A DNA stretch of 64,000 bases from assembly GCF_033366695.1 (NCBI RefSeq), contig NZ_JAOBTQ010000001.1, forward strand, positions 3,286,001 to 3,350,000, given 5' to 3'. A program made the position numbers and the translations under genes. The DNA comes from Streptomyces sp. SCL15-4 (lineage in GTDB: Bacteria > Actinomycetota > Actinomycetes > Streptomycetales > Streptomycetaceae). Below are positions 1 to 64,000 of the stretch, piece after piece. The notes under the pieces were generated by a model, which was not told the DNA's origin, searched no databases, and saw nothing but the letters and a program-made list of their open reading frames with translations. The first letter of the stretch is position 1. The number at the start of each line of letters is the position of its first letter.

Positions 1-821
1 TGACCCTCGGCCAGGAGTTCGGCGGATACGCGGCCCAGATGCGGCACGGCGTCGAGCGCCTGAAGGCGTCCCTGCCGCGCCTGGCCGAGCTGCCGCTGGG
101 CGGCACGGCGGTGGGCACCGGCATCAACACCCCGCCCGGGTTCTCCGCCGCCGTCATCGAGGAGGTCGCCCGGGTCACCGGGCTGCCGTTCACCGAGGCC
201 CGCGACCACTTCGAGGCCCAGGGCGCCCGCGACGGCATCGTGGAGACCAGCGGGCAGCTGCGGACCATCGCGGTCGGCCTGACGAAGATCGCCAACGATC
301 TGCGCTGGATGTCCTCCGGCCCGCGCACCGGTCTCGCCGAGATCCGGCTGCCCGACCTCCAGCCCGGCTCCTCGATCATGCCGGGCAAGGTCAACCCGGT
401 CGTCCCCGAGGCCGTGCTGATGGTCGCCGCGCAGGTCATCGGCAACGATGCCACCATCACCACGGCCGGCGCCGCGGGCAACTTCGAGCTGAACGTCATG
501 CTCCCGGTCCTCGCCAAGAACGTCCTGGAGTCGGTCCGGCTGCTCGCCAACGTCTCCCGGCTGCTGGCCGACCGGACGATCGACGGCATCACCGCCGACC
601 GTGAACGCGCCCGCGAGTACGCCGAGTCGTCCCCGTCCGTGGTCACGCCGCTGAACAAGTACATCGGTTACGAGGAGGCCGCGAAGGTCGCCAAGAAGTC
701 CCTCGCCGAACGCAGGACGATCCGCGAAGTCGTCCTGGAGAGCGGGTACGTGGAGCGCGGCGACCTGACGCTCCAGCAGCTCGACGAGGCGCTGGACGTC
801 CTGCGGATGACCCGCCCGTAG
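1..821 (+). CDS. fumC: Class II fumarate hydratase, C-terminal part (5' end outside window)
   Basis: The reading frame is open from the window edge to the TAG at 819-821, about 272 codons. Class II fumarases are about 460 residues, so roughly the first 190 residues lie upstream. The fumarase/aspartase superfamily signature [11 protein letters not shown] is present at about 364-396. It supplies the mobile active-site loop that binds the dicarboxylate and carries the catalytic serine. Fumarase hydrates fumarate to L-malate in the TCA cycle in the cytosol. The closely related aspartate ammonia-lyase shares this signature. Fumarase is preferred from the C-terminal part (the [13 protein letters not shown] stretch and a closing NVLR-type tail) and from the neighbouring genes. 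No terminator is obvious before the next gene at 906. Confidence 0.85.
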
Positions 822-893
822 CCCGCGGGCGAACGTTTCCGGCCACCCGGGGCGGCCGTGACGTGCACCGCAGCGTCGTATGCCGCGGGCACC

Positions 894-899
894 TAAAAT
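894..899 (+). promoter_or_regulatory. Possible -10 element for a leaderless transcript
   Basis: TAAAAT stands out in GC-rich DNA and ends six bases before the ATG at 906. That spacing would put the transcription start on the A of the start codon. No Shine-Dalgarno sequence precedes the ATG, which fits a leaderless mRNA. No clear -35 hexamer is visible. Confidence 0.35.
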
Positions 900-905
900 C
901 TGTCC

Positions 906-1595
906 ATGACGGACGACGGAGCGATGGCACGAGCGGCGGCGGGAGCGGTGACGCGCTGGACCCCGGGAACGCACATCCTGTGGCGCTACCGGGCGAACGG
1001 GGGCGAGCAGTTCCACATCGCCCGGCCCGTCACCGTCGTACGCGACGACGCCGACCTGCTGGCGGTGTGGCTGGCCCCCGGCACCGAGTGCGTGCGACCG
1101 GTCCTGGCCGACGGCACACCCGTGCACCTGGAGCCGCTGGAGTCCCGCTACACCAAGCCGCGCACGGTCCGGCGGGACCGCTGGTTCGGCACGGGCGTGC
1201 TGAAGCTGGCCCAGCCCGGCCGGCCCTGGTCGGTGTGGCTGTTCTGGGAGCCGGGCTGGCGGTTCAAGAACTGGTACGTCAACCTGGAGGAGCCGCTGGC
1301 CCGTTGGGCGGGCGGAGTGGACTCCGAGGACCACTTCCTGGACATCACCGTCGGTCCCGACCGCAGGTGGCACTGGCGCGACGAGGACGAGTTCGCCCAG
1401 GCCCAGCGGGACGGCCTGATGGACCCGGCGACCGCCGAACGGGTGCGGGCGGCGGGCCGTCAGGCGGTGGACGTGATCCGCGCGTGGGGCCCGCCGTTCC
1501 CGGACGGCTGGCAGGACTGGCGCCCGGACCCCTCCTGGGCGGTACCTTCTCTACCCGAGGACTGGGACCGCACGCCCGCGCATGTGTCCTCATGA
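906..1595 (+). CDS. DUF402 (FomD-like) family protein
   Basis: This 229-residue protein has the DUF402 layout. An N-terminal beta-rich part contains WRYRANGG and the motif WLAPGTE. The core is rich in Trp and acidic residues, including WSVWLFWEPGW, KNWYVNLEEP and later DFLDITV-like and WRDEDEF segments. FomD of fosfomycin biosynthesis, in the same family, is a metal-dependent hydrolase acting on CMP-linked phosphonates. Other members act on nucleoside di- and triphosphates. Phosphohydrolase activity here is inferred from family only. It stands alone between fumarase and the phosphatase gene. The ATG lacks a ribosome-binding site but has a -10-like TAAAAT six bases upstream. Confidence 0.8.
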   Translation: MTDDGAMARAAAGAVTRWTPGTHILWRYRANGGEQFHIARPVTVVRDDADLLAVWLAPGTECVRPVLADGTPVHLEPLESRYTKPRTVRRDRWFGTGVLKLAQPGRPWSVWLFWEPGWRFKNWYVNLEEPLARWAGGVDSEDHFLDITVGPDRRWHWRDEDEFAQAQRDGLMDPATAERVRAAGRQAVDVIRAWGPPFPDGWQDWRPDPSWAVPSLPEDWDRTPAHVSS

Positions 1596-1863
1596 GACCC
1601 TTGATGCGCCCCCGGGCAAGAAACGTAGGATCGTCCTCCGCAAGGGCGCGTGAACGCAACTACCGGAGCATGCGCCGGGGCTGACCGATCGTCACCGAGG
1701 GACGGCAGGACGTGAGCGAGGGGTACCAGGGCACCACCACGAAAGCCGGCCCCGCGGGAATTCCGTTCCCTGGGCACGTATTGCGGGTATCGGGACTTCG
1801 GCGGGACCAACTGCGCGCCCGGCGCATCCGGCGCGCAGCCCCGGACGGACGGATGCGACACGC

Positions 1864-3966
1864 GTGACGGAGCAGCCCACCTCCATCGAGCGCCCCCAGC
1901 CGGGCGCCGACCCCGCGGAGGCCCGCGGGGTGCCCCTGCGTGCCCCGGAGCAGTCCGCGCGGCAGCTCGGCGACCCGGCCTTACCCGCGCAGGCCCGTGC
2001 CGACACCACGTCCGCCGGGCCCGGCACGGCCACGTCCCGTGGCAAGGGAAAGGACGGCATGGGGAAGGAGCACCCGGTGGGCGGCCCCGAACACTCCCAG
2101 CCCGCCATCACCGAACCCGGCGCGCTGCGCCCGCGGCCCGCGCCGGACGGCATCCCGGCGCAGCCCGGGGCGGGCCAGGAGCGCGCGCCGGACGGTCCGG
2201 AGCGCCGTACCGGGCGGGCGGTGCTCCCGGGGCGGCCGATGCCGATGCGGCGCGACGGGGACCGGCTCAGGTTCGTGGGGGCGGCCACCCGGCGCATCGC
2301 CCGCGGGCTCGACCTGGACGAGATCGTGATGGGTCTGTGCCGGGCCACCGTGCCGACGTTCTCGGACGCGATCCTGGTCTATCTGCGCGATCCGCTGCCG
2401 GTCGGCGACGAGCGGCCCACCGGCCCGGTGGTGCTGCGGCTGCGCCGTACCGACCGGATACCGGACGAGCGGGACACCGACGGGGTGCTGCTGCCGTCGG
2501 CGTTCGAGCCGGAGCCGGAGCCGTCCGTGCTGGCGGACCTGTCGGCGCTGACCACCGAGCTGTGCGAGGTGCGGCCGGGCGGCGCGCTGAACGAGGTGCT
2601 GCGCGGAGTGCGCCCGGTGTTCGCCGACGCGCCCGCCGCCCGGGCCGCGCTGCCCGAACTGCTCGGCGAGAGCGGCGAGGCGGTCGTACCGGACGGGCAG
2701 CACGCGATCCTCGCGCCGCTGCGCGGCCGGCGCCGGGTGATCGGCGCGGCGCTGTTCCTGCGCCGCCCGGACCAGCCGGCGTTCGAGGCGGACGACCTCC
2801 TGGTGGCCGCCCAGCTGGCCACGCACAGCGCGCTCGGCATCGACAAGGCGGTGCTGTACGGCCGGGAGGCGTACATCGCCGACGAGTTGCAGCGCACCAT
2901 GCTGCCCGAGACCCTGCCCCGGCCCACCGGTGTCCGGCTGGCCTCGCGGTATCTGCCGGCGGCGGAGACGGCGCGGGTCGGCGGCGACTGGTACGACGCG
3001 ATCCCGCTGCCCGGCAGCCGGGTCGCCCTGGTCGTCGGCGACGTGATGGGCCACTCGATGACCTCGGCGGCGATCATGGGCCAGCTGCGCACCACCGCGC
3101 AGACGCTGGCCGGGCTCGACCTGCCGCCGCAGGAGGTGCTGCACCACCTGGACGAGCAGGCGCAGCGCCTGGGCACCGACCGCATGGCGACCTGTCTGTA
3201 CGCGGTCTACGACCCGGTGACGCACCGCATCACGATCGCCAACGCCGGTCATCCGCCGCCCGTGCTGCTGCACCTGGGCGGCCGGGCCGAGGTGCTGCGG
3301 GTGCCGCCGGGCGCGCCGATCGGGGTCGGCGGGGTGGACTTCGAGGCGGTGGAGCTGGACGCGCCCGCCGGAGCGACCCTGCTGCTGTACACCGACGGGC
3401 TGGTGGAGTCCCGGCTGCGGGACGTGTGGACCGGTATAGAGCAGCTGCGCGAGCGGCTGGCCGCGACCGCGCGGCTGACCGGGCCGGACCATCCGCCGCC
3501 GCTGGAAGCGCTGTGCGACGAGGTGCTGGACATGCTCGGCCCGGGCGACCGGGACGACGACATCGCGCTGCTCGCCGCCCGGTTCGACGGGATCGCGCCG
3601 AGCGATGTCGCGTACTGGACGCTGGAACCGGAGCGCACGGCCCCCGGCCAGGCCCGCCGGCTGGCCCGCCGCGCGCTCGCCCGCTGGGACCTGGAGGACC
3701 TGTCGGACTCGGTGGAGCTGCTGGTCAGCGAGGTCGTGACGAACGCGGTGCGGTACGCGTCGCGGCCGGTGACGCTGCGGCTGCTGCGCACGGACGTGCT
3801 GCGCTGCGAGGTCGGCGACGACGTGCCGCAGCTGCCGCGCCTCAGGCAGGCCCGGGCCACCGACGAGGGCGGGCGCGGCCTGTACCTGGTCAACAAGCTG
3901 GCCCGGCGCTGGGGCGCGACCCGGCTGAGCACCGGCAAGGTGGTCTGGTTCGAGCTGAACCGCTGA
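1864..3966 (+). CDS. SpoIIE-family PP2C phosphatase with GAF and HATPase domains
   Basis: This 700-residue protein starts at a GTG with only a weak GGACGG upstream. Residues 1-120 are Pro/Ala/Gly-rich and probably disordered. Residues about 130-325 form a GAF-like sensor ending in the usual long helix into the phosphatase. Residues about 345-565 are a PP2C-type SpoIIE domain with GGDWYD, the VGDVMGH metal site, NAGHPP and the D(D)DIALL ending. Residues about 575-700 are an RsbW-like HATPase with the N-box SEVVTNAVRY and the GGRGL turn. Such proteins dephosphorylate anti-anti-sigma factors. The fused kinase-like domain suggests one polypeptide could both phosphorylate and dephosphorylate a partner. 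No anti-sigma partner gene is adjacent. A strong hairpin follows the stop. Confidence 0.93.
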   Translation: MTEQPTSIERPQPGADPAEARGVPLRAPEQSARQLGDPALPAQARADTTSAGPGTATSRGKGKDGMGKEHPVGGPEHSQPAITEPGALRPRPAPDGIPAQPGAGQERAPDGPERRTGRAVLPGRPMPMRRDGDRLRFVGAATRRIARGLDLDEIVMGLCRATVPTFSDAILVYLRDPLPVGDERPTGPVVLRLRRTDRIPDERDTDGVLLPSAFEPEPEPSVLADLSALTTELCEVRPGGALNEVLRGVRPVFADAPAARAALPELLGESGEAVVPDGQHAILAPLRGRRRVIGAALFLRRPDQPAFEADDLLVAAQLATHSALGIDKAVLYGREAYIADELQRTMLPETLPRPTGVRLASRYLPAAETARVGGDWYDAIPLPGSRVALVVGDVMGHSMTSAAIMGQLRTTAQTLAGLDLPPQEVLHHLDEQAQRLGTDRMATCLYAVYDPVTHRITIANAGHPPPVLLHLGGRAEVLRVPPGAPIGVGGVDFEAVELDAPAGATLLLYTDGLVESRLRDVWTGIEQLRERLAATARLTGPDHPPPLEALCDEVLDMLGPGDRDDDIALLAARFDGIAPSDVAYWTLEPERTAPGQARRLARRALARWDLEDLSDSVELLVSEVVTNAVRYASRPVTLRLLRTDVLRCEVGDDVPQLPRLRQARATDEGGRGLYLVNKLARRWGATRLSTGKVVWFELNR

Positions 3967-3978
3967 GCCGTCGAGGAC

Positions 3979-4034
3979 GGCACAACGCGAGGGGGGCGCC
4001 CGGAATTCTCCGGGCGCCCCCCTCGCGTTGTGCC
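3979..4034. terminator. Bidirectional terminator, perfect 26-bp hairpin
   Basis: Bases 3979-4004 and 4009-4034 are perfect reverse complements around a 4-base ATTC loop. The hairpin lies between the convergent phosphatase gene (stop 3966) and PBP gene (stop 4044). It lacks a U-tract on either side, as is usual in Streptomyces. Confidence 0.85.
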
Positions 4035-4043
4035 CCGCGTGCG

Positions 4044-6371
4044 TCAGCCGGTGCGCCACTCCTGCCCGAAGTCGTCGTCCGGGTCGAGCGGGTCCTCGGT
4101 GGCGGGCTCCGTCGGCGGCTCGCTGGTCGGCGTCGTGGACGGCGTCTGCGACGGCGTGTGGGACGGCGTCTGCGTGTGGCTCGGCGTCTGGGACGGCGTC
4201 CGCGACGGCGGCGCGGAGGAGGTCGGCGGCTCGCTGGTCGGCGTGTGCGACGGCGTCCGGGAGGGCGTCGGCGCCTCGCTGGTCGGCGTCTCGGTCGGCG
4301 CGACGGCGGCGCCCTGGGTGGTGTCCAGCTCGAACTCGGACCGGTCGGTCACGCCGAAGGTGTAGGCGGCCCAGATCTCCGCCGGGTAGCCGCCGCCGTT
4401 GATCCGGCCGGGCGCCGGCAGCAGTCCGGTGGCGCCCGTCATGGACACGTGCTTGTGGGTCTTCGGGTCCTCGCCGAACAGGCCGACGGAGGTGACCAGG
4501 TCGGGGGTGTAGCCGGTGAACCAGGCGGACTTGTTCTCGTCGGAGGTACCGGTCTTGCCCGCCACCTGCTGGCCGTCGCGCAGCGGGTTGGCGGCCACGG
4601 ACCGGCTGGCCGTGCCGTCGTCCACCACGCCGGTGAGCACCGAGGTGACCGTGTCGGCGGCCGTGCGGCTGATCACCGAGCCGCCGACCGGGTCCGGCAG
4701 GTCCACCGTGCGGCCCTGGTTCTCCGCGGACTTGATGATGGCCGGGGTCACCTTGTGGCCGTGGTTGGCGAAGGTGGCGTAGATGCCGGCCATCTCCAGC
4801 GGGCTCGCGCCCATCGAGCCGAGCGTCTGGGCGGGCACCGCCTGCATGCCCTTGGTGTTCATGCCGAGGCTGCTCGCGGTGCTCATGACCTTGTCCATGC
4901 CGACGTCCACGCCCATCTGCGCGAAGACGGAGTTGACGGACTTGTTCATCGCCTGCTGGACGGTGATCGGGCCGTAGTCGACGTCGTCCTCGTTGGGCGG
5001 GGCGAAGCCGACCGGGCGGCCGTGGTCCAGCACCGGGCGCCGGTTGCTGCCGTCGTAGACGGTGTCGGCGGTGATGGGCTTGCCGTCCTGCGTGGTGGCC
5101 TCGCGCTCCAGCGCGGCGGCGAGGATGACCGGCTTGAAGGTGGAGGCCGGCTGGTAGTCCCTGCGGGTGGCGTTGCTCGTCCAGTGCTCGTAGTAGTTCT
5201 GGCCGCCGTAGAGCGCGACGATCTTGCCGGAATCCGGGTCCACGGAGACGGCGCCGGGCTGGATGTCGCCGTCGACCTTGCGCTTGGTCTTGTTGAGCTT
5301 GCCGGTCAGCTCGTGGCGGACGGCCTTCTCCAGCGCGGCCTGCTTCTTGCGGTCGATGTTGAGGGTGATGGTCCAGCCCTTCCCCATGACCGCGTTCTCC
5401 GCCTGCGACTGGGTCAGGCCCTCCTGCTCCATGAGCCGCTGTTCGAGCTGCTGGTTGGCCAGCTCGACCAGATAGCCCTTCTGCCCGTCGAGCCCGGGAG
5501 CGCCCTTGGGCTCCTTGATCTTCGGGAAGTGCATGGCCGTGCGCCGGGCCTTGGAGAGCCAGTCCTCCTCGACCATGTTGTCCAGGACGTAGTTCCAGCG
5601 CTCGGTGACCAGCCGCTTGCCGGTGTCGGTCGCGACGGCCCAGTCGTACTGGCTCGGCGCCTGGAGCAGCGCGGCGAGATAGGCGCCCTGCTCCACCGTG
5701 AGGTCCTCGGCGTCGACGCCGAAGTAGGCCTGGGCGGCGGCCTGGATGCCGTAGGCGCTGCGGCCGTAGTAGCTGGTGTTGATGTAGCCGGCGAGGATGT
5801 CGTCCTTGGACTTCTCGCGGTCCACCTTCAAGGAGATGACCAGTTCCTTGAGCTTGCGCGTGACGGTCTGGTCCTGGTTGAGGTAGTAGTTCTTGACGTA
5901 CTGCTGGGTGATCGTGGAGCCGCCCTGCTTGCCCCTGCCGCGCAGCGTGTTGAGCAGGCCGCGGGCGGTGCCCTTGAAGTCGACGCCGGAGTCGCTGTAG
6001 AAGCTCTTGTTCTCGGCGGCGACGAAGGTCAGCTGGACCTTGCGGGGCACCTTGGACAGGTCGACGATCTCGCGGTTGACCTTGCCGCTGCGGGCCAGCA
6101 CCGTTCCGTCGCTGAACTTGTAGACGTTGCTCTGCTGCCGGGCGGCGGCGTTGCCCTCGGGGATGTCGACGTACAGGTACAGGCCGACGAAGCCGAGGAT
6201 GGCCAGCAGGCACACCCCGAAGACGGTGCCGAGGATCTTCTTCCAGGTGAACATGCGGCGCAGGAGGCTCTTCGCGGGCTTGCCGGCCGCCGCGGGTTCG
6301 GAGCGGCGGCGCTGGGGCGCCGCGCGGTGACCACCACGCTGTCGCGCTCGTCTCTCTTCCGCTCGTCCCAT
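4044..6371 (-). CDS. Bifunctional class A penicillin-binding protein (transglycosylase/transpeptidase)
   Basis: This 775-residue protein polymerises lipid II and cross-links peptidoglycan outside the membrane. A basic cytoplasmic head is followed by one membrane anchor at about residues 45-67. The GT51 transglycosylase domain (about 90-270) shows the catalytic-Glu motif VAAENKSFY and the GGSTITQQ motif. The transpeptidase domain has the three penicillin-binding boxes: STFK at about 408, SVN at about 479 and KTGT at about 606. The last 85 residues are a Thr/Ser/Pro/Glu-rich tail built from short TPS-type repeats and ending in an acidic stretch. It is probably an extended, possibly glycosylated, extracytoplasmic tail. 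The gene is monocistronic and shares a terminator with the convergent phosphatase gene. Confidence 0.95.
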   Translation of the reverse strand: MGRAEERRARQRGGHRAAPQRRRSEPAAAGKPAKSLLRRMFTWKKILGTVFGVCLLAILGFVGLYLYVDIPEGNAAARQQSNVYKFSDGTVLARSGKVNREIVDLSKVPRKVQLTFVAAENKSFYSDSGVDFKGTARGLLNTLRGRGKQGGSTITQQYVKNYYLNQDQTVTRKLKELVISLKVDREKSKDDILAGYINTSYYGRSAYGIQAAAQAYFGVDAEDLTVEQGAYLAALLQAPSQYDWAVATDTGKRLVTERWNYVLDNMVEEDWLSKARRTAMHFPKIKEPKGAPGLDGQKGYLVELANQQLEQRLMEQEGLTQSQAENAVMGKGWTITLNIDRKKQAALEKAVRHELTGKLNKTKRKVDGDIQPGAVSVDPDSGKIVALYGGQNYYEHWTSNATRRDYQPASTFKPVILAAALEREATTQDGKPITADTVYDGSNRRPVLDHGRPVGFAPPNEDDVDYGPITVQQAMNKSVNSVFAQMGVDVGMDKVMSTASSLGMNTKGMQAVPAQTLGSMGASPLEMAGIYATFANHGHKVTPAIIKSAENQGRTVDLPDPVGGSVISRTAADTVTSVLTGVVDDGTASRSVAANPLRDGQQVAGKTGTSDENKSAWFTGYTPDLVTSVGLFGEDPKTHKHVSMTGATGLLPAPGRINGGGYPAEIWAAYTFGVTDRSEFELDTTQGAAVAPTETPTSEAPTPSRTPSHTPTSEPPTSSAPPSRTPSQTPSHTQTPSHTPSQTPSTTPTSEPPTEPATEDPLDPDDDFGQEWRTG

Positions 6372-6584
6372 GGGTCCCTACGCTCGCTTCCGTCTCGGGG
6401 TCAGCTCCGAAAGCTAACACCCGCCTATATGACAAAGGGCGTCCGATCCGGTCTTTTGCGGACGTGACAATCAGCACCCGCCCCTAGGGAACCGACGTTC
6501 GGGAGTGGCACAGGGTTGCCCGCATCGAAAAAGTGCTATCACTTAGCTAGATAGTTCCAGAGGACGACGAACCGGGGGTCACCC

Positions 6585-7496
6585 ATGTCCGACATACCCG
6601 AGATGCCCGCTCCGCGCGTACGCGAGTTCCAGGCACACAGCATCGGCGGCGGGCTCGCCCTGCTGCTCGGCCTGCTCGGGCTCGGCGCAGCGGCCGCGCT
6701 GTTCGCCTCCGCCGGTGCCACCTCCTCGCCCGCCGTGCGGGGCGGGCTCGTCGCGGCCGGCGTCGTCGTGCTGCTCGCGGCCCTCATCGCGATGCGCGGC
6801 CTGAACACGGTCGCGCCGGGCGAGGCCCGGGTGGTCCAGCTCTTCGGGCGCTACCGGGGCACGATCCGGCAGGACGGACTGCGCTGGGTGAACCCCTTCA
6901 CCTCCCGGACCCGGATCTCCACCCGGGTACGCAACCACGAGACCGCCGTGCTGAAGGTCAACGACGCCTACGGCAACCCGATCGAGCTGGCCGCGGTCGT
7001 GGTGTGGAAGGTGCGGGACACCGCGCAGGCCACCTTCGAGGTCGACGACTTCGCCGAGTTCGTCGCCACGCAGACCGAGACGGCCGTACGGCACATCGCC
7101 ATCGAGTACCCCTACGACGCCCACGACGAGGACGGCCTCTCACTGCGCGGCAACGCCGAGGAGATCACCGAGAAGCTGGCCCGCGAACTCCAGGCGCGGG
7201 TGGAGGCGGCCGGAGTGGAGATCGTCGAGTCGCGGTTCACGCATCTCGCGTACGCTCCCGAGATCGCCTCGGCGATGCTCCAGCGGCAGCAGGCGGGCGC
7301 GGTCGTCGCGGCCCGGCGGCAGATCGTGGACGGCGCCGTGGGCATGGTGGAGGCGGCGCTGGCCCGGATAGCGGAGGCGGACATCGTGGACCTGGACGAG
7401 GAGCGGAAGGCGGCGATGGTGTCGAACCTGATGGTGGTGCTGTGCGGGGACCGCGCACCGCAGCCGGTCCTGAACACCGGAACCCTCTACCAGTGA
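6585..7496 (+). CDS. SPFH/band 7 domain membrane protein
   Basis: This 303-residue protein has a short head followed by two adjacent hydrophobic segments (about residues 20-44 and 49-70). A band 7/SPFH domain follows (about 75-250), with the typical [18 protein letters not shown] entry, RDGLRW-like and TRVRNHET motifs, then a helical part rich in Ala and Glu. SPFH proteins oligomerise on membranes and organise microdomains or scaffold proteases; the exact role here is unknown. The stop overlaps the GTG of the next gene (GTGA), implying translational coupling. The upstream region holds the AT-rich stretch CTATCACTTAGCTAGATAG about 30 bases before the start, which may be a promoter or operator. 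Confidence 0.9.
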
Positions 7497-7747
7497 CCGA
7501 CCCGTCGCAGACCCCTCGGGACCGGCCGCGGCAGCGCAAGCAGGTGCTGCTGCGGCTGGACCCGTCGGTGTACGAGGCACTGGCCCGCTGGGCCGGGGAC
7601 GAGCTGCGGTCGGCGAACGCGCAGATCGAGTTCCTGCTGCGGCGCGCCCTCGCGGAGGCCGGCCGGCTGCCGCGTGACGCCGGCCCGCTGCCGCGCCGCG
7701 GCCGGCCGCCCGGCGACCGGGAGCCGGGCACTCCGCCGCCGTCCTGA
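7493..7747 (+). CDS. Small ribbon-helix-helix (Arc-like) protein
   Basis: This 84-residue protein starts at GTG 7493, which overlaps the SPFH stop by four bases. The segment [19 protein letters not shown] followed by [13 protein letters not shown] matches an Arc/MetJ ribbon-helix-helix: a short beta strand, then two helices with the conserved N-Q-I-E-F-L-L pattern seen in Arc-like proteins. The C-terminal 30 residues are Pro/Arg/Gly-rich and probably disordered. It may be a DNA-binding autoregulator of the SPFH pair, or an orphan antitoxin-like protein; no toxin lies beside it. Coupling to the SPFH gene is visible in sequence; the regulatory role is inferred. Confidence 0.75.
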
Positions 7748-7870
7748 GCCGGACCCCTCCACGAGGGGCCCGGCCGTCGCCGTACGCGCGCTCCGGCTGT
7801 TACCGAACCCTGACAAAGGCGCCCCACCTGCACCGACACACCCCGCCCTCCGGGCTTCGCACGGCACGTA

Positions 7871-7896
7871 TACACCGTGCGTATACACGATGTGTA
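7871..7896 (+). promoter_or_regulatory. Probable PadR operator (26-bp imperfect dyad)
   Basis: The arms TACAC (7871-7875) and GTGTA (7892-7896) are centred on GTATAC (7881-7886). Nine of 13 base pairs are symmetric. A second GTATAC lies at 7868-7873. The site ends 10 bases before the PadR start codon, so binding would block its own transcription start. Confidence 0.55.
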
Positions 7897-7906
7897 GAGT
7901 GCTGCC

Positions 7907-8431
7907 ATGTCCATCGGTCACACCCTCCTCGGGCTCCTGGAGTCCGGCCCGCGCCACGGCTACGACCTCAAGCGGGCCTTCGACGAGAAATTCGGTCACG
8001 ACCGGCCGCTGCACTACGGCCAGGTCTACTCCACGATGTCCCGGCTGCTGAAGAACGGTCTCGTGGAAGTCGACGGGATCGAGGCCGGCGGCGGCCCCGA
8101 GCGCAAGCGGTACGCCATCACCGACGCCGGCGTCACCGACGTCGAGCGCTGGCTCGCCACCCCGGAGAAGCCCGCGGAGTACCTCCAGTCGACCCTCTAC
8201 ACCAAGGTCGTCCTCGCCCTCCTCACCCACCGCGACGCCGCCGACATCCTCGACACCCAGCGGGCCGAGCACCTGCGCAGCATGCGCATCCTCACCGACC
8301 GCAAGCGCAAGGGCGACCTCGCGGACCAGCTGATCTGCGACCACGCCCTGTTCCACCTGGAGGCCGACCTGCGCTGGCTGGAACTGACCGCCGCCCGCCT
8401 CGACAAGCTCCGCGCGGAGGTGACCCGGTGA
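7907..8431 (+). CDS. PadR family transcriptional regulator
   Basis: This 174-residue protein has the PadR winged helix at residues about 1-90: GLLESGPRHGYDLKRAF, the VYSTMSRLLKNGLVE recognition region and the wing PERKRYAITDAG. A helical C-terminal dimerisation region (about 100-174) places it in the longer PadR subfamily. It heads an operon with an ABC ATPase (GTG overlapping its stop) and an FtsX-like permease. By analogy with LmrR-type systems it probably represses this transporter and its own gene until a ligand or antibiotic binds. The dyad at 7871-7896 is the likely operator. Confidence 0.9.
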   Translation: MSIGHTLLGLLESGPRHGYDLKRAFDEKFGHDRPLHYGQVYSTMSRLLKNGLVEVDGIEAGGGPERKRYAITDAGVTDVERWLATPEKPAEYLQSTLYTKVVLALLTHRDAADILDTQRAEHLRSMRILTDRKRKGDLADQLICDHALFHLEADLRWLELTAARLDKLRAEVTR

Positions 8432-9117
8432 CCCCTCCCCCCGGCTCCCTGCTCGCCGCCGAGAACCTGCGCAAGGCCTACGGCCCCACCGTCGCGCTCG
8501 ACGGCGCCGACTTCTCCATCCACGCCGGCGAGGTCGTCGCCGTGATGGGCCCCTCCGGCTCCGGCAAGTCGACGCTGCTGCACTGCCTGGCCGGCATCGT
8601 GCCGCCCGACTCCGGCTCCATCACCTACGACGGCCGCGAACTCGCCGGCCTGGGCGACACCGAGCGCAGCGCGCTGCGCCGCAGCGACTTCGGGTTCGTC
8701 TTCCAGTTCGGCCAGCTCGTCCCGGAGCTGACCTGCGTGGAGAACGTGGCCCTGCCGCTGAGGCTGAACGGCCGCCCCCGCAAGGAGGCCGAGCGGGCCG
8801 CGCTCACCTGGATGGAACGCCTGGAGGTGGACGACCTCCAGGACAAGCGGCCCGGCGAGGTCTCCGGCGGCCAGGGCCAGCGGGTCGCGGTGGCGCGGGC
8901 CCTGGTCACCGGGCCCCGGGTGATCTTCGCCGACGAGCCGACCGGCGCCCTCGACTCCCTCAACGGCGAGCGGGTGATGGAGCTGCTGACCGACGCGGCC
9001 CGCTCCGCCAACACGGCCGTGGTGCTGGTCACCCACGAGGCCCGGGTGGCCGCCTACTCCGACCGGGAGATCGTCGTACGCGACGGCAGGTCCCGCGACA
9101 TGGAGCGCGCCATATGA
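8428..9117 (+). CDS. ABC transporter ATP-binding protein (MacB/LolD type)
   Basis: This 229-residue protein has Walker A GPSGSGKST at about residues 41-49, a Q-loop, the signature VSGGQGQR at about 150 and Walker B VIFADEPTGALD at about 170. It belongs to the MacB/LolD/FtsE group that partners FtsX-like permeases. It starts at a GTG overlapping the PadR stop, and its own stop overlaps the ATG of the permease. The cluster is therefore one tightly coupled export or mechanotransmission system, probably for antibiotic or lipopeptide resistance. The substrate cannot be deduced. Confidence 0.95.
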   Translation: MTPPPGSLLAAENLRKAYGPTVALDGADFSIHAGEVVAVMGPSGSGKSTLLHCLAGIVPPDSGSITYDGRELAGLGDTERSALRRSDFGFVFQFGQLVPELTCVENVALPLRLNGRPRKEAERAALTWMERLEVDDLQDKRPGEVSGGQGQRVAVARALVTGPRVIFADEPTGALDSLNGERVMELLTDAARSANTAVVLVTHEARVAAYSDREIVVRDGRSRDMERAI

Positions 9118-11447
9118 ACATCCGGCAGTGGACCAGGGACCTCGGCATGGGCCTCCGGTTCGCCGTCACCGGCGGACGCGAGGGCTGGGTCCGGATGGTG
9201 CTGACGGCGGTCGGCGTCGGCCTGGGCGTGGCGCTGCTGCTGCTGACGACCGCGCTGCCGAACGTGCTGACGGCACGGCACCAGCGCGAGGAGGCCCGCA
9301 CGGACCTCACCTACAGCGCGAAGGTGCCGCCGAAGGGCGAGAACACCGTGCTGGTCGGCTCGGGCGACACCAAGTGGCACGACAAGGACGTCCGGGGCCG
9401 TTTCCTGGAGCCCGAGGGCGCGCGGGCACCGCTGCCGCCGGGCGTGGACCGCTTCCCCGCGCCGGGCGAGATGGTGGTCTCGCCGGAGCTGAGGAAGGTG
9501 CTCTCCTCCGACGGGGGCCGGCTGCTGCGGGAGCGGCTGCCGGAACGGATCACCGGCACGATCGGCGAGGCCGGGCTGATCGGATCGCACGAACTGGCCT
9601 ACTACGCGGGCGCCGACGACCTGGCGGTGCAGGAGAACAGCTCGCACGTGGTGCGCCTGACCGCGTTCGGCGACCGGCGTCCGACGTCCGAGCGGGCCGA
9701 CCCGGTGCTCATCATGATGACGCTGGTGGTGTTCGTCGTCCTGCTCACGCCGGTCGCCGTGTTCATCGCCGCGGCCGTGCGGTTCGGCGGCGAGCGGCGC
9801 GACCGCCGGCTGGCCGCGCTGCGGCTGGTGGGCTCCGACCGCCGGATGACCCGCCGGATCGCGGCGGGCGAGGCACTGGCCGGAGCGGTGCTCGGGCTGG
9901 CCGTCGGTACGGTCTTCTTCCTGATCGGACGGCAGGCGGCGGGCTCGGTGGAGGTGCTCGGCGAGAGCTTCTTCCCCAGCTACCTGAACCCCTCCCCCGC
10001 GCTGGTCGTGCTGGTCGGGGTGGCGGTTCCGGCCGCCGCGGTGGGGGTGACGCTGTTCGCGATGCGCGGGGTGGCCGTCGAACCGCTCGGCGTGGTGCGC
10101 ACGGCCAAGCAGGCCCGGCGGCGCCTGTGGTGGCGACTGCTGCCGCCGGTGGCGGGCCTGGCGATGCTGGTCCCGATGATCGGCAACGGCCGCTCCCACG
10201 GCGACTTCAACGAGTACCTGGTCGTCGGCGGCGTGCTGCTGCTCCTGGTCGGCGTCAGCGCGCTGCTGCCCTGGCTGGTGGAGGCGGCCGTGGCCCGGCT
10301 CGGCTCGGGACCGGTCTCCTGGCAACTGGCCGTGCGAAGGCTTCAGTTGAGCAGTGGCACGGCGGCCCGCATGGTCAACGGCATCGCCGTGGCGGTGGCC
10401 GGGGCGATCGCGCTGCAGATGCTGTTCGCGGGCGTGGAGGGCCAGTACACCAAGGAGACCGGCCAGGACCCGGAGCGCGCGTCGGTGCAGATCGACCTCT
10501 CGAACGGGTCCGCGCTGCCGGCGGCGGCCCGCGAGTTCCCGCGCACCAAGGGCGTCCGGGCGGCGGTGGCGATCTCCTCCGGCTCGCTGGGCGACCGGCG
10601 CCGCGATCCCGGCAACACGACGGGCCTCACCGTCGGCGACTGCGCCGCGCTGCGCGAACTGGCCCACCTGCCGTCCTGCCGGGACGGCGACGTGTTCCTC
10701 ATCCCGGACCCGAACGACGGCGCCGCGGCCCGGGCCGCCCTGCGACCGGGCCGGGAGGGCTTCATCGACGCCACCTATTCGGAGAGCGTACGCGGGCGCG
10801 AGATCCCCTGGACGGTACCGGCCGGACTGCGCCGGGTCACCGCGCGCGAGGACTCGCTCCGGTCGAACGTCAGCGGCCTGCTGCTCACCCCGTCCGCGCT
10901 GCCCGCCGAGGCCGCGCCGGCCCTGTACCACCAGGTCTACGTCCGCCTGGACCTGTCGGTGCCGGACGCGGACCAGTACGTACGGAACACGGCGGCACGG
11001 GTGGACCGGCTCTCGAGCGTCTGGCACTGGGCGGCGACCACGCAGTCCCGCAAGTACACCTCCCTGCGCACCGGCCTGTTCCTCGGCGCGGTCTGCGTGC
11101 TGGCGCTGATCGGGGCGAGCCTGCTGGTCTCCCAGCTGGAGCAGTTGCGCGAGCGGCGCAAGCTGCTGTCGTCGCTGGTCGCCTTCGGCACCCGGCGCCG
11201 CACGCTGGGGCTGTCGGTGCTGTGGCAGACGGCGGTACCGATCACGCTCGGCCTGCTGCTGGCCTCGGCGGTGGGCCTGACCCTCGGCGCGGTCCTGCTG
11301 AAGATGACGGACACGACGGTGTCCGTGGACTGGTCGAACGTGCTGTCGATGGCGGGCGCGGGGGCGGGAGTGGTCCTGGCGGTCACCTTGCTGAGCCTGC
11401 CGCCGCTGCTTCGCATGATGCGGCCGGAAGGGCTGCGGACGGAGTAG
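9114..11447 (+). CDS. FtsX-like ABC permease
   Basis: This 777-residue membrane protein has the MacB/FtsX layout repeated twice. There is an N-terminal transmembrane helix (about residues 20-45) and a large extracytoplasmic part. A cluster of helices (about 200-345, including a VVFVVLLTPVAVFIAAAV segment) precedes a middle region. A second extracytoplasmic domain (about 450-640) and a final set of helices (about 655-765) follow. It starts at an ATG overlapping the ATPase stop by four bases. It forms a transporter with that ATPase under PadR control. The protein ends 64 bases before the convergent oxyR gene. Confidence 0.92.
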   Translation: MNIRQWTRDLGMGLRFAVTGGREGWVRMVLTAVGVGLGVALLLLTTALPNVLTARHQREEARTDLTYSAKVPPKGENTVLVGSGDTKWHDKDVRGRFLEPEGARAPLPPGVDRFPAPGEMVVSPELRKVLSSDGGRLLRERLPERITGTIGEAGLIGSHELAYYAGADDLAVQENSSHVVRLTAFGDRRPTSERADPVLIMMTLVVFVVLLTPVAVFIAAAVRFGGERRDRRLAALRLVGSDRRMTRRIAAGEALAGAVLGLAVGTVFFLIGRQAAGSVEVLGESFFPSYLNPSPALVVLVGVAVPAAAVGVTLFAMRGVAVEPLGVVRTAKQARRRLWWRLLPPVAGLAMLVPMIGNGRSHGDFNEYLVVGGVLLLLVGVSALLPWLVEAAVARLGSGPVSWQLAVRRLQLSSGTAARMVNGIAVAVAGAIALQMLFAGVEGQYTKETGQDPERASVQIDLSNGSALPAAAREFPRTKGVRAAVAISSGSLGDRRRDPGNTTGLTVGDCAALRELAHLPSCRDGDVFLIPDPNDGAAARAALRPGREGFIDATYSESVRGREIPWTVPAGLRRVTAREDSLRSNVSGLLLTPSALPAEAAPALYHQVYVRLDLSVPDADQYVRNTAARVDRLSSVWHWAATTQSRKYTSLRTGLFLGAVCVLALIGASLLVSQLEQLRERRKLLSSLVAFGTRRRTLGLSVLWQTAVPITLGLLLASAVGLTLGAVLLKMTDTTVSVDWSNVLSMAGAGAGVVLAVTLLSLPPLLRMMRPEGLRTE

Positions 11448-11510
11448 GCGTGGTCCCGCGCCCGCAGGGGCGCGGGACACCGCGCGCCCGGTTCCCGCCG
11501 GCCCGGAGCG

Positions 11511-12464
11511 CTAGTCGGAACCGTCCAGCACCCGGACCGGCAGAGCCCGCAGCGCGTCCCGCAGTGCCGCCGCCAGCTCCTCGTACTCCGCGGCGCGGGC
11601 CGCGCCCGCGCGCATGGCGAAGGCGACGCGGCGGCTCGGGGCGGGGTCGGCGAAGGCACCGGTGAGCAGCTGGCTGCTGCGGGAGGTCTCCAGCTTCAGC
11701 GCGGTGCGCGGCAGCAGCGTGCAGCCGAGGCCGCCCGCCACCAGCTGGACCAGCGTGGACAGTCCGGCGGCCGTGGTGGTGACCGGCGCGTCCTCGCGGC
11801 CGGCCTCCCGGCAGATGTCGAGGGCCTGGTCGCGCAGGCAGTGGCCCTCGTCCAGGAGCAGCAGATGCAGCTCCTTCAGCGCTTCGCGGGGTATGCCCTC
11901 CCGGCCGCCGAGCCAGTGGTCGAGCGGGGTGACGAGCACGAAGTCCTCGTCGAACAAAGGGAGTTCGACCACGCCGGGGACGCCGAGCGGCACCGCGAGC
12001 AACAGCAGGTCGAGCCGGCCGGAGTGCAGGCCGTCGAGCAGGCTGGCGGTCTGCTCCTCGTGCACCTGGAGGTCGAGCTGCGGGTAGCGCTCGTGGACCA
12101 GCCGGAGCACGGCCGGCAGCAGATACGGCGCGACGGTCGGGATCACGCCGAGGCGCAGCGCGCCCGTGAACGGCGCCCGGACCGCCTCGGCCTCCTCCAG
12201 CAGCGCGCCGACCTCGTCCAGCACCGCCTTGGCCCGCACGGCCAGCCGCTCACCCGCGGACGAGAGCAGCACCTTGCGCGTCGTACGCTCGAGGAGGGTC
12301 ACCCCGAGGGTCTCCTCCAGCGCGGAGACGGCGCCGGACAGGGCGGGCTGGCTCATCCCGATGGCCGCCGCCGCGTCCCGGAAGTGCAGATGCTCGGCCA
12401 CGGCGACGAACGCCCGCAGCTGGGACAGCGTGGGCTGCCGCCGTTTCCCGTTCCCGGTCGTCAC
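11511..12464 (-). CDS. oxyR: LysR-family hydrogen peroxide-sensing regulator OxyR
   Basis: The chosen GTG start at 12464 gives 317 residues: an N-terminal LysR helix-turn-helix (about 8-68, with SQPALSGAVSALEETLG) and a periplasmic-binding-like sensor domain. Cysteines at 209 and 218 are nine residues apart, matching the redox pair Cys199/Cys208 of E. coli OxyR in spacing and context (GHCLRDQALDIC). Peroxide would form a disulfide and switch the regulator. The gene is divergent from ahpC and ahpD, its classic targets. The same frame stays open far upstream across ahpC, but that extension is an antisense artefact of GC bias. Confidence 0.95.
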   Translation of the reverse strand: MTTGNGKRRQPTLSQLRAFVAVAEHLHFRDAAAAIGMSQPALSGAVSALEETLGVTLLERTTRKVLLSSAGERLAVRAKAVLDEVGALLEEAEAVRAPFTGALRLGVIPTVAPYLLPAVLRLVHERYPQLDLQVHEEQTASLLDGLHSGRLDLLLLAVPLGVPGVVELPLFDEDFVLVTPLDHWLGGREGIPREALKELHLLLLDEGHCLRDQALDICREAGREDAPVTTTAAGLSTLVQLVAGGLGCTLLPRTALKLETSRSSQLLTGAFADPAPSRRVAFAMRAGAARAAEYEELAAALRDALRALPVRVLDGSD

Positions 12465-12596
12465 TGATAACCGCCTCCAATCAACACGACCGAGTGTAGC
12501 TATTTCACTAATCAATGCACCCTGTGCCACCATCAACAGAGTCCAACCCCTGGGAAACGCCCCAAAAGGGAAGTTTCTTCGCTGCAAGGAGAGTCT
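12465..12596. promoter_or_regulatory. Divergent oxyR-ahpC promoter region
   Basis: This unusually AT-rich 132-bp gap separates oxyR from ahpC. The word ATCAA recurs at 12480, 12511 and 12532, spacings of 31 and 21 bases, close to three and two helical turns. This is compatible with tetrameric OxyR binding one DNA face. The assignment is an inference. A good Shine-Dalgarno AAGGAG lies at about 12586-12591, before the ahpC GTG. Confidence 0.5.
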
Positions 12597-13151
12597 GTGC
12601 TCACTGTCGGTGACAAGTTCCCCGAGTTCGACCTGACCGCCTGTGTCTCGCTGGAGAAGGGCAAGGAGTTCGGGCAGATCAACCACAAGTCCTACGAGGG
12701 CAAGTGGCTCGTGGTCTTCGCCTGGCCCAAGGACTTCACCTTCGTGTGCCCGACCGAGATCGCCGCGTTCGGGAAGCTGAACGAAGAGTTCGCCGACCGC
12801 GACGCGCAGATCCTCGGCTTCTCCGGTGACTCCGAGTTCGTGCACCACGCCTGGCGCAAGGACCACCCGGACCTGACCGACCTGCCGTTCCCGATGATGG
12901 CGGACCCCAAGCACGAGCTGATGCGCGACCTCGGCATCGAGGGCGAGGACGGCTACGCCCAGCGCGCCGTCTTCGTCGTCGACCCGAACCACGAGATCCA
13001 GTTCACGATGGTCACCGCCGGTTCCGTGGGCCGCAACCCCAAGGAGGTCCTGCGGGTGCTGGACGCCCTGCAGACCGACGAGCTGTGCCCCTGCAACTGG
13101 ACCAAGGGCGAGCAGACCCTCGACCCGGTCGCGCTGCTGGCTGGTGAGTGA
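12597..13151 (+). CDS. ahpC: Alkyl hydroperoxide reductase peroxiredoxin AhpC
   Basis: This 184-residue typical 2-Cys peroxiredoxin has its peroxidatic cysteine at residue 51 in the motif FTFVCPTE. C-terminal cysteines lie at 164 and 166 (CPCNW), one of them the resolving cysteine. It reduces hydrogen peroxide, organic hydroperoxides and peroxynitrite in the cytoplasm. Electrons are probably fed by AhpD, encoded 3 bases downstream, as in mycobacteria. The start is GTG 12597, preceded by AAGGAG. Divergent oxyR is its expected regulator. Confidence 0.97.
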   Translation: MLTVGDKFPEFDLTACVSLEKGKEFGQINHKSYEGKWLVVFAWPKDFTFVCPTEIAAFGKLNEEFADRDAQILGFSGDSEFVHHAWRKDHPDLTDLPFPMMADPKHELMRDLGIEGEDGYAQRAVFVVDPNHEIQFTMVTAGSVGRNPKEVLRVLDALQTDELCPCNWTKGEQTLDPVALLAGE

Positions 13152-13154
13152 CCC

Positions 13155-13688
13155 GTGTCGCTCGACTCCCTGAAGTCCCGTATCCCGGACTACGCCAAGG
13201 ACCTGAAGCTCAACCTGGGCTCGGTCATCGGCAACTCGGACCTGCCGGCGCAGCAGCTGTGGGGCACGGTGCTGGCGACCGCGATCGCCTCCCGCTCCCC
13301 GATCGTGCTGCGTGAACTGGAGCCGGAGGCGAAGGCGAACCTGTCGCCGGAGGCGTACCAGGCCGCCAAGTCGGCCGCCGCCATCATGGCGATGAACAAC
13401 GTCTTCTACCGCACCCGGCACCTGCTGTCCGACCACGAGTACGGCACCCTGCGCGCGGGCCTGCGGATGAACGTCATCGGCAACCCGGGCGTGGAGAAGG
13501 TCGACTTCGAGCTGTGGTCGTTCGCGGTCTCCGCGATCAACGGCTGCGGCATGTGCCTGGACTCGCACGAGCAGGTGCTGCGCAAGGCCGGCGTGGAGCG
13601 CGAGACCGTCCAGGAGGCGTTCAAGATCGCCTCCGTGGTGCAGGCGATCGCCGTCACCGTGGACGCCGAGGCCGTCCTGGCCGAGTAG
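13155..13688 (+). CDS. ahpD: Alkylhydroperoxidase AhpD
   Basis: This 177-residue helical protein has the AhpD active-site motif at Cys131 and Cys134 (CGMCLDSHE) with His138. AhpD has weak peroxidase activity of its own. In actinobacteria it links AhpC to a lipoyl (dihydrolipoamide) electron source. It starts at GTG 13155, three bases after ahpC, so the two are one operon. A terminator begins 24 bases after the stop. Confidence 0.96.
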
Positions 13689-13711
13689 GACTCGTCCCGA
13701 AGGTCCCGAAG

Positions 13712-13741
13712 ACCCCGCTCACTCCGTGTGGGCGGGGTTTT
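13712..13741 (+). terminator. Rho-independent terminator after ahpD
   Basis: Arms ACCCCGC (13712-13718) and GCGGGGT (13732-13738) enclose a 13-base loop and are followed by TTTT (13738-13741). The loop contains the stop codon of the convergent minus-strand gene. Confidence 0.65.
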
Positions 13742-15236
13742 CGCCGTCCTCGGCACCCTCGCGGGGAGCGGTCTCCGCGCTCGCGCCGGAAGCCTTCTCC
13801 CCGGCGCTCTCGCCGAGGCCCTTCCCGGCGCTCTCCCCGGTCGCCTTCGCGGCGCTCTCGCCGGGCGCCTTCGCGGCGTCCTCGCCGAGGGCCTTGCTGC
13901 CGCTCTCGCCGGAGGCCGCGGCGTCCGGCCCGGCCTCGGCGGGCTCGTCGTCGCCGGTCTCGCCGGCCTGCTGCCGCGCGTACGTCCGCAGGTATCCCAC
14001 CACCGTGTTCGTCACCGCCACCAGCGGCACGGCCACCACCGCGCCGCCGATGCCGGCCACCATGCCGCCGGCGGCCACGGTCAGGACCACCGCCAGCGGG
14101 TGCACCCGGACCGCGCGGCCGAGGATGAACGGCTGGAGCACATGGCCCTCGATCTGCTGGACCGCGAGCACCACCACCAGGGTCATCAGCGCCGTGAACA
14201 CGCCCTGGGTGACCAGCGCGACGATCACCGCGAGCGCGCCGGAGGCGACCGCGCCGACCAGCGGGATGAACGAGAACAGGAAGATGAACACGGCCAGCGG
14301 GACGGCCATCGGCACGTCCAGGAAGTAGATGCCGATGCCGATGAAGATCGCGTCGATGAGGGCGACCAGCACCGTGCCGCGCACGTACGCGGTCAGCGTG
14401 CGCCAGGCCCGCGGACCGGCGCCGGCCACGCCCGGGCGGGCGGCGGCGGGCACCAGCTTCAGGAACCACTCCCAGATCCGCTTGCCGTCGTAGAGCAGGA
14501 AGAGCGTCGAGAAGAACACCAGCAGTATGCCGGTCAGGGCCTCCACGATGACCTGGACGCCCTCCAGGCCCGCGGACGTTATCTGGTCGGCGTTGGCGCC
14601 GATCGCCTCGCGCAGGTTCTTGGCGATCTGGTTGATCTGCTTGTCGGTGACGTGGAAGGGGCTCTTCAGCAGCCAGTTGCGCAGGTCGTCGATGCCGGAC
14701 TGGATCTGGCTGGAGAGCGTGTCGATGTTCTCCATGACCTGCCAGGTCACGAACCAGCCCATCAGGCCGATGACGACGAAGCCGCTGATGGCGGTGAGCG
14801 CGGTGGCCGGTCCGCGCGGCACCCCGCGGCGGGTGAGCCGGGCGACCGTCGGCTGGAGCAGGGCGGTGACCAGCAGGGCGATGACGAAGGCGAACACCAC
14901 CAGCTGCACCGCGCTGATGACCCGCATCAGCACCCACAGCGTGCCGGCCAGCACCAGCAGCCGCCAGCCCGCCTCGGCGGCGACCCGGACACCCCAGGGC
15001 ACGGCCTCGGCGGGGTCGGGACGGCGCCCGGACGGCGGGGCGGTGCGGCGGGCGGGGCCCGGCGCGCTCGCGCGGGCCGGCGGGGCCGCCTCGGCGCCGG
15101 ACGCCTCGGCGGCGGACTCGGGGCCGACGGGCTCGTCCTGCTCCTTCTCCACCTCCGCGCGGCGCTCGTCCAGCCGTTCGCTCATCTCGGCCAGACCACG
15201 CCCGATCCGGCCCAGCCACCGTGGCACTCGCGCCAT
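13719..15236 (-). CDS. AI-2E family (PerM/UPF0118) membrane protein
   Basis: From ATG 15236 (GAGGA six bases upstream) the protein has 505 residues; an in-frame GTG at 15275 would add 13. A disordered Ala/Pro/Glu-rich head of about 85 residues precedes the AI-2E exporter-like domain. That domain has paired N-terminal helices (about 85-130), a further helix near 155-180, an extracytoplasmic stretch containing the LRNWLLKSPFHVTDKQI region and a bundle of helices at about 240-420. The last 80 residues are a low-complexity hydrophilic tail of Gly-Glu-Ser-Ala/Lys repeats. Family members export small molecules (the AI-2 name) or act as Na+/H+ antiporters. Substrate is unknown. Confidence 0.9.
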   Translation of the reverse strand: MARVPRWLGRIGRGLAEMSERLDERRAEVEKEQDEPVGPESAAEASGAEAAPPARASAPGPARRTAPPSGRRPDPAEAVPWGVRVAAEAGWRLLVLAGTLWVLMRVISAVQLVVFAFVIALLVTALLQPTVARLTRRGVPRGPATALTAISGFVVIGLMGWFVTWQVMENIDTLSSQIQSGIDDLRNWLLKSPFHVTDKQINQIAKNLREAIGANADQITSAGLEGVQVIVEALTGILLVFFSTLFLLYDGKRIWEWFLKLVPAAARPGVAGAGPRAWRTLTAYVRGTVLVALIDAIFIGIGIYFLDVPMAVPLAVFIFLFSFIPLVGAVASGALAVIVALVTQGVFTALMTLVVVLAVQQIEGHVLQPFILGRAVRVHPLAVVLTVAAGGMVAGIGGAVVAVPLVAVTNTVVGYLRTYARQQAGETGDDEPAEAGPDAAASGESGSKALGEDAAKAPGESAAKATGESAGKGLGESAGEKASGASAETAPREGAEDGENPAHTE

Positions 15237-15318
15237 GCTCCGTCCTCTTCCCCCGCGTCGCCGCGTGCTCGCCACTACTCCCCCGTGGAGTCGTCCGCGT
15301 TAGACCGTACAGGGCGAA

Positions 15319-15347
15319 AGCCCCTCCCCTGAGGACGGGGAAGGGCT
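15319..15347 (-). terminator. Terminator after the transglycosylase gene
   Basis: Arms 15319-15329 and 15337-15347 (AGCCCCTCCCC / GGGGAAGGGCT) form an 11-bp stem with one mismatch and a 7-base loop. It lies 41 bases beyond the stop of the upstream minus-strand gene at 15388. Confidence 0.55.
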
Positions 15348-15387
15348 GCGCGAGGGTGAGCTGCGGCCGGGCGGACCGGCGCGCGGG

Positions 15388-16104
15388 TCAGTACCAGTGG
15401 TTGGCCGACCAGAACGACCAGGCCTGGCAGGGGCTGCCGTACCGCTCGTTCATGTAGTTGAGGCCCCACTTGATCTGGGTCGCCGGATTGGTCCGCCAGT
15501 CGGCACCGGCCGAGGCGTACTTGCCGGCGGGCAGGGCCTGGAAGAGACCGTAGGCACCGGAGGAGGCGTTGACCGCCTGGTAGTTCCAGCTGGACTCGTG
15601 GTCCACGATGTTGCTGAAGCACTGGAACTGGTTGCCGGCCACCATCTGGCGCGCCATCGCCTGGATCTGGGCCACGCTGTAGCTGCCCTGGACCGGGAAG
15701 GTGGAGGAGTCGCGGACGTCGGTCCCGCCGCGGCTGGCCGCGGCCTTGGCCTCCAGGCGCTCCTTGGCCTCCTTGGCGGCCTCGGCCGCCTTCTGCTCGG
15801 CGGCCTTCTTCTTCGCGATCGCGGTCTCGGCGGCCGCCATGCGGGCCGCCTCCTCGGCGTCCTTCTTGGCGGTCGCGTCCGCGGCGATGGCCTGGGCGTC
15901 CGCCTGCTGCGTGAGGGACGCGGTCTGCACCTCGACCTGCTGACCCGCGGGTATGTCCGCGAGGAGCGTGGCGTCGGCTGCCGTAGCCTCGGCGGCGTCG
16001 TTGGTCTGCGCGGTGCTGCCCGAGGCAACGCCGACGACGCTTCCGACAGCGGTGACCGCGGTGGCCGAGGCCACTGCGAATCCCCGGACCGAAATCCGGC
16101 TCAC
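15388..16104 (-). CDS. Secreted transglycosylase SLT-domain protein
   Basis: The preferred start is GTG 16104, because AAGGA lies six bases upstream (GGAAGGAAACCGT); an ATG at 16122 is less well placed. The 238-residue product has an N-terminal signal peptide (RISVRGFAVASATAV, then an Ala/Val-rich core). An Ala/Lys/Glu-rich helical, probably coiled-coil, segment (about 65-135) follows. The C-terminal lysozyme-like domain (about 155-238) has SNIVDHESSWNY, with the catalytic Glu, then SGAYGLFQALPAGKY and a final AWSFWSANHWY. It probably cleaves peptidoglycan in the cell wall during growth or germination, like the Streptomyces SLT/Rpf-type hydrolases. It has a long leader with a large inverted repeat. 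Confidence 0.92.
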   Translation of the reverse strand: MSRISVRGFAVASATAVTAVGSVVGVASGSTAQTNDAAEATAADATLLADIPAGQQVEVQTASLTQQADAQAIAADATAKKDAEEAARMAAAETAIAKKKAAEQKAAEAAKEAKERLEAKAAASRGGTDVRDSSTFPVQGSYSVAQIQAMARQMVAGNQFQCFSNIVDHESSWNYQAVNASSGAYGLFQALPAGKYASAGADWRTNPATQIKWGLNYMNERYGSPCQAWSFWSANHWY

Positions 16105-16249
16105 ACGGTTTCCTTCCAGCATCGCCCGCTTCGGTGACCCTGGCGGACGCGATCGTGCCCCTGACACAGGCCTCCCAACTGCGGGGTCACGGGAGGCGCG
16201 GGCCCGGTGGGCAACTCTCCGGCGGAGAGCGCCGCGTGGTGCGCGGGCG

Positions 16250-16324
16250 GCATACGACGAACTGTATGGAGTTGGTGGGGCCTGCGGGGTGCTGCACCGC
16301 TGGGGGTACAGCTGTGTCGTATGC
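16250..16324 (-). repeat. Long inverted repeat in the transglycosylase leader
   Basis: GCATACGAC (16250-16258) and GTCGTATGC (16316-16324) are perfect complements. Inner arms CTGTA (16262-16266) and TACAG (16307-16311) extend the stem. It lies about 146-220 bases upstream of the GTG. It could be a 5'-UTR structure or an operator. I could not match it to the c-di-AMP (ydaO) riboswitch known upstream of some Streptomyces cell-wall hydrolases. The rest of the 16105-16503 gap holds only the phoH terminator. Confidence 0.5.
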
Positions 16325-16442
16325 GGGGCCTGACAGGAACGAGACTCTGCCGTAACCGGACGCCGCGTGGCAATTCTGTGTTGCGTGTGAAAGCTCACAT
16401 CCCGTTTGGCCCTGGCGATTTCAGGAAAGCTCCACGCACGAC

Positions 16443-16484
16443 GGCGCCGCCCGGCTAGGCTCTTGGCCTTTGCCGGACGGCGCC
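16443..16484 (-). terminator. Terminator after phoH
   Basis: GGCGCCGCCCGGC (16443-16455) pairs with GCCGGACGGCGCC (16472-16484) over 13 positions with one mismatch. It lies 19 bases beyond the phoH stop codon. Confidence 0.6.
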
Positions 16485-16503
16485 AACCGCTGGGCGGGGT
16501 GCG

Positions 16504-17829
16504 TCAGATGTGACCGTCCTCCAGCATTTCGGTCACAAGTGCGGCAATCTGGGATCTCTCGGACCGCGTCAGCGTGACGTGGGCGAAGAGCGGATGCCCC
16601 TTCAGCTTCTCGACCACGGCGACCACTCCGTCGTAGCGGCCCACGCGCAGGTTGTCCCGCTGGGCCACGTCGTGGGTGAGCACCACCCGGGAGCCCGCGC
16701 CGATCCGGGACAGCACCGTCAGCAGGACGTTCTTCTCCAGCGACTGCGCCTCGTCCACGATCACGAACGCGTCGTGCAGCGAGCGGCCGCGGATGTGGGT
16801 CAGCGGGAGGACCTCCAGCATCCCGCGGGCGGTGACCTCCTCGATGACCTCGCGGCTGGTGACCGCCGAGAGGGTGTCGAAGACGGCCTGCGCCCAGGGG
16901 CTCATCTTCTCCGCCTCGGTGCCCGGCAGATAGCCCAGTTCCTGCCCGCCGACCGCGTACAGCGGCCGGAAGACCATCACCTTCTTGTGCTGCCGGCGTT
17001 CCAGGACGGCTTCCAGGCCCGCGCACAGCGCCAGCGCCGACTTGCCGGTGCCGGCCCGGCCGCCCATCGAGACGATGCCGATGTCCGGGTCGAGGAGCAG
17101 GTCGAGCGCGATGCGCTGCTCGGCGCTGCGGCCCTTGATGCCGAACGCCTCCCGCTCGCCGCGCACCAGGCGGACGTTGCCCTCGGCGGTGACCCGGCCG
17201 AGCGCCTTGCCGCGTTCGGACTGGATGGTCAGGCCGGTGTGCACGGGCAGGCCGGACGCCTCCGGGACGTACACGTGTCCTTCCTCGAAGAGGATGTCCA
17301 CCTGTTCGCCGGGCAGGGTGAGTTCCGACATCCCGGTCCAGCCGGAGTTCTCCGTGATGGCGAGTTCGGCCCGGTACTCCTCGGCGAGGAGACCGACGGA
17401 GGACGCCTTGATCCTCAGCGGGAGGTCCTTCGACACGACGGTGACGTCGTATCCCTCCGCCTGGAGGTTGCGGGCCACCGCGAGGATGCGGGAGTCGTTG
17501 TCGCCCAGTCGGTAGCCCGAGGGCAGCACGCTGGGGTCCGAGTGGTTCAACTCCACCCGGAGCGTTCCGCCGAGGTCCCCGGTCGGAATGGGGGCGTCGA
17601 GGCGGCCGTGCCGGACCCGGTAGTCGTCGAGCAGGCGCAGGGCCTGCCGGGCGAAGTAGCCGAGTTCGGGATGGTGCCGCTTGGCCTCCAGCTCCGTGAC
17701 CACCACGATGGGGAGCACGACCTCGTGCTCGTCGAAGCGGGTCAGGGCGTTCGGGTCGGCCAGCAGGACGCTGGTGTCGAGAACATACGTGCGCCGGTCG
17801 GGCTTGTGGCGCTGTGTGCTGGTCACCAC
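16504..17829 (-). CDS. PIN-PhoH fusion (PhoH2-type ATPase/ribonuclease)
   Basis: With GTG 17829 the product is 441 residues (GTG 17826 is equally possible; GAGGGGG lies about 11 bases upstream). Residues about 10-150 are a PIN domain ([12 protein letters not shown] with the first acidic residue, VTELEAKR, later [11 protein letters not shown]). Residues about 230-440 are a PhoH P-loop ATPase with Walker A GRAGTGKS, Walker B FVIVDEAQ and the RVVLTHD motif. In mycobacteria PhoH2 is a sequence-specific RNA helicase and endoribonuclease, so an RNA-processing role is likely. The gene is monocistronic with its own terminator. Confidence 0.92.
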
Positions 17830-18174
17830 GGAAGGACGTACCCCCTCGGATGTGGTCGGGGAGCGACGAGGAGTTGCTGGACCGGTGTCCGGCCCCCGCA
17901 CGGCGGGCCGTGAACCGGCCCCCGCGGCTGATGCCGTGCCGTGACCGCACGGTCGGGCTGGTGCAAGGGGCCTCCCGGGCGGACGGCCCCGAGCCGCCCG
18001 CTGAGATACGACGCCCGTGGTTCGGGTGTCGACCTGTTGGGTTTATGCCCTCGAACGGACGGCGCCATGCAAATGCGGCCACCGGCGCGCTGGTGAACTC
18101 CTTGTGACGTGTGTGCCAATCGGGGGGCACGACGACGCCCCGTCACCGGGGGCGACGGGGCGGGGCGGGCCGGT

Positions 18175-18948
18175 TCAGCCGCCGTAACGGCGGTGACGTG
18201 CGGCGTAGTCGCGCAGGGCGCGCAGGAAGTCGACCTTCCGGAAGGCCGGCCAGAAGACCTCGCAGAAGTAGTACTCGGAATGAGCGGTCTGCCAGAGCAT
18301 GAATCCGGACAGCCGCTGTTCACCGCTGGTGCGGATCACCAGGTCCGGGTCGGGCTGGGCGCCGGTGTAGAGGTGACGGCCGATCATGTCGACGTCGACG
18401 GACTCGGCGAGGTCCTCCAGGGACAGGCCCCGGTCGTGCGCCTCGTGCAGCATCGAGCGCACGGCGTCGGCGATCTCCTGCCGGCCGCCGTAGCCGATGG
18501 CCACGTTGACGAGTATGCCGTCGGTGTGGGCGGTGCTCTCCTCGGCTTCCTTCAGGGTGCGCTGCATGCCGGCGGGCAGCAGGTCCATCGTGCCGACGTG
18601 GTGCACCCGCCAGCGGCCGTCGGCGGCGAGGGTGCGTACGACGTCCTCGATGATGCCGAGCAGGGGGACCAGTTCGTCCTGCGGGCGGTCGAAGTTGTCG
18701 GTGGACAGCAGCCAGAGCGTGACCACCTCGACGTCGGTCTCGGAGCACCAGCCGAGGAACTCCTCGATCTTCTCGGCACCGGCCCGGTGCCCGTGCACGG
18801 TGGTCGAGCCGGACGCCTTCGCCCAGCGGCGGTTGCCGTCCATGATGACGCCGATGTGCTTGGGCACCTGAGCGTGATCCAGGTGACCTTCCACCCGGCG
18901 TGCGTAGAGCCTGACGAGCAGACCGCGCAGCTTGTCGCGCAGGTTCAC
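18175..18948 (-). CDS. uppS: cis-Prenyl (undecaprenyl-type) diphosphate synthase
   Basis: The GTG at 18948 has GGAGG five bases upstream and gives 257 residues, normal for Z-isoprenyl transferases. The catalytic and substrate-binding motif IMDGNRRWA lies near residue 30. TLWLLSTDNF is at about 80, the GYGGRQEI region at about 150, and the C-terminal PDLVIRTSGEQRLSGF motif is complete. The enzyme condenses isopentenyl diphosphate with an allylic primer to make the cis-polyprenyl carrier for cell-wall precursors. Streptomyces usually has more than one homologue, so this may be an accessory copy with a different chain length. It stands alone. Confidence 0.92.
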   Translation of the reverse strand: MNLRDKLRGLLVRLYARRVEGHLDHAQVPKHIGVIMDGNRRWAKASGSTTVHGHRAGAEKIEEFLGWCSETDVEVVTLWLLSTDNFDRPQDELVPLLGIIEDVVRTLAADGRWRVHHVGTMDLLPAGMQRTLKEAEESTAHTDGILVNVAIGYGGRQEIADAVRSMLHEAHDRGLSLEDLAESVDVDMIGRHLYTGAQPDPDLVIRTSGEQRLSGFMLWQTAHSEYYFCEVFWPAFRKVDFLRALRDYAARHRRYGG

Positions 18949-19153
18949 GTGACCCTCCGGGGGTTGGGCGCGGGGTAGGGGGGTGCCGGAGCCGTAGGGG
19001 GTGCCGGAGCCGTCGAGCCTACCGCTGCCGCGGGCCCGGTCCGGCCCGGGGTTTGGCCACGCGGCGGCGGTGTGCGCCGCCGGGGCCGCGCCCCTTGGCG
19101 GGGACGCCGGGCCGGGGCCGGGCGGTTCCGGAACCCCGTCGTCCTCCCGCATG

Positions 19154-19195
19154 AAAAAAACGGGCCGGTCCGTGGGGGGGAGACGGACCGGCCCG
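19154..19195 (-). terminator. Strong intrinsic terminator with U7 on the minus strand
   Basis: A perfect 13-bp stem, CGGGCCGGTCCGT (19161-19173) with its complement at 19183-19195, is followed on the minus strand by seven T (19154-19160). This is the most canonical Rho-independent terminator in the window. It lies about 465 bases past the methyltransferase stop and about 205 bases before the uppS start. It ends either methyltransferase readthrough or an unannotated short transcript. Confidence 0.75.
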
Positions 19196-19659
19196 AGGGG
19201 GGGTTTCCACCATAACCCTTCGTAAGTGATGGTGGGTGCATCGGCGTGCCACAACTACTCTCCGGAATCGTCCGGCAACGCCGACGTGGTCACGGAATGC
19301 GGGATTCCGGAGCGTTTCCCGGGCCATTCACAGCGGAATCACAGGCAGATCCGGCCGAGCGCGATGGGATTCGCAAGGATTACGCCGTCCTGGGGGAATC
19401 ATCGGGAGGGTGGCCGGAGTCCCCCCGATGGGCGACCCCGCCGGCGAGCAGTGGACTTGACCGTTCCGCTACGGCGTCCCGGCCGGGCCCGGCCGCGCCC
19501 GGCGGAATACCCGGACGGCTCCACGGCGCCGCGCGGCCCCCTCCACCGCGCGCCGCCGGCCGCGTGGCTTTGCCGACGCGAATCACCTGGTCCGAACTTA
19601 TGTGACGGCCGGGGCGTATGTGAACCCAGGGGCGATGGCGACGGGGAGATCCGGTGTCG
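19196..19659. other. 464-base gap without a recognised gene
   Basis: Nothing coding can be supported. Short open frames here have no ribosome-binding site and no recognisable product. An imperfect inverted repeat sits at about 19404-19436 (ATCGGGAGG against CCCCCCGAT). The placement of the U7 terminator at its end leaves room for a small RNA transcribed on the minus strand. Confidence 0.3.
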
Positions 19660-20445
19660 TCAGCGTCCGGGTTTGCGTACGTCGAAGAGGTGCCGGGCGC
19701 TGTGCGCGACGAACGGCCCCTCCTTCCCGATCCGCTCGTGCAGCGCGCGGAGCCGTGGCTCGTACGCCTCGACCGTGAAGCCCGGGACCATCCAGACGAC
19801 CTTGCGCAGGAAGTGGACGACGGCGGCGATGTCGTGGAACTCCATCCGCAGCCGTTCGGCCCGCAGGCCGGTGACCTCCAGCCCCGCCGCCTCGGCGGCG
19901 GCCCGCTCCCGCTCGGGGTCGCGGGCGCGGCGGACCTCCTCCGGCTGCGGCCCGAGGAAGTACTCGACCAGCTCGAAGACGCTGGCGGGTCCCACGTGCT
20001 GGGCGAAGTACGTCCCGCCGGGCCGCAGCACCCGGGCGATCTCCGTCCAGTGGGGGCGGACCGGATGCCGGCTGAGCACCAGGTCGAACGCCTCGTCCGC
20101 GAAGGGCAGCGGCGCGTCGGCCGGGGCGGCGACCACGACGACGCCGCGGGGCCGGAGCAGGGCGGTGGCCTTGGCCACGTTCGGCGGCCAGCCCTCGGTC
20201 GCCGCCACGAGCGGCGGCCGGGCCGGCTCCGCCCGGCCCAGCGCGAAGTCCAGCACCTCGCCGCCGCCGGTCTGGACGTCGAGCGCGGCCCCGGCCCCGG
20301 CCAGCCGCTCCGCCGCCGACCGGGCGTAGCCCCACGACGGCCGCGCCTCACTGGCCCGTCCCTCGAACCAGGAGAAGTCCCACCCCTCGGTGGGCACACC
20401 GGCCCCCTCGGCCACCAGTTCCTCGAAGGACCGCTCCGCACTCAT
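19660..20445 (-). CDS. Class I SAM-dependent methyltransferase
   Basis: This 261-residue protein has the class I Rossmann fold. The SAM-binding motif I region is LDVQTGGGEVL at about residue 55, an acidic motif II follows, then LLRPRGVVVVAAPADAPLPF, the FDLVLSRHPV post-motif and LRPGGTYFAQHVGP. The arrangement resembles the UbiE/Methyltransf_11 group acting on small molecules. Substrate is unknown. The ATG at 20445 has only a weak upstream GGGAT. It is not obviously coupled to its neighbours. Confidence 0.88.
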   Translation of the reverse strand: MSAERSFEELVAEGAGVPTEGWDFSWFEGRASEARPSWGYARSAAERLAGAGAALDVQTGGGEVLDFALGRAEPARPPLVAATEGWPPNVAKATALLRPRGVVVVAAPADAPLPFADEAFDLVLSRHPVRPHWTEIARVLRPGGTYFAQHVGPASVFELVEYFLGPQPEEVRRARDPERERAAAEAAGLEVTGLRAERLRMEFHDIAAVVHFLRKVVWMVPGFTVEAYEPRLRALHERIGKEGPFVAHSARHLFDVRKPGR

Positions 20446-20653
20446 ACGCCCATGATCCCAGCGACCCGCGAAGGCGGCCCGCGATTTTTCCGTCAGCGGC
20501 GGTGTGGAGCGGCCCGGCGCGACGGCGGACGCGTCCGGGGCGAGGAGTGCCGCTCCTGCGGGGCGGCTGCCCGCGCGCGGGGACTGCCGGGCCGGTTCGG
20601 AGGGAGCCGCCGGGGCACGGGCAGGGTGGTGCCCGCGTCCTCGGCGGCGGTCG

Positions 20654-21526
20654 TCATCGGATCAGCGGGGCGACGCGCTGGGCCGCGAAACGGATGAAGC
20701 CCTCCGGGTCGGGTTCGTCCGCCGTCGGCTGGAGCACGACGGTGTCCGCGCCGGCCTCGGCCAGGCGCCGCACCGCCTCGGCCACCGCCTCCGCGTCCCC
20801 GGCGACGCCCAGGCCCGGGACCTGCCCCAGGCCCTCGGCGCTGAGTTCGGCGCGCAGCCGGGCCTCGGCGTCCGTACCCGTGGCGGCCAGCAGATAGACG
20901 ACGATCCGGTGCGCGCCCGTGCGGCCCGCCGCCCGGCGGCCCTCCTCGATCAGTTCCCGGGCCCGCCGTACGCCGTCCGCCGAAGTGGCGATGGTCAGGA
21001 GGGTGCCGTCGGCCTTCTCGCCGGTGAGCCGGAGCGTACGCGGCCCGGTGGCGCCCGCGAGGATGTCGACCGGGCGCTCCGGCGGCCAGTCGAGGGCGAC
21101 GTCGTCCAGCCGGACGTACCGCCCGCGCACGTCGAGCCGCTCGCCGCGCAGCAGGGCGCGCAGGGCGTCGAGGTGTTCGCCGAGGAGGCCGAGCGGCGAG
21201 GCGGCCCGGGCGCCGACCTGGCCCATCCACTCCTGCACCCCGTGCCCCACGGTGAGGACGGCCCGGCCGGGGAACATGCGCTCCAGCGAGGCGGCCTCCA
21301 TCGCGGTGACGGCCACGTTCCGCAGCGGTACGGGCAGCAGTCCGATGCCGACCCGCACCCGTTCGGTCCAGGCGAGCGCGGCGGCGGCCGTGGACACCCC
21401 GCCTTCCAGGAAGCAGTCCTCCCACAGCCACAGTTCGTCGAGCCCCGACTCGTCCGCGGCGCGGGCGACGGCCCGGAGGCGTTCGGGAGGGAGCTGGGGG
21501 CGGAACACGGCACCGAGTCCTGTCAT
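20654..21526 (-). CDS. LLM-class flavin/F420-dependent oxidoreductase
   Basis: Starting at ATG 21526 (AGGAAGGG about five bases upstream) the product is 290 residues with the bacterial luciferase-like TIM barrel. Features include GLDELWLWEDCF, RVRVGIGLLPVPLRN, the VGHGVQEWM strand-loop and the PVDILAGATGPRTL turn. In actinobacteria most members use coenzyme F420; FMN is the alternative. Such enzymes reduce or oxidise aldehydes, enoates or drug-like molecules. Substrate cannot be told. It is divergent from the DUF192 gene. Confidence 0.88.
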   Translation of the reverse strand: MTGLGAVFRPQLPPERLRAVARAADESGLDELWLWEDCFLEGGVSTAAAALAWTERVRVGIGLLPVPLRNVAVTAMEAASLERMFPGRAVLTVGHGVQEWMGQVGARAASPLGLLGEHLDALRALLRGERLDVRGRYVRLDDVALDWPPERPVDILAGATGPRTLRLTGEKADGTLLTIATSADGVRRARELIEEGRRAAGRTGAHRIVVYLLAATGTDAEARLRAELSAEGLGQVPGLGVAGDAEAVAEAVRRLAEAGADTVVLQPTADEPDPEGFIRFAAQRVAPLIR

Positions 21527-21612
21527 AGCGCCCTTCCTAGTGGGGAGGACGGGAAAGGACAACACAATTACGGGCGCGGGCGGTCGACGGGCACGGAAGG
21601 GGTGGGCGGGGC

Positions 21613-21993
21613 ATGGGGCGATGGCGGGACGGGCGGGGACGGCTGACCGTGCGGACGGACGCCGGGGAGGTGCCGGCACTCTCCGTTCCCCTGGAGATCT
21701 CGGCCTCCTACCGGGCCCGGACGAAGGGATTGCTGGGCCGGGACGCGGTGGACGGGGCGATGCTGCTGTCACCGGCGAGCGGGGTGCACACGTTCGGGAT
21801 GCGGATCCCGATCGACGTGGCCTACCTGGACCGCCGCCTCACCGTGATCGCCGTCCGCACGATGCCCCCGGGCCGCCTGGGCCTGCCCCGCCCGCGGGCC
21901 CGGCACGTGCTGGAGGCGGCGGCCGGGGCGATGGCGGGGTGGGGGGTGCGGACGGGCGTGCGCGTGGAGGTGGACGTGGAGGCGGAGCCGTAG
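21613..21993 (+). CDS. DUF192 family protein
   Basis: This 126-residue protein contains the DUF192 core: EISASYRARTKGLLGRD, MLLSPASGVHTFGMRIPIDVAYLDRRLTVI and RPRARHVLEAAAG. DUF192 is a compact beta-barrel of unknown function, often small and sometimes exported; here no signal peptide is visible. The gene is followed 7 bases later by the convergent OmpA-family gene. Confidence 0.85.
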   Translation: MGRWRDGRGRLTVRTDAGEVPALSVPLEISASYRARTKGLLGRDAVDGAMLLSPASGVHTFGMRIPIDVAYLDRRLTVIAVRTMPPGRLGLPRPRARHVLEAAAGAMAGWGVRTGVRVEVDVEAEP

Positions 21994-22000
21994 CCGGCGG

Positions 22001-22624
22001 TCACCGGTCGGTGCGCGGGAAGGACACCTCGACCCGGCGGTTCTTCTTCCGGCCGGCCTCGGTGGAGTTGTCGGCGATCGGGTACTGCTCGCCGTAGCCG
22101 CGGACGTCGAAGGTGATGGACGGCGTGTTCAGGTCCTGGTCCAGCACGGCCTGCACGGCGTCGGCGCGCCGCTTGGAGAGGGCGACGCCGTGGGTGGTGG
22201 TGCCGAGGCTGTCGGTGAAGCCGAAGACGCGGACCCGGGTGGCGTGCTGTGCGCGGATCTCCTCGGCGATGGTGGCGATGCGGGTCTTGGCCGCGCCGCC
22301 GACCGTGGCGCTGTCCTTGCCGAACAGCACCTCGGTCTGGAGGGCGAAGGTCACGTCGGCGTTGGTGTCCTCCCGCCGTTCGTCCCCGCTCTGCTCCTCC
22401 ACGACCAGCTTGATGTCCAGCACCTTCGCCCCGGCGAGCGTGGCGCCCTCCGGGAGCTTGAGGTCGGGGTCGGTGGGGTCGACGTCGACGGGGGCGGCGG
22501 CGGTGGGTTCGGTGAGAGGGGGTTCGCCGGGGCCGGTGCCGTCGGCGGCGGCCGGAGCGGCGGGCAGGTTCAGGACGCACAGCAGCAGGGTGCCGAGGAG
22601 GGCGAGGCGGGGTGTGGTGGTCAC
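22001..22624 (-). CDS. Secreted OmpA-family protein at the end of the Tad operon
   Basis: This 207-residue protein has a signal peptide (LALLGTLLLCVLNLPAAPAAA). A spacer of about 40 residues precedes a C-terminal OmpA-like peptidoglycan-binding domain (about 85-205). The domain shows VRVFGFTDSLGTTTHGVALSKRRADAV and YGEQYPIADNSTEAGRKKNRRVEVSF, the usual diaminopimelate-binding pattern (the Asp in FTD and the Arg in KNRRV). In a Gram-positive it would bind the cell wall. It starts at GTG 22624, 7 bases after the lipoprotein stop, as last gene of the Tad block. A role anchoring the pilus apparatus to peptidoglycan is inferred. Confidence 0.88.
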   Translation of the reverse strand: MTTTPRLALLGTLLLCVLNLPAAPAAADGTGPGEPPLTEPTAAAPVDVDPTDPDLKLPEGATLAGAKVLDIKLVVEEQSGDERREDTNADVTFALQTEVLFGKDSATVGGAAKTRIATIAEEIRAQHATRVRVFGFTDSLGTTTHGVALSKRRADAVQAVLDQDLNTPSITFDVRGYGEQYPIADNSTEAGRKKNRRVEVSFPRTDR

Positions 22625-22631
22625 GCGCGCC

Positions 22632-23213
22632 TCACCCGGAGATCTTGATGCCGGCGGAGGTGAACGTCGGCAGCTGGAAGTCCACCTCGGTCACCCCGGC
22701 CGGGGGCGCCGGGAACTGCATGAAGACGGCGAGGGTGGCGCCGGACTTGAGGGTGGTGAAGCCGGTCGTCGTCAGCGGCCGGCCCTCGGTGTCCCGCAGC
22801 ACGTAGTACCGCTTCTTGCCCCGCGGGTCGACCAGCGTGGCCCCGCCCAGCGATCTGCCGTTCTTGATGATCTCGGTCTCGTTGCCGCTCAGCGCGGAGG
22901 GGATGACGGCGGTCCGCGCCCCGTCGTTCTTCAGCGTGCCGTTGACCGTGACGAAGCCGCCCGTGTCGCGCTCGGCGGAGGTGATCTGCAGGAGCAGGCC
23001 GTCGGACCCGCGCAGCTCCGCCAGCGGCCGGCCCGGGTCGTCCTCCTGGGTGCTCGGGCCCGGGTCGCCGGCCGTCGGGGCGGACGCCGGCCCGCGTGGC
23101 TTGTCCTCTCCGCCTCCGCTGCCCCCGCAACCGGTCGCACCGGCGGCCAGACCGGCCGCCACGGTCAGGGCGACCAGTCCTCTGCGGGCCTTCGCAGTGA
23201 ACCGCATGCTCAT
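22632..23213 (-). CDS. Probable lipoprotein of the Tad operon
   Basis: From ATG 23213 (AAGGAAG eight bases upstream) the product is 193 residues. The signal peptide ends in a lipobox LAAGATGC, with the cysteine at about 29, followed by a Gly/Ser/Pro linker. The rest (about 60-193) is a beta-rich, DUF4352/immunoglobulin-like domain with GGFVTVNGTLKNDGARTA and GATLAVFMQFP. It should be tethered outside the membrane. The start overlaps the end of the TadG-like gene by 19 bases at most if the upstream ATG 23234 is used. Its function is unknown; context suggests a pilus accessory role. Confidence 0.82.
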   Translation of the reverse strand: MSMRFTAKARRGLVALTVAAGLAAGATGCGGSGGGEDKPRGPASAPTAGDPGPSTQEDDPGRPLAELRGSDGLLLQITSAERDTGGFVTVNGTLKNDGARTAVIPSALSGNETEIIKNGRSLGGATLVDPRGKKRYYVLRDTEGRPLTTTGFTTLKSGATLAVFMQFPAPPAGVTEVDFQLPTFTSAGIKISG

Positions 23214-23230
23214 CACTGTCGCTTCCTTCG

Positions 23231-23920
23231 TCATCGGTCGTTCGCCGGGGAGTCGGCCAGGTGGACGTCGAAGAGGTCCTCGGGCCCCGGCAGCTCCGTG
23301 GTGTCGTCCGGCTCGGGGTGCCAGACCTTGTCCTCGCAGGTGAGCGGGGGCAGCGGTGCGTCCTCGGGCGGGTCGGCGCCCTCCCCGGGCGACGCGGACC
23401 CCGCTCCCGGCGACGGGGTTCCGGTCCCGGGCGGGCCGGGCGGACCGGGTGGTTCGGGCACGTCTTCGGGCGGTGTGCAGAGCGGTTCGATGACGGCCCT
23501 GGCGTGCGCCGTCGCGTGCACGTTCTCGGTGCCGGGTACGACGGAGTCGCCCACGGACTTTTCCGCCCGGGTGTCGACGACATAGCTCAGCGGCGGCTCG
23601 AACACGCAGCGCACCGTCGTCGCGTCGTTCCGCGCGGCGAGCTGGTCGGCACGCCCGCAGAAGTCGCGGGCTCCCGCACCGTCGAAGATGTCCTGCCAGC
23701 TTCCCGGGTCGTCCACGTGGGCCCGCCACAGGTCGAAGAGCTGGTCCCGGGTTTCCTGCGCCGCCGCCAGTGCCGCCGCGTCCGCCGCCGTCTGGGCGCC
23801 GCCGCGGTTCACGGCCGCCTGACCGACCGCGAGGTAGGCCAACGCGAGAAAGAGCAGGCCCGCCACCACCGTCAGGTAGATGGGGAAGGCCTGCCCCGCG
23901 TCGTGCCGTGGACGAGTCAG
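23231..23920 (-). CDS. TadG-like pilus protein, probable CTG start
   Basis: The 229-residue product begins with the segment DAGQAFPIYLTVVAGLLFLA and continues NRGGAQTAADAAALAAAQE, typical of the TadG/pilus-associated family. A single N-terminal helix is followed by an extracytoplasmic domain with cysteines and a long Pro/Gly/Ser-rich linker (about 150-205). No ATG, GTG or TTG precedes the hydrophobic segment in frame. The only reasonable initiator is CTG at 23920-23918, which overlaps the Flp stop (CTGA) with GAGG nine bases upstream. It lacks the Glu at +5 seen in the pilin-like proteins of this operon, so it may not be processed. Confidence 0.75.
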   Translation of the reverse strand: MTRPRHDAGQAFPIYLTVVAGLLFLALAYLAVGQAAVNRGGAQTAADAAALAAAQETRDQLFDLWRAHVDDPGSWQDIFDGAGARDFCGRADQLAARNDATTVRCVFEPPLSYVVDTRAEKSVGDSVVPGTENVHATAHARAVIEPLCTPPEDVPEPPGPPGPPGTGTPSPGAGSASPGEGADPPEDAPLPPLTCEDKVWHPEPDDTTELPGPEDLFDVHLADSPANDR

Positions 23921-24114
23921 CCGCCGGTGACCTCGGCGATCTTGTTGGTGATCGCGTCGTAGATCGACTGGCCGATGCTCGTGCCGGTGATCGCCAGGAC
24001 GATCGCGACGACCACCGCGATGATGCCGAGGTACTCCACCGCGGTCTGTCCCCGGTCGCCGCGCGCGGCACGGGTCTGCAGATACGCGACGGTGGTGCGG
24101 AACCATTTGCTCAC
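23917..24114 (-). CDS. Flp/Fap-type pilin
   Basis: This 65-residue protein starts at GTG 24114, with GGAGGGG about six bases upstream. A basic leader of about 21 residues ends in DRG and is followed by QTAVEYLGIIAVVVAIVLAI. The predicted prepilin cleavage Gly-Gln with Glu at +5 and Tyr at +6 is the Flp signature. A short tail follows. After processing this would be the major pilin. Its stop overlaps the CTG of the TadG-like gene. It lies between the two-component regulator and TadG-like genes. Confidence 0.88.
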   Translation of the reverse strand: MSKWFRTTVAYLQTRAARGDRGQTAVEYLGIIAVVVAIVLAITGTSIGQSIYDAITNKIAEVTGG

Positions 24115-24227
24115 GGTCTTCCCCTCCAGCTTCGCCTCCGGTCCGCGCACCGTACGGCCGGACGCGCCCGGTCCCGAAGGGTCCCAGGGCCCAACCGCGG
24201 ACCCATTCGTTCCGCCGCGCCGCCATC

Positions 24228-24977
24228 TCAGGCCACCCCCAGCCACTTCGCGGTCGCCTGGGACCTGGTCGTGCTCTGGAGCTTGGCGAAGATGCGGTTG
24301 ATGTGGTTCTTGACGGTCTTCTCGCTGATGAAGCAGGCGGCGGCGATCTGCTGGTTGGTCATGCCGGACGCGATGAGGTCCATGATCTCCGCCTCCCTCG
24401 TACTCAGCCGGAACCGCGAGCGGAACGACTGTCCCACATCTGGTTGCACATGCGAAAGAGACATGGCGTCGGAATTTGCCGTCATATCAACGGAGTTGGA
24501 GTCGGCGTGTGCAGTTGCATCGGAGTGGAGGGCCGCCAGCAACGCCCTCGTCGCGCCGGGTGTGACCTGCGGACGGCCCTCCCGTACGTCCCGTACCGCC
24601 CGTACCAGCTGCTCCGTCGTGAACTCGCCGTGCACCAGGTATCCCCCCGCCCCCAACCGCAGCGCCTCCCGCACGGTCTGCGTCTCGTGGCTGTAGGTGA
24701 GCATCATGACGGGGGCCAGCCGCACCAGGTGGGGCAGCGCCGAGATCCCGTCCACACCGGGCATGCGGACGTCGAGCAGGATGACGTCCGGCCGGTGCCG
24801 CAACGCCTCCTCGTACGCCTCCCGGCCGTCCCGCGCCTGAGCCACCACCGTGGTCCCGGCGCGGTCCGTGAGCAGGGCCGCGAGACCGGCCCGGACCACG
24901 GGGTTGTCGTCGGCGATCAGCAGCCGCAGCGGCGGCGGAGCCGGGGCCGGCGGCGGGAAGGCGGGCAAGGGCCGCAT
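24228..24977 (-). CDS. NarL/LuxR-family response regulator
   Basis: This 249-residue protein starts at ATG 24977 with GAGGAGG upstream. After a Pro-rich head, the receiver domain (about 19-135) has the acidic pocket IADDNPVV and the phospho-acceptor Asp in VILLDVRMPGVDG. An unusual linker of about 45 residues, rich in Ala, Ser, Asp and Met, leads to the LuxR-type helix-turn-helix (about 185-245: LSTREAEIMDLIASGMTNQQIA and SEKTVKNHI). The partner kinase is encoded 11 bases upstream. Located inside the Tad block just before flp, it probably controls pilus expression; this is inference. Confidence 0.93.
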   Translation of the reverse strand: MRPLPAFPPPAPAPPPLRLLIADDNPVVRAGLAALLTDRAGTTVVAQARDGREAYEEALRHRPDVILLDVRMPGVDGISALPHLVRLAPVMMLTYSHETQTVREALRLGAGGYLVHGEFTTEQLVRAVRDVREGRPQVTPGATRALLAALHSDATAHADSNSVDMTANSDAMSLSHVQPDVGQSFRSRFRLSTREAEIMDLIASGMTNQQIAAACFISEKTVKNHINRIFAKLQSTTRSQATAKWLGVA

Positions 24978-24988
24978 GGTGCCTCCTC

Positions 24989-26374
24989 TCAGGGGGTGCC
25001 GGGTGCGTGGGACGCGGGCCCGGACAGGGGGATGTCGAGGCGTACCTCCGTGCCCCGGCCGTGCGCGCCCCGGCCGACGCGTATGCGGGCGCCCGCCTGC
25101 GCGGCCCGCTCGGCCATGCCGAGCAGCCCGAAGTGCCCGCGGTCGCGCAGCCGTTCCAGGGTGGTGCCGGGCGGCAGGCCGGTGCCGTCGTCGTGGAGGA
25201 CGAGGCGGAGCAGGTGTCCCTCCACCGAGGCCCGTACGTCCACCCGCGCGGCGGACGCGTGGCGGTGGGCGTTCTCCAGGGCCTCGGTGGCGATGGCGAG
25301 GACGTGCCGGGCCGCCGGCGCGGGCGGCGGCGGGAAGGGGGCGGGGTCGTCCGCGGGCCAGTGGCAGACGACCTCCAGGCCCGTGCGCCGGGCGAACTCG
25401 CGGGTCCGGCGGGCGAGGCCCGGCCAGAACGGGTCCTCCTGCGGCACCTGCGACGGGTCCCGGCGCAGGTCCGCCAGCAGTTCCCGGGACTCCGCCGCCG
25501 CCCGGCGCGCCGAGCGGGACACCAGGTCCGCCTGCTGCCGGATGCGAGCGGGGTCCGGAGCGTCGACCGAGGCGGTCGCGGCCAGCCCGTCCGCCGCCAG
25601 GGCCACGCCGTACAGCGTCTTGGCCACGGAGTCGTGCATCTCCCGGGCCAGCCGGGCGCGTTCGGCGCTGACCGCCTCCGCCGCCGCGAGCCGGGCCCGG
25701 GCCGCGGTCAGGGCCCGGGTCGCGGCGCCGAAGCGGAGCATCAGATTGCGCAGGGTCGAGCCCATGGCGCCGGCGACGACGCACAGGCCGGGCAGCAGCA
25801 GGGCCTGTGCGACGGGCTCGGGCCGGCCGGCCCTCAGGGTGGTGTGGACCAGCAGCAGGATCAGGGCCTGCAGCGAGGCGAAGCAGGCCGCGCCGCGCCA
25901 GCCGTAGACCAGGCCGGCCAGCAGCGGGGTGCAGACGCTGACGTAGGCCAGGGTGGTGTCCGGGCCCGCCGAGACCAGGAGGAAGGAGCCGAAGAGGGTG
26001 TCGGCGGCCAGCAGGACGGGGTGGCGCAGCAGGAGGGGGCCGAAGCGCTCCCAGTCGCGGAAGAGGACGTAGGACACCATGACGGTGACGACCACGGCCG
26101 TGCCGGCCAGGCGGACGCCCAGGCCGGGAGCGGCGTGCAGGAGGGCGGCGGGAGCCGATACGACGATCATCGCGAGCCGGAACCCGAAGACCTGCCGGCA
26201 CATCGCCTGAAGCGCGCTGACCTGGAGCTTCTCGGAGGGCTCGGCCGACGGCACGAGACCGCGCGCCGCCTGGCGCACCCGGCGTCCCGGCCACGCCCGG
26301 CGGCGTCCGCCGCCCGTCCCGCGTAACCGCTCCAGCAACCGCACCCCTCTCCCCGCCGCCCCCGCCGCCGTCAT
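24989..26374 (-). CDS. NarL-partner sensor histidine kinase
   Basis: This 461-residue membrane kinase has about five or six hydrophobic segments in residues about 60-230 and no large extracytoplasmic loop. A helical HisKA_3 dimerisation segment carries the phospho-acceptor His in LAREMHDSVAKTLYG (about 250). The HATPase domain includes TEALENAHRHASA and DDGTGLPPG. It should phosphorylate the response regulator encoded 11 bases downstream. It lies 7 bases after tadC. The signal is unknown; the membrane-embedded sensor suggests an envelope or lipid cue. Confidence 0.93.
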   Translation of the reverse strand: MTAAGAAGRGVRLLERLRGTGGGRRRAWPGRRVRQAARGLVPSAEPSEKLQVSALQAMCRQVFGFRLAMIVVSAPAALLHAAPGLGVRLAGTAVVVTVMVSYVLFRDWERFGPLLLRHPVLLAADTLFGSFLLVSAGPDTTLAYVSVCTPLLAGLVYGWRGAACFASLQALILLLVHTTLRAGRPEPVAQALLLPGLCVVAGAMGSTLRNLMLRFGAATRALTAARARLAAAEAVSAERARLAREMHDSVAKTLYGVALAADGLAATASVDAPDPARIRQQADLVSRSARRAAAESRELLADLRRDPSQVPQEDPFWPGLARRTREFARRTGLEVVCHWPADDPAPFPPPPAPAARHVLAIATEALENAHRHASAARVDVRASVEGHLLRLVLHDDGTGLPPGTTLERLRDRGHFGLLGMAERAAQAGARIRVGRGAHGRGTEVRLDIPLSGPASHAPGTP

Positions 26375-26381
26375 GCCGTCC

Positions 26382-27269
26382 TCACTTCCCGGTGAGCGAG
26401 CCGAAGTCCACGCCGGAGCCGAGCAGCAGGCCCGCGCCCAGCAGGAGCATCGTCGCCGGGACCATGAACGTGGTGATCATCAGCGTGGCCTTGGGCACCG
26501 CGCGCGCGGCCTTGCGACGGGCGTTCTGGGCGTCGGTGCGGCGCATGTCCTTGGCCAGGGAGACCAGGGTGTCCACGATGGGCGCGCCCAGCTCCTCGCC
26601 CTGCTGCAACGCCGTCACGAACATCGCCACCTGCTCGGAGTCGTTGCGCCGGCGCAGCTCCGCGAAGGCCTGGCGGCGGCTCACGCCGAGGTCCATCTGG
26701 CGCAGGGTGATGCGCAGTTCGTCGGCCCACGGGCCCTCGTAGCGGGCGGCGACCCGGTCCAGGGCCTGCCGGAACCCGAGGCCCGCGCTGACCACCACGG
26801 CGAGCACGTCCAGGAAGTCCGGCAGGGTGCGTTCGATGACGTGTCTGCGGACCCGGATCGCCGACCAGAGGCCGACCTCGGTCCACAGCGCCCCGAAGGC
26901 CAGCAGGAGCAGCGCCACGAACCACTGGCCGCGCAGCAGGAAGACCAGGAAGCCGACGCCGCCCAGCGCGCCGTAGACCGCGCGGCGGGCCGCGTAGCGG
27001 TCGAGGGTCAGGCCGCCGGGGTTGCCGGCGAGGTCGATCCGGCGGCGGTAGCGGGCGACGAGCCGCGGGCCCATCAGCCGCAGCACCAGCGGTGCCCAGC
27101 GCATGCCGAGGCGGTCGACGACCGAGCCGACCGCGCCGGTGCGGGTGGCGCCGACCTCCAGGGCCACGGCGAGGTCGGCGGGGAGCCGGGCGTCCGCGCG
27201 GTACATGCGCAGGCCGGCGAAGACGCCCCAGACGCCGGCGCCCATCAGCAGGGCGAGCAGGAACTCCAC
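26382..27269 (-). CDS. tadC: TadC-like inner-membrane platform protein
   Basis: This 295-residue type II secretion system F-domain protein has an N-terminal hydrophobic stretch, a central pair of helices and the cytoplasmic F domain (about 145-260: DFLDVLAVVVSAGLGFRQALDRVA, GVSRRQAFAELRRR and LGAPIVDTL). A terminal helix follows (MITTFMVPATMLLLGAGLLL). TadB and TadC together form the pilus assembly platform. It starts at GTG 27269 with GGAGGTGA upstream, 12 bases after tadB. Confidence 0.93.
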   Translation of the reverse strand: MEFLLALLMGAGVWGVFAGLRMYRADARLPADLAVALEVGATRTGAVGSVVDRLGMRWAPLVLRLMGPRLVARYRRRIDLAGNPGGLTLDRYAARRAVYGALGGVGFLVFLLRGQWFVALLLLAFGALWTEVGLWSAIRVRRHVIERTLPDFLDVLAVVVSAGLGFRQALDRVAARYEGPWADELRITLRQMDLGVSRRQAFAELRRRNDSEQVAMFVTALQQGEELGAPIVDTLVSLAKDMRRTDAQNARRKAARAVPKATLMITTFMVPATMLLLGAGLLLGSGVDFGSLTGK

Positions 27270-27281
27270 GGGTCACCTCCC

Positions 27282-28226
27282 TCAGACGTCGATGCGGCTC
27301 AGCCGGCGGATCAGGACGAAGCCGACGGCGTACATGACGAACGCGACGATCACGCACGCCTGGCCGGCCGGTGAGCCGGTCATGCGGTCGAGCGCGCCGT
27401 CCTTGACGCCGTTCATCAGGAACAACGCGCCGACCCCGAGGACGGGCACGGCGTAGGAGGTCATGGTCACCTGGGAGAGCTGGGTGCGGATCTCGCGCCG
27501 GGTCTCCTTGCGCTCCTCCAGGGTCTCGGTCAGGTTGCGCAGCGCCGAGACCACCTGGCCGCCGGCCCGGTTGGACAGCACCAGCGTGGTGACCAGGACG
27601 ACGAGTTCCCGGGAGGGCAGCCGGCCGGCCAGCTCGCCGAGCGCGTCGTCCAGGGAGTGGCCGATGGCCAGCTGGTCGGCGACCTTGGCCAGTTCCTCGC
27701 CGGCCGGTGCCTCCAGCTCCTCCGCGGCCATGCCGATCGCGGTGCGCAGGGCAAGCCCGGCGTGGGTGGCGTTGGCCAGGATGCGGGCCAGCTCGGGCAG
27801 TTGGCCGATGAAGCGCTCGATGCGTCTGCGGTGCTGCCAGCCGAGGAACTGGAAGGCCGCCCAGACGCCGAGGAGCCCGGCGAGCGGGCCGAAGAAGGGC
27901 GCCAGGGTGGCCTGGCCGATCAGCCAGAGCGCGGCGACGGCGGTGAGCACGGCGGCGGTGAACTCGCCCGGGGTGACGTCCAGGCCGGTCGCCGCGAGGC
28001 GCCGCTCCAGCCGGCGGCCGGGCCCGGTGCGGCGCAGCCGCCGGTCCAGTGCGCGGAAGCGGCGTCTGCGGCCGGTGGCGGCCGGCGGGCCGGTGAGCGC
28101 GAGGCGGTCCACGAGGGCGGCGCGCCGGGCCCGGCCGGAGGCGTAGGCGTGCACGCCGGCCACCGCCAGGACGCAGGCCAGCAGGGTCACGCCGGTGGTG
28201 AGCTGGGCGAGGGTGCTCGGTTCCAT
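27282..28226 (-). CDS. tadB: TadB-like inner-membrane platform protein
   Basis: This 314-residue T2SSF-domain protein has an N-terminal helix (TTGVTLLACVLAVAGVHAYA), a mid-protein helix pair and the F domain (about 150-275: LARILANATHAGLALRTAIGMAA, GRLPSRELVVLVTTLVLSNRAGG and ETLEERKETRREIR). Two C-terminal helices follow. It is the paralogue and partner of TadC. It starts at ATG 28226, 11 bases after the TadA ATPase stop. Confidence 0.93.
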   Translation of the reverse strand: MEPSTLAQLTTGVTLLACVLAVAGVHAYASGRARRAALVDRLALTGPPAATGRRRRFRALDRRLRRTGPGRRLERRLAATGLDVTPGEFTAAVLTAVAALWLIGQATLAPFFGPLAGLLGVWAAFQFLGWQHRRRIERFIGQLPELARILANATHAGLALRTAIGMAAEELEAPAGEELAKVADQLAIGHSLDDALGELAGRLPSRELVVLVTTLVLSNRAGGQVVSALRNLTETLEERKETRREIRTQLSQVTMTSYAVPVLGVGALFLMNGVKDGALDRMTGSPAGQACVIVAFVMYAVGFVLIRRLSRIDV

Positions 28227-28237
28227 GGTCGGGGGTC

Positions 28238-29575
28238 CTACCTGGCTTCTCGGGTGGCGAGCTGGTCGGCGGAGCGGGCCACGCCGAAGGCCTGCGGGAG
28301 GGGCTGGCCCGCCATGTGGAGGCGGTCGGCGGCGCGCCGCGGGAGCGGGAAGTGGCGGAAGGTGCCGTGGACGCGGCCGTCCGGGGTCATCGGCCGCGCC
28401 TCGAAGCGGGCGACGGTGGCCAGCCGGTACGGCTCCCCGCCGTGGCTGTCGAGCATCGCGATCTCGGTGATGCGGCGGGCGCCGTCGGCGAACCGGGTGA
28501 GCTGGACGAGGACGTCGACGGCGCTGTTGATCTGGTCGTGCAGGGCGACGAAGGGGACCTCCACGTCGGACATCGAGGCGAGGGTCTGCAGCCGGGTGAG
28601 GGCGTCCTCGGCGCTGTTGGCGTGCACGGTGGCCAGCGAGCCGTCGTGGCCGGTGGACATGGCCTGGAGCATGTCCAGGGACTCGCCGCCGCGGACCTCG
28701 CCGACCACGATCCGGTCGGGCCGCATGCGCAGCGAGTTGCGGACCAGGTCGCGGATGGTGACCTGGCCCTTGCCCTCCACGTTCGGCGGGCGGGACTCCA
28801 GGCGGACCACGTGGTTCTGCTGGAGCTGGAGTTCGGCGGAGTCCTCGATGGTGATGATCCGCTCGTGCGGCGGGATCAGCCCGGACAGGGCGTTCAGCAG
28901 GGTCGTCTTGCCGGTGCCGGTGGCGCCCGAGACGATGATGTTGAACTTGGCCTGCACCAGCCCGGCCAGCAGGTACACCATGTGCTCCTCCAGCGAGCCG
29001 AAGCCGATCAGCTCCTGGAGCGTGAAGGAGCGCGGGAAGCGGCGGATGGTGAGCACCGGGCCGGTCAGGGACAGCGGCGGGATGATGACGTTGACGCGCT
29101 CGCCGGAGGGCAGCCGGGCGTCCACCATCGGGTTGGACTCGTCCACCCGGCGGTTGACCGTCGACACGATCCGCTCGATGGTCTGCATCAGCTGGTCGGC
29201 GGAGACGAACCGCAGCGGCAGCTGTTCGACCCGGCCGCCGCGTTCCACGAAGATCGCGTCGGGTCCGTTGACCATGATCTCGGTGATGGACGCGTCCTCC
29301 AGCAGCGGTTCCAGGATGCCGAGGCCCAGCGCCTCGTCCACCACCCGGCGGATCAGCCGGGCCCGTTCGACGGTGGACAGGACCGGTCCCTCGCGGCTGA
29401 TGATGTGCCCGAGCACCCGCTCCAGGCGGGCCCGGCGCTCGGCGGCGGCCAGCGCGCTCATCTCCGCGAGGTCGATCTCCTCCAGCAGCTTGGCCCGGTA
29501 GGAGGCGACCAGGTGTCCGTCCTCGCCCCGGCTGCCGTGCTCCTCCGGAGTGCTGATGCGTGCCCGCAGGCTCAT
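28238..29575 (-). CDS. tadA: TadA/CpaF pilus assembly ATPase
   Basis: This 445-residue secretion ATPase has the N-terminal CpaF helical region, then ITEIMVNGPDAIFVERGG. Walker A is GATGTGKTTLLN at about residue 215, an Asp box TIEDSAELQL follows, and Walker B and the His box lie in RPDRIVVGEVRGGE and MSTGHDGSLATVHA. It powers extension, and perhaps retraction, of the Flp pilus from the cytosolic face. It starts at ATG 29575 in the middle of the Tad block. Confidence 0.96.
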   Translation of the reverse strand: MSLRARISTPEEHGSRGEDGHLVASYRAKLLEEIDLAEMSALAAAERRARLERVLGHIISREGPVLSTVERARLIRRVVDEALGLGILEPLLEDASITEIMVNGPDAIFVERGGRVEQLPLRFVSADQLMQTIERIVSTVNRRVDESNPMVDARLPSGERVNVIIPPLSLTGPVLTIRRFPRSFTLQELIGFGSLEEHMVYLLAGLVQAKFNIIVSGATGTGKTTLLNALSGLIPPHERIITIEDSAELQLQQNHVVRLESRPPNVEGKGQVTIRDLVRNSLRMRPDRIVVGEVRGGESLDMLQAMSTGHDGSLATVHANSAEDALTRLQTLASMSDVEVPFVALHDQINSAVDVLVQLTRFADGARRITEIAMLDSHGGEPYRLATVARFEARPMTPDGRVHGTFRHFPLPRRAADRLHMAGQPLPQAFGVARSADQLATREAR

Positions 29576-29594
29576 GGGCTGGTCGCCTCCTTCG

Positions 29595-29936
29595 TCAGTG
29601 GTCGAGCGGCATGGTGGCGGACTTGGTGGCGTCGCCGAGGTCCCACACGAGGGCGGGGATGCGCACGGTGGCGGTGACGGTCACCGTGTCGTCCCCCGCG
29701 GCGGCCGAGCAGGACACCTCCAGCACGCCGCTCACCGCGTCGGCGCAGGCCTGGGCGTAGGACTGGTCCAGGGACGCGGCCCGGGCCCCGGCCCGGGCCG
29801 CCGTGCCGGCCTGTTCGGCGGCGTAGGCGACGGCGCCGAGCTGGACGCCGGCGAGCCCGACGATCAGCAGGACGGGGACGAACCCCAGGTATTCGAGGGC
29901 GACCTGGCCCCGGTCGCGCGGTCGGCGCTGCGGCAT
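29595..29936 (-). CDS. TadE-like pseudopilin (first)
   Basis: This 113-residue protein begins with a short basic leader ending RDRG, followed by QVALEYLGFVPVLLIVGLAG. That is a prepilin-like cleavage site with Glu at +5 and one hydrophobic helix. The rest is a small extracytoplasmic domain (EQAGTAARAGARAA, one cysteine pair). It is a minor pilin or pseudopilin of the Tad system. It is one base away from the preceding TadE gene and 19 bases before tadA. Confidence 0.87.
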   Translation of the reverse strand: MPQRRPRDRGQVALEYLGFVPVLLIVGLAGVQLGAVAYAAEQAGTAARAGARAASLDQSYAQACADAVSGVLEVSCSAAAGDDTVTVTATVRIPALVWDLGDATKSATMPLDH

Positions 29937-29937
29937 C

Positions 29938-30384
29938 TCAGCGCTTCACCTCCTCCACGGCTCCGGCGTGGCCGTGCACGGTGGCGGGGAAGGAGATCAC
30001 GCCCGGGAAGAGGACCGGGACCTTCAGGGAGACGTCGGCCGTGACGTAGCCGGACGCGCTGCACCGCACCGACGCGTCCCCCCGCCAGGCCCCCGACAGG
30101 TGTCCGAGCCCCGCCCGCGCGCACGCGGCCTGCCGGGCGGCGCCCCGGGGCGCCGCCGTGCCGGCCCGCACCGCCTCGTCGGCGGCGTTCCCGGCGAGCG
30201 TGAAGGTGTAGCCCACCAGCACGGCCTGCCACATCAGCACCAGCGTCAGAAGGATCAGCGGGGTCATCCCGAGCAACTCGACGCTGACCTGTCCGCGGTC
30301 CCCGACCGGCCTTCTCGTGGCACGTCCCCGGTCCACGTCCGGCCTTCTCATGGCACGTTTCCGGTCCCCGTCCGGCCTTCTCAT
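29938..30384 (-). CDS. TadE-like pseudopilin (second) with repeated leader
   Basis: With ATG 30384 (AGGAG 11 bases upstream) the product is 148 residues; ATG 30351 would remove 11 of them. The leader is made of imperfect 11-residue repeats (MRRPDGDRKRA / MRRPDVDRGRA / TRRPVGDRGQ) encoded by a 33-bp tandem repeat. The pilin-like motif RG-QVSVELLG has Glu at +5 and is followed by one helix. The extracytoplasmic domain contains two cysteines. It lies 8 bases after the CpaE-like gene. Confidence 0.85.
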   Translation of the reverse strand: MRRPDGDRKRAMRRPDVDRGRATRRPVGDRGQVSVELLGMTPLILLTLVLMWQAVLVGYTFTLAGNAADEAVRAGTAAPRGAARQAACARAGLGHLSGAWRGDASVRCSASGYVTADVSLKVPVLFPGVISFPATVHGHAGAVEEVKR

Positions 30385-30389
30385 GGCAC
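30304..30389 (-). repeat. 33-bp tandem repeat at the TadE start
   Basis: There are two full copies (30304-30336, 30337-30369) and a partial third from 30370. The core GGCCTTCTCATGGCACGT is shared and the copies differ by a few substitutions. Two copies carry an in-frame ATG, so repeat number sets leader length and the choice of start. Confidence 0.7.
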
Positions 30390-30392
30390 CGC

Positions 30393-31628
30393 TCACTCCT
30401 TCCGCCGCCGGAAGCCCACCGCTGCCCGGCCGGCTCCGCGATGGCCGGCCTGTTCGGCCGTCCCGGCCAGCCCCAGTTCGCCCGCGAGCGCCCACAGCGC
30501 CTGCTTCACCGTGCTCCTGCCGTCGAGTTCGTGGAGCCGTCCGGCGTCCACGACGGCCTGCAGTTCCTTGTAGGCCGCGGGTACGGCGGTCCGGGCCAGC
30601 GCGGTGCCGGTGATGCGCTGCACCAGCGCGGGCTGGATCTCCGAACCGCGGGTGTGCCGGTTGACGACGACCGTGGTCTCCTCGGCCTTGCGGATCTGGA
30701 GCCGGTCCCACATCCGTACGGTGCGTTTGGCGGCGCGTACGGCGATCACGTCCGGGGTGGTGACCAGCAGCGCGGTGTCGGCCGTCTCGACGGCCGCGGC
30801 GCCGGCCCCGCTCAGCTGGGCGCCGCAGTCCACGACGACGACCTCGTAGCGTGCGCGCAGGGCGCCGATGAGCTGGCGGGCGGCCCGGTCGGTGACCTCC
30901 TCGCCGCGTTCGCCGTCGGCGGGCGCGAGCAGCAGGGCGAGGCCGGTGTCGTGGCGGAAGACGGCGTCGGCGAGGACGCGCGGGGAGATGTCGGTGATGG
31001 CGGCGAGGTCGGCCACCGACCGGCGGAACTGGATGTCCAGGTAGGAGCCGATGTCACCGCTCTGCAGGTCGAGGTCGGCCAGCGCGGTGGCGCGGCCGGA
31101 GGCCTGGGCGGCCAGGGCCAGCTGGATCGCGGTGAGCGTGGCGCCGACGCCTCCCTTGGCGCCGCTGACCGTGACCACGGTGCCCCCGGCCCCGGCCGGC
31201 GCCTCGCCCCCGAGCCCGAGGTGCCGTCGTACCCCGGCCGACCACTGGGCGACGGCCTGGACCCGGCCGGCCAGTTCCTCGTACGACAGCGGGAGCCCGA
31301 CCAGGCCGCGGGCGCCGGAGTCCATGGCGGCGGCGAACAGTCCGGGGCTGGCGTCACTGGTGACGAGGACGACTCCGGCGGCCGGGAAGCGCAGGGCGAC
31401 CTCGCGGATCAGCTCCAGGGCCGGGACGGGGCCGATGCGTTCGTGGACGACGACCACCTCGGGCAGTTCCCCGACCGACTCGGCGGCCAGCCGGGCGAGG
31501 GTGTCCACCAGCTGGGTGGAGTCGGTGACCGGGGGCTGCGGCTCGGCGTCGGGGAGCTGGCCGAGCAGGGCGGTGAGGGAGCGGACGGCGTCCGGGTCCG
31601 CGCCGGCCGGGAGGATCCTGGTGGGCAT
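30393..31628 (-). CDS. CpaE/TadZ-like AAA (ParA/MinD) ATPase
   Basis: This 411-residue protein has an N-terminal receiver-like domain (about 1-130: EVVVVHERIGPVPALELIR, GVVLVTSDASPG) lacking a clear phospho-acceptor. A ParA/MinD ATPase domain follows with the deviant Walker A SGAKGGVGATLTA at about residue 155. TALADLDLQSGDIGSYLD and VVVDCGAQ are also present. CpaE/TadZ proteins place the Tad machine at a site in the cell. It is third in the block and 9 bases after the CpaB-like gene. Confidence 0.92.
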   Translation of the reverse strand: MPTRILPAGADPDAVRSLTALLGQLPDAEPQPPVTDSTQLVDTLARLAAESVGELPEVVVVHERIGPVPALELIREVALRFPAAGVVLVTSDASPGLFAAAMDSGARGLVGLPLSYEELAGRVQAVAQWSAGVRRHLGLGGEAPAGAGGTVVTVSGAKGGVGATLTAIQLALAAQASGRATALADLDLQSGDIGSYLDIQFRRSVADLAAITDISPRVLADAVFRHDTGLALLLAPADGERGEEVTDRAARQLIGALRARYEVVVVDCGAQLSGAGAAAVETADTALLVTTPDVIAVRAAKRTVRMWDRLQIRKAEETTVVVNRHTRGSEIQPALVQRITGTALARTAVPAAYKELQAVVDAGRLHELDGRSTVKQALWALAGELGLAGTAEQAGHRGAGRAAVGFRRRKE

Positions 31629-31637
31629 GGCCGCCTC

Positions 31638-32342
31638 TCACTTGTCCGTCGCGAGTTCGTAGGTGCGGTCCTGGTCGGGGACGCTGGTCTCGCTGCCGGG
31701 GGCCACGAGCGCGAGCCGGACGCGCTGGGCGAAGGACTCGGCGTAGGTGACGCGCTGGGCGTCGAGGGTGGACAGCGCGAAGGTGATGGGGACGGCGTCG
31801 GTGGGCCGGCGGCGGCTGTCGTCGTCGGGGTCGAGGGCGGTGATCTGGCCGACGTCGATGACCTGGGCGTTGGTCACGATGATCTTCGACTGGTCGGGGT
31901 CGCCTTCCTTGCGCCCCTCGAAGGTGGCGTAGACGTTGACCCGCGAGCCGGGCGTGATCTTCCCGGCCACGCCGGTCGCCGCGTCGATCATGATGGCGAC
32001 CTCCTGCTGGCCGGGCCGGAGGGCGGGCCGGTCCACGATCATGTCGGTCTGGAGCAGGGAGCCCGCGCGCAGCGTGGTCACGGCGATCTTGCCGCGGATC
32101 TGGCCGAGGTCGGTGACGGCGTTGCCGGACAGCCACCGCCTGGGCATCTCGATCTCCTCGAACTGGCCGGCGTCCAGGGTGGTGTACGGCTTGACCTCGG
32201 ACCTGACCCGGTAGGCCGTGGTCCCGGGCCCGACCTTGGAGTTCACGTCGTGGACGACGGAGAGCACGCCGGCGAACGCGCCCAAGGCGCACAGGGCCGA
32301 CAGGATCAGCAGTATCACGCCGCGGCGCTGACGGGAGTTCAT
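31638..32342 (-). CDS. CpaB/RcpC-like SAF-domain pilus assembly protein
   Basis: This 234-residue protein has an N-terminal membrane anchor (ILLILSALCALGAFAGVLSVV). An SAF domain (about 45-110: YTTLDAGQFEEIEMP and GKIAVTTLRAGSLLQTDMI) precedes a CpaB C-terminal domain with the repeated VAGKITPGSRVNVYATF motif. CpaB acts outside the membrane near the pilus channel or cell wall. It starts at ATG 32342, in the order typical for actinobacterial tad loci. Confidence 0.9.
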   Translation of the reverse strand: MNSRQRRGVILLILSALCALGAFAGVLSVVHDVNSKVGPGTTAYRVRSEVKPYTTLDAGQFEEIEMPRRWLSGNAVTDLGQIRGKIAVTTLRAGSLLQTDMIVDRPALRPGQQEVAIMIDAATGVAGKITPGSRVNVYATFEGRKEGDPDQSKIIVTNAQVIDVGQITALDPDDDSRRRPTDAVPITFALSTLDAQRVTYAESFAQRVRLALVAPGSETSVPDQDRTYELATDK

Positions 32343-32401
32343 GAACCGTGCAACCTCGTTGGGGGAATCGGTCGAGCGGGACGGGTCGGGTTCGCGAGGG
32401 G

Positions 32402-33277
32402 TCAGGCGGGCGTTCTCGGTTCCAGGGCGCGAAGGGCCGCGGGGGCGGGCGGGGTGGCGCCGCAGAAGACGCAGCGGTCGCCGATGACGTCGAGGCCGCA
32501 CCAGTGGCAGGTGGTCCGCCGTACGGAGGTGACCAGTTGGTACAGGACGGACAGGTCGGCGAGATAGCCGCAGAACTCGACCAGGCGGCCGGTCCCCCAC
32601 CACACCGCGGACTCGGCGGGCAGCGGGACCTCGCGCAGTCCGTGCACGCCCCACCGGGTGCCGAGCGCGGTGACCCACTCGCTGTGCGGCTGGCCCTTGG
32701 CGACCAGCATCCAGGTGCTGAACTCGGGTCCTTTGAGGGTGGCTTCGGGACCGGCCCTGACCAGCTGCGGTTCGGGGTGGGCGAGGACGGCGAACTGACT
32801 GCCGGGCATCCAGGACCTGGCGTGCGCCTTCAGGCCGACCGGGACCCGGTCCAGCCGGGCGACGGAGCCGAGGACGGCGCCGGCGTGGATGTAGTGGGTG
32901 AGCAGCCGTCCGGCGGAGGCGAGCACGCCCGGGCTCAGGTCGCAGGAGGCCAGCTGGCGTAACTGCCGGGCCAGGACGGCGACGCCGAGCGGGGGCAGGC
33001 CGGGCCGGAAGAGGGCGACGCGGTCGCTCTCCAGCAGTGCGCGCAGGGTGTACAGCCGCCGGACGACCGGCTCCGGAGTGGCCTGCGAACAGACGACGAC
33101 CACGTATCCGTACTGCTCGACGAGCCGGTGCAGTCCGGTGAGGCCCTCGTCCAGCGGACCGCTCTCCAGGCCGGTCAGCACGACGGCGGGCACGGTCCGC
33201 TCGTCCTGCGCCGGCAGCGCCATGTCGGCGCTGGTCACGGCAATGGCTGTTGGCACGCGCAGCTCTCCGCTCTTCAC
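32402..33277 (-). CDS. Conserved protein with C-terminal zinc ribbon, head of the Tad operon
   Basis: This 291-residue protein of unrecognised family has no signal peptide or membrane segment. Residues about 25-100 look like an alpha/beta domain (AVVLTGLESGPLDEGLTGL, YGYVVVVCSQATPEPVV). The C terminus has a zinc-ribbon motif CHWCG...CVFCG (two CXXC knuckles 10 residues apart). It lies 59 bases upstream of the CpaB-like gene on the same strand, so it is probably first in the pilus operon. It could be regulatory or a localisation partner of the CpaE-like ATPase. This is inferred from position only. Confidence 0.7.
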   Translation of the reverse strand: MKSGELRVPTAIAVTSADMALPAQDERTVPAVVLTGLESGPLDEGLTGLHRLVEQYGYVVVVCSQATPEPVVRRLYTLRALLESDRVALFRPGLPPLGVAVLARQLRQLASCDLSPGVLASAGRLLTHYIHAGAVLGSVARLDRVPVGLKAHARSWMPGSQFAVLAHPEPQLVRAGPEATLKGPEFSTWMLVAKGQPHSEWVTALGTRWGVHGLREVPLPAESAVWWGTGRLVEFCGYLADLSVLYQLVTSVRRTTCHWCGLDVIGDRCVFCGATPPAPAALRALEPRTPA

Positions 33278-33454
33278 ATCCGTCGGCCCACCGTGATCAC
33301 TGCGGTGCGCCGGGACGACTTCATTGCGTGACTACCCGAGCACTGTATCCACGGCCGTATGGCCGGAGAACAGCGTTGGTGAAGCCGGTGGGGAACTCTC
33401 CCGCCGCAAGCCCCGCCAAACCAGGACAGGTTGAGCCGCCGCCGCGAAACCGTT

Positions 33455-33494
33455 TTGGTCTGGACCTCTTGACACCCCGATTGGTCTGGACCAA
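33455..33494 (+). promoter_or_regulatory. Chitinase promoter with paired DasR-like (dre) sites
   Basis: TTGGTCTGGACC occurs twice as a direct repeat, at 33455-33466 and 33481-33492, 26 bases apart. The second copy extends to the dyad TTGGTC-TG-GACCAA. Between them TTGACA (33469-33474) is a perfect -35 hexamer. The core matches the DasR consensus TGGTCTAGACCA at 11 of 12 positions. This is the known architecture of Streptomyces chitinase promoters repressed by DasR and relieved by glucosamine 6-phosphate. The -10 element is unclear. Confidence 0.8.
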
Positions 33495-33574
33495 CTTGTA
33501 GGGCGAGCGGTGGCCACCGTCCTCTCCTTCCTCTCCCCTCCTCCTTCCCCGCCCACTCCCCACCGGAGGCTCCA

Positions 33575-35293
33575 GTGGACCGCGCACCAGGCATACCCAG
33601 ACCCACCGGACGGCGGTTCGCGGCATGGTCCGCCGCCACCGCCCTGGCCCTCTCGGTCGCGGGCCTCGCCGCGGCCTCCCCCGCCTCGGCGGCCGACGTC
33701 AACAACGTGAAGAACGCGGGCTACGAGTCGGGCCTCGCCAACTGGACGTGTACGGCCGGCAGCGGCGCCACGGTCACCTCTCCCGTGCACGGCGGCACCG
33801 GCGCCCTGAAGGCGACCCCGGCCGGCCAGGACACCGCCAAGTGCTCCCAGGCGGTCGCGGTCAAGCCCAACTCGACGTACACGCTGAGCGCGTGGGTCCA
33901 GGGCGGCTACTCCTACCTGGGCGTGACGGGCACGGGCACCACGGACGTCTCCACCTGGACTCCCGACTCGCCGTCCTGGAAGCAGCTCCAGACGACGTTC
34001 ACCACCGGCTCCTCCACCACCTCGGTCACGGTCTACACCCACGGCTGGTACGGCCAGGCGGCCTACTACGCCGACGACATCTCCGTCTACGGCCCCGACG
34101 GCGGCGGAGGCGGCGAACCGGCCCCCACGATCCCGGCGGCCCCCTCCGGCCTCTCCGTCGCCGGCACCACGTCGTCCTCGGTCTCCCTGTCCTGGCCGGC
34201 GGTGTCCGGCGCGACGGGCTACAACGTCTACCGCGACGGCACGAAGGTCACGGCGGTGTCGGGCACGTCGGCGACGGTGACCGGTCTCGCGGCCTCGACG
34301 GCGTACTCGTTCCAGGTCACGGCCACCAACGCGGCGGGCGAGTCGGCGAAGTCGGCGACGGTGACCGGCACGACGACCTCCTCCTCGGGCGGCGGTGGCG
34401 GCGGCTCGCTGCCCAAGCACGCGGTGACCGGCTACTGGCAGAACTTCAACAACGGCGCGACCGTCCAGAAGCTGTCGGACGTCCCCGCCGCCTACGACAT
34501 CATCGCGGTGTCCTTCGCGGACGCCACGTCCACGCCGGGAGCGGTGACCTTCAACCTGGACTCGGCCGGCCTCGGCGGCTACACGGTCGACCAGTTCAAG
34601 GCCGACCTCAAGGCCAAGCAGGCGGCCGGCAAGAAGGTCGTCATCTCCGTCGGCGGCGAGAAGGGCTCGGTGTCGGTCAGCGACTCGGCGTCGGCCGCGA
34701 ACTTCGCGAACTCCGTGTACGGCCTGATGCAGACGTACGGCTTCGACGGCGTCGACATCGACCTGGAGAACGGCCTGAACGCGACGTACATGACGCAGGC
34801 CCTGCGGTCGCTGTCCGCGAAGGCGGGCCCGTCCCTGATCATCACGATGGCCCCGCAGACGATCGACATGCAGTCGACGTCGAACTCGTACTTCCAGACG
34901 GCCCTGAACGTCAAGGACATCCTGACGGTCGTCAACATGCAGTACTACAACAGCGGTTCCATGCTGGGCTGTGACGGCAAGGTCTACAGCCAGGGCACGG
35001 TCGACTTCCTCACCGCGCTGGCCTGCATCCAGCTGGAAGGCGGCCTGTCCCCGTCCCAGGTCGGCCTCGGCCTCCCGGCCTCCACCCGCGCGGCGGGCGG
35101 CGGCTACGTCTCCCCGACGGTCGTCAACAACGCCCTGGACTGCCTGACGAAGGCCGCCAACTGCGGCACCTTCAAGCCGTCCAGGACCTACCCCGACCTG
35201 CGCGGCGCGATGACCTGGTCCACCAACTGGGACGCGGCCTCGGGCAACGCCTGGTCCAACAGCGTGGGAGCCCACGTCCACGCCCTCCCGTAA
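33575..35293 (+). CDS. Secreted GH18 chitinase with carbohydrate-binding and FnIII domains
   Basis: The GTG at 33575 has GGAGG upstream and gives 572 residues. A twin-Arg-containing signal peptide ends near ASPASA (about residue 40). A beta-sandwich carbohydrate-binding module (about 42-175: KNAGYESGLANWTC and a YADDISVYG ending) is followed by a fibronectin III domain (about 190-275) and a Gly-rich linker. The GH18 barrel (about 285-570) has the catalytic motif FDGVDIDLE, with the proton-donor Glu at 398, and MTWSTNWD at the C-terminal side. It degrades chitin outside the cell. The linker and FnIII arrangement is common in Streptomyces chitinases. Confidence 0.96.
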   Translation: MDRAPGIPRPTGRRFAAWSAATALALSVAGLAAASPASAADVNNVKNAGYESGLANWTCTAGSGATVTSPVHGGTGALKATPAGQDTAKCSQAVAVKPNSTYTLSAWVQGGYSYLGVTGTGTTDVSTWTPDSPSWKQLQTTFTTGSSTTSVTVYTHGWYGQAAYYADDISVYGPDGGGGGEPAPTIPAAPSGLSVAGTTSSSVSLSWPAVSGATGYNVYRDGTKVTAVSGTSATVTGLAASTAYSFQVTATNAAGESAKSATVTGTTTSSSGGGGGGSLPKHAVTGYWQNFNNGATVQKLSDVPAAYDIIAVSFADATSTPGAVTFNLDSAGLGGYTVDQFKADLKAKQAAGKKVVISVGGEKGSVSVSDSASAANFANSVYGLMQTYGFDGVDIDLENGLNATYMTQALRSLSAKAGPSLIITMAPQTIDMQSTSNSYFQTALNVKDILTVVNMQYYNSGSMLGCDGKVYSQGTVDFLTALACIQLEGGLSPSQVGLGLPASTRAAGGGYVSPTVVNNALDCLTKAANCGTFKPSRTYPDLRGAMTWSTNWDAASGNAWSNSVGAHVHALP

Positions 35294-35313
35294 CCACCCC
35301 CGTCCCCTCCCCA

Positions 35314-35344
35314 GGCGCCCGGACCACCCCACGGTCCGGGCGCC
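35314..35344 (+). terminator. Terminator after the chitinase gene
   Basis: GGCGCCCGGACC (35314-35325) and GGTCCGGGCGCC (35333-35344) form a perfect 12-bp stem with a 7-base loop, 21 bases after the stop. Confidence 0.75.
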
Positions 35345-35406
35345 GTCACGGAAGCCGGCCGGTACCCTGGGCTCGCCACGGCCGGGAAGAGGAGCGGAAG
35401 GGTTTC

Positions 35407-36663
35407 ATGTCGTTCGGGCCGCCTCCTGCGGGATTTCCTCCTGCCGCCGCCTCTGCCTGGACTCCTCCGTCGGAGATCGAGCAGGCCTTGTCCGAGGCCA
35501 AGGGGCGGGGGGACTGGGTCGCGTACTTCGGGGCGCTGGCGCGGGCGCGGTTGTTCTTCGAGATAGACAAGGCCGGTGCGGACGCCACGCCCAGGGCCAC
35601 GTACGCCGTGTTCGGGTACGACCCACGGGTCGCCGGCGGGCGGATCTGGGCCGTGTACACCGAGGGCATGCTGCCCGCCCCGGAGCCCCACCGGGTGTTC
35701 GACTGGAACAACCTGGAGTGGTTCGCCAAGGTCTGGCAGCCGGCCGATCCGCCGATGATCGTCGTCAACCCGGGAAGCCCCTGCGAGGCGTTCCTGCCCT
35801 CCGCGCCGCCGCATTCGGCGGCCTGGGCGCAGTACGGAGAACAGGCCCCGCCGCGGGACCGGTCGATGCGGCTGCGCACCCTCCGCGTCGGCGGCCCCCT
35901 GCACGGCCCGGTCGCCCACGGACTCGCCTGCGGCGCCCTCCTGTGCGTCAACAACGGTTCCTTCTGGAACGGCATGGCCTGGCACGGCACCGGCTACCCG
36001 GACGAACGCAGACGGCTGGACGAATGGTGGGGCATCACCACCCGCGAGCAGTGGCAGCACTACCTGCGCGAACTCCTCGCCTGCGAACAGCACAGCCCCG
36101 TATGGGACTTCGCCCTCGGTCTGCGCCGCACCATCGCCCGTGACTTCGGCGGGCACGTCGACGTGGGCTACTGGCGCCAGGCCGCCGCCGACGTCGTCCG
36201 CGCCAGGTCCGAGGGCTCGGTCGTGGTCGGCGAGGACGGGGTCACGAAGACCGAGCCCCGGCCCGCGTCCGAGGTCGAGGCGCGGATCGAGGGCGTACAG
36301 CGGCTCATCGGGCGCATCACCCGCTACGAGGCCCGCATGCGCGCCGACGGTGTGCTCGACGGCAGCCGGTACGTCTCGTCCGTCGACGCCTGGGACCTCG
36401 GCCGCGCCTCCAAGATGGCCCGGTGGGGGCTCGGCGCCCGCCTCGGCACGCTCGCGGAAGCCGAGGCCGCCGTCCTTCGGGCCGGCCGGGCCGCCGCCCT
36501 GTCCTACAAGTCCTGGCAGGACTTCTCCGCCGGCTACATCCTCGGCCGCTGCCTCCACTTCGACGACGAGGAGTTCGGCGACTGGTACCAGGACATGGTC
36601 TCGGCACATCGCATTCTGATGTCCGACCCCGGCAGTCCGTGGCGCACGATTCCGTTCCGCTGA
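35407..36663 (+). CDS. DUF1266 domain protein
   Basis: This 418-residue cytoplasmic protein has a Pro-rich head and an N-terminal SseB-like domain (about 25-135: QALSEAKGRGDWVAYFGALARARLF and later MIVVNPGSP). The C-terminal DUF1266 domain (about 175-410) includes WWGITTREQWQHYLRELL and AWDLGRASKMARWGLGAR, with the later KSWQDFSAGYILGR. DUF1266 is of unknown function and is found in Streptomyces and enterobacteria. The start ATG is preceded by GGAAGGG. It lies between the chitinase and carboxypeptidase genes with no functional link that I can see. Confidence 0.78.
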   Translation: MSFGPPPAGFPPAAASAWTPPSEIEQALSEAKGRGDWVAYFGALARARLFFEIDKAGADATPRATYAVFGYDPRVAGGRIWAVYTEGMLPAPEPHRVFDWNNLEWFAKVWQPADPPMIVVNPGSPCEAFLPSAPPHSAAWAQYGEQAPPRDRSMRLRTLRVGGPLHGPVAHGLACGALLCVNNGSFWNGMAWHGTGYPDERRRLDEWWGITTREQWQHYLRELLACEQHSPVWDFALGLRRTIARDFGGHVDVGYWRQAAADVVRARSEGSVVVGEDGVTKTEPRPASEVEARIEGVQRLIGRITRYEARMRADGVLDGSRYVSSVDAWDLGRASKMARWGLGARLGTLAEAEAAVLRAGRAAALSYKSWQDFSAGYILGRCLHFDDEEFGDWYQDMVSAHRILMSDPGSPWRTIPFR

Positions 36664-36874
36664 CGGTCGTCCGCTCGGCGGGCGGGAGGACCGAGGAGCC
36701 CCCGGCCGGTTTCCGTCGGCGCCCCGCCGCCGCACTTGACGTGTGCATGCCCGACCCGCACCATGAGCGCCACTCGCACAGCGAACCCACAGGGAGCCCC
36801 ACGAACGGCTCCCGGCAGGTTCGTATCCGCACGTCGCACGGGAACACCCACTCCGACCCCCACAAGGAGCGTTC

Positions 36875-38191
36875 ATGCGACTTCGCAGACGGGCCGCCGC
36901 GCTCGGCGCGCTGCTGGCCCTCGCGCTCGCCGCGCCGGTCTCGGCCGGCCTCGACCAGGCCGGCGCCGACAGCGCGCGGAAGGCCGCATCAGGCGACGAC
37001 GACATCCGGCAGTACGAGATCCATCAGCGCACCACACCCGTGACCCGTACGGCCATCCAGGCGGCCGGTGTGACCGTCGACGAGGCCGACGAGGAGAGCG
37101 TCGTCGTCTCCGGGCGGGCGGAGCAGGCCGCGAAGCTGCGCCGGATGGGGTACGACGTGCAGCCCGTGGGAGCCGCTCCGCAGCGCGGGCAGGCCCGGCT
37201 CTACGACTTCCCCGGTGCCGACGCGAAGTACCACAACTACGCCGAGGCGAACGCCGAGATCGACCAGCGGCTCGCCGCCTACCCGGGCATCATGAACAAG
37301 CGGGTGATCGGGAAGTCGTACCAAGGGCGGGACATCATCGCCATCAAGGTCAGCGACAACGTCGCCGCCGACGAGGACGAGCCCGAGGTGCTGTTCACCG
37401 CGCACCAGCACGCCCGGGAGCACCTGACCGTGGAGATGGCGCTCTACCTGCTGCGCGAACTCGGCGCGGGATACGGGACCGACTCGCGGATCACCGGCCT
37501 CGTCGACAGCCGTGAGATCTGGATCGTGCCCGATCTGAACCCGGACGGCGGCGAGTACGACATCGCCAGCGGGTCGTACCGGTCGTGGCGGAAGAACCGG
37601 CAGCCCAACTCCGGTTCCACGAACGTGGGCACGGACCTGAACCGGAACTGGAACCACAAGTGGGGCTGCTGCGGCGGGTCGTCGGGCTCCACGTCCTCCG
37701 AGACCTACCGCGGGTCCGCCGCCGAGTCCGCGCCCGAGGTGAAGGTGGTCGCCGACTTCGTGCGCGGCCGGGTCGTCGGCGGCAGGCAGCAGATCAAGGC
37801 CGGGATCGACTTCCACACCTACAGCGAGCTGGTGTTGTGGCCGTTCGGGTACACCTACGCGGACACCGCCACCGGGATGACCGCCGACGACGCCGCCGCG
37901 TTCCAGGCCGTCGGGCGGAAGATGGCCGCCAGCAACGGGTACACCGCCGAGCAGTCCAGCGACCTGTACATCACGGACGGCACGATCGACGACTATCTGT
38001 GGGGTACGCAGAAGATCTTCAGCTACACCTTCGAGATGTATCCGACCTCGTCCTCGGCAGGCGGGTTCTACCCGCCCGACGAAGTCATCGAGCGGGAGAC
38101 CTCCCGTAACAAGGACGCCGTGTTGCAGCTGCTGGAGAACGCCGACTGCATGTACCGGTCGATCGGCAAGGCCGCCCAGTACTGCTCCTAG
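36875..38191 (+). CDS. Secreted M14 zinc carboxypeptidase
   Basis: The start ATG is preceded by AAGGAG and gives 438 residues: a signal peptide (about 1-28), a pro-region (about 30-110) and the M14 catalytic domain. His179 and Glu182 (HAREH) form the zinc motif. NPDGGEYD and NRNWNHKWG are substrate-binding regions, [15 protein letters not shown] carries the third zinc ligand and YTFEMYP contains the catalytic Glu. It removes C-terminal residues from peptides outside the cell. It is convergent with the 38195 gene and ends 3 bases from it. Confidence 0.95.
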
Positions 38192-38194
38192 CGG

Positions 38195-38752
38195 CTACGC
38201 CTCCTCGAAGTAGGCGTCGAGCACCGTGTCGAGCCGCTCGTCCCACTCCTTGAAGCGCGCCCTGGCCGGCGCCTCGATCTCGATCGGGAACCAGCGGCGG
38301 TCAGGGGTGTGGACGGTCACGGTGAACCGCTTGCCGAAGCGGGCCGTCTCCGTCTCCACCGCGGCGATCTCGTCCCAGCGGAACTCACAGGCCTCCTCGT
38401 CCAGGCTGAGGCGGACGCCCTTGCGGTCGGCCACGATCCGCGCCCGCCGGTCCGCCGCCTCGAAGACCGGCCCGTCGTCCGCCACTTCCTGGGAGGCTTC
38501 GTCGGCGGATTCCCCGGAGGCCTTCTGGAGGACCTCCCCGGTGTCCGCCGGCTCCGCCTCGTCCCCCGGACCCGGCCGGCCCGACGGCTCCGACGGCTCT
38601 CCCGACTCCTTGGACACCGGCCCCGCCTGACTCGGCATCGGGCCCGTGATCCCCGGGATGAAGGCCGGGTCGAAGCCGGCACCCGTCACGGGCTCGGTCC
38701 TGGGCGGCTCGGCCTTCGCCGGCTCGCTGCTCGATCCTATGCGCTGCTCCAC
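38195..38752 (-). CDS. Conserved hypothetical protein
   Basis: The only plausible initiator before the conserved part is GTG 38752, with no good ribosome-binding site; it gives 185 residues. Residues about 1-95 are a disordered acidic and Pro/Ser/Glu-rich region. Residues about 100-185 form a compact beta-rich domain (ARIVADRKGVRLSLDEEACEF, WDEIAAVETETARFGKRFTVTVHTPDRRW) ending in a helix. This resembles a pleckstrin-like or DUF-type lipid/protein-binding fold common in Streptomyces. No function can be assigned. Confidence 0.72.
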   Translation of the reverse strand: MEQRIGSSSEPAKAEPPRTEPVTGAGFDPAFIPGITGPMPSQAGPVSKESGEPSEPSGRPGPGDEAEPADTGEVLQKASGESADEASQEVADDGPVFEAADRRARIVADRKGVRLSLDEEACEFRWDEIAAVETETARFGKRFTVTVHTPDRRWFPIEIEAPARARFKEWDERLDTVLDAYFEEA

Positions 38753-38817
38753 GGCGGCAGTATGGACGACTTCCCTGTGCCGGAACCAGTCGGCCCACGA
38801 ACACGCCGTGGAACCGG

Positions 38818-40296
38818 TCAGCCCACGAACACCCCGGCCACCACCGCCACCGCGAACCCAGCCAGCGACAACACCGACTCCAGCACCGTCCAGGAGCGCA
38901 GTGTGTCCCGTTCGCTGATGCCGAAGTACTTGGCCACCATCCAGAAGCCGCCGTCGTTGACGTGCGAGGCGAAGATGGAGCCCGCCGAGATGGCCATGAT
39001 GACGAGCGCGGCGAAGGCCTGCGAGTGCCGGCCCTCCGCCAGCAGCGGGGCCACGATGCCCGCCGTCGTCACGATCGCCACCGTCGCCGAGCCCTGGGCG
39101 ACCCGCAGCACGAGCGCGATCAGGTACGCCAGGACGAGCACCGGCAGCCCGACGTCGTGGAAGGTGTCCGACAGGGCCTGGGCGACCCCGCCGGCCTTGA
39201 GTACGGCGCCGAAGATCCCGCCCGCGCCGACCACCAGCAGGATGTTGCCGACCGGCTTCAGGGACGCGGTCGACACGGTCTCCAGGGACCTGCGGGACCA
39301 GCCGCGGCGGATGCCGAGGAGGTAGTAGGCGAGGAGCAGCGCGAGGGTGAGGGCGACGAAGGGGTTGCCGAGGAACTCCAGGACCGAGCGGACCGGGGAG
39401 GGGTCCAGGGCGATCGAGGAGAACGTGGCCGCCAGGATGAGCAGCAGCGGTGTGCCGATGATGGTGAGGACCGTGGCCAACGGTACCGGAGCCTCCCCGG
39501 CCGGCACGCCCTGCGCGCGCTGCTCGGCCGCCACCGCCCGCTTGGCCTCCTCGGCCGCCTCGACCATGTCCTGCGGTACGGCGACGAAGATCCGCTTTCC
39601 GGCCCAGGCGGCGTACGCCCAGGCGGCCAGTACGGCGGGGAGGCCGCAGACGATGCCCATGAGGACGACCCAGCCGAGCTGGACGTGCAGCAGTCCGGCG
39701 GCGGCGACCGGGCCGGGGTGCGGCGGCAGGAAGGCGTGGGTCATGGACAGGCCGGCGAGCAGCGGGAGGCAGTAGAGCAGCACCGACTTGCCGGATCGTT
39801 TCGCTGCCGCGTAGACGAGCGGGGCCAGGACGAAGATGCCCACGTCGAAGAAGACGGGGATGCCGAACAGCAGGCCGGTCAGGCCCATGGCGAGCGGGGC
39901 GCGGCGCTCGCCGAACAGGGACAGCAGACGCGCGGCCAGCACCTCGGCGCCGCCGCTGACCTCGAGGATCGCGCCGAGCATCGTACCGAGGCCGATGATG
40001 ATGGCGACGTGGCCGAGGATGCCGCCCATGCCGGACTCGACGGTGGAGACCGCGTCGGAGCGCTGGACGGTGCCGAAGAGTTCGGTGACCGAGAGGCCGG
40101 CCAGCAGGCCGACGGCTATGGAGACGGCGAGGAGGGCCACGAAGGGCTGGAGCCGGACCTTGATGATCAGGAAGAGCAGCAGGGCCATGCCCAGGGCGGC
40201 GACCGTGAGCAGGCCGGGCGTGCCGTCGACGAGGAGGAGCATGCCTCCGGTGTGGGGTGGCGCGGTGGGAGCGGAAGCGGCGAGCGGAGCGGACAT
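38818..40296 (-). CDS. GntP-family permease (gluconate or D-serine type)
   Basis: This 492-residue membrane protein has about 12-14 helices across its length. It has the GntP/DsdX family features GMGGILGHVAIIIGLGTMLGAILEVSGGAEVLA, LTGLLFGIPVFFDVGIFVLAPLVYA, THAFLPPHPGPVAAAG and VAQGSATVAIVTTAGI. The family contains gluconate permeases and the D-serine transporter DsdX. Because its neighbours process D-amino acids, DsdX-like uptake is a real alternative to gluconate. It starts at ATG 40296, 120 bases after ridA. Confidence 0.93.
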   Translation of the reverse strand: MSAPLAASAPTAPPHTGGMLLLVDGTPGLLTVAALGMALLLFLIIKVRLQPFVALLAVSIAVGLLAGLSVTELFGTVQRSDAVSTVESGMGGILGHVAIIIGLGTMLGAILEVSGGAEVLAARLLSLFGERRAPLAMGLTGLLFGIPVFFDVGIFVLAPLVYAAAKRSGKSVLLYCLPLLAGLSMTHAFLPPHPGPVAAAGLLHVQLGWVVLMGIVCGLPAVLAAWAYAAWAGKRIFVAVPQDMVEAAEEAKRAVAAEQRAQGVPAGEAPVPLATVLTIIGTPLLLILAATFSSIALDPSPVRSVLEFLGNPFVALTLALLLAYYLLGIRRGWSRRSLETVSTASLKPVGNILLVVGAGGIFGAVLKAGGVAQALSDTFHDVGLPVLVLAYLIALVLRVAQGSATVAIVTTAGIVAPLLAEGRHSQAFAALVIMAISAGSIFASHVNDGGFWMVAKYFGISERDTLRSWTVLESVLSLAGFAVAVVAGVFVG

Positions 40297-40345
40297 ACGG
40301 GGGTCCTCTACGTAAATGCATCGTGCTTTCGGGCAGGGAGGAGCG

Positions 40346-40375
40346 CGGCACGGCACCTCGGGAAGTGCCGTGCCG
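40346..40375 (-). other. Hairpin between ridA and the GntP gene
   Basis: CGGCACGGCAC (40346-40356) and GTGCCGTGCCG (40365-40375) form a perfect 11-bp stem with an 8-base loop in the 120-base gap. It may attenuate transcription from the upstream genes into the permease gene. Confidence 0.5.
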
Positions 40376-40416
40376 TGCGGACACGCGGGAAACGGAGACG
40401 AGGACGCGGGCGGGCG

Positions 40417-40827
40417 TCAGCCCAGTACGGCGAGCGCGTCGATCTCGATGAGGAGGCCGGCCGGCAGACCGACGTAGACCGTCGTGCGGGCGGCGGGCGG
40501 CTGGGTCAGGCCCTGGTCCTCGAAGTAGGCGTTGTAGAGGTCGTTCATCTCGGCGAAGTGGTCCACGTCGGTGAGGTAGACGCGGATCATCATCACGTCG
40601 TCCCACGTGGCGCCGCCCTCCTCCAGGATCGCCTTGACGTTGGCGAGGGTCTGGAGGGTCTGCTCGCGCAGGGTCGGGCCGGCCGGCGTCGGCGGCTTGC
40701 CCTCCTCGGCGGGCAGGAAGCCGACCTGGCCGGCGACCTGGAGGATGTTGCCCTTGCGCACGCCGTGCGAGAACTTCGCGGGCGGGGTGGTGTGGGTCTT
40801 CGGGGTGAGCGCGGTCTTCTCGGTCAT
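40417..40827 (-). CDS. RidA family reactive-intermediate deaminase
   Basis: This 136-residue YjgF/YER057c/UK114 protein has the family strands GNILQVAGQVGF, the helix LREQTLQTLANVKAILEEGGATWDDV, VYLTDVDHFAEMNDLYNAYF and the ending PPAARTTVYVGLPAGLLIEIDALAV with the conserved Arg. RidA hydrolyses 2-aminoacrylate and related enamines made by PLP-dependent Ser/Thr dehydratases. A PLP deaminase is encoded in the same locus, which explains its presence. Its ATG overlaps the IclR stop by four bases. Confidence 0.93.
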   Translation of the reverse strand: MTEKTALTPKTHTTPPAKFSHGVRKGNILQVAGQVGFLPAEEGKPPTPAGPTLREQTLQTLANVKAILEEGGATWDDVMMIRVYLTDVDHFAEMNDLYNAYFEDQGLTQPPAARTTVYVGLPAGLLIEIDALAVLG

Positions 40828-41588
40828 GCGGGGGTGCCCTTCACTGGCGTTCTTCCGGAGTACTCGCCGCTGATGGCGTCCGCCGTGCGGCGTACCAGCG
40901 GGAGCAGGCTGAGGAGTTCCTCGGCGGTGACGACCACGTTCGGCGCGGAGACCGACATCGCGGCGACCACCCGGCCGTCGGCCCCGCGCACGGGGGCGGC
41001 GACGCAGTTGATGGACTCCTCGTGGCCACCGAGGTCGGTGGCCCAGCCCTGTTCGCGCACCGCGGCCAGTTCCTTCAGGAATGCCTCGGCGTGGGGGGTC
41101 GAACGGGGCGTGTACAGGGGGTAGTCGAGCTGCTCGGCGAGGGCGCGGCGCTCGGGCGCGGGCAGGTCGGCGAGGAGCAGCTTGGCGACGGCGGCGACGG
41201 TGATGGCCACCGGCTTGCCGATCCGGGAGTACATGCGGACCGGGTAGCGGCTCTCGACCTTGTCGATGTACAGCACCTCGTTCTCCTCGTACACGGCGAG
41301 GTGGACGGTGTGGCCGCACTGTTCGTTGAGGCGTACGAGGTGGGGGTGGGCGATCTCGCGGATGTCGAGGTTCTCCATCGCCTCCTGGGCGAGCGCGAAG
41401 AGCCGGGCGCCGAGACGGTAGCGCTGGTCGGACTGGCGGTAGACCAGGCCGTGTTCGTGCAGGGTGCGCAGCAGGCGCAGGGCGGTGGACTTGTGCACGC
41501 CGAGGCGGTCGGCGACCTGCCCGAGGTCGGCGGGGCCCTCGGCGAGCAGCGGCAGGATGCTCAGCGCGCGGTCGACGGTCTGACTCAT
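40824..41588 (-). CDS. IclR family transcriptional regulator
   Basis: This 254-residue protein has an N-terminal winged helix (about 1-65: SILPLLAEGPADLGQVADRLGVHKSTALRLLRTL). The IclR effector domain (about 75-245) includes GHTVHLAVYEENEVLYIDKVES, the HEESINCVAAPVRGADGRVVAAMSVS core and a hydrophobic pocket. It is translationally coupled to both neighbours (4-base overlaps with the kinase and ridA). The perfect inverted repeat at 42733-42757 is its likely operator. The ligand is unknown. Confidence 0.93.
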   Translation of the reverse strand: MSQTVDRALSILPLLAEGPADLGQVADRLGVHKSTALRLLRTLHEHGLVYRQSDQRYRLGARLFALAQEAMENLDIREIAHPHLVRLNEQCGHTVHLAVYEENEVLYIDKVESRYPVRMYSRIGKPVAITVAAVAKLLLADLPAPERRALAEQLDYPLYTPRSTPHAEAFLKELAAVREQGWATDLGGHEESINCVAAPVRGADGRVVAAMSVSAPNVVVTAEELLSLLPLVRRTADAISGEYSGRTPVKGTPA

Positions 41589-42598
41589 GGGGTGTTCGCC
41601 TCCTCCTCGGCCTGCTCGGCTTGCGTCCAGCCGGGGCCGAGTCGAAGTCTCCCCCATGCCCCGTCGTCGAGGGCGGCGAGGCGGTCGGCGTGGTCGCGGG
41701 CGGGAGGTGCGGCCAGGTCGCCGGGGACGGTGAGGGCGGCGGCGGCGAAGAGGTGGCCGTGCCTGAGGCGGGCCCTGAGGGCGAGCCCGCGCAGGGTGGC
41801 GGAGAGGAACCCGGCGGCGAAGGCGTCCCCGGCGCCGGTGGTGGCCACGACGTCGGTGCGCAGGGCGGGCTGGAAGGTGCCCTCGGGGTGGACGCGGGTG
41901 AAGGCCGTGGCGCCGCGCGCTCCCTCCTTCACCACGAGCAGGTGCGGCTCGGGCAGCAGCCGGCGGACGGCGGCCGGTCCGCCGGTGACCCCCCAGGCGT
42001 GGCCCGCCTCGTCCTCCCCCACGAACACGAGGTCGGCGCGCCGGGCCAGTTCCAGCAGGACCCGGGCGCCGTCGCCGTCCCGCCACAGCCCCGGCCGGTG
42101 GTTGACGTCGAAGGACACCAGCGGGCGGTCAAGCCCGGGTGCGGTCAGCTCGTAGAGCAGCTCACGGCAGTCCCTCGACAGCGCGGCCGTGATCCCGGAC
42201 AGGTGCAGCACCCGTGCCGCGCGGGCCGCCGCCAGGTCCACGTTCCGTACGGACATCGCGGAGGCGGCCGATCCGGCCCGGTAGTACGCCACCTCGTGCG
42301 CGCCCGTGCCCCGCTCACCGGCGGTGCGGAAGTAGACGCCCGTGGGCCGGCCGGGGTCCCGGCGGACGGCGGTGACGTCGACGCCGTGTCCGGCGATCCG
42401 TTCCACCAGGTGGTCGCCGAAGCCGTCCGCGCCGACCCGGCTGACCCAGCGGACGGGATGCCCGCGGGCGGCCAGGGCGCACAGCACGTTGGACTCGGCG
42501 CCGCCGATGGCCCGGTCGAAGGAGGGCACGTCGGCGAGGCGGCCGGGGCGGCCGGGCAGGAAGGTGACCATGGACTCGCCGAGCGCCGCCACGTCCAC
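41585..42598 (-). CDS. PfkB-family carbohydrate kinase (KDG-kinase-like)
   Basis: From GTG 42598 the product is 337 residues and starts VDVAALGESMVTFLPG, the normal PfkB N terminus. There is no good ribosome-binding site, and the frame stays open upstream, so the start is uncertain. Signature 1 is IGGAESNVLCALAARG. The C-terminal ATP/phosphate site DVVATTGAGDAFAAGF holds the catalytic Asp. The family most like it phosphorylates 2-keto-3-deoxygluconate. It is first in the minus-strand operon with iclR, ridA and the permease gene. How a sugar-acid kinase fits with D-amino-acid enzymes is unclear. Confidence 0.88.
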   Translation of the reverse strand: MDVAALGESMVTFLPGRPGRLADVPSFDRAIGGAESNVLCALAARGHPVRWVSRVGADGFGDHLVERIAGHGVDVTAVRRDPGRPTGVYFRTAGERGTGAHEVAYYRAGSAASAMSVRNVDLAAARAARVLHLSGITAALSRDCRELLYELTAPGLDRPLVSFDVNHRPGLWRDGDGARVLLELARRADLVFVGEDEAGHAWGVTGGPAAVRRLLPEPHLLVVKEGARGATAFTRVHPEGTFQPALRTDVVATTGAGDAFAAGFLSATLRGLALRARLRHGHLFAAAALTVPGDLAAPPARDHADRLAALDDGAWGRLRLGPGWTQAEQAEEEANTP

Positions 42599-42732
42599 GG
42601 TGTCGGGCGGGCGCGCAACGGCCGGGGCGTAAGCAGCGTCGTCGATGATGACTCCTGTCGATGACCGGGGCGGCGGCTCCGTTGACCCGGTGTTCGGCGA
42701 GATGCTAGACACCAGTAAGCAGCACACGCAAT

Positions 42733-42757
42733 GGTCGTTGCACATATCGCAACGACC
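42733..42757. promoter_or_regulatory. Probable IclR operator (9-7-9 perfect inverted repeat)
   Basis: GGTCGTTGC (42733-42741) and GCAACGACC (42749-42757) are perfect complements around ACATATC. The site lies 14 bases upstream of the deaminase ATG, in the divergent region between the kinase and deaminase genes. Its GTTGC-N7-GCAAC form suits a dimer or tetramer of the IclR protein encoded nearby. Confidence 0.72.
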
Positions 42758-42771
42758 GGGAGAGGGGCTCC

Positions 42772-44067
42772 ATGAGCACCGAAGCGCTCGCCCGCCAGGC
42801 CGCCCAGCGCCTGGCCCGCCTCGCCGAGGAACGTGTCGACCACCGCTTCAAGGGCCTCCCGCCGGACGCCGACGGCCTGACCGTCGCCGAGCTGGCCGCC
42901 CAGCGCCGCAACCTCTTCCGGGACGGCGACGGCTTCACCACACCCGTCCTCGCGCTGTCCGCCGAGCGCCTGGCGCACAACCTCGCGCTGATGGAGACCT
43001 ACACCGCCCGGCACGGCCTGGCCTTCGCCCCGCACGGCAAGACCTCCATGGCCCCGCAGCTCTTCCACCGCCAGATCGAGCACGGCGCATGGGGGATCAC
43101 CCTGGCGGTGCCCCACCAGGTGCGCGTCGCCCGGGCGTTCGGCGTCCGGCGGGTCTTCCTCGCCAACGAGCTGGTGGACGCCCCCGCCCTGCGCTGGATC
43201 GCCGCCGAGCTGGCCGCCGACCCGGAGTTCCGGTTCGTCTGCTACGTCGACTCGGTGCGCGGAGTGGAGCTGATGGACACGGCCCTGCGCGGCGCCGCCC
43301 GCCCGGTGGACGTGGTCGTGGAGCTGGGCGCGGGCGAGGGTGCGCGCACCGGCGTGCGCACGGAGGCGGAGGCCGAGGAGGTCGCCGCGGCCGTGGCCGC
43401 CGTGCCGGCCCTGCGCCTGGTCGGCGTGGCGGGGTACGAGGGCGAGGTGCCGCAGGCGGATCCGGAGCGGGTGCGGGCGTACCTGCGGCGGCTGGTGGCG
43501 CTGGCCGCCGGGCTGGACCGGGCCGGGCGGTTCGGCGCGGTGGACGAGATCGTGGTGAGCGCGGGCGGCAGCGCCTGGTTCGACGCGGTCGCCGAGGTCT
43601 TCGCCGGGATTCCCGCGCTGTCGAAGCCGGTGCTGAAGCTGCTGCGCTCGGGCGCGTACGTCTCGCACGACGACGGGCACTACCGCAGGCTCACGCCGTT
43701 CGGCCGGGTCCCCGAGGAGGGCGCGCTGGAGCCCGCCTTCCGGCTGTGGGCGCGGGTCGTCTCCCGGCCCGCCGCCGGGCAGGCCTTCGCCAACGCGGGC
43801 AAGCGGGACGCGGCCTACGACCTGGACCTGCCCACCGCCCAGGTGGTACGCCGGGACGGCGAGGAGCGCCCGGCCGCCGGCATCACCGTCACCGGCCTGT
43901 CCGACCAGCACACCTGGCTGCGCACGGACCCGGAGGCGGACGTCGAGGTCGGCGACTGGATCGGCTTCGGCCTGTCCCACCCGTGCACGTCCTTCGACAA
44001 GTGGCAGCTGATCCCGGTGGCCGAGGCGGACGGCACGGTCGTGGACTACATCCGTACGTTCTTCTAG
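42772..44067 (+). CDS. PLP-dependent amino-acid deaminase (D-serine dehydratase-like)
   Basis: This 431-residue alanine-racemase-fold protein has its PLP lysine in FAPHGKTSMAP (about residue 85) and phosphate contacts in the barrel. The C-terminal D-serine-dehydratase-like domain contains the zinc-type motif SHPCTSFDKW near the end. Relatives include eukaryotic DSD1 D-serine dehydratase and D-threonine aldolases. It probably converts D-serine or a related D-amino acid to a keto acid and ammonia. The product enamine would be cleared by the RidA of the same locus. It is followed 9 bases later by the deacylase gene. The start ATG has GGGAGAGG upstream. Confidence 0.88.
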   Translation: MSTEALARQAAQRLARLAEERVDHRFKGLPPDADGLTVAELAAQRRNLFRDGDGFTTPVLALSAERLAHNLALMETYTARHGLAFAPHGKTSMAPQLFHRQIEHGAWGITLAVPHQVRVARAFGVRRVFLANELVDAPALRWIAAELAADPEFRFVCYVDSVRGVELMDTALRGAARPVDVVVELGAGEGARTGVRTEAEAEEVAAAVAAVPALRLVGVAGYEGEVPQADPERVRAYLRRLVALAAGLDRAGRFGAVDEIVVSAGGSAWFDAVAEVFAGIPALSKPVLKLLRSGAYVSHDDGHYRRLTPFGRVPEEGALEPAFRLWARVVSRPAAGQAFANAGKRDAAYDLDLPTAQVVRRDGEERPAAGITVTGLSDQHTWLRTDPEADVEVGDWIGFGLSHPCTSFDKWQLIPVAEADGTVVDYIRTFF

Positions 44068-44076
44068 GAGGCCCGC

Positions 44077-45687
44077 GTGGAGGACCTGGTCATCCGGGAC
44101 GCCGACGTCGTCGACGGCAGCGGGGCGGACGCGTACCGCGCCGATGTCGTGATCGACGCCGGCCGCATCGTCTCGATCGTCAAGGAGGCCGCCGCGGCCG
44201 GCTGCCAGCGCCCGCGTGCGGTACGGGAGATCGACGCGGAGGGCCTGGTCCTCTCCCCCGGCTTCATCGACATGCACGCCCACTCCGACCTGGCCCTGCT
44301 GCGCGACCCCGACCACAGCGCGAAGGCCGCGCAGGGGGTCACGCTGGAGGTCCTCGGCCAGGACGGGCTGTCGTACGCCCCGGTGGACGACCGCACGCTG
44401 CAAGAGGTGCGGCGGGCGATCACCGGGTGGAACGGGTACGGCGAGGACGTCGACTTCGACTGGCGGTCGGTGGGCGGGTACCTGGACCGGCTGGACCGAG
44501 GCATCGCCGTGAACGCGGCCTATCTGGTCCCCCAGGGCACGGTCCGGGCGCTCGTGGTCGGCTGGGAGGACCGCGCGGCCACGCCCGAGGAGCTGGACCG
44601 GATGCGGCGGCTGGTCGCGGAGGGGCTGGAGCAGGGCGCGGTGGGCATGTCGTCCGGGCTGACGTACACGCCGGGCATGTACGCGCGGGACGCCGAACTG
44701 ACCGCGCTGTGCCGGGTGGTGGGCTCCTACGGCGGCTACTACTGCCCGCACCACCGCTCCTACGGCGCCGGCGCGCTGGAGGCGTACGCCGAGATGGTCG
44801 ACCTCGCCCGGGAGGCGGACTGCCCGCTGCACCTGGCGCACGCGACGATGAACTTCGGGGTGAACGAGGGCCGGGCGCCGGAGCTGCTGGCGCTGCTCGA
44901 CCGGGCCCTGGACGCGGGCGCGGACCTCACCCTGGACACCTATCCCTACACCCCCGGCTGCACCACCCTCGCCGCGCTGCTGCCGAGCTGGTCGAGCGAG
45001 GGCGGGCCGGAGGAGATCCTGGCCCGGCTCGCCGACCCGGTGACGGCCGGGCGGATCCGGCACGACCTGGAGGTCACCGGCTCCGACGGCTGCCACGGCG
45101 TGCCGGTGGAGTGGGAGACGATCGAGATCTCCGGGGTGGCCGACCCGGCGCTCGGCGACCTCGTGGGCCGCACCGTCCGGCAGGCGGCGGACCTGCGCGG
45201 CGAGACGCCCTGGGACACCGCCCGCCGCCTGCTGGTGCGGGACCGGCTCGGCACGACGATCCTCCAGCACGTCGGCCACGAGGAGAACGTCCGCGCGATC
45301 ATGCGGCACCGCGCGCACACCGGCGGCTCCGACGGCATCCTGCGCGGCAGCAAGCCGCACCCGCGGGCGTACGGCACCTTCCCGCGCTATCTCGGCCACT
45401 ACGTGCGGGAGGCGGGCGTGCTGACGCTGGAGGAGTGCGTGGCCCACCTCACCTCCCGGCCGGCGGCGCGGCTGCGGCTGCCGGACCGCGGGCTGGTGCG
45501 CGAGGGGTACCGGGCCGACCTGGTGCTGTTCGACCCTCGCACGGTCGGGCCCGGTGCCACCTTCGCCGAGCCGCGCCGGCTGCCGACGGGCATCCCGTAC
45601 GTGCTGGTCGACGGCCGGTTCGTCATCGAGGACGGCCGGCGGACGGATGCCCTGCCGGGCCGCTCCGTCCGCCGTACGCCGCTGTGA
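44077..45687 (+). CDS. N-acyl-D-amino-acid deacylase (amidohydrolase family)
   Basis: The GTG at 44077 has AGGAGG five bases upstream and gives 536 residues. The metal-dependent hydrolase fold has the HXH motif in GFIDMHAHSDLAL (about 62-72). The EVLGQDGLS segment follows, then HHRSYGAG, LHLAHATMN and the HVGHEENVRAIM region. The late GSKPHPRAYGTFPRYL motif is typical of D-aminoacylases and dihydroorotase-like proteins. It removes the acyl group from N-acyl-D-amino acids, supplying free D-amino acid to the deaminase encoded just upstream in the same transcript. No signal peptide, so cytoplasmic. Confidence 0.92.
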   Translation: MEDLVIRDADVVDGSGADAYRADVVIDAGRIVSIVKEAAAAGCQRPRAVREIDAEGLVLSPGFIDMHAHSDLALLRDPDHSAKAAQGVTLEVLGQDGLSYAPVDDRTLQEVRRAITGWNGYGEDVDFDWRSVGGYLDRLDRGIAVNAAYLVPQGTVRALVVGWEDRAATPEELDRMRRLVAEGLEQGAVGMSSGLTYTPGMYARDAELTALCRVVGSYGGYYCPHHRSYGAGALEAYAEMVDLAREADCPLHLAHATMNFGVNEGRAPELLALLDRALDAGADLTLDTYPYTPGCTTLAALLPSWSSEGGPEEILARLADPVTAGRIRHDLEVTGSDGCHGVPVEWETIEISGVADPALGDLVGRTVRQAADLRGETPWDTARRLLVRDRLGTTILQHVGHEENVRAIMRHRAHTGGSDGILRGSKPHPRAYGTFPRYLGHYVREAGVLTLEECVAHLTSRPAARLRLPDRGLVREGYRADLVLFDPRTVGPGATFAEPRRLPTGIPYVLVDGRFVIEDGRRTDALPGRSVRRTPL

Positions 45688-45694
45688 GCCGTGC

Positions 45695-46558
45695 TTACGG
45701 CTTGGGCAGGGTGCAGCCGGCCGCACTCAGGTTGAGCTTGTTGCCGGTGGTGAAGCAGGCCGGGATGTTGTAGGTCTCCTGGGCGTAGTTGATGCCCTGG
45801 CGGACGGTGACGTTGCCGCTCGCGTCGACCTCGCACGGGTTGTTCACCGTGCACCGCCCCCCGTCCTCGTTGCCGGTGTTGTTGACGGCGACGACCTTGC
45901 CGGTGGCGGCGTCGATCACCGGGGAACCCGAGGTGCCGCCGATGGTGTTGCAGGCGGAGGTGTAGCGGACCGAGTCCTTGAAGGTCCAGTCGCCCTCCTT
46001 CAGCCGGTACACGAACCCGTCGATGTTGCAGCTGTAGATGCGCTTCCAGTAGCCGGAGACCACCTTGATGGCGGTGCCGGCCACCGGGTGGGTGTCCTGC
46101 ACGGTGAGCGGGCTGATGCCGTAGGAGCTCTTGATCGCCGCGTACGTGGTGGTGGTGCGGTAGATCGTGACGTCCGTGTCGGTCATGGTCGAGTAGACGA
46201 CCTGGTTGGCGCGGAGGGTGGCGATCTTGGTGCCGGCGGAGTTCAGCAGGCCGAAGGTGCGGCTGGAGGACTGGCCGGTGATGACCTGGCCGGCGCTCGG
46301 CATGCCGGTCTCCAGGCAGTGGCCGTTGGTCAGCACCAGGGCCGGGTCGGTGTCGGCGGAGCCCGGGAAGCGGATGACGGAGCCGGAGCAGTTGCTGAGC
46401 GAGACGGTGCCGGCGAAGTCGACGGTGACCGCGGCGGCCTTGGCGGAGTGCGGGGCGGAGGCGTGCGGGGCGGTGGTGTGCGGCGCGGCCAGCGCCGGGG
46501 TGGCGCCCAGCCCGACGGTCGCCAGGGTGGAGAGCGCGGCAAGGAGAGGCTTGTTCAC
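45695..46558 (-). CDS. Secreted trypsin-like serine protease (S1 family)
   Basis: The GTG at 46558 has AGGGGA eight bases upstream and gives 287 residues; an open extension beyond it adds no signal-like sequence. After a signal peptide (LLAALSTLATVGLGATPALA) and a His/Pro/Ala spacer, the catalytic triad residues can be placed. His is in LTNGHCLE, Asp in the TMTDTDVTIYRT strand and the nucleophile Ser in IGGTSGSPVID. Several cysteines suggest disulfides. It is probably an extracellular endopeptidase. Confidence 0.9.
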   Translation of the reverse strand: MNKPLLAALSTLATVGLGATPALAAPHTTAPHASAPHSAKAAAVTVDFAGTVSLSNCSGSVIRFPGSADTDPALVLTNGHCLETGMPSAGQVITGQSSSRTFGLLNSAGTKIATLRANQVVYSTMTDTDVTIYRTTTTYAAIKSSYGISPLTVQDTHPVAGTAIKVVSGYWKRIYSCNIDGFVYRLKEGDWTFKDSVRYTSACNTIGGTSGSPVIDAATGKVVAVNNTGNEDGGRCTVNNPCEVDASGNVTVRQGINYAQETYNIPACFTTGNKLNLSAAGCTLPKP

Positions 46559-46676
46559 GTGGGGGTCCCCTCGTACGACGGAGGCGACCGGAGGTCTTCC
46601 GGCCGCCCACACGGTTGTCATGCGCATTCTCAGCAGCAGAGAGGGGCCGGGACAAGAAGGGGCGGCGGGTCATAGG

Positions 46677-46725
46677 GGTTTCCCTCGGCGCCGGGACGGA
46701 AGGTTTCCCCGGCGCCGGGACGGAG
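46677..46725. repeat. 24/25-bp direct repeat
   Basis: GGTTTCCC(T)CGGCGCCGGGACGGA is present twice in tandem (46677-46701, 46702-46725), differing by one inserted T and one end base. It lies between the protease start and the end of the DUF1707 pseudogene. In the minus frame it reads as a PPSRRRGNL-like duplication. Confidence 0.55.
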
Positions 46726-46752
46726 GATCGCCCCAACCTCGCGGCGGAGGAT

Positions 46753-47368
46753 TCACCCGCGGTTCGGCTTGGTGACGACGGCTCAGAAGAGCGCGAGGCC
46801 CTTGACGACGGCGCGCGGGACGCCCGGCCGTGCCGTCCCGGCCGGCCCGCGTCTCGCGTCCGCCGAACACGCCGAACAGGCCGAAGCCCTCGACCTCGAC
46901 GTCGATGCCGTCCGGCACGACGATCCCGGTGCCGCCCCACAGGGCCACGGCCCGGACCGCCGTCTCCCGGGCGGCGAAGCGGGCCTCGGTCGGATCGAGC
47001 CGGCCGCCGCCCCACACCGACCAGGCGGTGAACCGGGACGGCACCACCCATCCGCCGTCCCGCCGGAACCCGCCGAACACGCCCGGCGCCCACCGGGACG
47101 CGGGCGCGGTGCCCACCACCAGCGCGTCCCTGGGCCCCGGTTCCGGCAGCCCGCTCGCGGCCGCCCGCACCTCGCGCCGCGTCCGGGCGGCGTGGATGCG
47201 GCGTGGATGCGGCGTGGATCCGGTCGAGGCGGCCGTCCGGATCGTCCAGCGGCAGCCGCCGTCCGCCACGGCGGCCCGTGCGCGCTCGACGGCCCGCTCC
47301 CGCTCCTCGTCGCCGACGAGCACGTCCCCCTGCCCGTCACGATCGGCTCCGGACACTCGTTCGCTCAT
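46753..47368 (-). pseudogene. Broken DUF1707 / LiaF-like gene
   Basis: The frame starts at ATG 47368 with a DUF1707-type N terminus (GDEERERAVERARAAVADG). It continues in another frame with LPLDDPDGRLDRIHAA, then returns to the first frame with ARTRREVRAAASGLPEPGPRD. The first shift fits loss of one G near 47256-47260. The return is caused by two extra 11-bp repeat units (47187-47219). The LiaF-like C-terminal part (VFGGFRR, FTAWSVWGGG, AVALWGGTGIVVPDG) is again out of frame with its ending VPRAVVKGLALF, a shift around 46815-46855. TGA at 46783-46785 interrupts what would read on as AVVTKPNRG to a stop at 46753. The intact family is a membrane-proximal stress-response protein. I judge it non-functional. 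Confidence 0.75.
47187..47219 (-). repeat. 11-bp tandem repeat, three perfect copies
   Basis: GCGGCGTGGAT occurs three times without interruption (47187-47197, 47198-47208, 47209-47219) inside the DUF1707 pseudogene. A single copy would fit the normal protein; two extra copies add 22 bases. Confidence 0.9.
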
Positions 47369-47427
47369 GGCGCCACTTCACACGGCGGCCGACTCCTCTG
47401 CCGGGAAACGGCGTCGCGTGCGGACGG

Positions 47428-48183
47428 TCAGCGGGGCCACCTCGGCGTGTCGTGGTCGTGGCCCCAGCCGTGGCGGCCGTCGTGGCCGAACGCCGGCGAG
47501 GCGGTGGGCGAGGCCGTGGGCGAGGCGCCGGCCGTGGGAGTGGCGGGCCGGACGACGGCGGACGCGGTGGCGGTCCGCGGGCCGTCGTCCGGGCGGCTCG
47601 GAGTGGTGCTCGGGCGCGGGACGGCGGCCGGACGGGCGGTCGCGGCCGACGGCGTGGCCACGGCGGAACCGGCGGAACCGGCGGAGGAGACCGGAGCCGA
47701 CGCGGACGGCGCCGTGGTGGGCGCGCCTTCGCCGGTCGCCGCGGGGCCGTCCGTCGCGGGGCCGTCGGCGATCCGGCTCCCGCCGGCGGGCCGGGACTCG
47801 TCCGGGGAGCCCGCGCCGGACATCGCGGCGATCACCGCGACCGTGCCGGCCGCCGCCGCGAGCGCGCCGGCCGCGACCACCGCCCGGCGGCGCCCGCCCG
47901 CGCGCCGCCGCGCCCGCCTCCGCCCGGCCCGGTCCGCACCCGGCTCGGGCCGAGGAGGCCCGGCCCGGCGCACGGCGCGCGGGGGCTCCCCGGCCGCCGG
48001 CGGCAGCTCGCGCGTCGCGTCGTAGTCGTTCTGCCAGCCGTGCGCGGCGGCCGGGTCGGCGTACTCCTCGTACGCGGGGGCCGGAGCCGGCAGCGGGTGG
48101 TACACGTTCGGCCGGATGCCGGGCGTGCCGCCCGCTCCGTGCGGGTCGTGCGCTCCCGCCTCGTACTCCCGTTCCGTGGACAT
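47428..48183 (-). CDS. Single-pass membrane protein with Pro/Ser/Thr-rich, His-rich extracytoplasmic tail
   Basis: From ATG 48183 the product is 251 residues. The N-terminal half is disordered and ends in a cluster of arginines. One membrane helix follows at about 119-140 (AVVAAGALAAAAGTVAVIAAM). The outside part is low complexity (Ala/Pro/Thr/Ser, TASPTASP repeats) and ends in GHDGRHGWGHDHD, a possible metal-binding tail. No family recognised. Confidence 0.72.
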   Translation of the reverse strand: MSTEREYEAGAHDPHGAGGTPGIRPNVYHPLPAPAPAYEEYADPAAAHGWQNDYDATRELPPAAGEPPRAVRRAGPPRPEPGADRAGRRRARRRAGGRRRAVVAAGALAAAAGTVAVIAAMSGAGSPDESRPAGGSRIADGPATDGPAATGEGAPTTAPSASAPVSSAGSAGSAVATPSAATARPAAVPRPSTTPSRPDDGPRTATASAVVRPATPTAGASPTASPTASPAFGHDGRHGWGHDHDTPRWPR

Positions 48184-48307
48184 GTCAGCGGATTCTAGGG
48201 ACGCAAGGGCCCCGGAAGACATCCGGCGGCGTTTTCCGGGCATCCTTCGCGTCTCGCGTGGTGGAAAACACCGCCCATGAGGCGGGAGCGGGCCGTAAGC
48301 TCACGGC

Positions 48308-49519
48308 ATGCAGGTGATCCAGTCGACCAAGCTCGCCAACGTCTGTTACGAGATCCGGGGCCCGGTTCTCGAAGAGGCCATGCGACTGGAGGCGGCAGGC
48401 CACCGCATCCTCAAGCTCAACACCGGCAACCCGGCCGCCTTCGGCTTCGAGTGCCCGCCGGAGATCCTGGAGGACATCCTCCGCAACGTCTCCACCGCGC
48501 ACGGCTACGGCGACGCCAAGGGCCTGCTCGCCGCCCGCCGCGCGGTCGTGATGCACAACCAGACCATCGGCATCGAGACGGACGTCGAGCACGTCTTCAT
48601 CGGCAACGGCGTCTCCGAGCTGATCGTGATGGCGATGCAGGGCCTGCTGGACGACGGCGACGAGGTGCTCGTACCGGCCCCGGACTACCCGCTGTGGACG
48701 GCGGCCGTCTCGCTGTCCGGCGGCACGGCGGTGCACTACCGCTGCGACGAGCAGTCCGACTGGATGCCCGACCTGGCCGACATCGAGCGCAAGGTCACCG
48801 ACCGCACCAAGGCGATCGTCGTCATCAACCCGAACAACCCCACGGGCGCGGTCTACGACGAGGAAGTGCTCAAGGGCCTGACGGACATCGCCCGCCGGCA
48901 CAACCTGCTGGTCTGCTCGGACGAGATCTACGACAAGATCCTCTACGACGGCACCACGCACACCCCCACCGCGAAGGTCGCCCCCGATCTGCTCACCCTC
49001 ACCTTCAACGGCATGTCGAAGGCGTACCGGGTGGCCGGCTACCGCGTCGGCTGGATGTCGGTCTCCGGCCCGCGCGCCCACGCCGACTCCTACATCGAGG
49101 GCCTGACGATCCTGGCGAACATGCGGCTGTGTGCCAACATGCCGGGCCAGCACGGGGTGGTCGCCGCGCTCAGCGGACGCCAGACGATCAACGACCTGGT
49201 GCTGCCGGGCGGGCGGCTGAAGGAGCAGATGGACGTCGCCTACGACCTGCTGACCCAAATCCCCGGCGTGAGCTGTGTGCGGCCCAAGGGCGCGCTGTAC
49301 CTCTTCCCGCGGCTGGACCCCCAGGTCTTCAAGGTCAAGGACGACCGGCAGCTGGTGCTGGACCTGCTGCGGCAGGAGAAGATCATGGTCGTCCACGGCA
49401 CGGGCTTCAACTGGCCGGAGCCGGACCACTTCCGGGTGGTGACCCTGCCGACGGTCGGCGATCTCCGGGACGCGATCACCCGCATCGGCACCTTCCTGGA
49501 CGGATACGGCCAGCCGTAG
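48308..49519 (+). CDS. Alanine-type PLP aminotransferase (AlaA-like)
   Basis: This 403-residue class I/II aminotransferase has its PLP lysine in FNGMSKAYRVAGYRVGW (about residue 240). It also has the cofactor contacts GNGVSELI and NPNNPTGAVYDEE and the Arg at the C-terminal carboxylate-binding site (FRVVTLP). The N terminus (QSTKLANVCYEIRGP and LKLNTGNPAAFGF) matches the glutamate-pyruvate aminotransferases AlaA/YfbQ. It makes alanine from pyruvate using glutamate. It starts at ATG 48308 and is apparently monocistronic. Confidence 0.92.
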   Translation: MQVIQSTKLANVCYEIRGPVLEEAMRLEAAGHRILKLNTGNPAAFGFECPPEILEDILRNVSTAHGYGDAKGLLAARRAVVMHNQTIGIETDVEHVFIGNGVSELIVMAMQGLLDDGDEVLVPAPDYPLWTAAVSLSGGTAVHYRCDEQSDWMPDLADIERKVTDRTKAIVVINPNNPTGAVYDEEVLKGLTDIARRHNLLVCSDEIYDKILYDGTTHTPTAKVAPDLLTLTFNGMSKAYRVAGYRVGWMSVSGPRAHADSYIEGLTILANMRLCANMPGQHGVVAALSGRQTINDLVLPGGRLKEQMDVAYDLLTQIPGVSCVRPKGALYLFPRLDPQVFKVKDDRQLVLDLLRQEKIMVVHGTGFNWPEPDHFRVVTLPTVGDLRDAITRIGTFLDGYGQP

Positions 49520-49608
49520 CCGGCGGACTCCACTCCGTGACTCGACTCAACTTTAGACGAAATCCAAGCTAAGATGGTTTCCTGTCACAGCACAGGAGGC
49601 CATCCCCC

Positions 49609-50025
49609 ATGTACGAACCGATCCGCACCAAGTCGGTCCACACGATGGCCGGCACTTCCTGCGACTTCCCCCACCGGTCGCGCGAGGAGGAGCTGGACAT
49701 CCAGCTCGCCGGACACCTCGCCGCGCTGCTCGCGGTCACCGACGAACTGCGCGCCCTGACCTCGTCCGCCGACCTGGACACCGCCGCGGAGCGCCTCGCG
49801 GCCCAGGTGGCCCGGCTGCGCGGCGGGCGGGCGCCGCTGCGCGCGGCGCCGGCCGCGGCGGGCGACCCGGCCGCACTGCACCGGCGGGCGCACACGCTCG
49901 CCGGACGCGCCCTGGTGGTCGCCGCCTCCCGCGCGGACACCGCGGCGGCCATCCTCGCGGCCGAGCGGATGGACGCCCACGCCGTCGCCGAGACCGACCC
50001 GAAGACACTCAGCCCGGCCCGCTGA
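49609..50025 (+). CDS. Small conserved actinobacterial protein (SCO4983-like)
   Basis: The ATG at 49609 has AGGAGG about 13 bases upstream and gives 138 residues. The protein is mostly alpha-helical (EEELDIQLAGHLAALLAVTDELRAL, then an Ala-rich helix and a C-terminal helix with VVAASRADTAAAILAAERMDAHA). No signal peptide or membrane segment. It resembles a Streptomyces family I know only as SCO4983-like; function unknown. The region before it is AT-rich (CTTTAGACGAAATCC). Confidence 0.72.
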   Translation: MYEPIRTKSVHTMAGTSCDFPHRSREEELDIQLAGHLAALLAVTDELRALTSSADLDTAAERLAAQVARLRGGRAPLRAAPAAAGDPAALHRRAHTLAGRALVVAASRADTAAAILAAERMDAHAVAETDPKTLSPAR

Positions 50026-50050
50026 CCCCGCCGAGGGGTCCCCTGACGGC

Positions 50051-50088
50051 CCCGGTCCGCGCGCACCCGCAGCGACGCGCGGACCGGG
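50051..50088 (+). terminator. Terminator, first of two, after the 49609 gene
   Basis: A 13-bp perfect stem, CCCGGTCCGCGCG (50051-50063) with its complement at 50076-50088 and a 12-base loop, lies 26 bases after the stop. Confidence 0.65.
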
Positions 50089-50392
50089 TGCCACTCACCC
50101 CGCCGGCCGGCCCGCCTCCTCCGCTGCCGGGACCGGACCGCCCGGACGACGGCCGTCCCCCGCCGCCGGCCAGGCCGGTCCGGCGCGGAGCCGCAGGACC
50201 GTCTCCGTCGGTGAAGAGCCTGCCGCACGTGTGATCGAGGCCCTGAACGCCGACCGGGAACCGGGCCCGCTCCGGGACGGCGCGGTCGGCCCCGGAAGCG
50301 CCGGCACGCGCCCTTCGGGCCGCCGGCCGATTTTCGCGCCGGCCGGGGAGTCCTCGGCCGGACCGGACGCCGAAGGACCCGGGCAGCCGAAA

Positions 50393-50430
50393 GCCCGGGG
50401 CCCCGCACGCCGTTGTGCGGGGCCCCGGGC
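50393..50430. terminator. Second terminator hairpin, 16-bp perfect stem
   Basis: GCCCGGGGCCCCGCAC (50393-50408) pairs perfectly with 50415-50430 around a 6-base loop. It lies between convergent genes, 80 bases beyond the PEP carboxykinase stop on the minus strand. The 50089-50392 stretch between the two hairpins holds no supportable gene. Confidence 0.7.
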
Positions 50431-50509
50431 GGGCGGTCACCGCGGCCGGTCGTGACGATCGCTGGTCAGGGCACATCCGGACCGGCCGCGGAGTCTTCGT
50501 GCGCGGGCC

Positions 50510-52333
50510 TCAGCCCAGGCGCTCCACCAGCGCGTGGTACTGGTCCCACAGCTCCTTCGGCGTGTGGTCGCCGAAGGTGTTCAGGTGCCCGGGGACCAGG
50601 GCGGCCTCCTCACGCCAGACCTCCTTGTCCACGGTGAGCAGGAAGTCCAGGTCGGCCTCGGGCAGTTCGAGCCCGTCGGTGTCCAGCGCCTCCTTGGTCG
50701 GCAGGACGCCGATCGGCGTCTCGACGCCCTCGGCCCTGCCCTCCAGCCGCTCCACGATCCACTTCAGGACGCGGGAGTTCTCGCCGAAGCCCGGCCAGAC
50801 GAACCTGCCGTCGTCGTCCTTGCGGAACCAGTTGACGTAGTAGATCTTCGGCAGCCTGGACTGGTCCTTGTCCTTGGCCACGTCGATCCAGTGGGCCATG
50901 TAGTCGCCCATGTTGTAGCCGCAGAACGGCAGCATCGCGAACGGGTCGCGGCGCAGCTCGCCGACCTTGCCCTCGGCCGCCGCGGTCTTCTCGGAGGCCA
51001 CGTTGGCGCCGAGGAAGACGCCGTGGTTCCAGTCGAAGGACTCCGTCACCAGCGGCACGGCCGAGGCGCGGCGGCCGCCGAAGAGGATCGCGGAGATCGG
51101 CACGCCCTTGGGGTCCTCCCACTCGGGCGCGATGGTCGGGCACTGCGCGGCCGGCACGGTGAAGCGGGCGTTGGGGTGGGCGGCCGGGGTCTGCGACTGC
51201 GGCGTCCAGTCGTTGCCCTTCCAGTCGGTGAGGCGGGCCGGGGGTTCCTCGGTCATGCCCTCCCACCACACGTCGCCGTCGTCGGTGAGCGCGACGTTGG
51301 TGAAGACCGCGTTGCCCCACAGCGTCTTCATCGCGTTGGCGTTGGTGTGCTCGCCGGTGCCGGGCGCGACGCCGAAGAAGCCCGCCTCGGGGTTGATCGC
51401 GTACAGGCGGCCGTCCTCGCCGAACCGCATCCACGCGATGTCGTCGCCGACGGTCTCCACCGTCCAGCCGGAGATCGTGGGCTCCAGCATGGCGAGGTTG
51501 GTCTTGCCGCAGGCGGAGGGGAAGGCGGCGGCGACGTACTTGGCCTCGCCCTGCGGCGGGGTGAGCTTCAGGATCAGCATGTGCTCGGCCAGCCAGCCCT
51601 CGTCACGCGCCATGACCGAGGCGATGCGCAGCGCGTAGCACTTCTTGCCGAGCAGGGCGTTGCCGCCGTAGCCGGAGCCGTAGGACCAGATCTCGCGGCT
51701 CTCGGGGAAGTGCGAGATGTACTTGGTCGCGTTGCAGGGCCAGGGGACGTCCTCCTGGCCCGGCTCCAGCGGGGCGCCGAGCGTGTGGACGGCCTTGACG
51801 AAGAAGCCCTCGTCGCCCAGCTCGTCCAGGACGGCCCGGCCCATGCGCGTCATCGTGCGCATGGAGACGGCCACGTAGGCGGAGTCGGTGATCTCCACGC
51901 CCAGCGCGGACAGCGGGGAGCCGAGCGGGCCCATGCAGAACGGGACGACGTACATCGTGCGGCCCCGCATCGAGCCGCGGAACAGGCCCTGGTCGCCGGT
52001 GAAGATCTCCCGCATCTCGGCGGGCGCCTTCCAGTGGTTGGTCGGGCCCGCGTCCTCCTCCTTGTCGGAGCAGATGAAGGTGCGGTCCTCGACGCGCGCG
52101 ACGTCGGTCGGGTCCGAGGCGGCGTAGTAGGAGTGCGGGCGCTTGACCGGGTCCAGCTTCTTGAACGTTCCCTTGGCGACCAGTTCCTCGCACAGCCGCT
52201 CGTACTCGGCCTCGGAGCCGTCGCACCAGACCACGCTGTCCGGCTGCGTCAGTTCGGCGATCTCGTTGACCCAGGAGATCAGTTCCCGGTGCTTGGTGGG
52301 GACGACGGTGGGAGCCGCGTTGTCGCGCGCCAC
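50510..52333 (-). CDS. pckG: Phosphoenolpyruvate carboxykinase (GTP)
   Basis: This 607-residue enzyme has the GTP-type family features. The active-site loop [13 protein letters not shown] has the reactive Cys in the kinase-1 (P-loop) motif. The [31 protein letters not shown] region contains kinase-2 and the metal site. ILFGGRR and WNHGVFLGA follow, and nucleotide-binding FCGYN lies later. It interconverts oxaloacetate and phosphoenolpyruvate in gluconeogenesis. The GTG at 52333 has AGGAG five bases upstream. It stands alone between the two hairpins and the divergent TrhA gene. Confidence 0.97.
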
Positions 52334-52623
52334 GATTGCTCCTAAGTGAGGGTTTTTTGTTGGTTCGCCCCGTGGGGGCCGCGACCCGGATGCTTCGTAG
52401 CCCGCTCATCCGGTGCCGACCGCACTCATTTGATCATCCGAGTCTAGTGCCCATCTGTCCAGGGGGCATCACAGGTGAGCGGCGTGAGGAATGCCACGAT
52501 GTCCAGGTCGTTTTGCGTCCACGTTGGGTTCGCCTGAAGGACTTTTTGCCAACGGATCTTCGAGGTGGCGTGGATGCGTATACATTGACGATCGATTTAC
52601 GGCAGCCTGGGTACCATCCCCGC

Positions 52624-53337
52624 ATGACTGCGTCCGTCCCCGACGCGCCCACGGACACGCCGGCCGCCGGCCGCGGTCCCGTCGCGCTTTCCCTGCCGCA
52701 TCCGGTCAAGCCCCGTCTCCGCGGCTGGCTGCACCTGGGCATGTTCCCGGCCGCGCTCGTCGCGGGCCTCGTACTCACCGCGCTCGCCGACTCGACCAGA
52801 GGCCGCATAGCCTGCGGCGTCTACGCCCTGACGGCGTGTCTGCTCTTCGGTGTCAGCGCGCTGTACCACCGGGGCAACTGGAGCCCCCGCATGGACGGCG
52901 TGCTGCGCCGCCTGGATCACGCCAACATCTTCCTGATCATCGCGGGCACCTACACCCCGCTGACCCTGCTGCTCCTGCCCGGCGGGAAGGGCCGCTGGCT
53001 GCTCTGGAGCATCTGGGCCGCCGCCGCGGCCGGCATCGTCTTCCGCGTCTTCTGGGTCGGCGCCCCGCGCTGGCTGTACACGCCCTGCTACATCGCGATG
53101 GGCTGGGCCGCCGTGTTCTTCCTGCCGGACTTCCTGCGCACCGGCGGCATCGCCGTCCTGGTCCTGGTCGTGGTCGGCGGCCTGCTGTACAGCGCCGGCG
53201 GCGTGATCTACGGCATCAAGCGCCCCAACCCGTCACCGCGCTGGTTCGGCTTCCACGAGGTCTTCCACTCCCTCACCCTCGCCGCGTTCGTCGTGCACTA
53301 CGTCGGCATCTCCCTGGTCGCCTACCAGCACGCGTAA
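52624..53337 (+). CDS. TrhA/hemolysin III (PAQR) membrane protein
   Basis: This 237-residue protein has seven predicted helices. The PAQR/hemolysin III signature includes SALYHRGNWSP, LDHANIFLIIAGTYTPLTLLLL, the metal-binding His/Asp residues and the C-terminal FHEVFHSLTLAAFVVHYV. Family members (TrhA) affect membrane-energised homeostasis and metal/lipid phenotypes; they are not proven haemolysins. The ATG has no clear ribosome-binding site. TTGACG (52585-52590) lies upstream, but the spacing to the -10-like TACCAT (52612) is too long to be sure. It is divergent from pckG over a 290-bp gap. Confidence 0.9.
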   Translation: MTASVPDAPTDTPAAGRGPVALSLPHPVKPRLRGWLHLGMFPAALVAGLVLTALADSTRGRIACGVYALTACLLFGVSALYHRGNWSPRMDGVLRRLDHANIFLIIAGTYTPLTLLLLPGGKGRWLLWSIWAAAAAGIVFRVFWVGAPRWLYTPCYIAMGWAAVFFLPDFLRTGGIAVLVLVVVGGLLYSAGGVIYGIKRPNPSPRWFGFHEVFHSLTLAAFVVHYVGISLVAYQHA

Positions 53338-53394
53338 GCCGCTTCCCGGAGAAAAACGCCAGGTCCGCGCGGCATCCCGTGCCATGCTGGCCGG

Positions 53395-54129
53395 GTGAAC
53401 GGAACCGAGATCCACGTCGAAGTCGACCCCGGACTGCATCTGTTCGTGCCGGCCGCCCGCCGCCGCGGGTCCACACCGGTGGCCACGGACGGCGTCTCGA
53501 CGCTCGGCCATGTCGTCGAGTCCCTCGGCATCCCGCTCACCGAGGTCGGCACCCTGGTCGTGGACGGCCGCCCGGTCGCGCCCGGACACATCCCGGGGGC
53601 GGCCGAGCGGGTCCTCATCCGGCCGGTGGAACGACCGCAGCGGGTGCCCGGCGCGCCGCTGCGCTTCCTCCTCGACGTCCACCTCGGCACGCTGGCCCGC
53701 CGGCTGCGGCTGCTCGGCGTGGACACGGCGTACGAGTCGACGGACATCGGCGACCCGGCGCTGGCCGCCCGCTCGGCGGCCGAGAAGCGGGTGATGCTCA
53801 GCCGCGACCGGGGGCTGCTGCGCCGCCGGGAGCTGTGGGCCGGCGCGTTCGTCTACAGCACCCGCCCCGACGACCAGCTGGACGACGTCCTCGACCGCTT
53901 CGCCCCCGAGCTGCGTCCCTGGACCCGCTGCACCGCGTGCAACGGCCTGCTGCGGGACGCCGCCAAGGAAGAGGTCGCCGACCAGCTCAAGAGCGGCACC
54001 CAGCGCACCTACGACGTGTTCGCCCGGTGCGCGGACTGCGGCCGCGCGTACTGGAAGGGCGCGCACCACGACCAGCTGGAGGCCATCGTGGAGCGCGCCC
54101 TGAACCGGCGCGGCGCGGCCCGCAGCTGA
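53395..54129 (+). CDS. Mut7-C RNase-domain protein with ubiquitin-like N terminus
   Basis: This 244-residue protein starts at GTG 53395. Residues about 1-85 are a ubiquitin/ThiS-like beta-grasp domain. Residues about 88-195 are a Mut7-C PIN-like RNase domain (FLLDVHLGTLARRLRLLGVDTAY, the active Asp residues and VMLSRDRGLL). A C-terminal zinc ribbon (CTACNG...CADCGRAYW) closes it. The combination suggests an RNA or ribosome-linked nuclease. This is the usual Streptomyces Mut7-C architecture. It lies 57 bases after the TrhA gene. Confidence 0.87.
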   Translation: MNGTEIHVEVDPGLHLFVPAARRRGSTPVATDGVSTLGHVVESLGIPLTEVGTLVVDGRPVAPGHIPGAAERVLIRPVERPQRVPGAPLRFLLDVHLGTLARRLRLLGVDTAYESTDIGDPALAARSAAEKRVMLSRDRGLLRRRELWAGAFVYSTRPDDQLDDVLDRFAPELRPWTRCTACNGLLRDAAKEEVADQLKSGTQRTYDVFARCADCGRAYWKGAHHDQLEAIVERALNRRGAARS

Positions 54130-54174
54130 CGGCCGCTCACTCCTCCGCGCCCGCGCGGCGGCCGTGGCCCTCGT

Positions 54175-56208
54175 TCAGGAGGCGGTCAGCCGCGTCCGCA
54201 GGGCCTGCGGGTCCGTCACCGGCAGGTCGCAGACGAAGCCCCGGCAGACGTACGCGGCCGGGGCACCGTCGACGAGGGTGCGGCCGGCCAGCAGCGGGAA
54301 CTCGTCGCTGTCCGGGATGCCGCAGGCGACGACGGCCCCCGGGGCGGCGCCCAGCAGGGCCGTACGGTACAGGGCGGCCGTCCGCTCGTCGTCCGGGCCG
54401 GGTCCCACGACGGCCACCTCGCGCGGCCCGTCGAGCAGCGCCTCGGCCACGGCCAGCCCCCATCCGATGAACCGCGGCACGCGCGGCCCGAGGGTCTTCA
54501 CGACGCCCAGGGCCCGCTCGGCGGCGGCCCGGTGGGGCTCGGAGCCGGTGTGGGCGGCGTAGCTCAGCAGGGCGCCGGCCGCGGCGGTCCAGCCGGAGGG
54601 GGCGGCGTTGTCGGTGGGGTCCTGGGGCCGGCGGATCAGCCGCTCGGCGTCGGAGGCGGTGTCGAACAGGGCGCCGGTCTCCGGGTCGGCGAACCGGTCC
54701 ATGACATGGTCGAGCAGCAGTCCGGCGAACTCCAGCCAGACGCCCTCGCCGGTGACCGAGGCGAGCGCGAGGAAGCCCTCGGCGACGTCGCCGTAGTCCT
54801 CCAGCACACCCGCGTTGGGGCCGACCCGGCCGTCCTTGCTGGTGCGGGCGAGACGGGCGTGGTCGTCCAGGTGGACGCGGACCAGCAGGTCGGCGGCGCC
54901 GACCGCGGCCTCGACCAGGTCGGGCCGGCCGAAGTAGGCACCGGTCTCGGCGAGCGCGGCGACGGCGAGCCCGTTCCAGGCGGCGACGACCTTGTCGTCC
55001 CGGCCGGGGGCGGGCCGCAGGGCGCGGGCGTCGAGCAGCCGGCGCCGGACAGAGGCGACCTTCTCCGCGTCGAAGACCCCTTCGGTCTGCGGCAGTTGCA
55101 GCACGGACCGGCCGTGCTCGAAGGTGCCCTCCTCGGTCACGCCGAAGTACTGGGCGGCGAGTGCGGCGTCGTCGCCGAGGACGTCGCGCAGTTCCCCGGG
55201 CGTCCACACGTAGTACGCCCCCTCCACGTGCCGTCCGGTGCCGTCGTCGCTGTCGGCGTCCAGGGCGGAGGCGAACCCGCCCTCGGGCGTGCGCAGTTCG
55301 CGGACGAGGAAGTCGGCGGTCTCCAGCGCGACCCGCCGGGCGAGGTCCGAGCCGGTGGCCCGCCACAGGTGGGCGTAGACCCGGCACAGCAGGGCGTTGT
55401 CGTAGAGCATCTTCTCGAAGTGCGGCACGACCCAGTCCCGGTCGACGGAGTAGCGGGCGAACCCGCCGCCGAGCTGGTCGTAGATCCCGCCCCGCGCCAT
55501 CCGCTCACAGGTGTCCGCGGCCATCTGCAGCGCGCCTTCGGCGCCCGTGCGGGCGTGGTGGCGCAGCAGGAACTCCAGCACCATGGACGGCGGGAACTTG
55601 GGCGCGCCGCCGAATCCGCCGCGCTGCGGGTCGTACTCGCGGGTGAGGCCGAGCAGGGCCTGCGCGAGTTCCTGCTCACCGGGCGCCTCGGCGGCCTGCC
55701 GGACGATCTCTCGCTGGGCGAGATCGCGGACGATCTTCCCGGCGACCTCGCTGACCTCGTCGTGCCGGGTGGTCCAGGCCTGCTGGACGCCCTCCAGCAC
55801 CTGCCGGAAGGAGGGCATGCCGTGGCGCGGGGCCGGCGGGAAGTAGGTGCCGAAGTAGAAGGGCTCGGCGTCGGGCGTGAGGAAGACGGTCATGGGCCAT
55901 CCGCCGTGCCCGGTGGCCGCCTGGACGGCCTCCATGTACACCGCGTCCACGTCCGGCCGCTCCTCGCGGTCGACCTTGACGCTGACGAAGTGCTCGTTCA
56001 GGTAGTCGGCGGTGGCCCGGTCCTCGAAGGACTCGTGGGCCATGACGTGACACCAGTGGCAGCTGCTGTACCCGACGCTCAGCAGGACCGGTCTGTTCGT
56101 CCTGCGGGCCTCCGCGAAGGCCTCGGCCGACCACGGCCACCAGTCGACGGGGTTGTCGGCGTGCTGGAGCAGATACGGGGACGTCTCATGGGCCAGTCGG
56201 TTCCGCAT
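54175..56208 (-). CDS. DUF255 thioredoxin-fold protein (YyaL/SPATA20-like)
   Basis: This 677-residue protein has an N-terminal thioredoxin-like DUF255 domain (about 1-165) with the CXXC motif in [16 protein letters not shown]. An (alpha/alpha)6-barrel of the glycoside hydrolase/cellobiose epimerase type follows (about 200-560: [52 protein letters not shown] and [13 protein letters not shown]), then a C-terminal Rossmann-like part. Its activity is unknown. The first codons, ATGCGG, come from DNA that differs from the probable original GTG start. The homologous 5' copy at 57152-57304 shows what was there before. Confidence 0.92.
56051..56203. repeat. 153-bp direct repeat, copy 1 (inside DUF255 gene)
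   Basis: This segment is identical, base for base, to 57152-57304. It spans DUF255 codons from about the third residue to the CHWC motif. Flanking bases differ on both sides, so the repeat ends are sharp. The two copies enclose vapBC. Confidence 0.97.
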
Positions 56209-56440
56209 GGTGCCCATCCTGCCGCAGTACCCCGGAATCGGCGCACGGTCACCGGGACGCGCCCGAAGCGCGGGGGCGGCCCGGGGAGCCGGCCGGCAGA
56301 GAGGGCAGGGGTTCTCCTTCTCGATCCGGGTCCCCCGCTGTCCCACCTGCTTCGCTCCAGTAAAAGATCAGGAGAAAACGTGGCTCGCGGGAGGCGACGG
56401 AACCCTCTCCTTGTAATAGAGGTTGTCCTACACTTTGGGC

Positions 56441-56713
56441 ATGAAGCCGACCCGAGCCGGGACCACTGAGAACATCTCCGTGTCCATGCCCGCCGAACTG
56501 GTCAGTGAGCTCCGCTCTCGAACCGGTCGTCGCGGACTGTCCGGCTACATCACCGAAGCCGTCAGGCACCAGCTCGCCATGGACGGGCTCGCCGAGATCG
56601 TCGCGGCCCACGAGGAAGTGCACGGCGCGCTCACAGAGCACGAGATCGAAACCGCTCGTCGCGAGCTGTTCGGGGACGAGAACGCCAGGGATGTCGAGCG
56701 GGGCGTTGCGTGA
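56441..56713 (+). CDS. VapB-type antitoxin (ribbon-helix-helix)
   Basis: The ATG at 56441 gives 90 residues. The N-terminal half (ENISVSMPAELVSELRSRT, then GYITEAVRHQL) is a ribbon-helix-helix DNA-binding domain. The C-terminal half is a charged helix that would wrap the toxin. It has no Shine-Dalgarno; TACACT (56429-56434) six bases before the ATG suggests a leaderless transcript. Its TGA overlaps the toxin GTG (GTGA). Confidence 0.85.
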   Translation: MKPTRAGTTENISVSMPAELVSELRSRTGRRGLSGYITEAVRHQLAMDGLAEIVAAHEEVHGALTEHEIETARRELFGDENARDVERGVA

Positions 56714-57117
56714 AGGAGCAGCCGGCCCGCTCGCTGGTGCTCGACTCCGAGGCGCTCTCCCTGCTCCTGCGCAACGACCGCAAGATGGCCGCTCGCATCG
56801 AGGCATCCCGGCAGGTCGGAGTTCCCGTCCTCGTGTCTGCGCTGACCATCGTCGAAGCCGTGCACGGGAAGACCGATCTGGCGCGCTTGAAGTGGGTGCT
56901 CTCCCGGTTGCGGGTGGAACCGGTCAGCCAGGAGGACTCCCTGACCGCGGTGGAGCTGCTTCAGGACGCAGGCGGGCTGCACGGGCACAAGTACGCGATC
57001 GACGCCCTCGTCGCCGCGCTCGCGCTCCGCGTCCCAGCCCCCGTGATCGTCCTGACTTCCGACCGCGATGACTGGTCGAAGCTCTGCGGGAACCGCGTGA
57101 TCATCAGAGAGGTGTGA
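56710..57117 (+). CDS. VapC-type PIN-domain toxin
   Basis: This 135-residue PIN domain has the four acidic metal-binding positions: Asp12 (VLDSEAL), Glu49 (TIVEAVHG), Asp98 (YAIDALVAAL) and Asp118 (LTSDRDDW). VapC toxins are Mg2+-dependent RNases cutting tRNA or rRNA. Translation is coupled to the antitoxin by a four-base overlap. All key residues are kept, so it is probably active. Confidence 0.87.
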   Translation: MKEQPARSLVLDSEALSLLLRNDRKMAARIEASRQVGVPVLVSALTIVEAVHGKTDLARLKWVLSRLRVEPVSQEDSLTAVELLQDAGGLHGHKYAIDALVAALALRVPAPVIVLTSDRDDWSKLCGNRVIIREV

Positions 57118-57144
57118 GCACCGCCGACTACTGGGTTCGCGAGT

Positions 57145-57306
57145 TCACTGGCACCAGTGGCAGCTGCTGTACCCGACGCTCAGCAGGACCGGTCTGTTCG
57201 TCCTGCGGGCCTCCGCGAAGGCCTCGGCCGACCACGGCCACCAGTCGACGGGGTTGTCGGCGTGCTGGAGCAGATACGGGGACGTCTCATGGGCCAGTCG
57301 GTTCAC
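57145..57306 (-). pseudogene. Displaced 5' fragment of the DUF255 gene
   Basis: A 53-codon open frame starts at GTG 57306 and reads [14 protein letters not shown] onward through the CHWC motif to CHWCQ and a TGA at 57145-57147. Its start has GGGAGAG eight bases upstream, better than the start of the intact gene. It is probably the ancestral beginning of the DUF255 gene, now cut off by the inserted segment. It may still be translated to a short peptide. Confidence 0.8.
57152..57304. repeat. 153-bp direct repeat, copy 2
   Basis: Perfect match to 56051-56203, offset 1101 bases. The first bases that differ are at 57151 and 57305. No gene is supported in the 257 bases between this copy's start codon and the next gene end at 57564. 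Confidence 0.97.
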
Positions 57307-57563
57307 CGTTCCGCTCTCCCACGGGCCCCGGCGGCACGGAGGACCGCGGGAGCCCCGAGCGCGCCCCGTACGGCGCTCCTCACGCGGGCGGCTGCGGCGG
57401 CCGGCAGGCGTCGTGGTGCGCGCCGGCGCACGCCCTGCCGCCGGAGCGGGGCGTACGGCCGGTGGCCGCCCGGCGGGACCGGCGGCTGCGCATGGCTCCG
57501 GACCGCCACGCCCGTGGGTGTACGGGGTGGCGGCGCGGCGGGACGGTGAGCCCCGGGGCCGGT

Positions 57564-57797
57564 CTACTGCGCCGGGGAACCGGCCTTCTTCCCGGCCGGC
57601 TCCGCCCCGGTGTCCGGGGCCTCCTTGAAGTCGACCTTCTGCATGTGCTTGCTCATCGACTTCATCAGGCCCCAGACGGCCACGGCCATCACCGCGAAGA
57701 CGATGAAGCCGAGGACACCGGGGGTGACCTTGTTCTGGTCCACCTCCTTGGCGAGGGGGACCAGGTGCGTCATTGCGAGGCTCACGCTTGCGCTCAT
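57564..57797 (-). CDS. Small single-pass membrane protein
   Basis: From ATG 57797 the product is 77 residues; ATG 57806, inside the end of mca, would add three. One helix ([22 protein letters not shown]) is followed by a basic then acidic tail ([17 protein letters not shown]). It lies one base beyond the mca stop on the same strand. Conservation beside mca in Streptomyces is remembered, not checked. Function unknown. Confidence 0.75.
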
Positions 57798-57798
57798 G

Positions 57799-58680
57799 TC
57801 AGGCATTGTCCCGGATGCCCGCGAAGAGGTCGTCCTCGGGGAGGGAGGTATCGACCAGAGACTTCGCCAGCTCGTACTCCTCGGTGGGCCAGACCTCCTT
57901 CTGGAGCTCCAGCGGCACCTTGAACCAGCCGCCGTCCGGGTCGATCTGCGTGGCGTGGGCGATCAGCGCCTTGTCGCGGATCTCGAAGAAGTCCGCGCAG
58001 GGGACGTGCGTGGTGAGGGTGCGCTCGGTGCGCTGCATCTCGTCCCAGCGCTTGAGCCAGTCCCCGTACGGCGACTCCAGGCCGCGGTCGAGCATGGCCT
58101 GGTGCAGCGCCTCGGTGCGGGGACGGTTGAAGCCCTGGTTGTAGTACAGCTTCAGCGGCTGGTAGGCGGGCCCGTACTCGTCCTCGGGATACTTCCCGGT
58201 GTCCGCCGCGCCCTCGAACGCCACCATGGAGATCTTGTGGGTCATGATGTGGTCGGGGTGCGGATACCCGCCGTTCTCGTCGTAGGTGGTGATCACCTGC
58301 GGACGGAAGGAGCGGATCTTGCGCACCAGCTCGCCGGCCGCCCGGTCGACGTCCTCCAGCGCGAAGCAGCCCTCGGGCAGCGGGGGCAGCGGGTCGCCCT
58401 CCGGCAGGCCGGAGTCGACGAAGCCCAGCCACTCCTGCTTGACGCCGAGGATCTCGCGGGCCTCGTCCATCTCCTTCTTGCGTACCTCGTGGATGTGCTC
58501 CTCGATGTAGGCGTCGCCCTGGAGCTTGGGATTGAGGATGGATCCGCGTTCTCCGCCGGTGCAGGTCACCACCAGCACGTCCACCCCCTCGGACACGTAC
58601 TTCGCCATGGTGGCCGCGCCCTTGCTCGACTCGTCGTCGGGGTGCGCGTGAACGGCCATCAGTCGCAACTGGTCAGTCAA
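57799..58680 (-). CDS. mca: Mycothiol S-conjugate amidase
   Basis: This 293-residue zinc hydrolase of the LmbE-like family has the metal motif AVHAHPDDE at about residue 10, TCTGGERGSILN, then YDENGGYPHPDH with the third metal ligand. Mca cleaves mycothiol conjugates of electrophiles and drugs, releasing a mercapturic acid for export. It also overlaps in activity with MshB. Mycothiol is found only in actinobacteria, which fits the host. TTG 58680 is the start, with GAGGA seven bases upstream. It is divergent from the DUF4307 gene. Confidence 0.96.
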   Translation of the reverse strand: MTDQLRLMAVHAHPDDESSKGAATMAKYVSEGVDVLVVTCTGGERGSILNPKLQGDAYIEEHIHEVRKKEMDEAREILGVKQEWLGFVDSGLPEGDPLPPLPEGCFALEDVDRAAGELVRKIRSFRPQVITTYDENGGYPHPDHIMTHKISMVAFEGAADTGKYPEDEYGPAYQPLKLYYNQGFNRPRTEALHQAMLDRGLESPYGDWLKRWDEMQRTERTLTTHVPCADFFEIRDKALIAHATQIDPDGGWFKVPLELQKEVWPTEEYELAKSLVDTSLPEDDLFAGIRDNA

Positions 58681-58837
58681 GACTCAATCCTCGGTAACTC
58701 GGCGCCCCCGTGGCTCCGGGTGCGATCAAACAGGTGCCGTCCCGAAGGGACGTCGTTGAGGGTGGCGGTCGGGTGACAGGTGGGAGCTTCTATAGTGACC
58801 CAAGCGGGGGGCGAATAATTCCGCGGAGAGGACGATC

Positions 58838-59236
58838 ATGAGTACCGCGAGCACGCGGCTGCCCGAGGGCCGCTACGGCCGCGCCTCGGACGAGCGCGCC
58901 GACCGCAAGCTCAAGATCGCCGCCTTGGTGCTGGGCGCGGCACTGCTCGCCCTGGTCGGTTACTTCGCCTACCACTATGTGGCGCGGAACGAGATCAGCG
59001 CCCAGGTCATCGCCTTCCAGGCGTCCGACGACGCGGTCCGGGTCCATCTGGAGGTCCGCAAGGACGCCGGTGCGTCCGGCTACTGCACCGTGCGGTCCCA
59101 GTCGGAGGAGGGCGCCGAGGTGGGCCGGGCCGACTTCCGCTTCACCGGTCCGGACACGCGCGTCGACAAGGTCGTCACGCTTCGGACGACCTCCCGGGGG
59201 ACGACGGCCGAGCTGCTGGGCTGCCACGCCGACTGA
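58838..59236 (+). CDS. DUF4307 membrane protein
   Basis: This 132-residue protein has a basic/acidic head, one membrane helix (about 28-50: KIAALVLGAALLALVGYFAYHYV) and an outside beta-rich domain (QVIAFQASDDAVRVHLEVRKDAG, CTVRSQSEEGAEVGRADFRF). This is the standard DUF4307 layout next to mca in actinobacteria. GAGAGGA lies seven bases before the ATG. Function unknown. Confidence 0.88.
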   Translation: MSTASTRLPEGRYGRASDERADRKLKIAALVLGAALLALVGYFAYHYVARNEISAQVIAFQASDDAVRVHLEVRKDAGASGYCTVRSQSEEGAEVGRADFRFTGPDTRVDKVVTLRTTSRGTTAELLGCHAD

Positions 59237-59430
59237 CGGCGACCCCTCGGACACTCCCCGGCCCCACCCGGAATACGTAGGCACTGACCTGCGTTGATGA
59301 GATTTACACGGCTTATGTCCTCCCCCTTTCGCCCATGAATTGTTAGGCTCGTGGTTTCGCCCATCCATGAGGGAACATTCTTCTGGGTAGGGCGATGCTT
59401 TGTATTCCCAGTACCGACGAGGAGCACCCT

Positions 59431-59928
59431 GTGACCCAGACCAGCGAGAACGTCACCTGGCTGACCCAGGAGGCGTACAACAAGCTCAAGGACGAGCTTG
59501 AGTACCTTACTGGTCCTGCGCGCACGGAGATCGCCGCCAAGATCGCGGCTGCGCGTGAGGAGGGCGACCTGCGCGAGAACGGCGGGTACCACGCGGCCAA
59601 GGAGGAGCAGGGCAAGCAGGAGCTGCGCGTGCGCCAGCTGACCCAGCTCCTCGAGAACGCCAAGGTCGGCGAGGCGCCGGCCGCGGACGGTGCCGTCGCG
59701 CCGGGCATGGTCGTCACGATCGCCTTCGACGGTGACGAGGACGACACGCTGACGTTCCTGCTCGCCTCCCGCGAGTACGCGAGCGCCGACATCGAGACGT
59801 ACTCGCCGCAGTCCCCGCTGGGTTCCGGCGTCATCGGCCACAAGGTCGGCGAGGACGCGCAGTACGAGCTGCCGAACGGCAAGAAGGCCTCGGTGCGGAT
59901 CCTGAAGGCCGAGCCGTACAACGGCTGA
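59431..59928 (+). CDS. greA: Transcript cleavage factor GreA
   Basis: The GTG at 59431 has GAGGAG six bases upstream and gives 165 residues. The N-terminal coiled coil (about 10-80) carries the acidic tip EEGDLRENGGYHAAKEE, which enters the RNA polymerase secondary channel to stimulate cleavage of backtracked RNA. The C-terminal FKBP-like globular domain follows (PLGSGVIGHKVGEDAQYELPNG). The frame is open further upstream, but the ribosome-binding site decides the start. An extended, strong terminator follows. Confidence 0.96.
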   Translation: MTQTSENVTWLTQEAYNKLKDELEYLTGPARTEIAAKIAAAREEGDLRENGGYHAAKEEQGKQELRVRQLTQLLENAKVGEAPAADGAVAPGMVVTIAFDGDEDDTLTFLLASREYASADIETYSPQSPLGSGVIGHKVGEDAQYELPNGKKASVRILKAEPYNG

Positions 59929-59951
59929 TCCGGCCCGCTGGCTCGCTTCCG

Positions 59952-59987
59952 GCCCCCGGCCGCCCCTCAGGGGCGGCCGGGGGCTTT
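59952..59987 (+). terminator. greA terminator
   Basis: GCCCCCGGCCGCCCC (59952-59966) pairs perfectly with 59970-59984 around a 3-base TCA loop, followed by TTT. It starts 23 bases after the greA stop. Confidence 0.8.
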
Positions 59988-60055
59988 GCCGTGCTGTCGT
60001 GCCCGGGCCGGTGCCCGGCCGATGAGGCGGGGCGAGGCCGGCCCGCCGGACCGGG

Positions 60056-60913
60056 TCAGGCGGTGGCGGAGCGGTACTTGCGCACCGCGAGCGTGCGGAA
60101 GACGACGGTGATCAGGATCGAGTAGATCAGCGAGGCCCAGACCGGGTGCTCCATCGGCCAGGCGCCCGAGGCGGACCGCCCGGGGTTGGCGAACAGCACA
60201 CGGGCCGCCTGCACGGTGGCGCTGAACGGGTTCCACTCGGCTATGTGGCGCAGCCAGGGCGTCATGTTGGCGGTGTCCACGAACGCGTTGGAGAGGAAGG
60301 TGACCGGGAAGAGCCAGACCAGCCCGCCGGAGGTGGCCGCCTCCGGAGTGCGCACGGTCAGGCCGATCAGCGCGCCGATCCAGGTGAACGCGTAGCCGAG
60401 CAGGAGCAGCAGGCCGAACCCGGCGAGGATGCGGCCGGCGTCGGTGTCGCCGTCGGAGCCGGTCCGCCACCCGACCAGCAGCGCGACGATCGCGAGGACC
60501 AGCACGGTGAGCGCCGTCTGCACCAGGTCGGCGAGGGTGCGGCCGGTCAGCACCGCGCCGCGCGCCATGGGCAGCGAGCGGAAGCGGTCGATGAGCCCCT
60601 TGTGCATGTCGTCGGCGATGCCGGCGCCGGCACCCGCGGTGGCGAAGGTGACGGTCTGCGCGAAGATGCCGGCCATCAGGAAGTTCTTGTAGTCGAGCGC
60701 GCTGGTGCTGGCGCCGATCTTCATGGAGCCGCCGAACACATAGGTGAACAGCACCACGAACATGATCGGCTGGATCAGCCCGAAAATCAGCATTTCGGGG
60801 ATTCTGGACATGCGGATCAGGTTCCGCTTGGCGACGATCAGCGAGTCCCGGACGGACCGGCCGACGGCGTTGCCGGGCGCGGCGGCGGGCGCCGCCTCGG
60901 TGAGGGCGCTCAT
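60056..60913 (-). CDS. DrrB-type ABC-2 permease
   Basis: This 285-residue protein has an N-terminal cytoplasmic part and six helices. It shows the ABC-2/DrrB pattern: PEMLIFGLIQPIMFVVLFTYVFGG, FLMAGIFAQTVTFATAGAG, IADDMHKGLIDRFRSLPMARGAVLTGRTLADL and GLVWLFPVTFLSNAFVD. It forms an exporter with the ATPase encoded upstream, probably for a drug or hydrophobic compound. Its ATG overlaps the ATPase stop by four bases. Confidence 0.93.
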   Translation of the reverse strand: MSALTEAAPAAAPGNAVGRSVRDSLIVAKRNLIRMSRIPEMLIFGLIQPIMFVVLFTYVFGGSMKIGASTSALDYKNFLMAGIFAQTVTFATAGAGAGIADDMHKGLIDRFRSLPMARGAVLTGRTLADLVQTALTVLVLAIVALLVGWRTGSDGDTDAGRILAGFGLLLLLGYAFTWIGALIGLTVRTPEAATSGGLVWLFPVTFLSNAFVDTANMTPWLRHIAEWNPFSATVQAARVLFANPGRSASGAWPMEHPVWASLIYSILITVVFRTLAVRKYRSATA

Positions 60914-61911
60914 TTCACGGTCTCCTTGCCGCTCCGCTCGTTCTGTTCGTCCCGCCGGCTCGGGTCTGCGTCTTCGGCAGCGTGGCCCGTCAGGGACAGG
61001 AAGACGTCGTCGAGGGTGGGGCGGCGCAGCCCGATGTCGGCTATCTCGATCCCCCGGGTGTCCAGCTCGCGGATGATCTCGGCGAGCAGCTTGGCACCGC
61101 CGGTGACGGGCACCGTGAGCCTGCGGGTGTGCTCCTCGACCGTCGTCCCGCCCTTGCCGAAGCCGCGCAGCACCTCGGCGGCGGCCGCCATCCGGGCCCG
61201 GTCCTGCACCACGACCTCGACGCGCTCGCCGCCGGTGCGGGCCTTGAGCTGGTCGGAGGTGCCCTGGGCGATGACCCGGCCGTGGTCGACGACCGCGATG
61301 TCATGGGCGAGGTGGTCGGCCTCCTCCAGATACTGCGTGGTGAGCAGCAGTGTCGTACCCCCGGAGACCAGTTGCTTGATGACCTCCCACAGCTGCTGGC
61401 GGTTGCGCGGGTCGAGGCCGGTGGTGGGTTCGTCCATGAACATCACCGGCGGGGAGACCACGAGGGCGGCGGCGAGGTCCAGCCGGCGGCGCATGCCTCC
61501 GGAGTAGGTCTTGGCCGGCCGGTCGGCGGCGTCCGCGAGGTGGAACTGCTCCAGCAGCTCCGCCGCCCGGGCCTTGGCCGCCTTCGCCCTCATCTGGTAC
61601 AGCTGCCCGACCATCTGCAGGTTCTCCCGGCCGGTCAGATACTCGTCGACCGCCGCGAACTGGCCGGACAGGCCGATGGAGCGGCGGACGGTGTCGGGGT
61701 GGCGCAGGACGTCCACGCCCGCGACGACCGCCTTGCCGCTGTCGGGGCGCAGCAGGGTCGTCAGGCAGCGGACGGCCGTCGTCTTGCCGGCGCCGTTCGG
61801 CCCGAGCAGGCCGAGGACCGTGCCCTCGGGCACGTCCAGGTCGACGCCGTCCAGTGCCCTTACGTCGCCGAAGGTCTTCACCAGGCCTTCGGCATAGATG
61901 GCCCCTGGCAT
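60910..61911 (-). CDS. DrrA-type ABC exporter ATPase
   Basis: From ATG 61911 (GGAGA six bases upstream) the product is 333 residues. Walker A is GPNGAGKTT at about 39-47. The signature is YSGGMRRRLDLAAALV, Walker B VMFMDEPTTGLDP, and the C-terminal DUF4162 region ends in PTLDDVFLSLTGHAAE. Daunorubicin-resistance-type ATPases share this layout. It is the first gene of the exporter operon. A perfect 16-bp palindrome lies about 150 bases upstream. Confidence 0.95.
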   Translation of the reverse strand: MPGAIYAEGLVKTFGDVRALDGVDLDVPEGTVLGLLGPNGAGKTTAVRCLTTLLRPDSGKAVVAGVDVLRHPDTVRRSIGLSGQFAAVDEYLTGRENLQMVGQLYQMRAKAAKARAAELLEQFHLADAADRPAKTYSGGMRRRLDLAAALVVSPPVMFMDEPTTGLDPRNRQQLWEVIKQLVSGGTTLLLTTQYLEEADHLAHDIAVVDHGRVIAQGTSDQLKARTGGERVEVVVQDRARMAAAAEVLRGFGKGGTTVEEHTRRLTVPVTGGAKLLAEIIRELDTRGIEIADIGLRRPTLDDVFLSLTGHAAEDADPSRRDEQNERSGKETVK

Positions 61912-62060
61912 GTCTGTCTCCACGTCGTCGGGGATTTCGGGACGGGCTCTTCGCAAAAGTTAGGCGTGTTCGCCCGGCCGCGCCCCCCTTTTCCCCATAG
62001 GCGCGGTCGTCCCTCGCACAGGTACGGACAGGCGGACCGGCGACCACACGAGATACCGTA

Positions 62061-62076
62061 ACGCGATGTATCGCGT
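62061..62076 (-). promoter_or_regulatory. Candidate TetR-type operator upstream of the exporter
   Basis: ACGCGAT (62061-62067) and ATCGCGT (62070-62076) form a perfect palindrome with a GT spacer. It sits between the exporter operon and the threonine dehydratase gene. No TetR-like gene is in the window, so the regulator would be encoded elsewhere. Confidence 0.5.
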
Positions 62077-62133
62077 CTCTCAAGAGGCCTCACCCGAAAG
62101 GGTGGTTGGCGCTCGGGCGTCAGGCGATGGGTG

Positions 62134-63363
62134 TCAGGCGATGACCGTGTAGCCGGCGTCCCGCAGAGCCTGGCCGACCTCCGCGCAGTGCGCCGGGCCC
62201 CCGGTCTCCAGGTGCAGCTCGACCTCCGCCTCCGTGAGCCCGAGGCGGGGGTCGGTGCGGACGTGGCTCACGTCGAGGACGTTGGCGTCGGCCGCCGACA
62301 GCACACCGAGCAGCGTGGCGAGCGCACCCGGCCGGTCCGTCAGCCGCAGCCGCACGGCCAGGTAGCGCCCTTGCGCGGCCATGCCGTGCCGCAGCACGCG
62401 CTGCATCAGCACCGGGTCGACGTTGCCGCCGGACAGCACCGCGACGACCGGGCCCTCGAAGCCGTCCGGCGCGGCCAGCAGCGCGGCGACCGGGCTCGCC
62501 CCGGCCGGCTCCACGACCAGCTTGGCCCGCTCCAGGCAGTGCAGCAGCGCCGCCGACAACTGGTCCTCGCTGACCGTGCGCACCTCGTCGACCAGCTCGC
62601 CGACGATCCCGAACGGCACCACGCCGGGCCGTCCCACCCTTATGCCGTCGGCCATCGTCACCGGGTTCCGCAGCGACACCGGGCGCCCGGCGGCCAGCGA
62701 GGGCGGATAGCAGGCGGCGCCCTCCGCCTGCACGCCGACGATCCGCACGTCCGGCCGCAGCGCCTTCACCGCCACCGCGATCCCGGCCGCGAGCCCGCCG
62801 CCGCCCATGCCGACGACGATCGTGCGCGCCTGAGGACACTGCTCCAGGATCTCCAGGCCGACCGTGCCCTGACCGGCGATCACGTCCGGGTGGTCGAAGG
62901 GATGGATGAACACCGCGCCGGTCCGGGCCGCGTACTCCTCGGCGGCGGCCAGCGTCTCGTCGACCACCTGGCCGTGCAGGCGCACCTCGGCGCCGTACTC
63001 CCGGGTCGCGCTGACCTTCGGCAGCGGCGCGCCCTGCGGCATGAACACCGTGGCGTGCACGCCCAGCAGCGAGGAGGCCAGCGCCACGCCCTGCGCGTGG
63101 TTGCCGGCGCTCGCGGCCACCACTCCCGCGGCCCGCTCCTCCGGCAGCAGCCCGGCGATCCGCACATAGGCGCCGCGCAGCTTGAACGAACCCGTCCGCT
63201 GGAGGTTCTCGCACTTCAGGTGCACCGGCGCGCCGACCAGCCGGGACAGGTACCGGCTGCCCTCCAGCGCGGTCACCCGGGCCACGCCCGACAGCGTCTT
63301 CCGTGCGCCGCGCACGTCGTCGAGGGTGACGGAGCGCAAGGAGCCGGCCGTGCGGTAGTTCAT
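62134..63363 (-). CDS. ilvA: Threonine ammonia-lyase (dehydratase) with ACT domain
   Basis: This 409-residue protein has PLP lysine motif RTGSFKLRGAYVR (about residue 60) and the cofactor loops SAGNHAQGVALAS and GMGGGGLAAGIAVAV. After the catalytic domain (about 1-315) an ACT-like regulatory domain (about 330-409: VRLRLTDRPGALATLLGVL, VSHVRTDPRLGLTEAEVELHLET) gives feedback or ligand control. It converts threonine to 2-oxobutyrate and ammonia. The shorter, single-ACT form suggests a catabolic type. It starts at ATG 63363, divergent from the MarR gene. Confidence 0.94.
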   Translation of the reverse strand: MNYRTAGSLRSVTLDDVRGARKTLSGVARVTALEGSRYLSRLVGAPVHLKCENLQRTGSFKLRGAYVRIAGLLPEERAAGVVAASAGNHAQGVALASSLLGVHATVFMPQGAPLPKVSATREYGAEVRLHGQVVDETLAAAEEYAARTGAVFIHPFDHPDVIAGQGTVGLEILEQCPQARTIVVGMGGGGLAAGIAVAVKALRPDVRIVGVQAEGAACYPPSLAAGRPVSLRNPVTMADGIRVGRPGVVPFGIVGELVDEVRTVSEDQLSAALLHCLERAKLVVEPAGASPVAALLAAPDGFEGPVVAVLSGGNVDPVLMQRVLRHGMAAQGRYLAVRLRLTDRPGALATLLGVLSAADANVLDVSHVRTDPRLGLTEAEVELHLETGGPAHCAEVGQALRDAGYTVIA

Positions 63364-63530
63364 GCCACCAGCATCGCAGTTCACGTTTGCGCACGACGGG
63401 TGTGACCAAGCTGCGAGACCGGTTCGCCCAGCGCCGGTACGGGCCGGCCCCGGGCCGCGTACCCTGTCCCCCAACCCAGCAGCCCTCATGAAGTGAGCCT
63501 CCGGCCATGCCCACAACACCAGGAATGTCG

Positions 63531-64000
63531 ATGGACATGACGACCGTCGGTGACACCGGTCTTCTCGAATCCCTCCAGCACGAGGTGGCGGTGTTCGCCC
63601 GCCGTGCCGAGCAGACGCGGCTCGGCGGCGTAGGCCAGGTGCGCAACTCCATGGACCGTGCCGCGTATCTGCTGCTCAACCGCCTCGACAAGGAAGGCCC
63701 TATGGGGGTCAAGGCGCTGGCGGCGAGCATGGGCATCGACTCCTCCACGGTCACCCGGCAGGTGGCGCCGCTGGTCGACACCGGCCTGGTCAAGCGCACC
63801 TCGCACCCGGAGGACGGGCGGGCGGTGGTGCTCCAGCTGTCGCCGCGCGGCGCCGTCCGGCTGGAGGAGGTGCGCTCGTCCCGGCGTCAGCTCATGGCCG
63901 AGCTGACACACGACTGGGCGCCGGAGGAGCGCGAGCAGTTCTGCACGCTGCTGACCCGCTTCAATCACGCGCTCTCCGCGCGGATGTCCGTGCCGGGCGT
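63531..64000 (+). CDS. MarR family regulator (3' end outside window)
   Basis: The frame runs off the end of the window after about 156 codons. ATG 63531 has AGGA six bases upstream; in-frame ATGs at 63507 and 63525 are also possible but less well supported. The winged-helix domain includes QVRNSMDRAAYLLLNRLDKE, GVKALAASMGIDSSTVTRQVAPL and the wing HPEDGRAVVLQLSPRG. It is divergent from ilvA, but target and ligand are unknown. Confidence 0.88.
   Translation, partial: MDMTTVGDTGLLESLQHEVAVFARRAEQTRLGGVGQVRNSMDRAAYLLLNRLDKEGPMGVKALAASMGIDSSTVTRQVAPLVDTGLVKRTSHPEDGRAVVLQLSPRGAVRLEEVRSSRRQLMAELTHDWAPEEREQFCTLLTRFNHALSARMSVPG

Follow-up and report, generated by a model that had tools for sequence, protein, structure and literature searches.

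SXT/R391 is a large conjugative element with a tyrosine integrase that integrates into the 5' end of prfC and supplies its target gene with a new promoter and 5' end. The DUF255 units described here likewise renew the 5' end of their target gene, and differ from SXT/R391 in the tyrosine integrase and the large conjugative nature of the latter. As described in the extract of PMC5704250 used here, elements can also decay to integrase-less remnants that are still flanked by att sites, and CIMEs and tandem accretion of units at the target gene are reported. The unit of interest lies in a window of 64,000 nucleotides from Streptomyces sp. SCL15-4 (the window is the whole stretch of DNA that was analysed), in which the following features were assigned:

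54175 to 56208, minus strand: DUF255 gene, thioredoxin-like, intact (PF03190, E 2.4e-77; start codon at 56208)
56051 to 57151, no strand: inserted unit, core to core, 1,101 bp; its removal gives a continuous alignment with single-copy relatives
56051 to 56203, minus strand: gene-side copy of the DUF255 5' end, probably brought by the unit; its leader resembles other Streptomyces DUF255 leaders
56051 to 56058, minus strand: att core CACTGGTG, gene side, which reads as an intact attB (CHWCH codons)
56204 to 56440, no strand: divergent leader between DUF255 and vapB; 56204-56400 is mostly not common to other vapBC units, whose matches to 56204-57151 start near position 191-221 of that stretch
56401 to 57151, plus strand: conserved block of vapBC and arm, found in other hosts
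56441 to 56713, plus strand: vapB antitoxin, 90 aa, named by its place before the PIN toxin and by homologous pairs
56710 to 57117, plus strand: vapC PIN-domain toxin, 135 aa (PF01850, E 8.3e-8)
57118 to 57151, minus strand: P'-like arm CCAGTGAACTCGCGAACCCAGTAGTC..., with a likeness that persists for about 25 bp past the core across loci
57152 to 57159, minus strand: att core CACTGGTG, far side, placed by repeat comparison and by alignment with other copies
57152 to 57304, minus strand: far copy, the displaced original DUF255 5' end, ending in SSCHWCQ-stop
57305 to 57392, minus strand: ancestral leader of DUF255, which now precedes the far copy; aligned in single-copy relatives
57564 to 57806, minus strand: 80-aa membrane-protein-like gene, a conserved neighbour (no NCBIfam match)
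57799 to 58680, minus strand: mca (mycothiol conjugate amidase), a conserved neighbour (TIGR03446, E 3.9e-148)

The original prediction described an exact, sharp-ended repeat of 153 bp that encloses vapBC and no mobility gene, and repeat comparison, flank identities and the ORF list bear it out. The two copies, which correspond to codons 3-53 of the DUF255 gene, are 100% identical with a spacing of 1,101 bp and form the perfect block within a direct repeat of 156 nt (D1; 56048-56203 and 57149-57304, 99% identical). Their flanks diverge, with 33% identity over the 60 bp upstream and 18% over the 38 bp past the core, and the ends of the repeat are therefore sharp. A perfect repeat of this length arising by chance is ruled out. 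When 56051-57151 is taken out, the joined flanks are colinear through the junction with single-copy relatives, at 85.7% over 1,316 bp for G033 (L012/L052) and about 84% for G003, G040 and G024 (at L014/L142, L022 and L013/L141). Since removal of exactly this interval restores colinearity, the insertion of 1,101 bp is real, and the check for an empty site that had been proposed in related Streptomyces thus gave a single copy at the locus and an alignment that continues through the junction. The leader of the far copy matches the sequence upstream of the intact gene in single-copy relatives (over 88 bp in G033, G040 and G024, and 63 bp in G003); the far copy is therefore taken to be the original 5' end, now displaced, and the insert would include the gene-side copy together with its leader. 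The far copy has a leader of its own and a GTG in frame. The gene-side leader is similar to those of DUF255 genes in other strains (91% over 58 bp for L017). No recombinase gene was found among the ORFs between the two copies, and by ORF list and Pfam the content of the unit is vapBC only, without integration or transfer genes.

VapC has the PIN domain by which VapBC toxins are recognised, and gave no match in the PDB search; for the VapB family there was no match in Pfam, NCBIfam or PADLOC. As in other type II VapBC systems, a small-protein gene overlaps the PIN-domain gene, and the two genes are considered a putative type II toxin-antitoxin pair; the difference is that the pair in the window lies at a constant position next to the att arm of a mobile unit. 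The vapBC genes with the same arm adjoin DUF255 copies in S. zinciresistens, S. misionensis, S. jumonjinensis, sp. A0958 and others, and in S. durocortorensis, where vapC is partial. This conserved block shares 84-93% DNA identity with that of the window (matches of at least 728 bp), and 73% over 715 bp in G022 (L039). The idea that a toxin-antitoxin-only unit is unusual holds in part only, as G224 (L132, which has one further predicted ORF) and G195 (L131, in which the far copy is not recognisable) also contain near-minimal vapBC units that share the right end of the window unit. Relative to the window, vapBC coding DNA (84.6-92.8%) is closer than the host DUF255 body (73.1-84.4%) in 10 of 11 hosts and about equal in one, but the comparison with mca in four hosts is split, vapBC being closer in L133 and L134 and not in L073 (91.4 against 93.0%) or L078, where mca was compared over 135 bp only. 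These sequence identities therefore suggest, rather weakly and short of proof, that vapBC spreads horizontally.

The 53-residue DUF255 start was searched in 392 congeneric (Streptomyces) genomes at E 1e-8 and matched in 389 of them. One copy is present in 353, which together with the joined empty site agrees with the predicted insertion of a vapBC unit that leaves DUF255 intact, and two or more copies are present in 36, of which 34 had their loci examined (G209 and G283 were left out). In the 20 genomes that were new in this survey, the extra copy lies upstream of the gene on the same contig and strand in 19, and 1.4 Mb away in G283; G350 has a third copy, 48 kb off. The second set of loci comes from 18 of these 20 genomes (without the third copy of G350), and the first set, which was chosen by a DNA query containing the arm of the window and also covers a second family within the order, with loci where successive copies form an array, is the less independent of the two. 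In the first set, 16 of the 18 extra copies stop at the CHWC codons, L038 being of the codon-267 type and L048 unclear. The same stop is seen, in some cases with small core changes, in 14 of the 19 extra copies of the second set; three others are too decayed to tell, and two end at about codon 267-274, beside a different (second) recombinase family. Both counts are consistent with a single fixed core that would act as the crossover point in attB. Extra copies with unrelated cargo share these end codons, followed by a similar arm of about 25 bp, and in the array (L033) the stretches between successive DUF255 copies are separate units with AAA-DUF4143, Fic and DUF7711 genes.

Past the core, the far copies continue into non-DUF255 sequence, in which a likeness from copy to copy extends over about 25 bp. 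In the arm alignment, which comprises 17 of the 18 sequences typed (one was omitted for a length difference), mean information past the core is 1.1, 0.7, 0.8 and 0.7 bits in successive six-base blocks and 0.1-0.5 thereafter. The pattern TGYCACTGGTGYCAGTGAACTCGC, with at most two mismatches, occurs in 12 of 392 genomes, and its reversed control in 0 of 392. An exact search of named genomes with a shorter form of the arm found 13 loci, and DUF255 starts are present at 12; the arm pattern in L079 (Phycicoccus), which comes without DUF255, is regarded as a chance match. In the window, the far side of the unit reads B-P', and the gene side reads a restored attB, not P-B'. The far copy of G174 (L162) is P-P'-like, with the P arm after the core.

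The same site is occupied by phages that encode serine recombinases. In G035, a 57-kb prophage with terminase, helicase and primase genes lies between two DUF255 5' copies, and beside the DUF255 gene, in divergent orientation, lies the gene for a protein of 573 aa in which Resolvase and Recombinase domains were found. Ten proteins were compared with PHROGs and ten with Pfam, of which nine and ten, respectively, come from the prophage and none is the recombinase; the matches were to replication, packaging, regulatory and metabolic genes, and there was no integrase among them. The serine recombinase was found by profile search; a motif search in the loci gave only spurious matches. The IMG/VR phage L054 carries the DUF255 5' end followed by P arm, core and P' arm, as expected of an attP, and beside this 5' end a recombinase homologous to that of G035 (33.6% over 566 aa). 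A third phage contig, L055, shows a 5' end-P-B'-gene junction. DUF255 adjoins the recombinase in 8 of the best 30 recombinase loci (G035 and seven more), and in those seven DUF255 is intact over the available part, with no far copy seen and, in most, a changed sequence after the core. In the low-GC proviruses L166, L168 and L169, the DUF255 start ends at or just past CHWC; it adjoins a serine recombinase in L168 and a recombinase zinc-ribbon fragment in L169, and no recombinase was noticed in the listed part of L166. The low-GC proviruses taken together with G035 and L054, the site appears to serve more than one family of recombinases. A viral scan with a single recombinase query gave no matches, and one with a recombinase alignment gave the contig of L054 and four distant contigs; named phages with recombinase relatives are 24-29% identical in the best 30 of 118 records. 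Plasmid matches amounted to 12 records. Three candidates were set aside: L065, the only phage record that matches the DUF255 start, has neighbours that by eye are ordinary bacterial genes at a contig end, and in L053 and L167, both from IMG/VR, the DUF255 gene continues past the core.

The units carry no recombinase of this kind in the genomes checked. In these 20 of the 36, which include the genome of the window, the island is free of PF00239 matches; for PF00589, the matches listed include one within an island in G410 alone, and this island is 24 kb long. The single PF00239 match in the genome of the window lies 3.2 Mb away, and a search at 1e-30 found no relative of the G035 recombinase there. 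The cargo is often defence or toxin-antitoxin, but not all of it is defence. It includes a CBASS cyclase and SAVED effector (L037), AbiEi/AbiEii (L040), all three PDC-M55 parts and a Uma2-like nuclease (L135), an AbiJ N-terminal domain and kinase (L136) and a CBS protein with a PDC-S02-like part (L041), besides the genes of the L033 array. Type I-E cas genes adjoin the far copy in L070 and L076, the gene side of which is beyond the available sequence. Cargo proteins of 951 aa (L037), 662 aa (L081), 398 aa (L041) and 283 aa (L048) gave no match.

The exact insertion, an end position common to units with unrelated cargo, the likeness of the arms and the link to phages and recombinases are best explained if the C-H-W-C-H codons of DUF255 are the attB of large serine recombinases, those of phages and similar elements, and the window probably contains an integrase-less, att-flanked cassette, CIME- or hitcher-like, beside which the gene has been rebuilt. 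Elements that use this attB would bring their own copy of the first ~150 bp of the gene, and upon insertion DUF255 would regain a 5' end while the old one would be displaced. The unit in the window would be a reduced form of such elements, 1,101 bp long, with a leader, vapBC, one att arm (P') and no recombinase, and may have been inserted by a serine recombinase acting in trans or by one since lost. The site structure counts against this explanation. Reaction of attB with a hybrid site is not a canonical serine-integrase reaction, and such a donor is implied: the L054 phage reads 5' end-P-P' and the cassettes read 5' end-B-B' on the gene side without a P arm, so the donor site would be a B-P' hybrid. 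It also counts against the explanation that no recombinase lies near the window and that no circular form was seen. Two routes can be envisaged. The gene-side P-B' junction may have been repaired to B-B' by recombination with a wild-type DUF255. Such a repair would fix the unit where it is and leave attB open to a later element, and it could produce identical copies like those of the window. Alternatively, the recombinase may directly accept a hybrid B-P' circle with attB. The vapBC pair might favour retention of the unit.

A narrower form of this explanation has a chance only a little below even: a larger serine-recombinase phage or mobilizable element would have lost all but vapBC and its att ends, as in a strict CIME. 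The stripped relic of an element targeting this gene that the original prediction had considered fits here. Decay to such remnants is on record (in the extract of PMC5704250), and vapBC is found beside the same arm with larger cargo as well, namely a CBS protein in L041, a Uma2-like gene in L134 and CRISPR-Cas genes in L076; however, the near-minimal units of G224 and G195 share the right end of the window unit, and the 1.1 kb shows no trace of a phage. The prediction had also left the choice between site-directed and homologous integration of a circle of about 1,101 bp, of which the site-directed part fits and the homologous part is the weaker rival. That a circle or linear donor was recombined by RecA via ~150 bp of DUF255 homology, with no site-specific step in this host, is unlikely, although it would suit a perfect identity over 153 bp with diverged leaders, similar to L040 (0.99, leader 0.37) and L034 (0.95, 0.38), and chromosome-to-chromosome exchange of flanks could spread units without a recombinase. 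Leaders match too (0.92-1.00) in L139, L133 and one L037 copy, which is what plain duplication or homologous exchange would give. A random crossover within 150 bp, however, would make mosaic copies, and in L135, L136, L072 and L043 the residues of the far copy are of the native HET type and those of the gene-side copy of the GVT type right up to the core, which favours exchange at the core; the shared end point of unrelated cargo also speaks against homologous integration.

Comparison with the nearest native genes at 20 loci places the far copy closer in eight (L134, L135, L136, L138, L072, L043, L156 and L160) and the gene-side copy closer in three (L132, L041 and L162), and gave ties or small or reference-dependent differences in nine (the window itself, L139, L133, L040, L037, L157, L159, L148 and L163). 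The last 25 bases before the core, compared alone, gave a mixed result, and these near-core positions are indecisive, a point on the homologous side. Overall, these comparisons favour exchange at the core, and homologous exchange may have occurred in some loci. Far less probable than either is a local tandem duplication or an assembly artefact, which can be set aside almost completely: both can yield a short direct repeat, but the leaders of the two copies differ as described, each resembling native leaders of other strains, and the same architecture recurs in many assemblies, which also makes the misassembly considered at the outset unlikely. Perfect identity had further been read as a sign of recent insertion. 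This is rejected because high identity with a diverged leader is also seen in L040 and gene conversion is an equally good explanation; ungapped identity within 23 copy pairs spans 0.53 to 1.00.

With exchange at a serine-recombinase attB as the preferred reading, the DUF255 site is a multi-cargo hotspot shared with serine-recombinase phages, a wider point than the one originally made. A conserved gene position is thereby named at which phages and small, often defence-carrying units meet, the movement of recombinase-less defence genes between bacteria becomes directly testable, and the site is a place to seek uncharacterised defence genes in Streptomyces. Should the units behave in the proposed way, they would form an integrase-less cassette system that depends on serine recombinases in place of attC or tRNA genes. 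A more speculative extension, which we regard as doubtful, is that CHWC codons dock serine recombinases across phyla and that actinobacteria run an integron-like exchange, in which tiny circles of single defence or toxin-antitoxin operons would use the 5' end of a host gene as their site and phage recombinases in trans, regenerating attB and building arrays.

No publication linking DUF255 or YyaL to integration was found in searches of an open-access library. A large serine recombinase element encodes its recombinase; the window unit is without one, and its relatives G035 and L054 have one. The closest described prophages, those with serine integrases (PhiC31, Samy and others; PMC12924846, as far as the extract used goes), share an intragenic attB with conserved arms around a short core and, with the phages found here, a recombinase beside the att site. 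They differ in that the DUF255 phages carry the 5' end of the gene beside attP, and the Streptomyces sites that the extract names do not include DUF255. Integron cassettes and CALINs are likewise small units that form integrase-less arrays at a repeated recombination site, but the DUF255 repeat is a fragment of a host gene and not attC, and no integron integrase was noticed (PMC11389934, in the portion considered). CIMEs, as portrayed in the extract of PMC5704250, resemble the DUF255 units in the att-like ends that these appear to keep, in the absence of integration and transfer genes and in accreting at one target. In contrast to CIMEs, the DUF255 units are tied to an apparent large phage serine recombinase, duplicate the 5' end of a gene, can be as small as 1.1 kb and often carry defence or toxin-antitoxin cargo, and the autonomous relatives found for them are phages. 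The window unit works like a CIME or hitcher, with a CIME membership that is partial because its gene-side att is a restored attB.

The DUF255 gene also has a predicted second insertion point, at about codons 267-274, which would be served by a second family of serine recombinases. At three of the loci compared, a member of this family adjoins a DUF255 copy that is roughly 267-274 codons long:

L038:6650-8392, serine recombinase, second family
L144:5899-7581, serine recombinase, second family, 94% identical to that of L038
L149:5508-7190, serine recombinase, second family, 96% identical to that of L038

The recombinase type found in G035, the genome with a 57-kb prophage between two DUF255 5' copies, lies immediately upstream of DUF255 in seven Streptomyces genomes (L124-L130). 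In most of these the codons past the att core at CHWC are changed (CHWCHVL), and this change could reflect an attB that has been used or protected. In the G035 prophage itself (L047/L066, near L066:210-400), a 20-bp P arm breaks the DUF255 frame at the core and contains an ATG in frame with the remainder of the gene.

Genes noted at the G035 prophage and at DUF255 copies elsewhere include:

L057:10358-11296, porphobilinogen deaminase-like gene, close to the G035 prophage's far end
L135:13012-13578 and equivalents, Uma2-like gene, often adjoining a DUF255 5' end of the GVT residue type
L036:10570-15090, large cargo protein (1,506 aa)
L037:10248-13103, large cargo protein (951 aa)

No convincing family match was found for the last two. 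In three low-GC proviruses (L166, L168 and L169), the DUF255 starts stop at or just beyond CHWC, and two of the three have serine recombinase sequence nearby. The CHWC site may thus be used in other phyla too.
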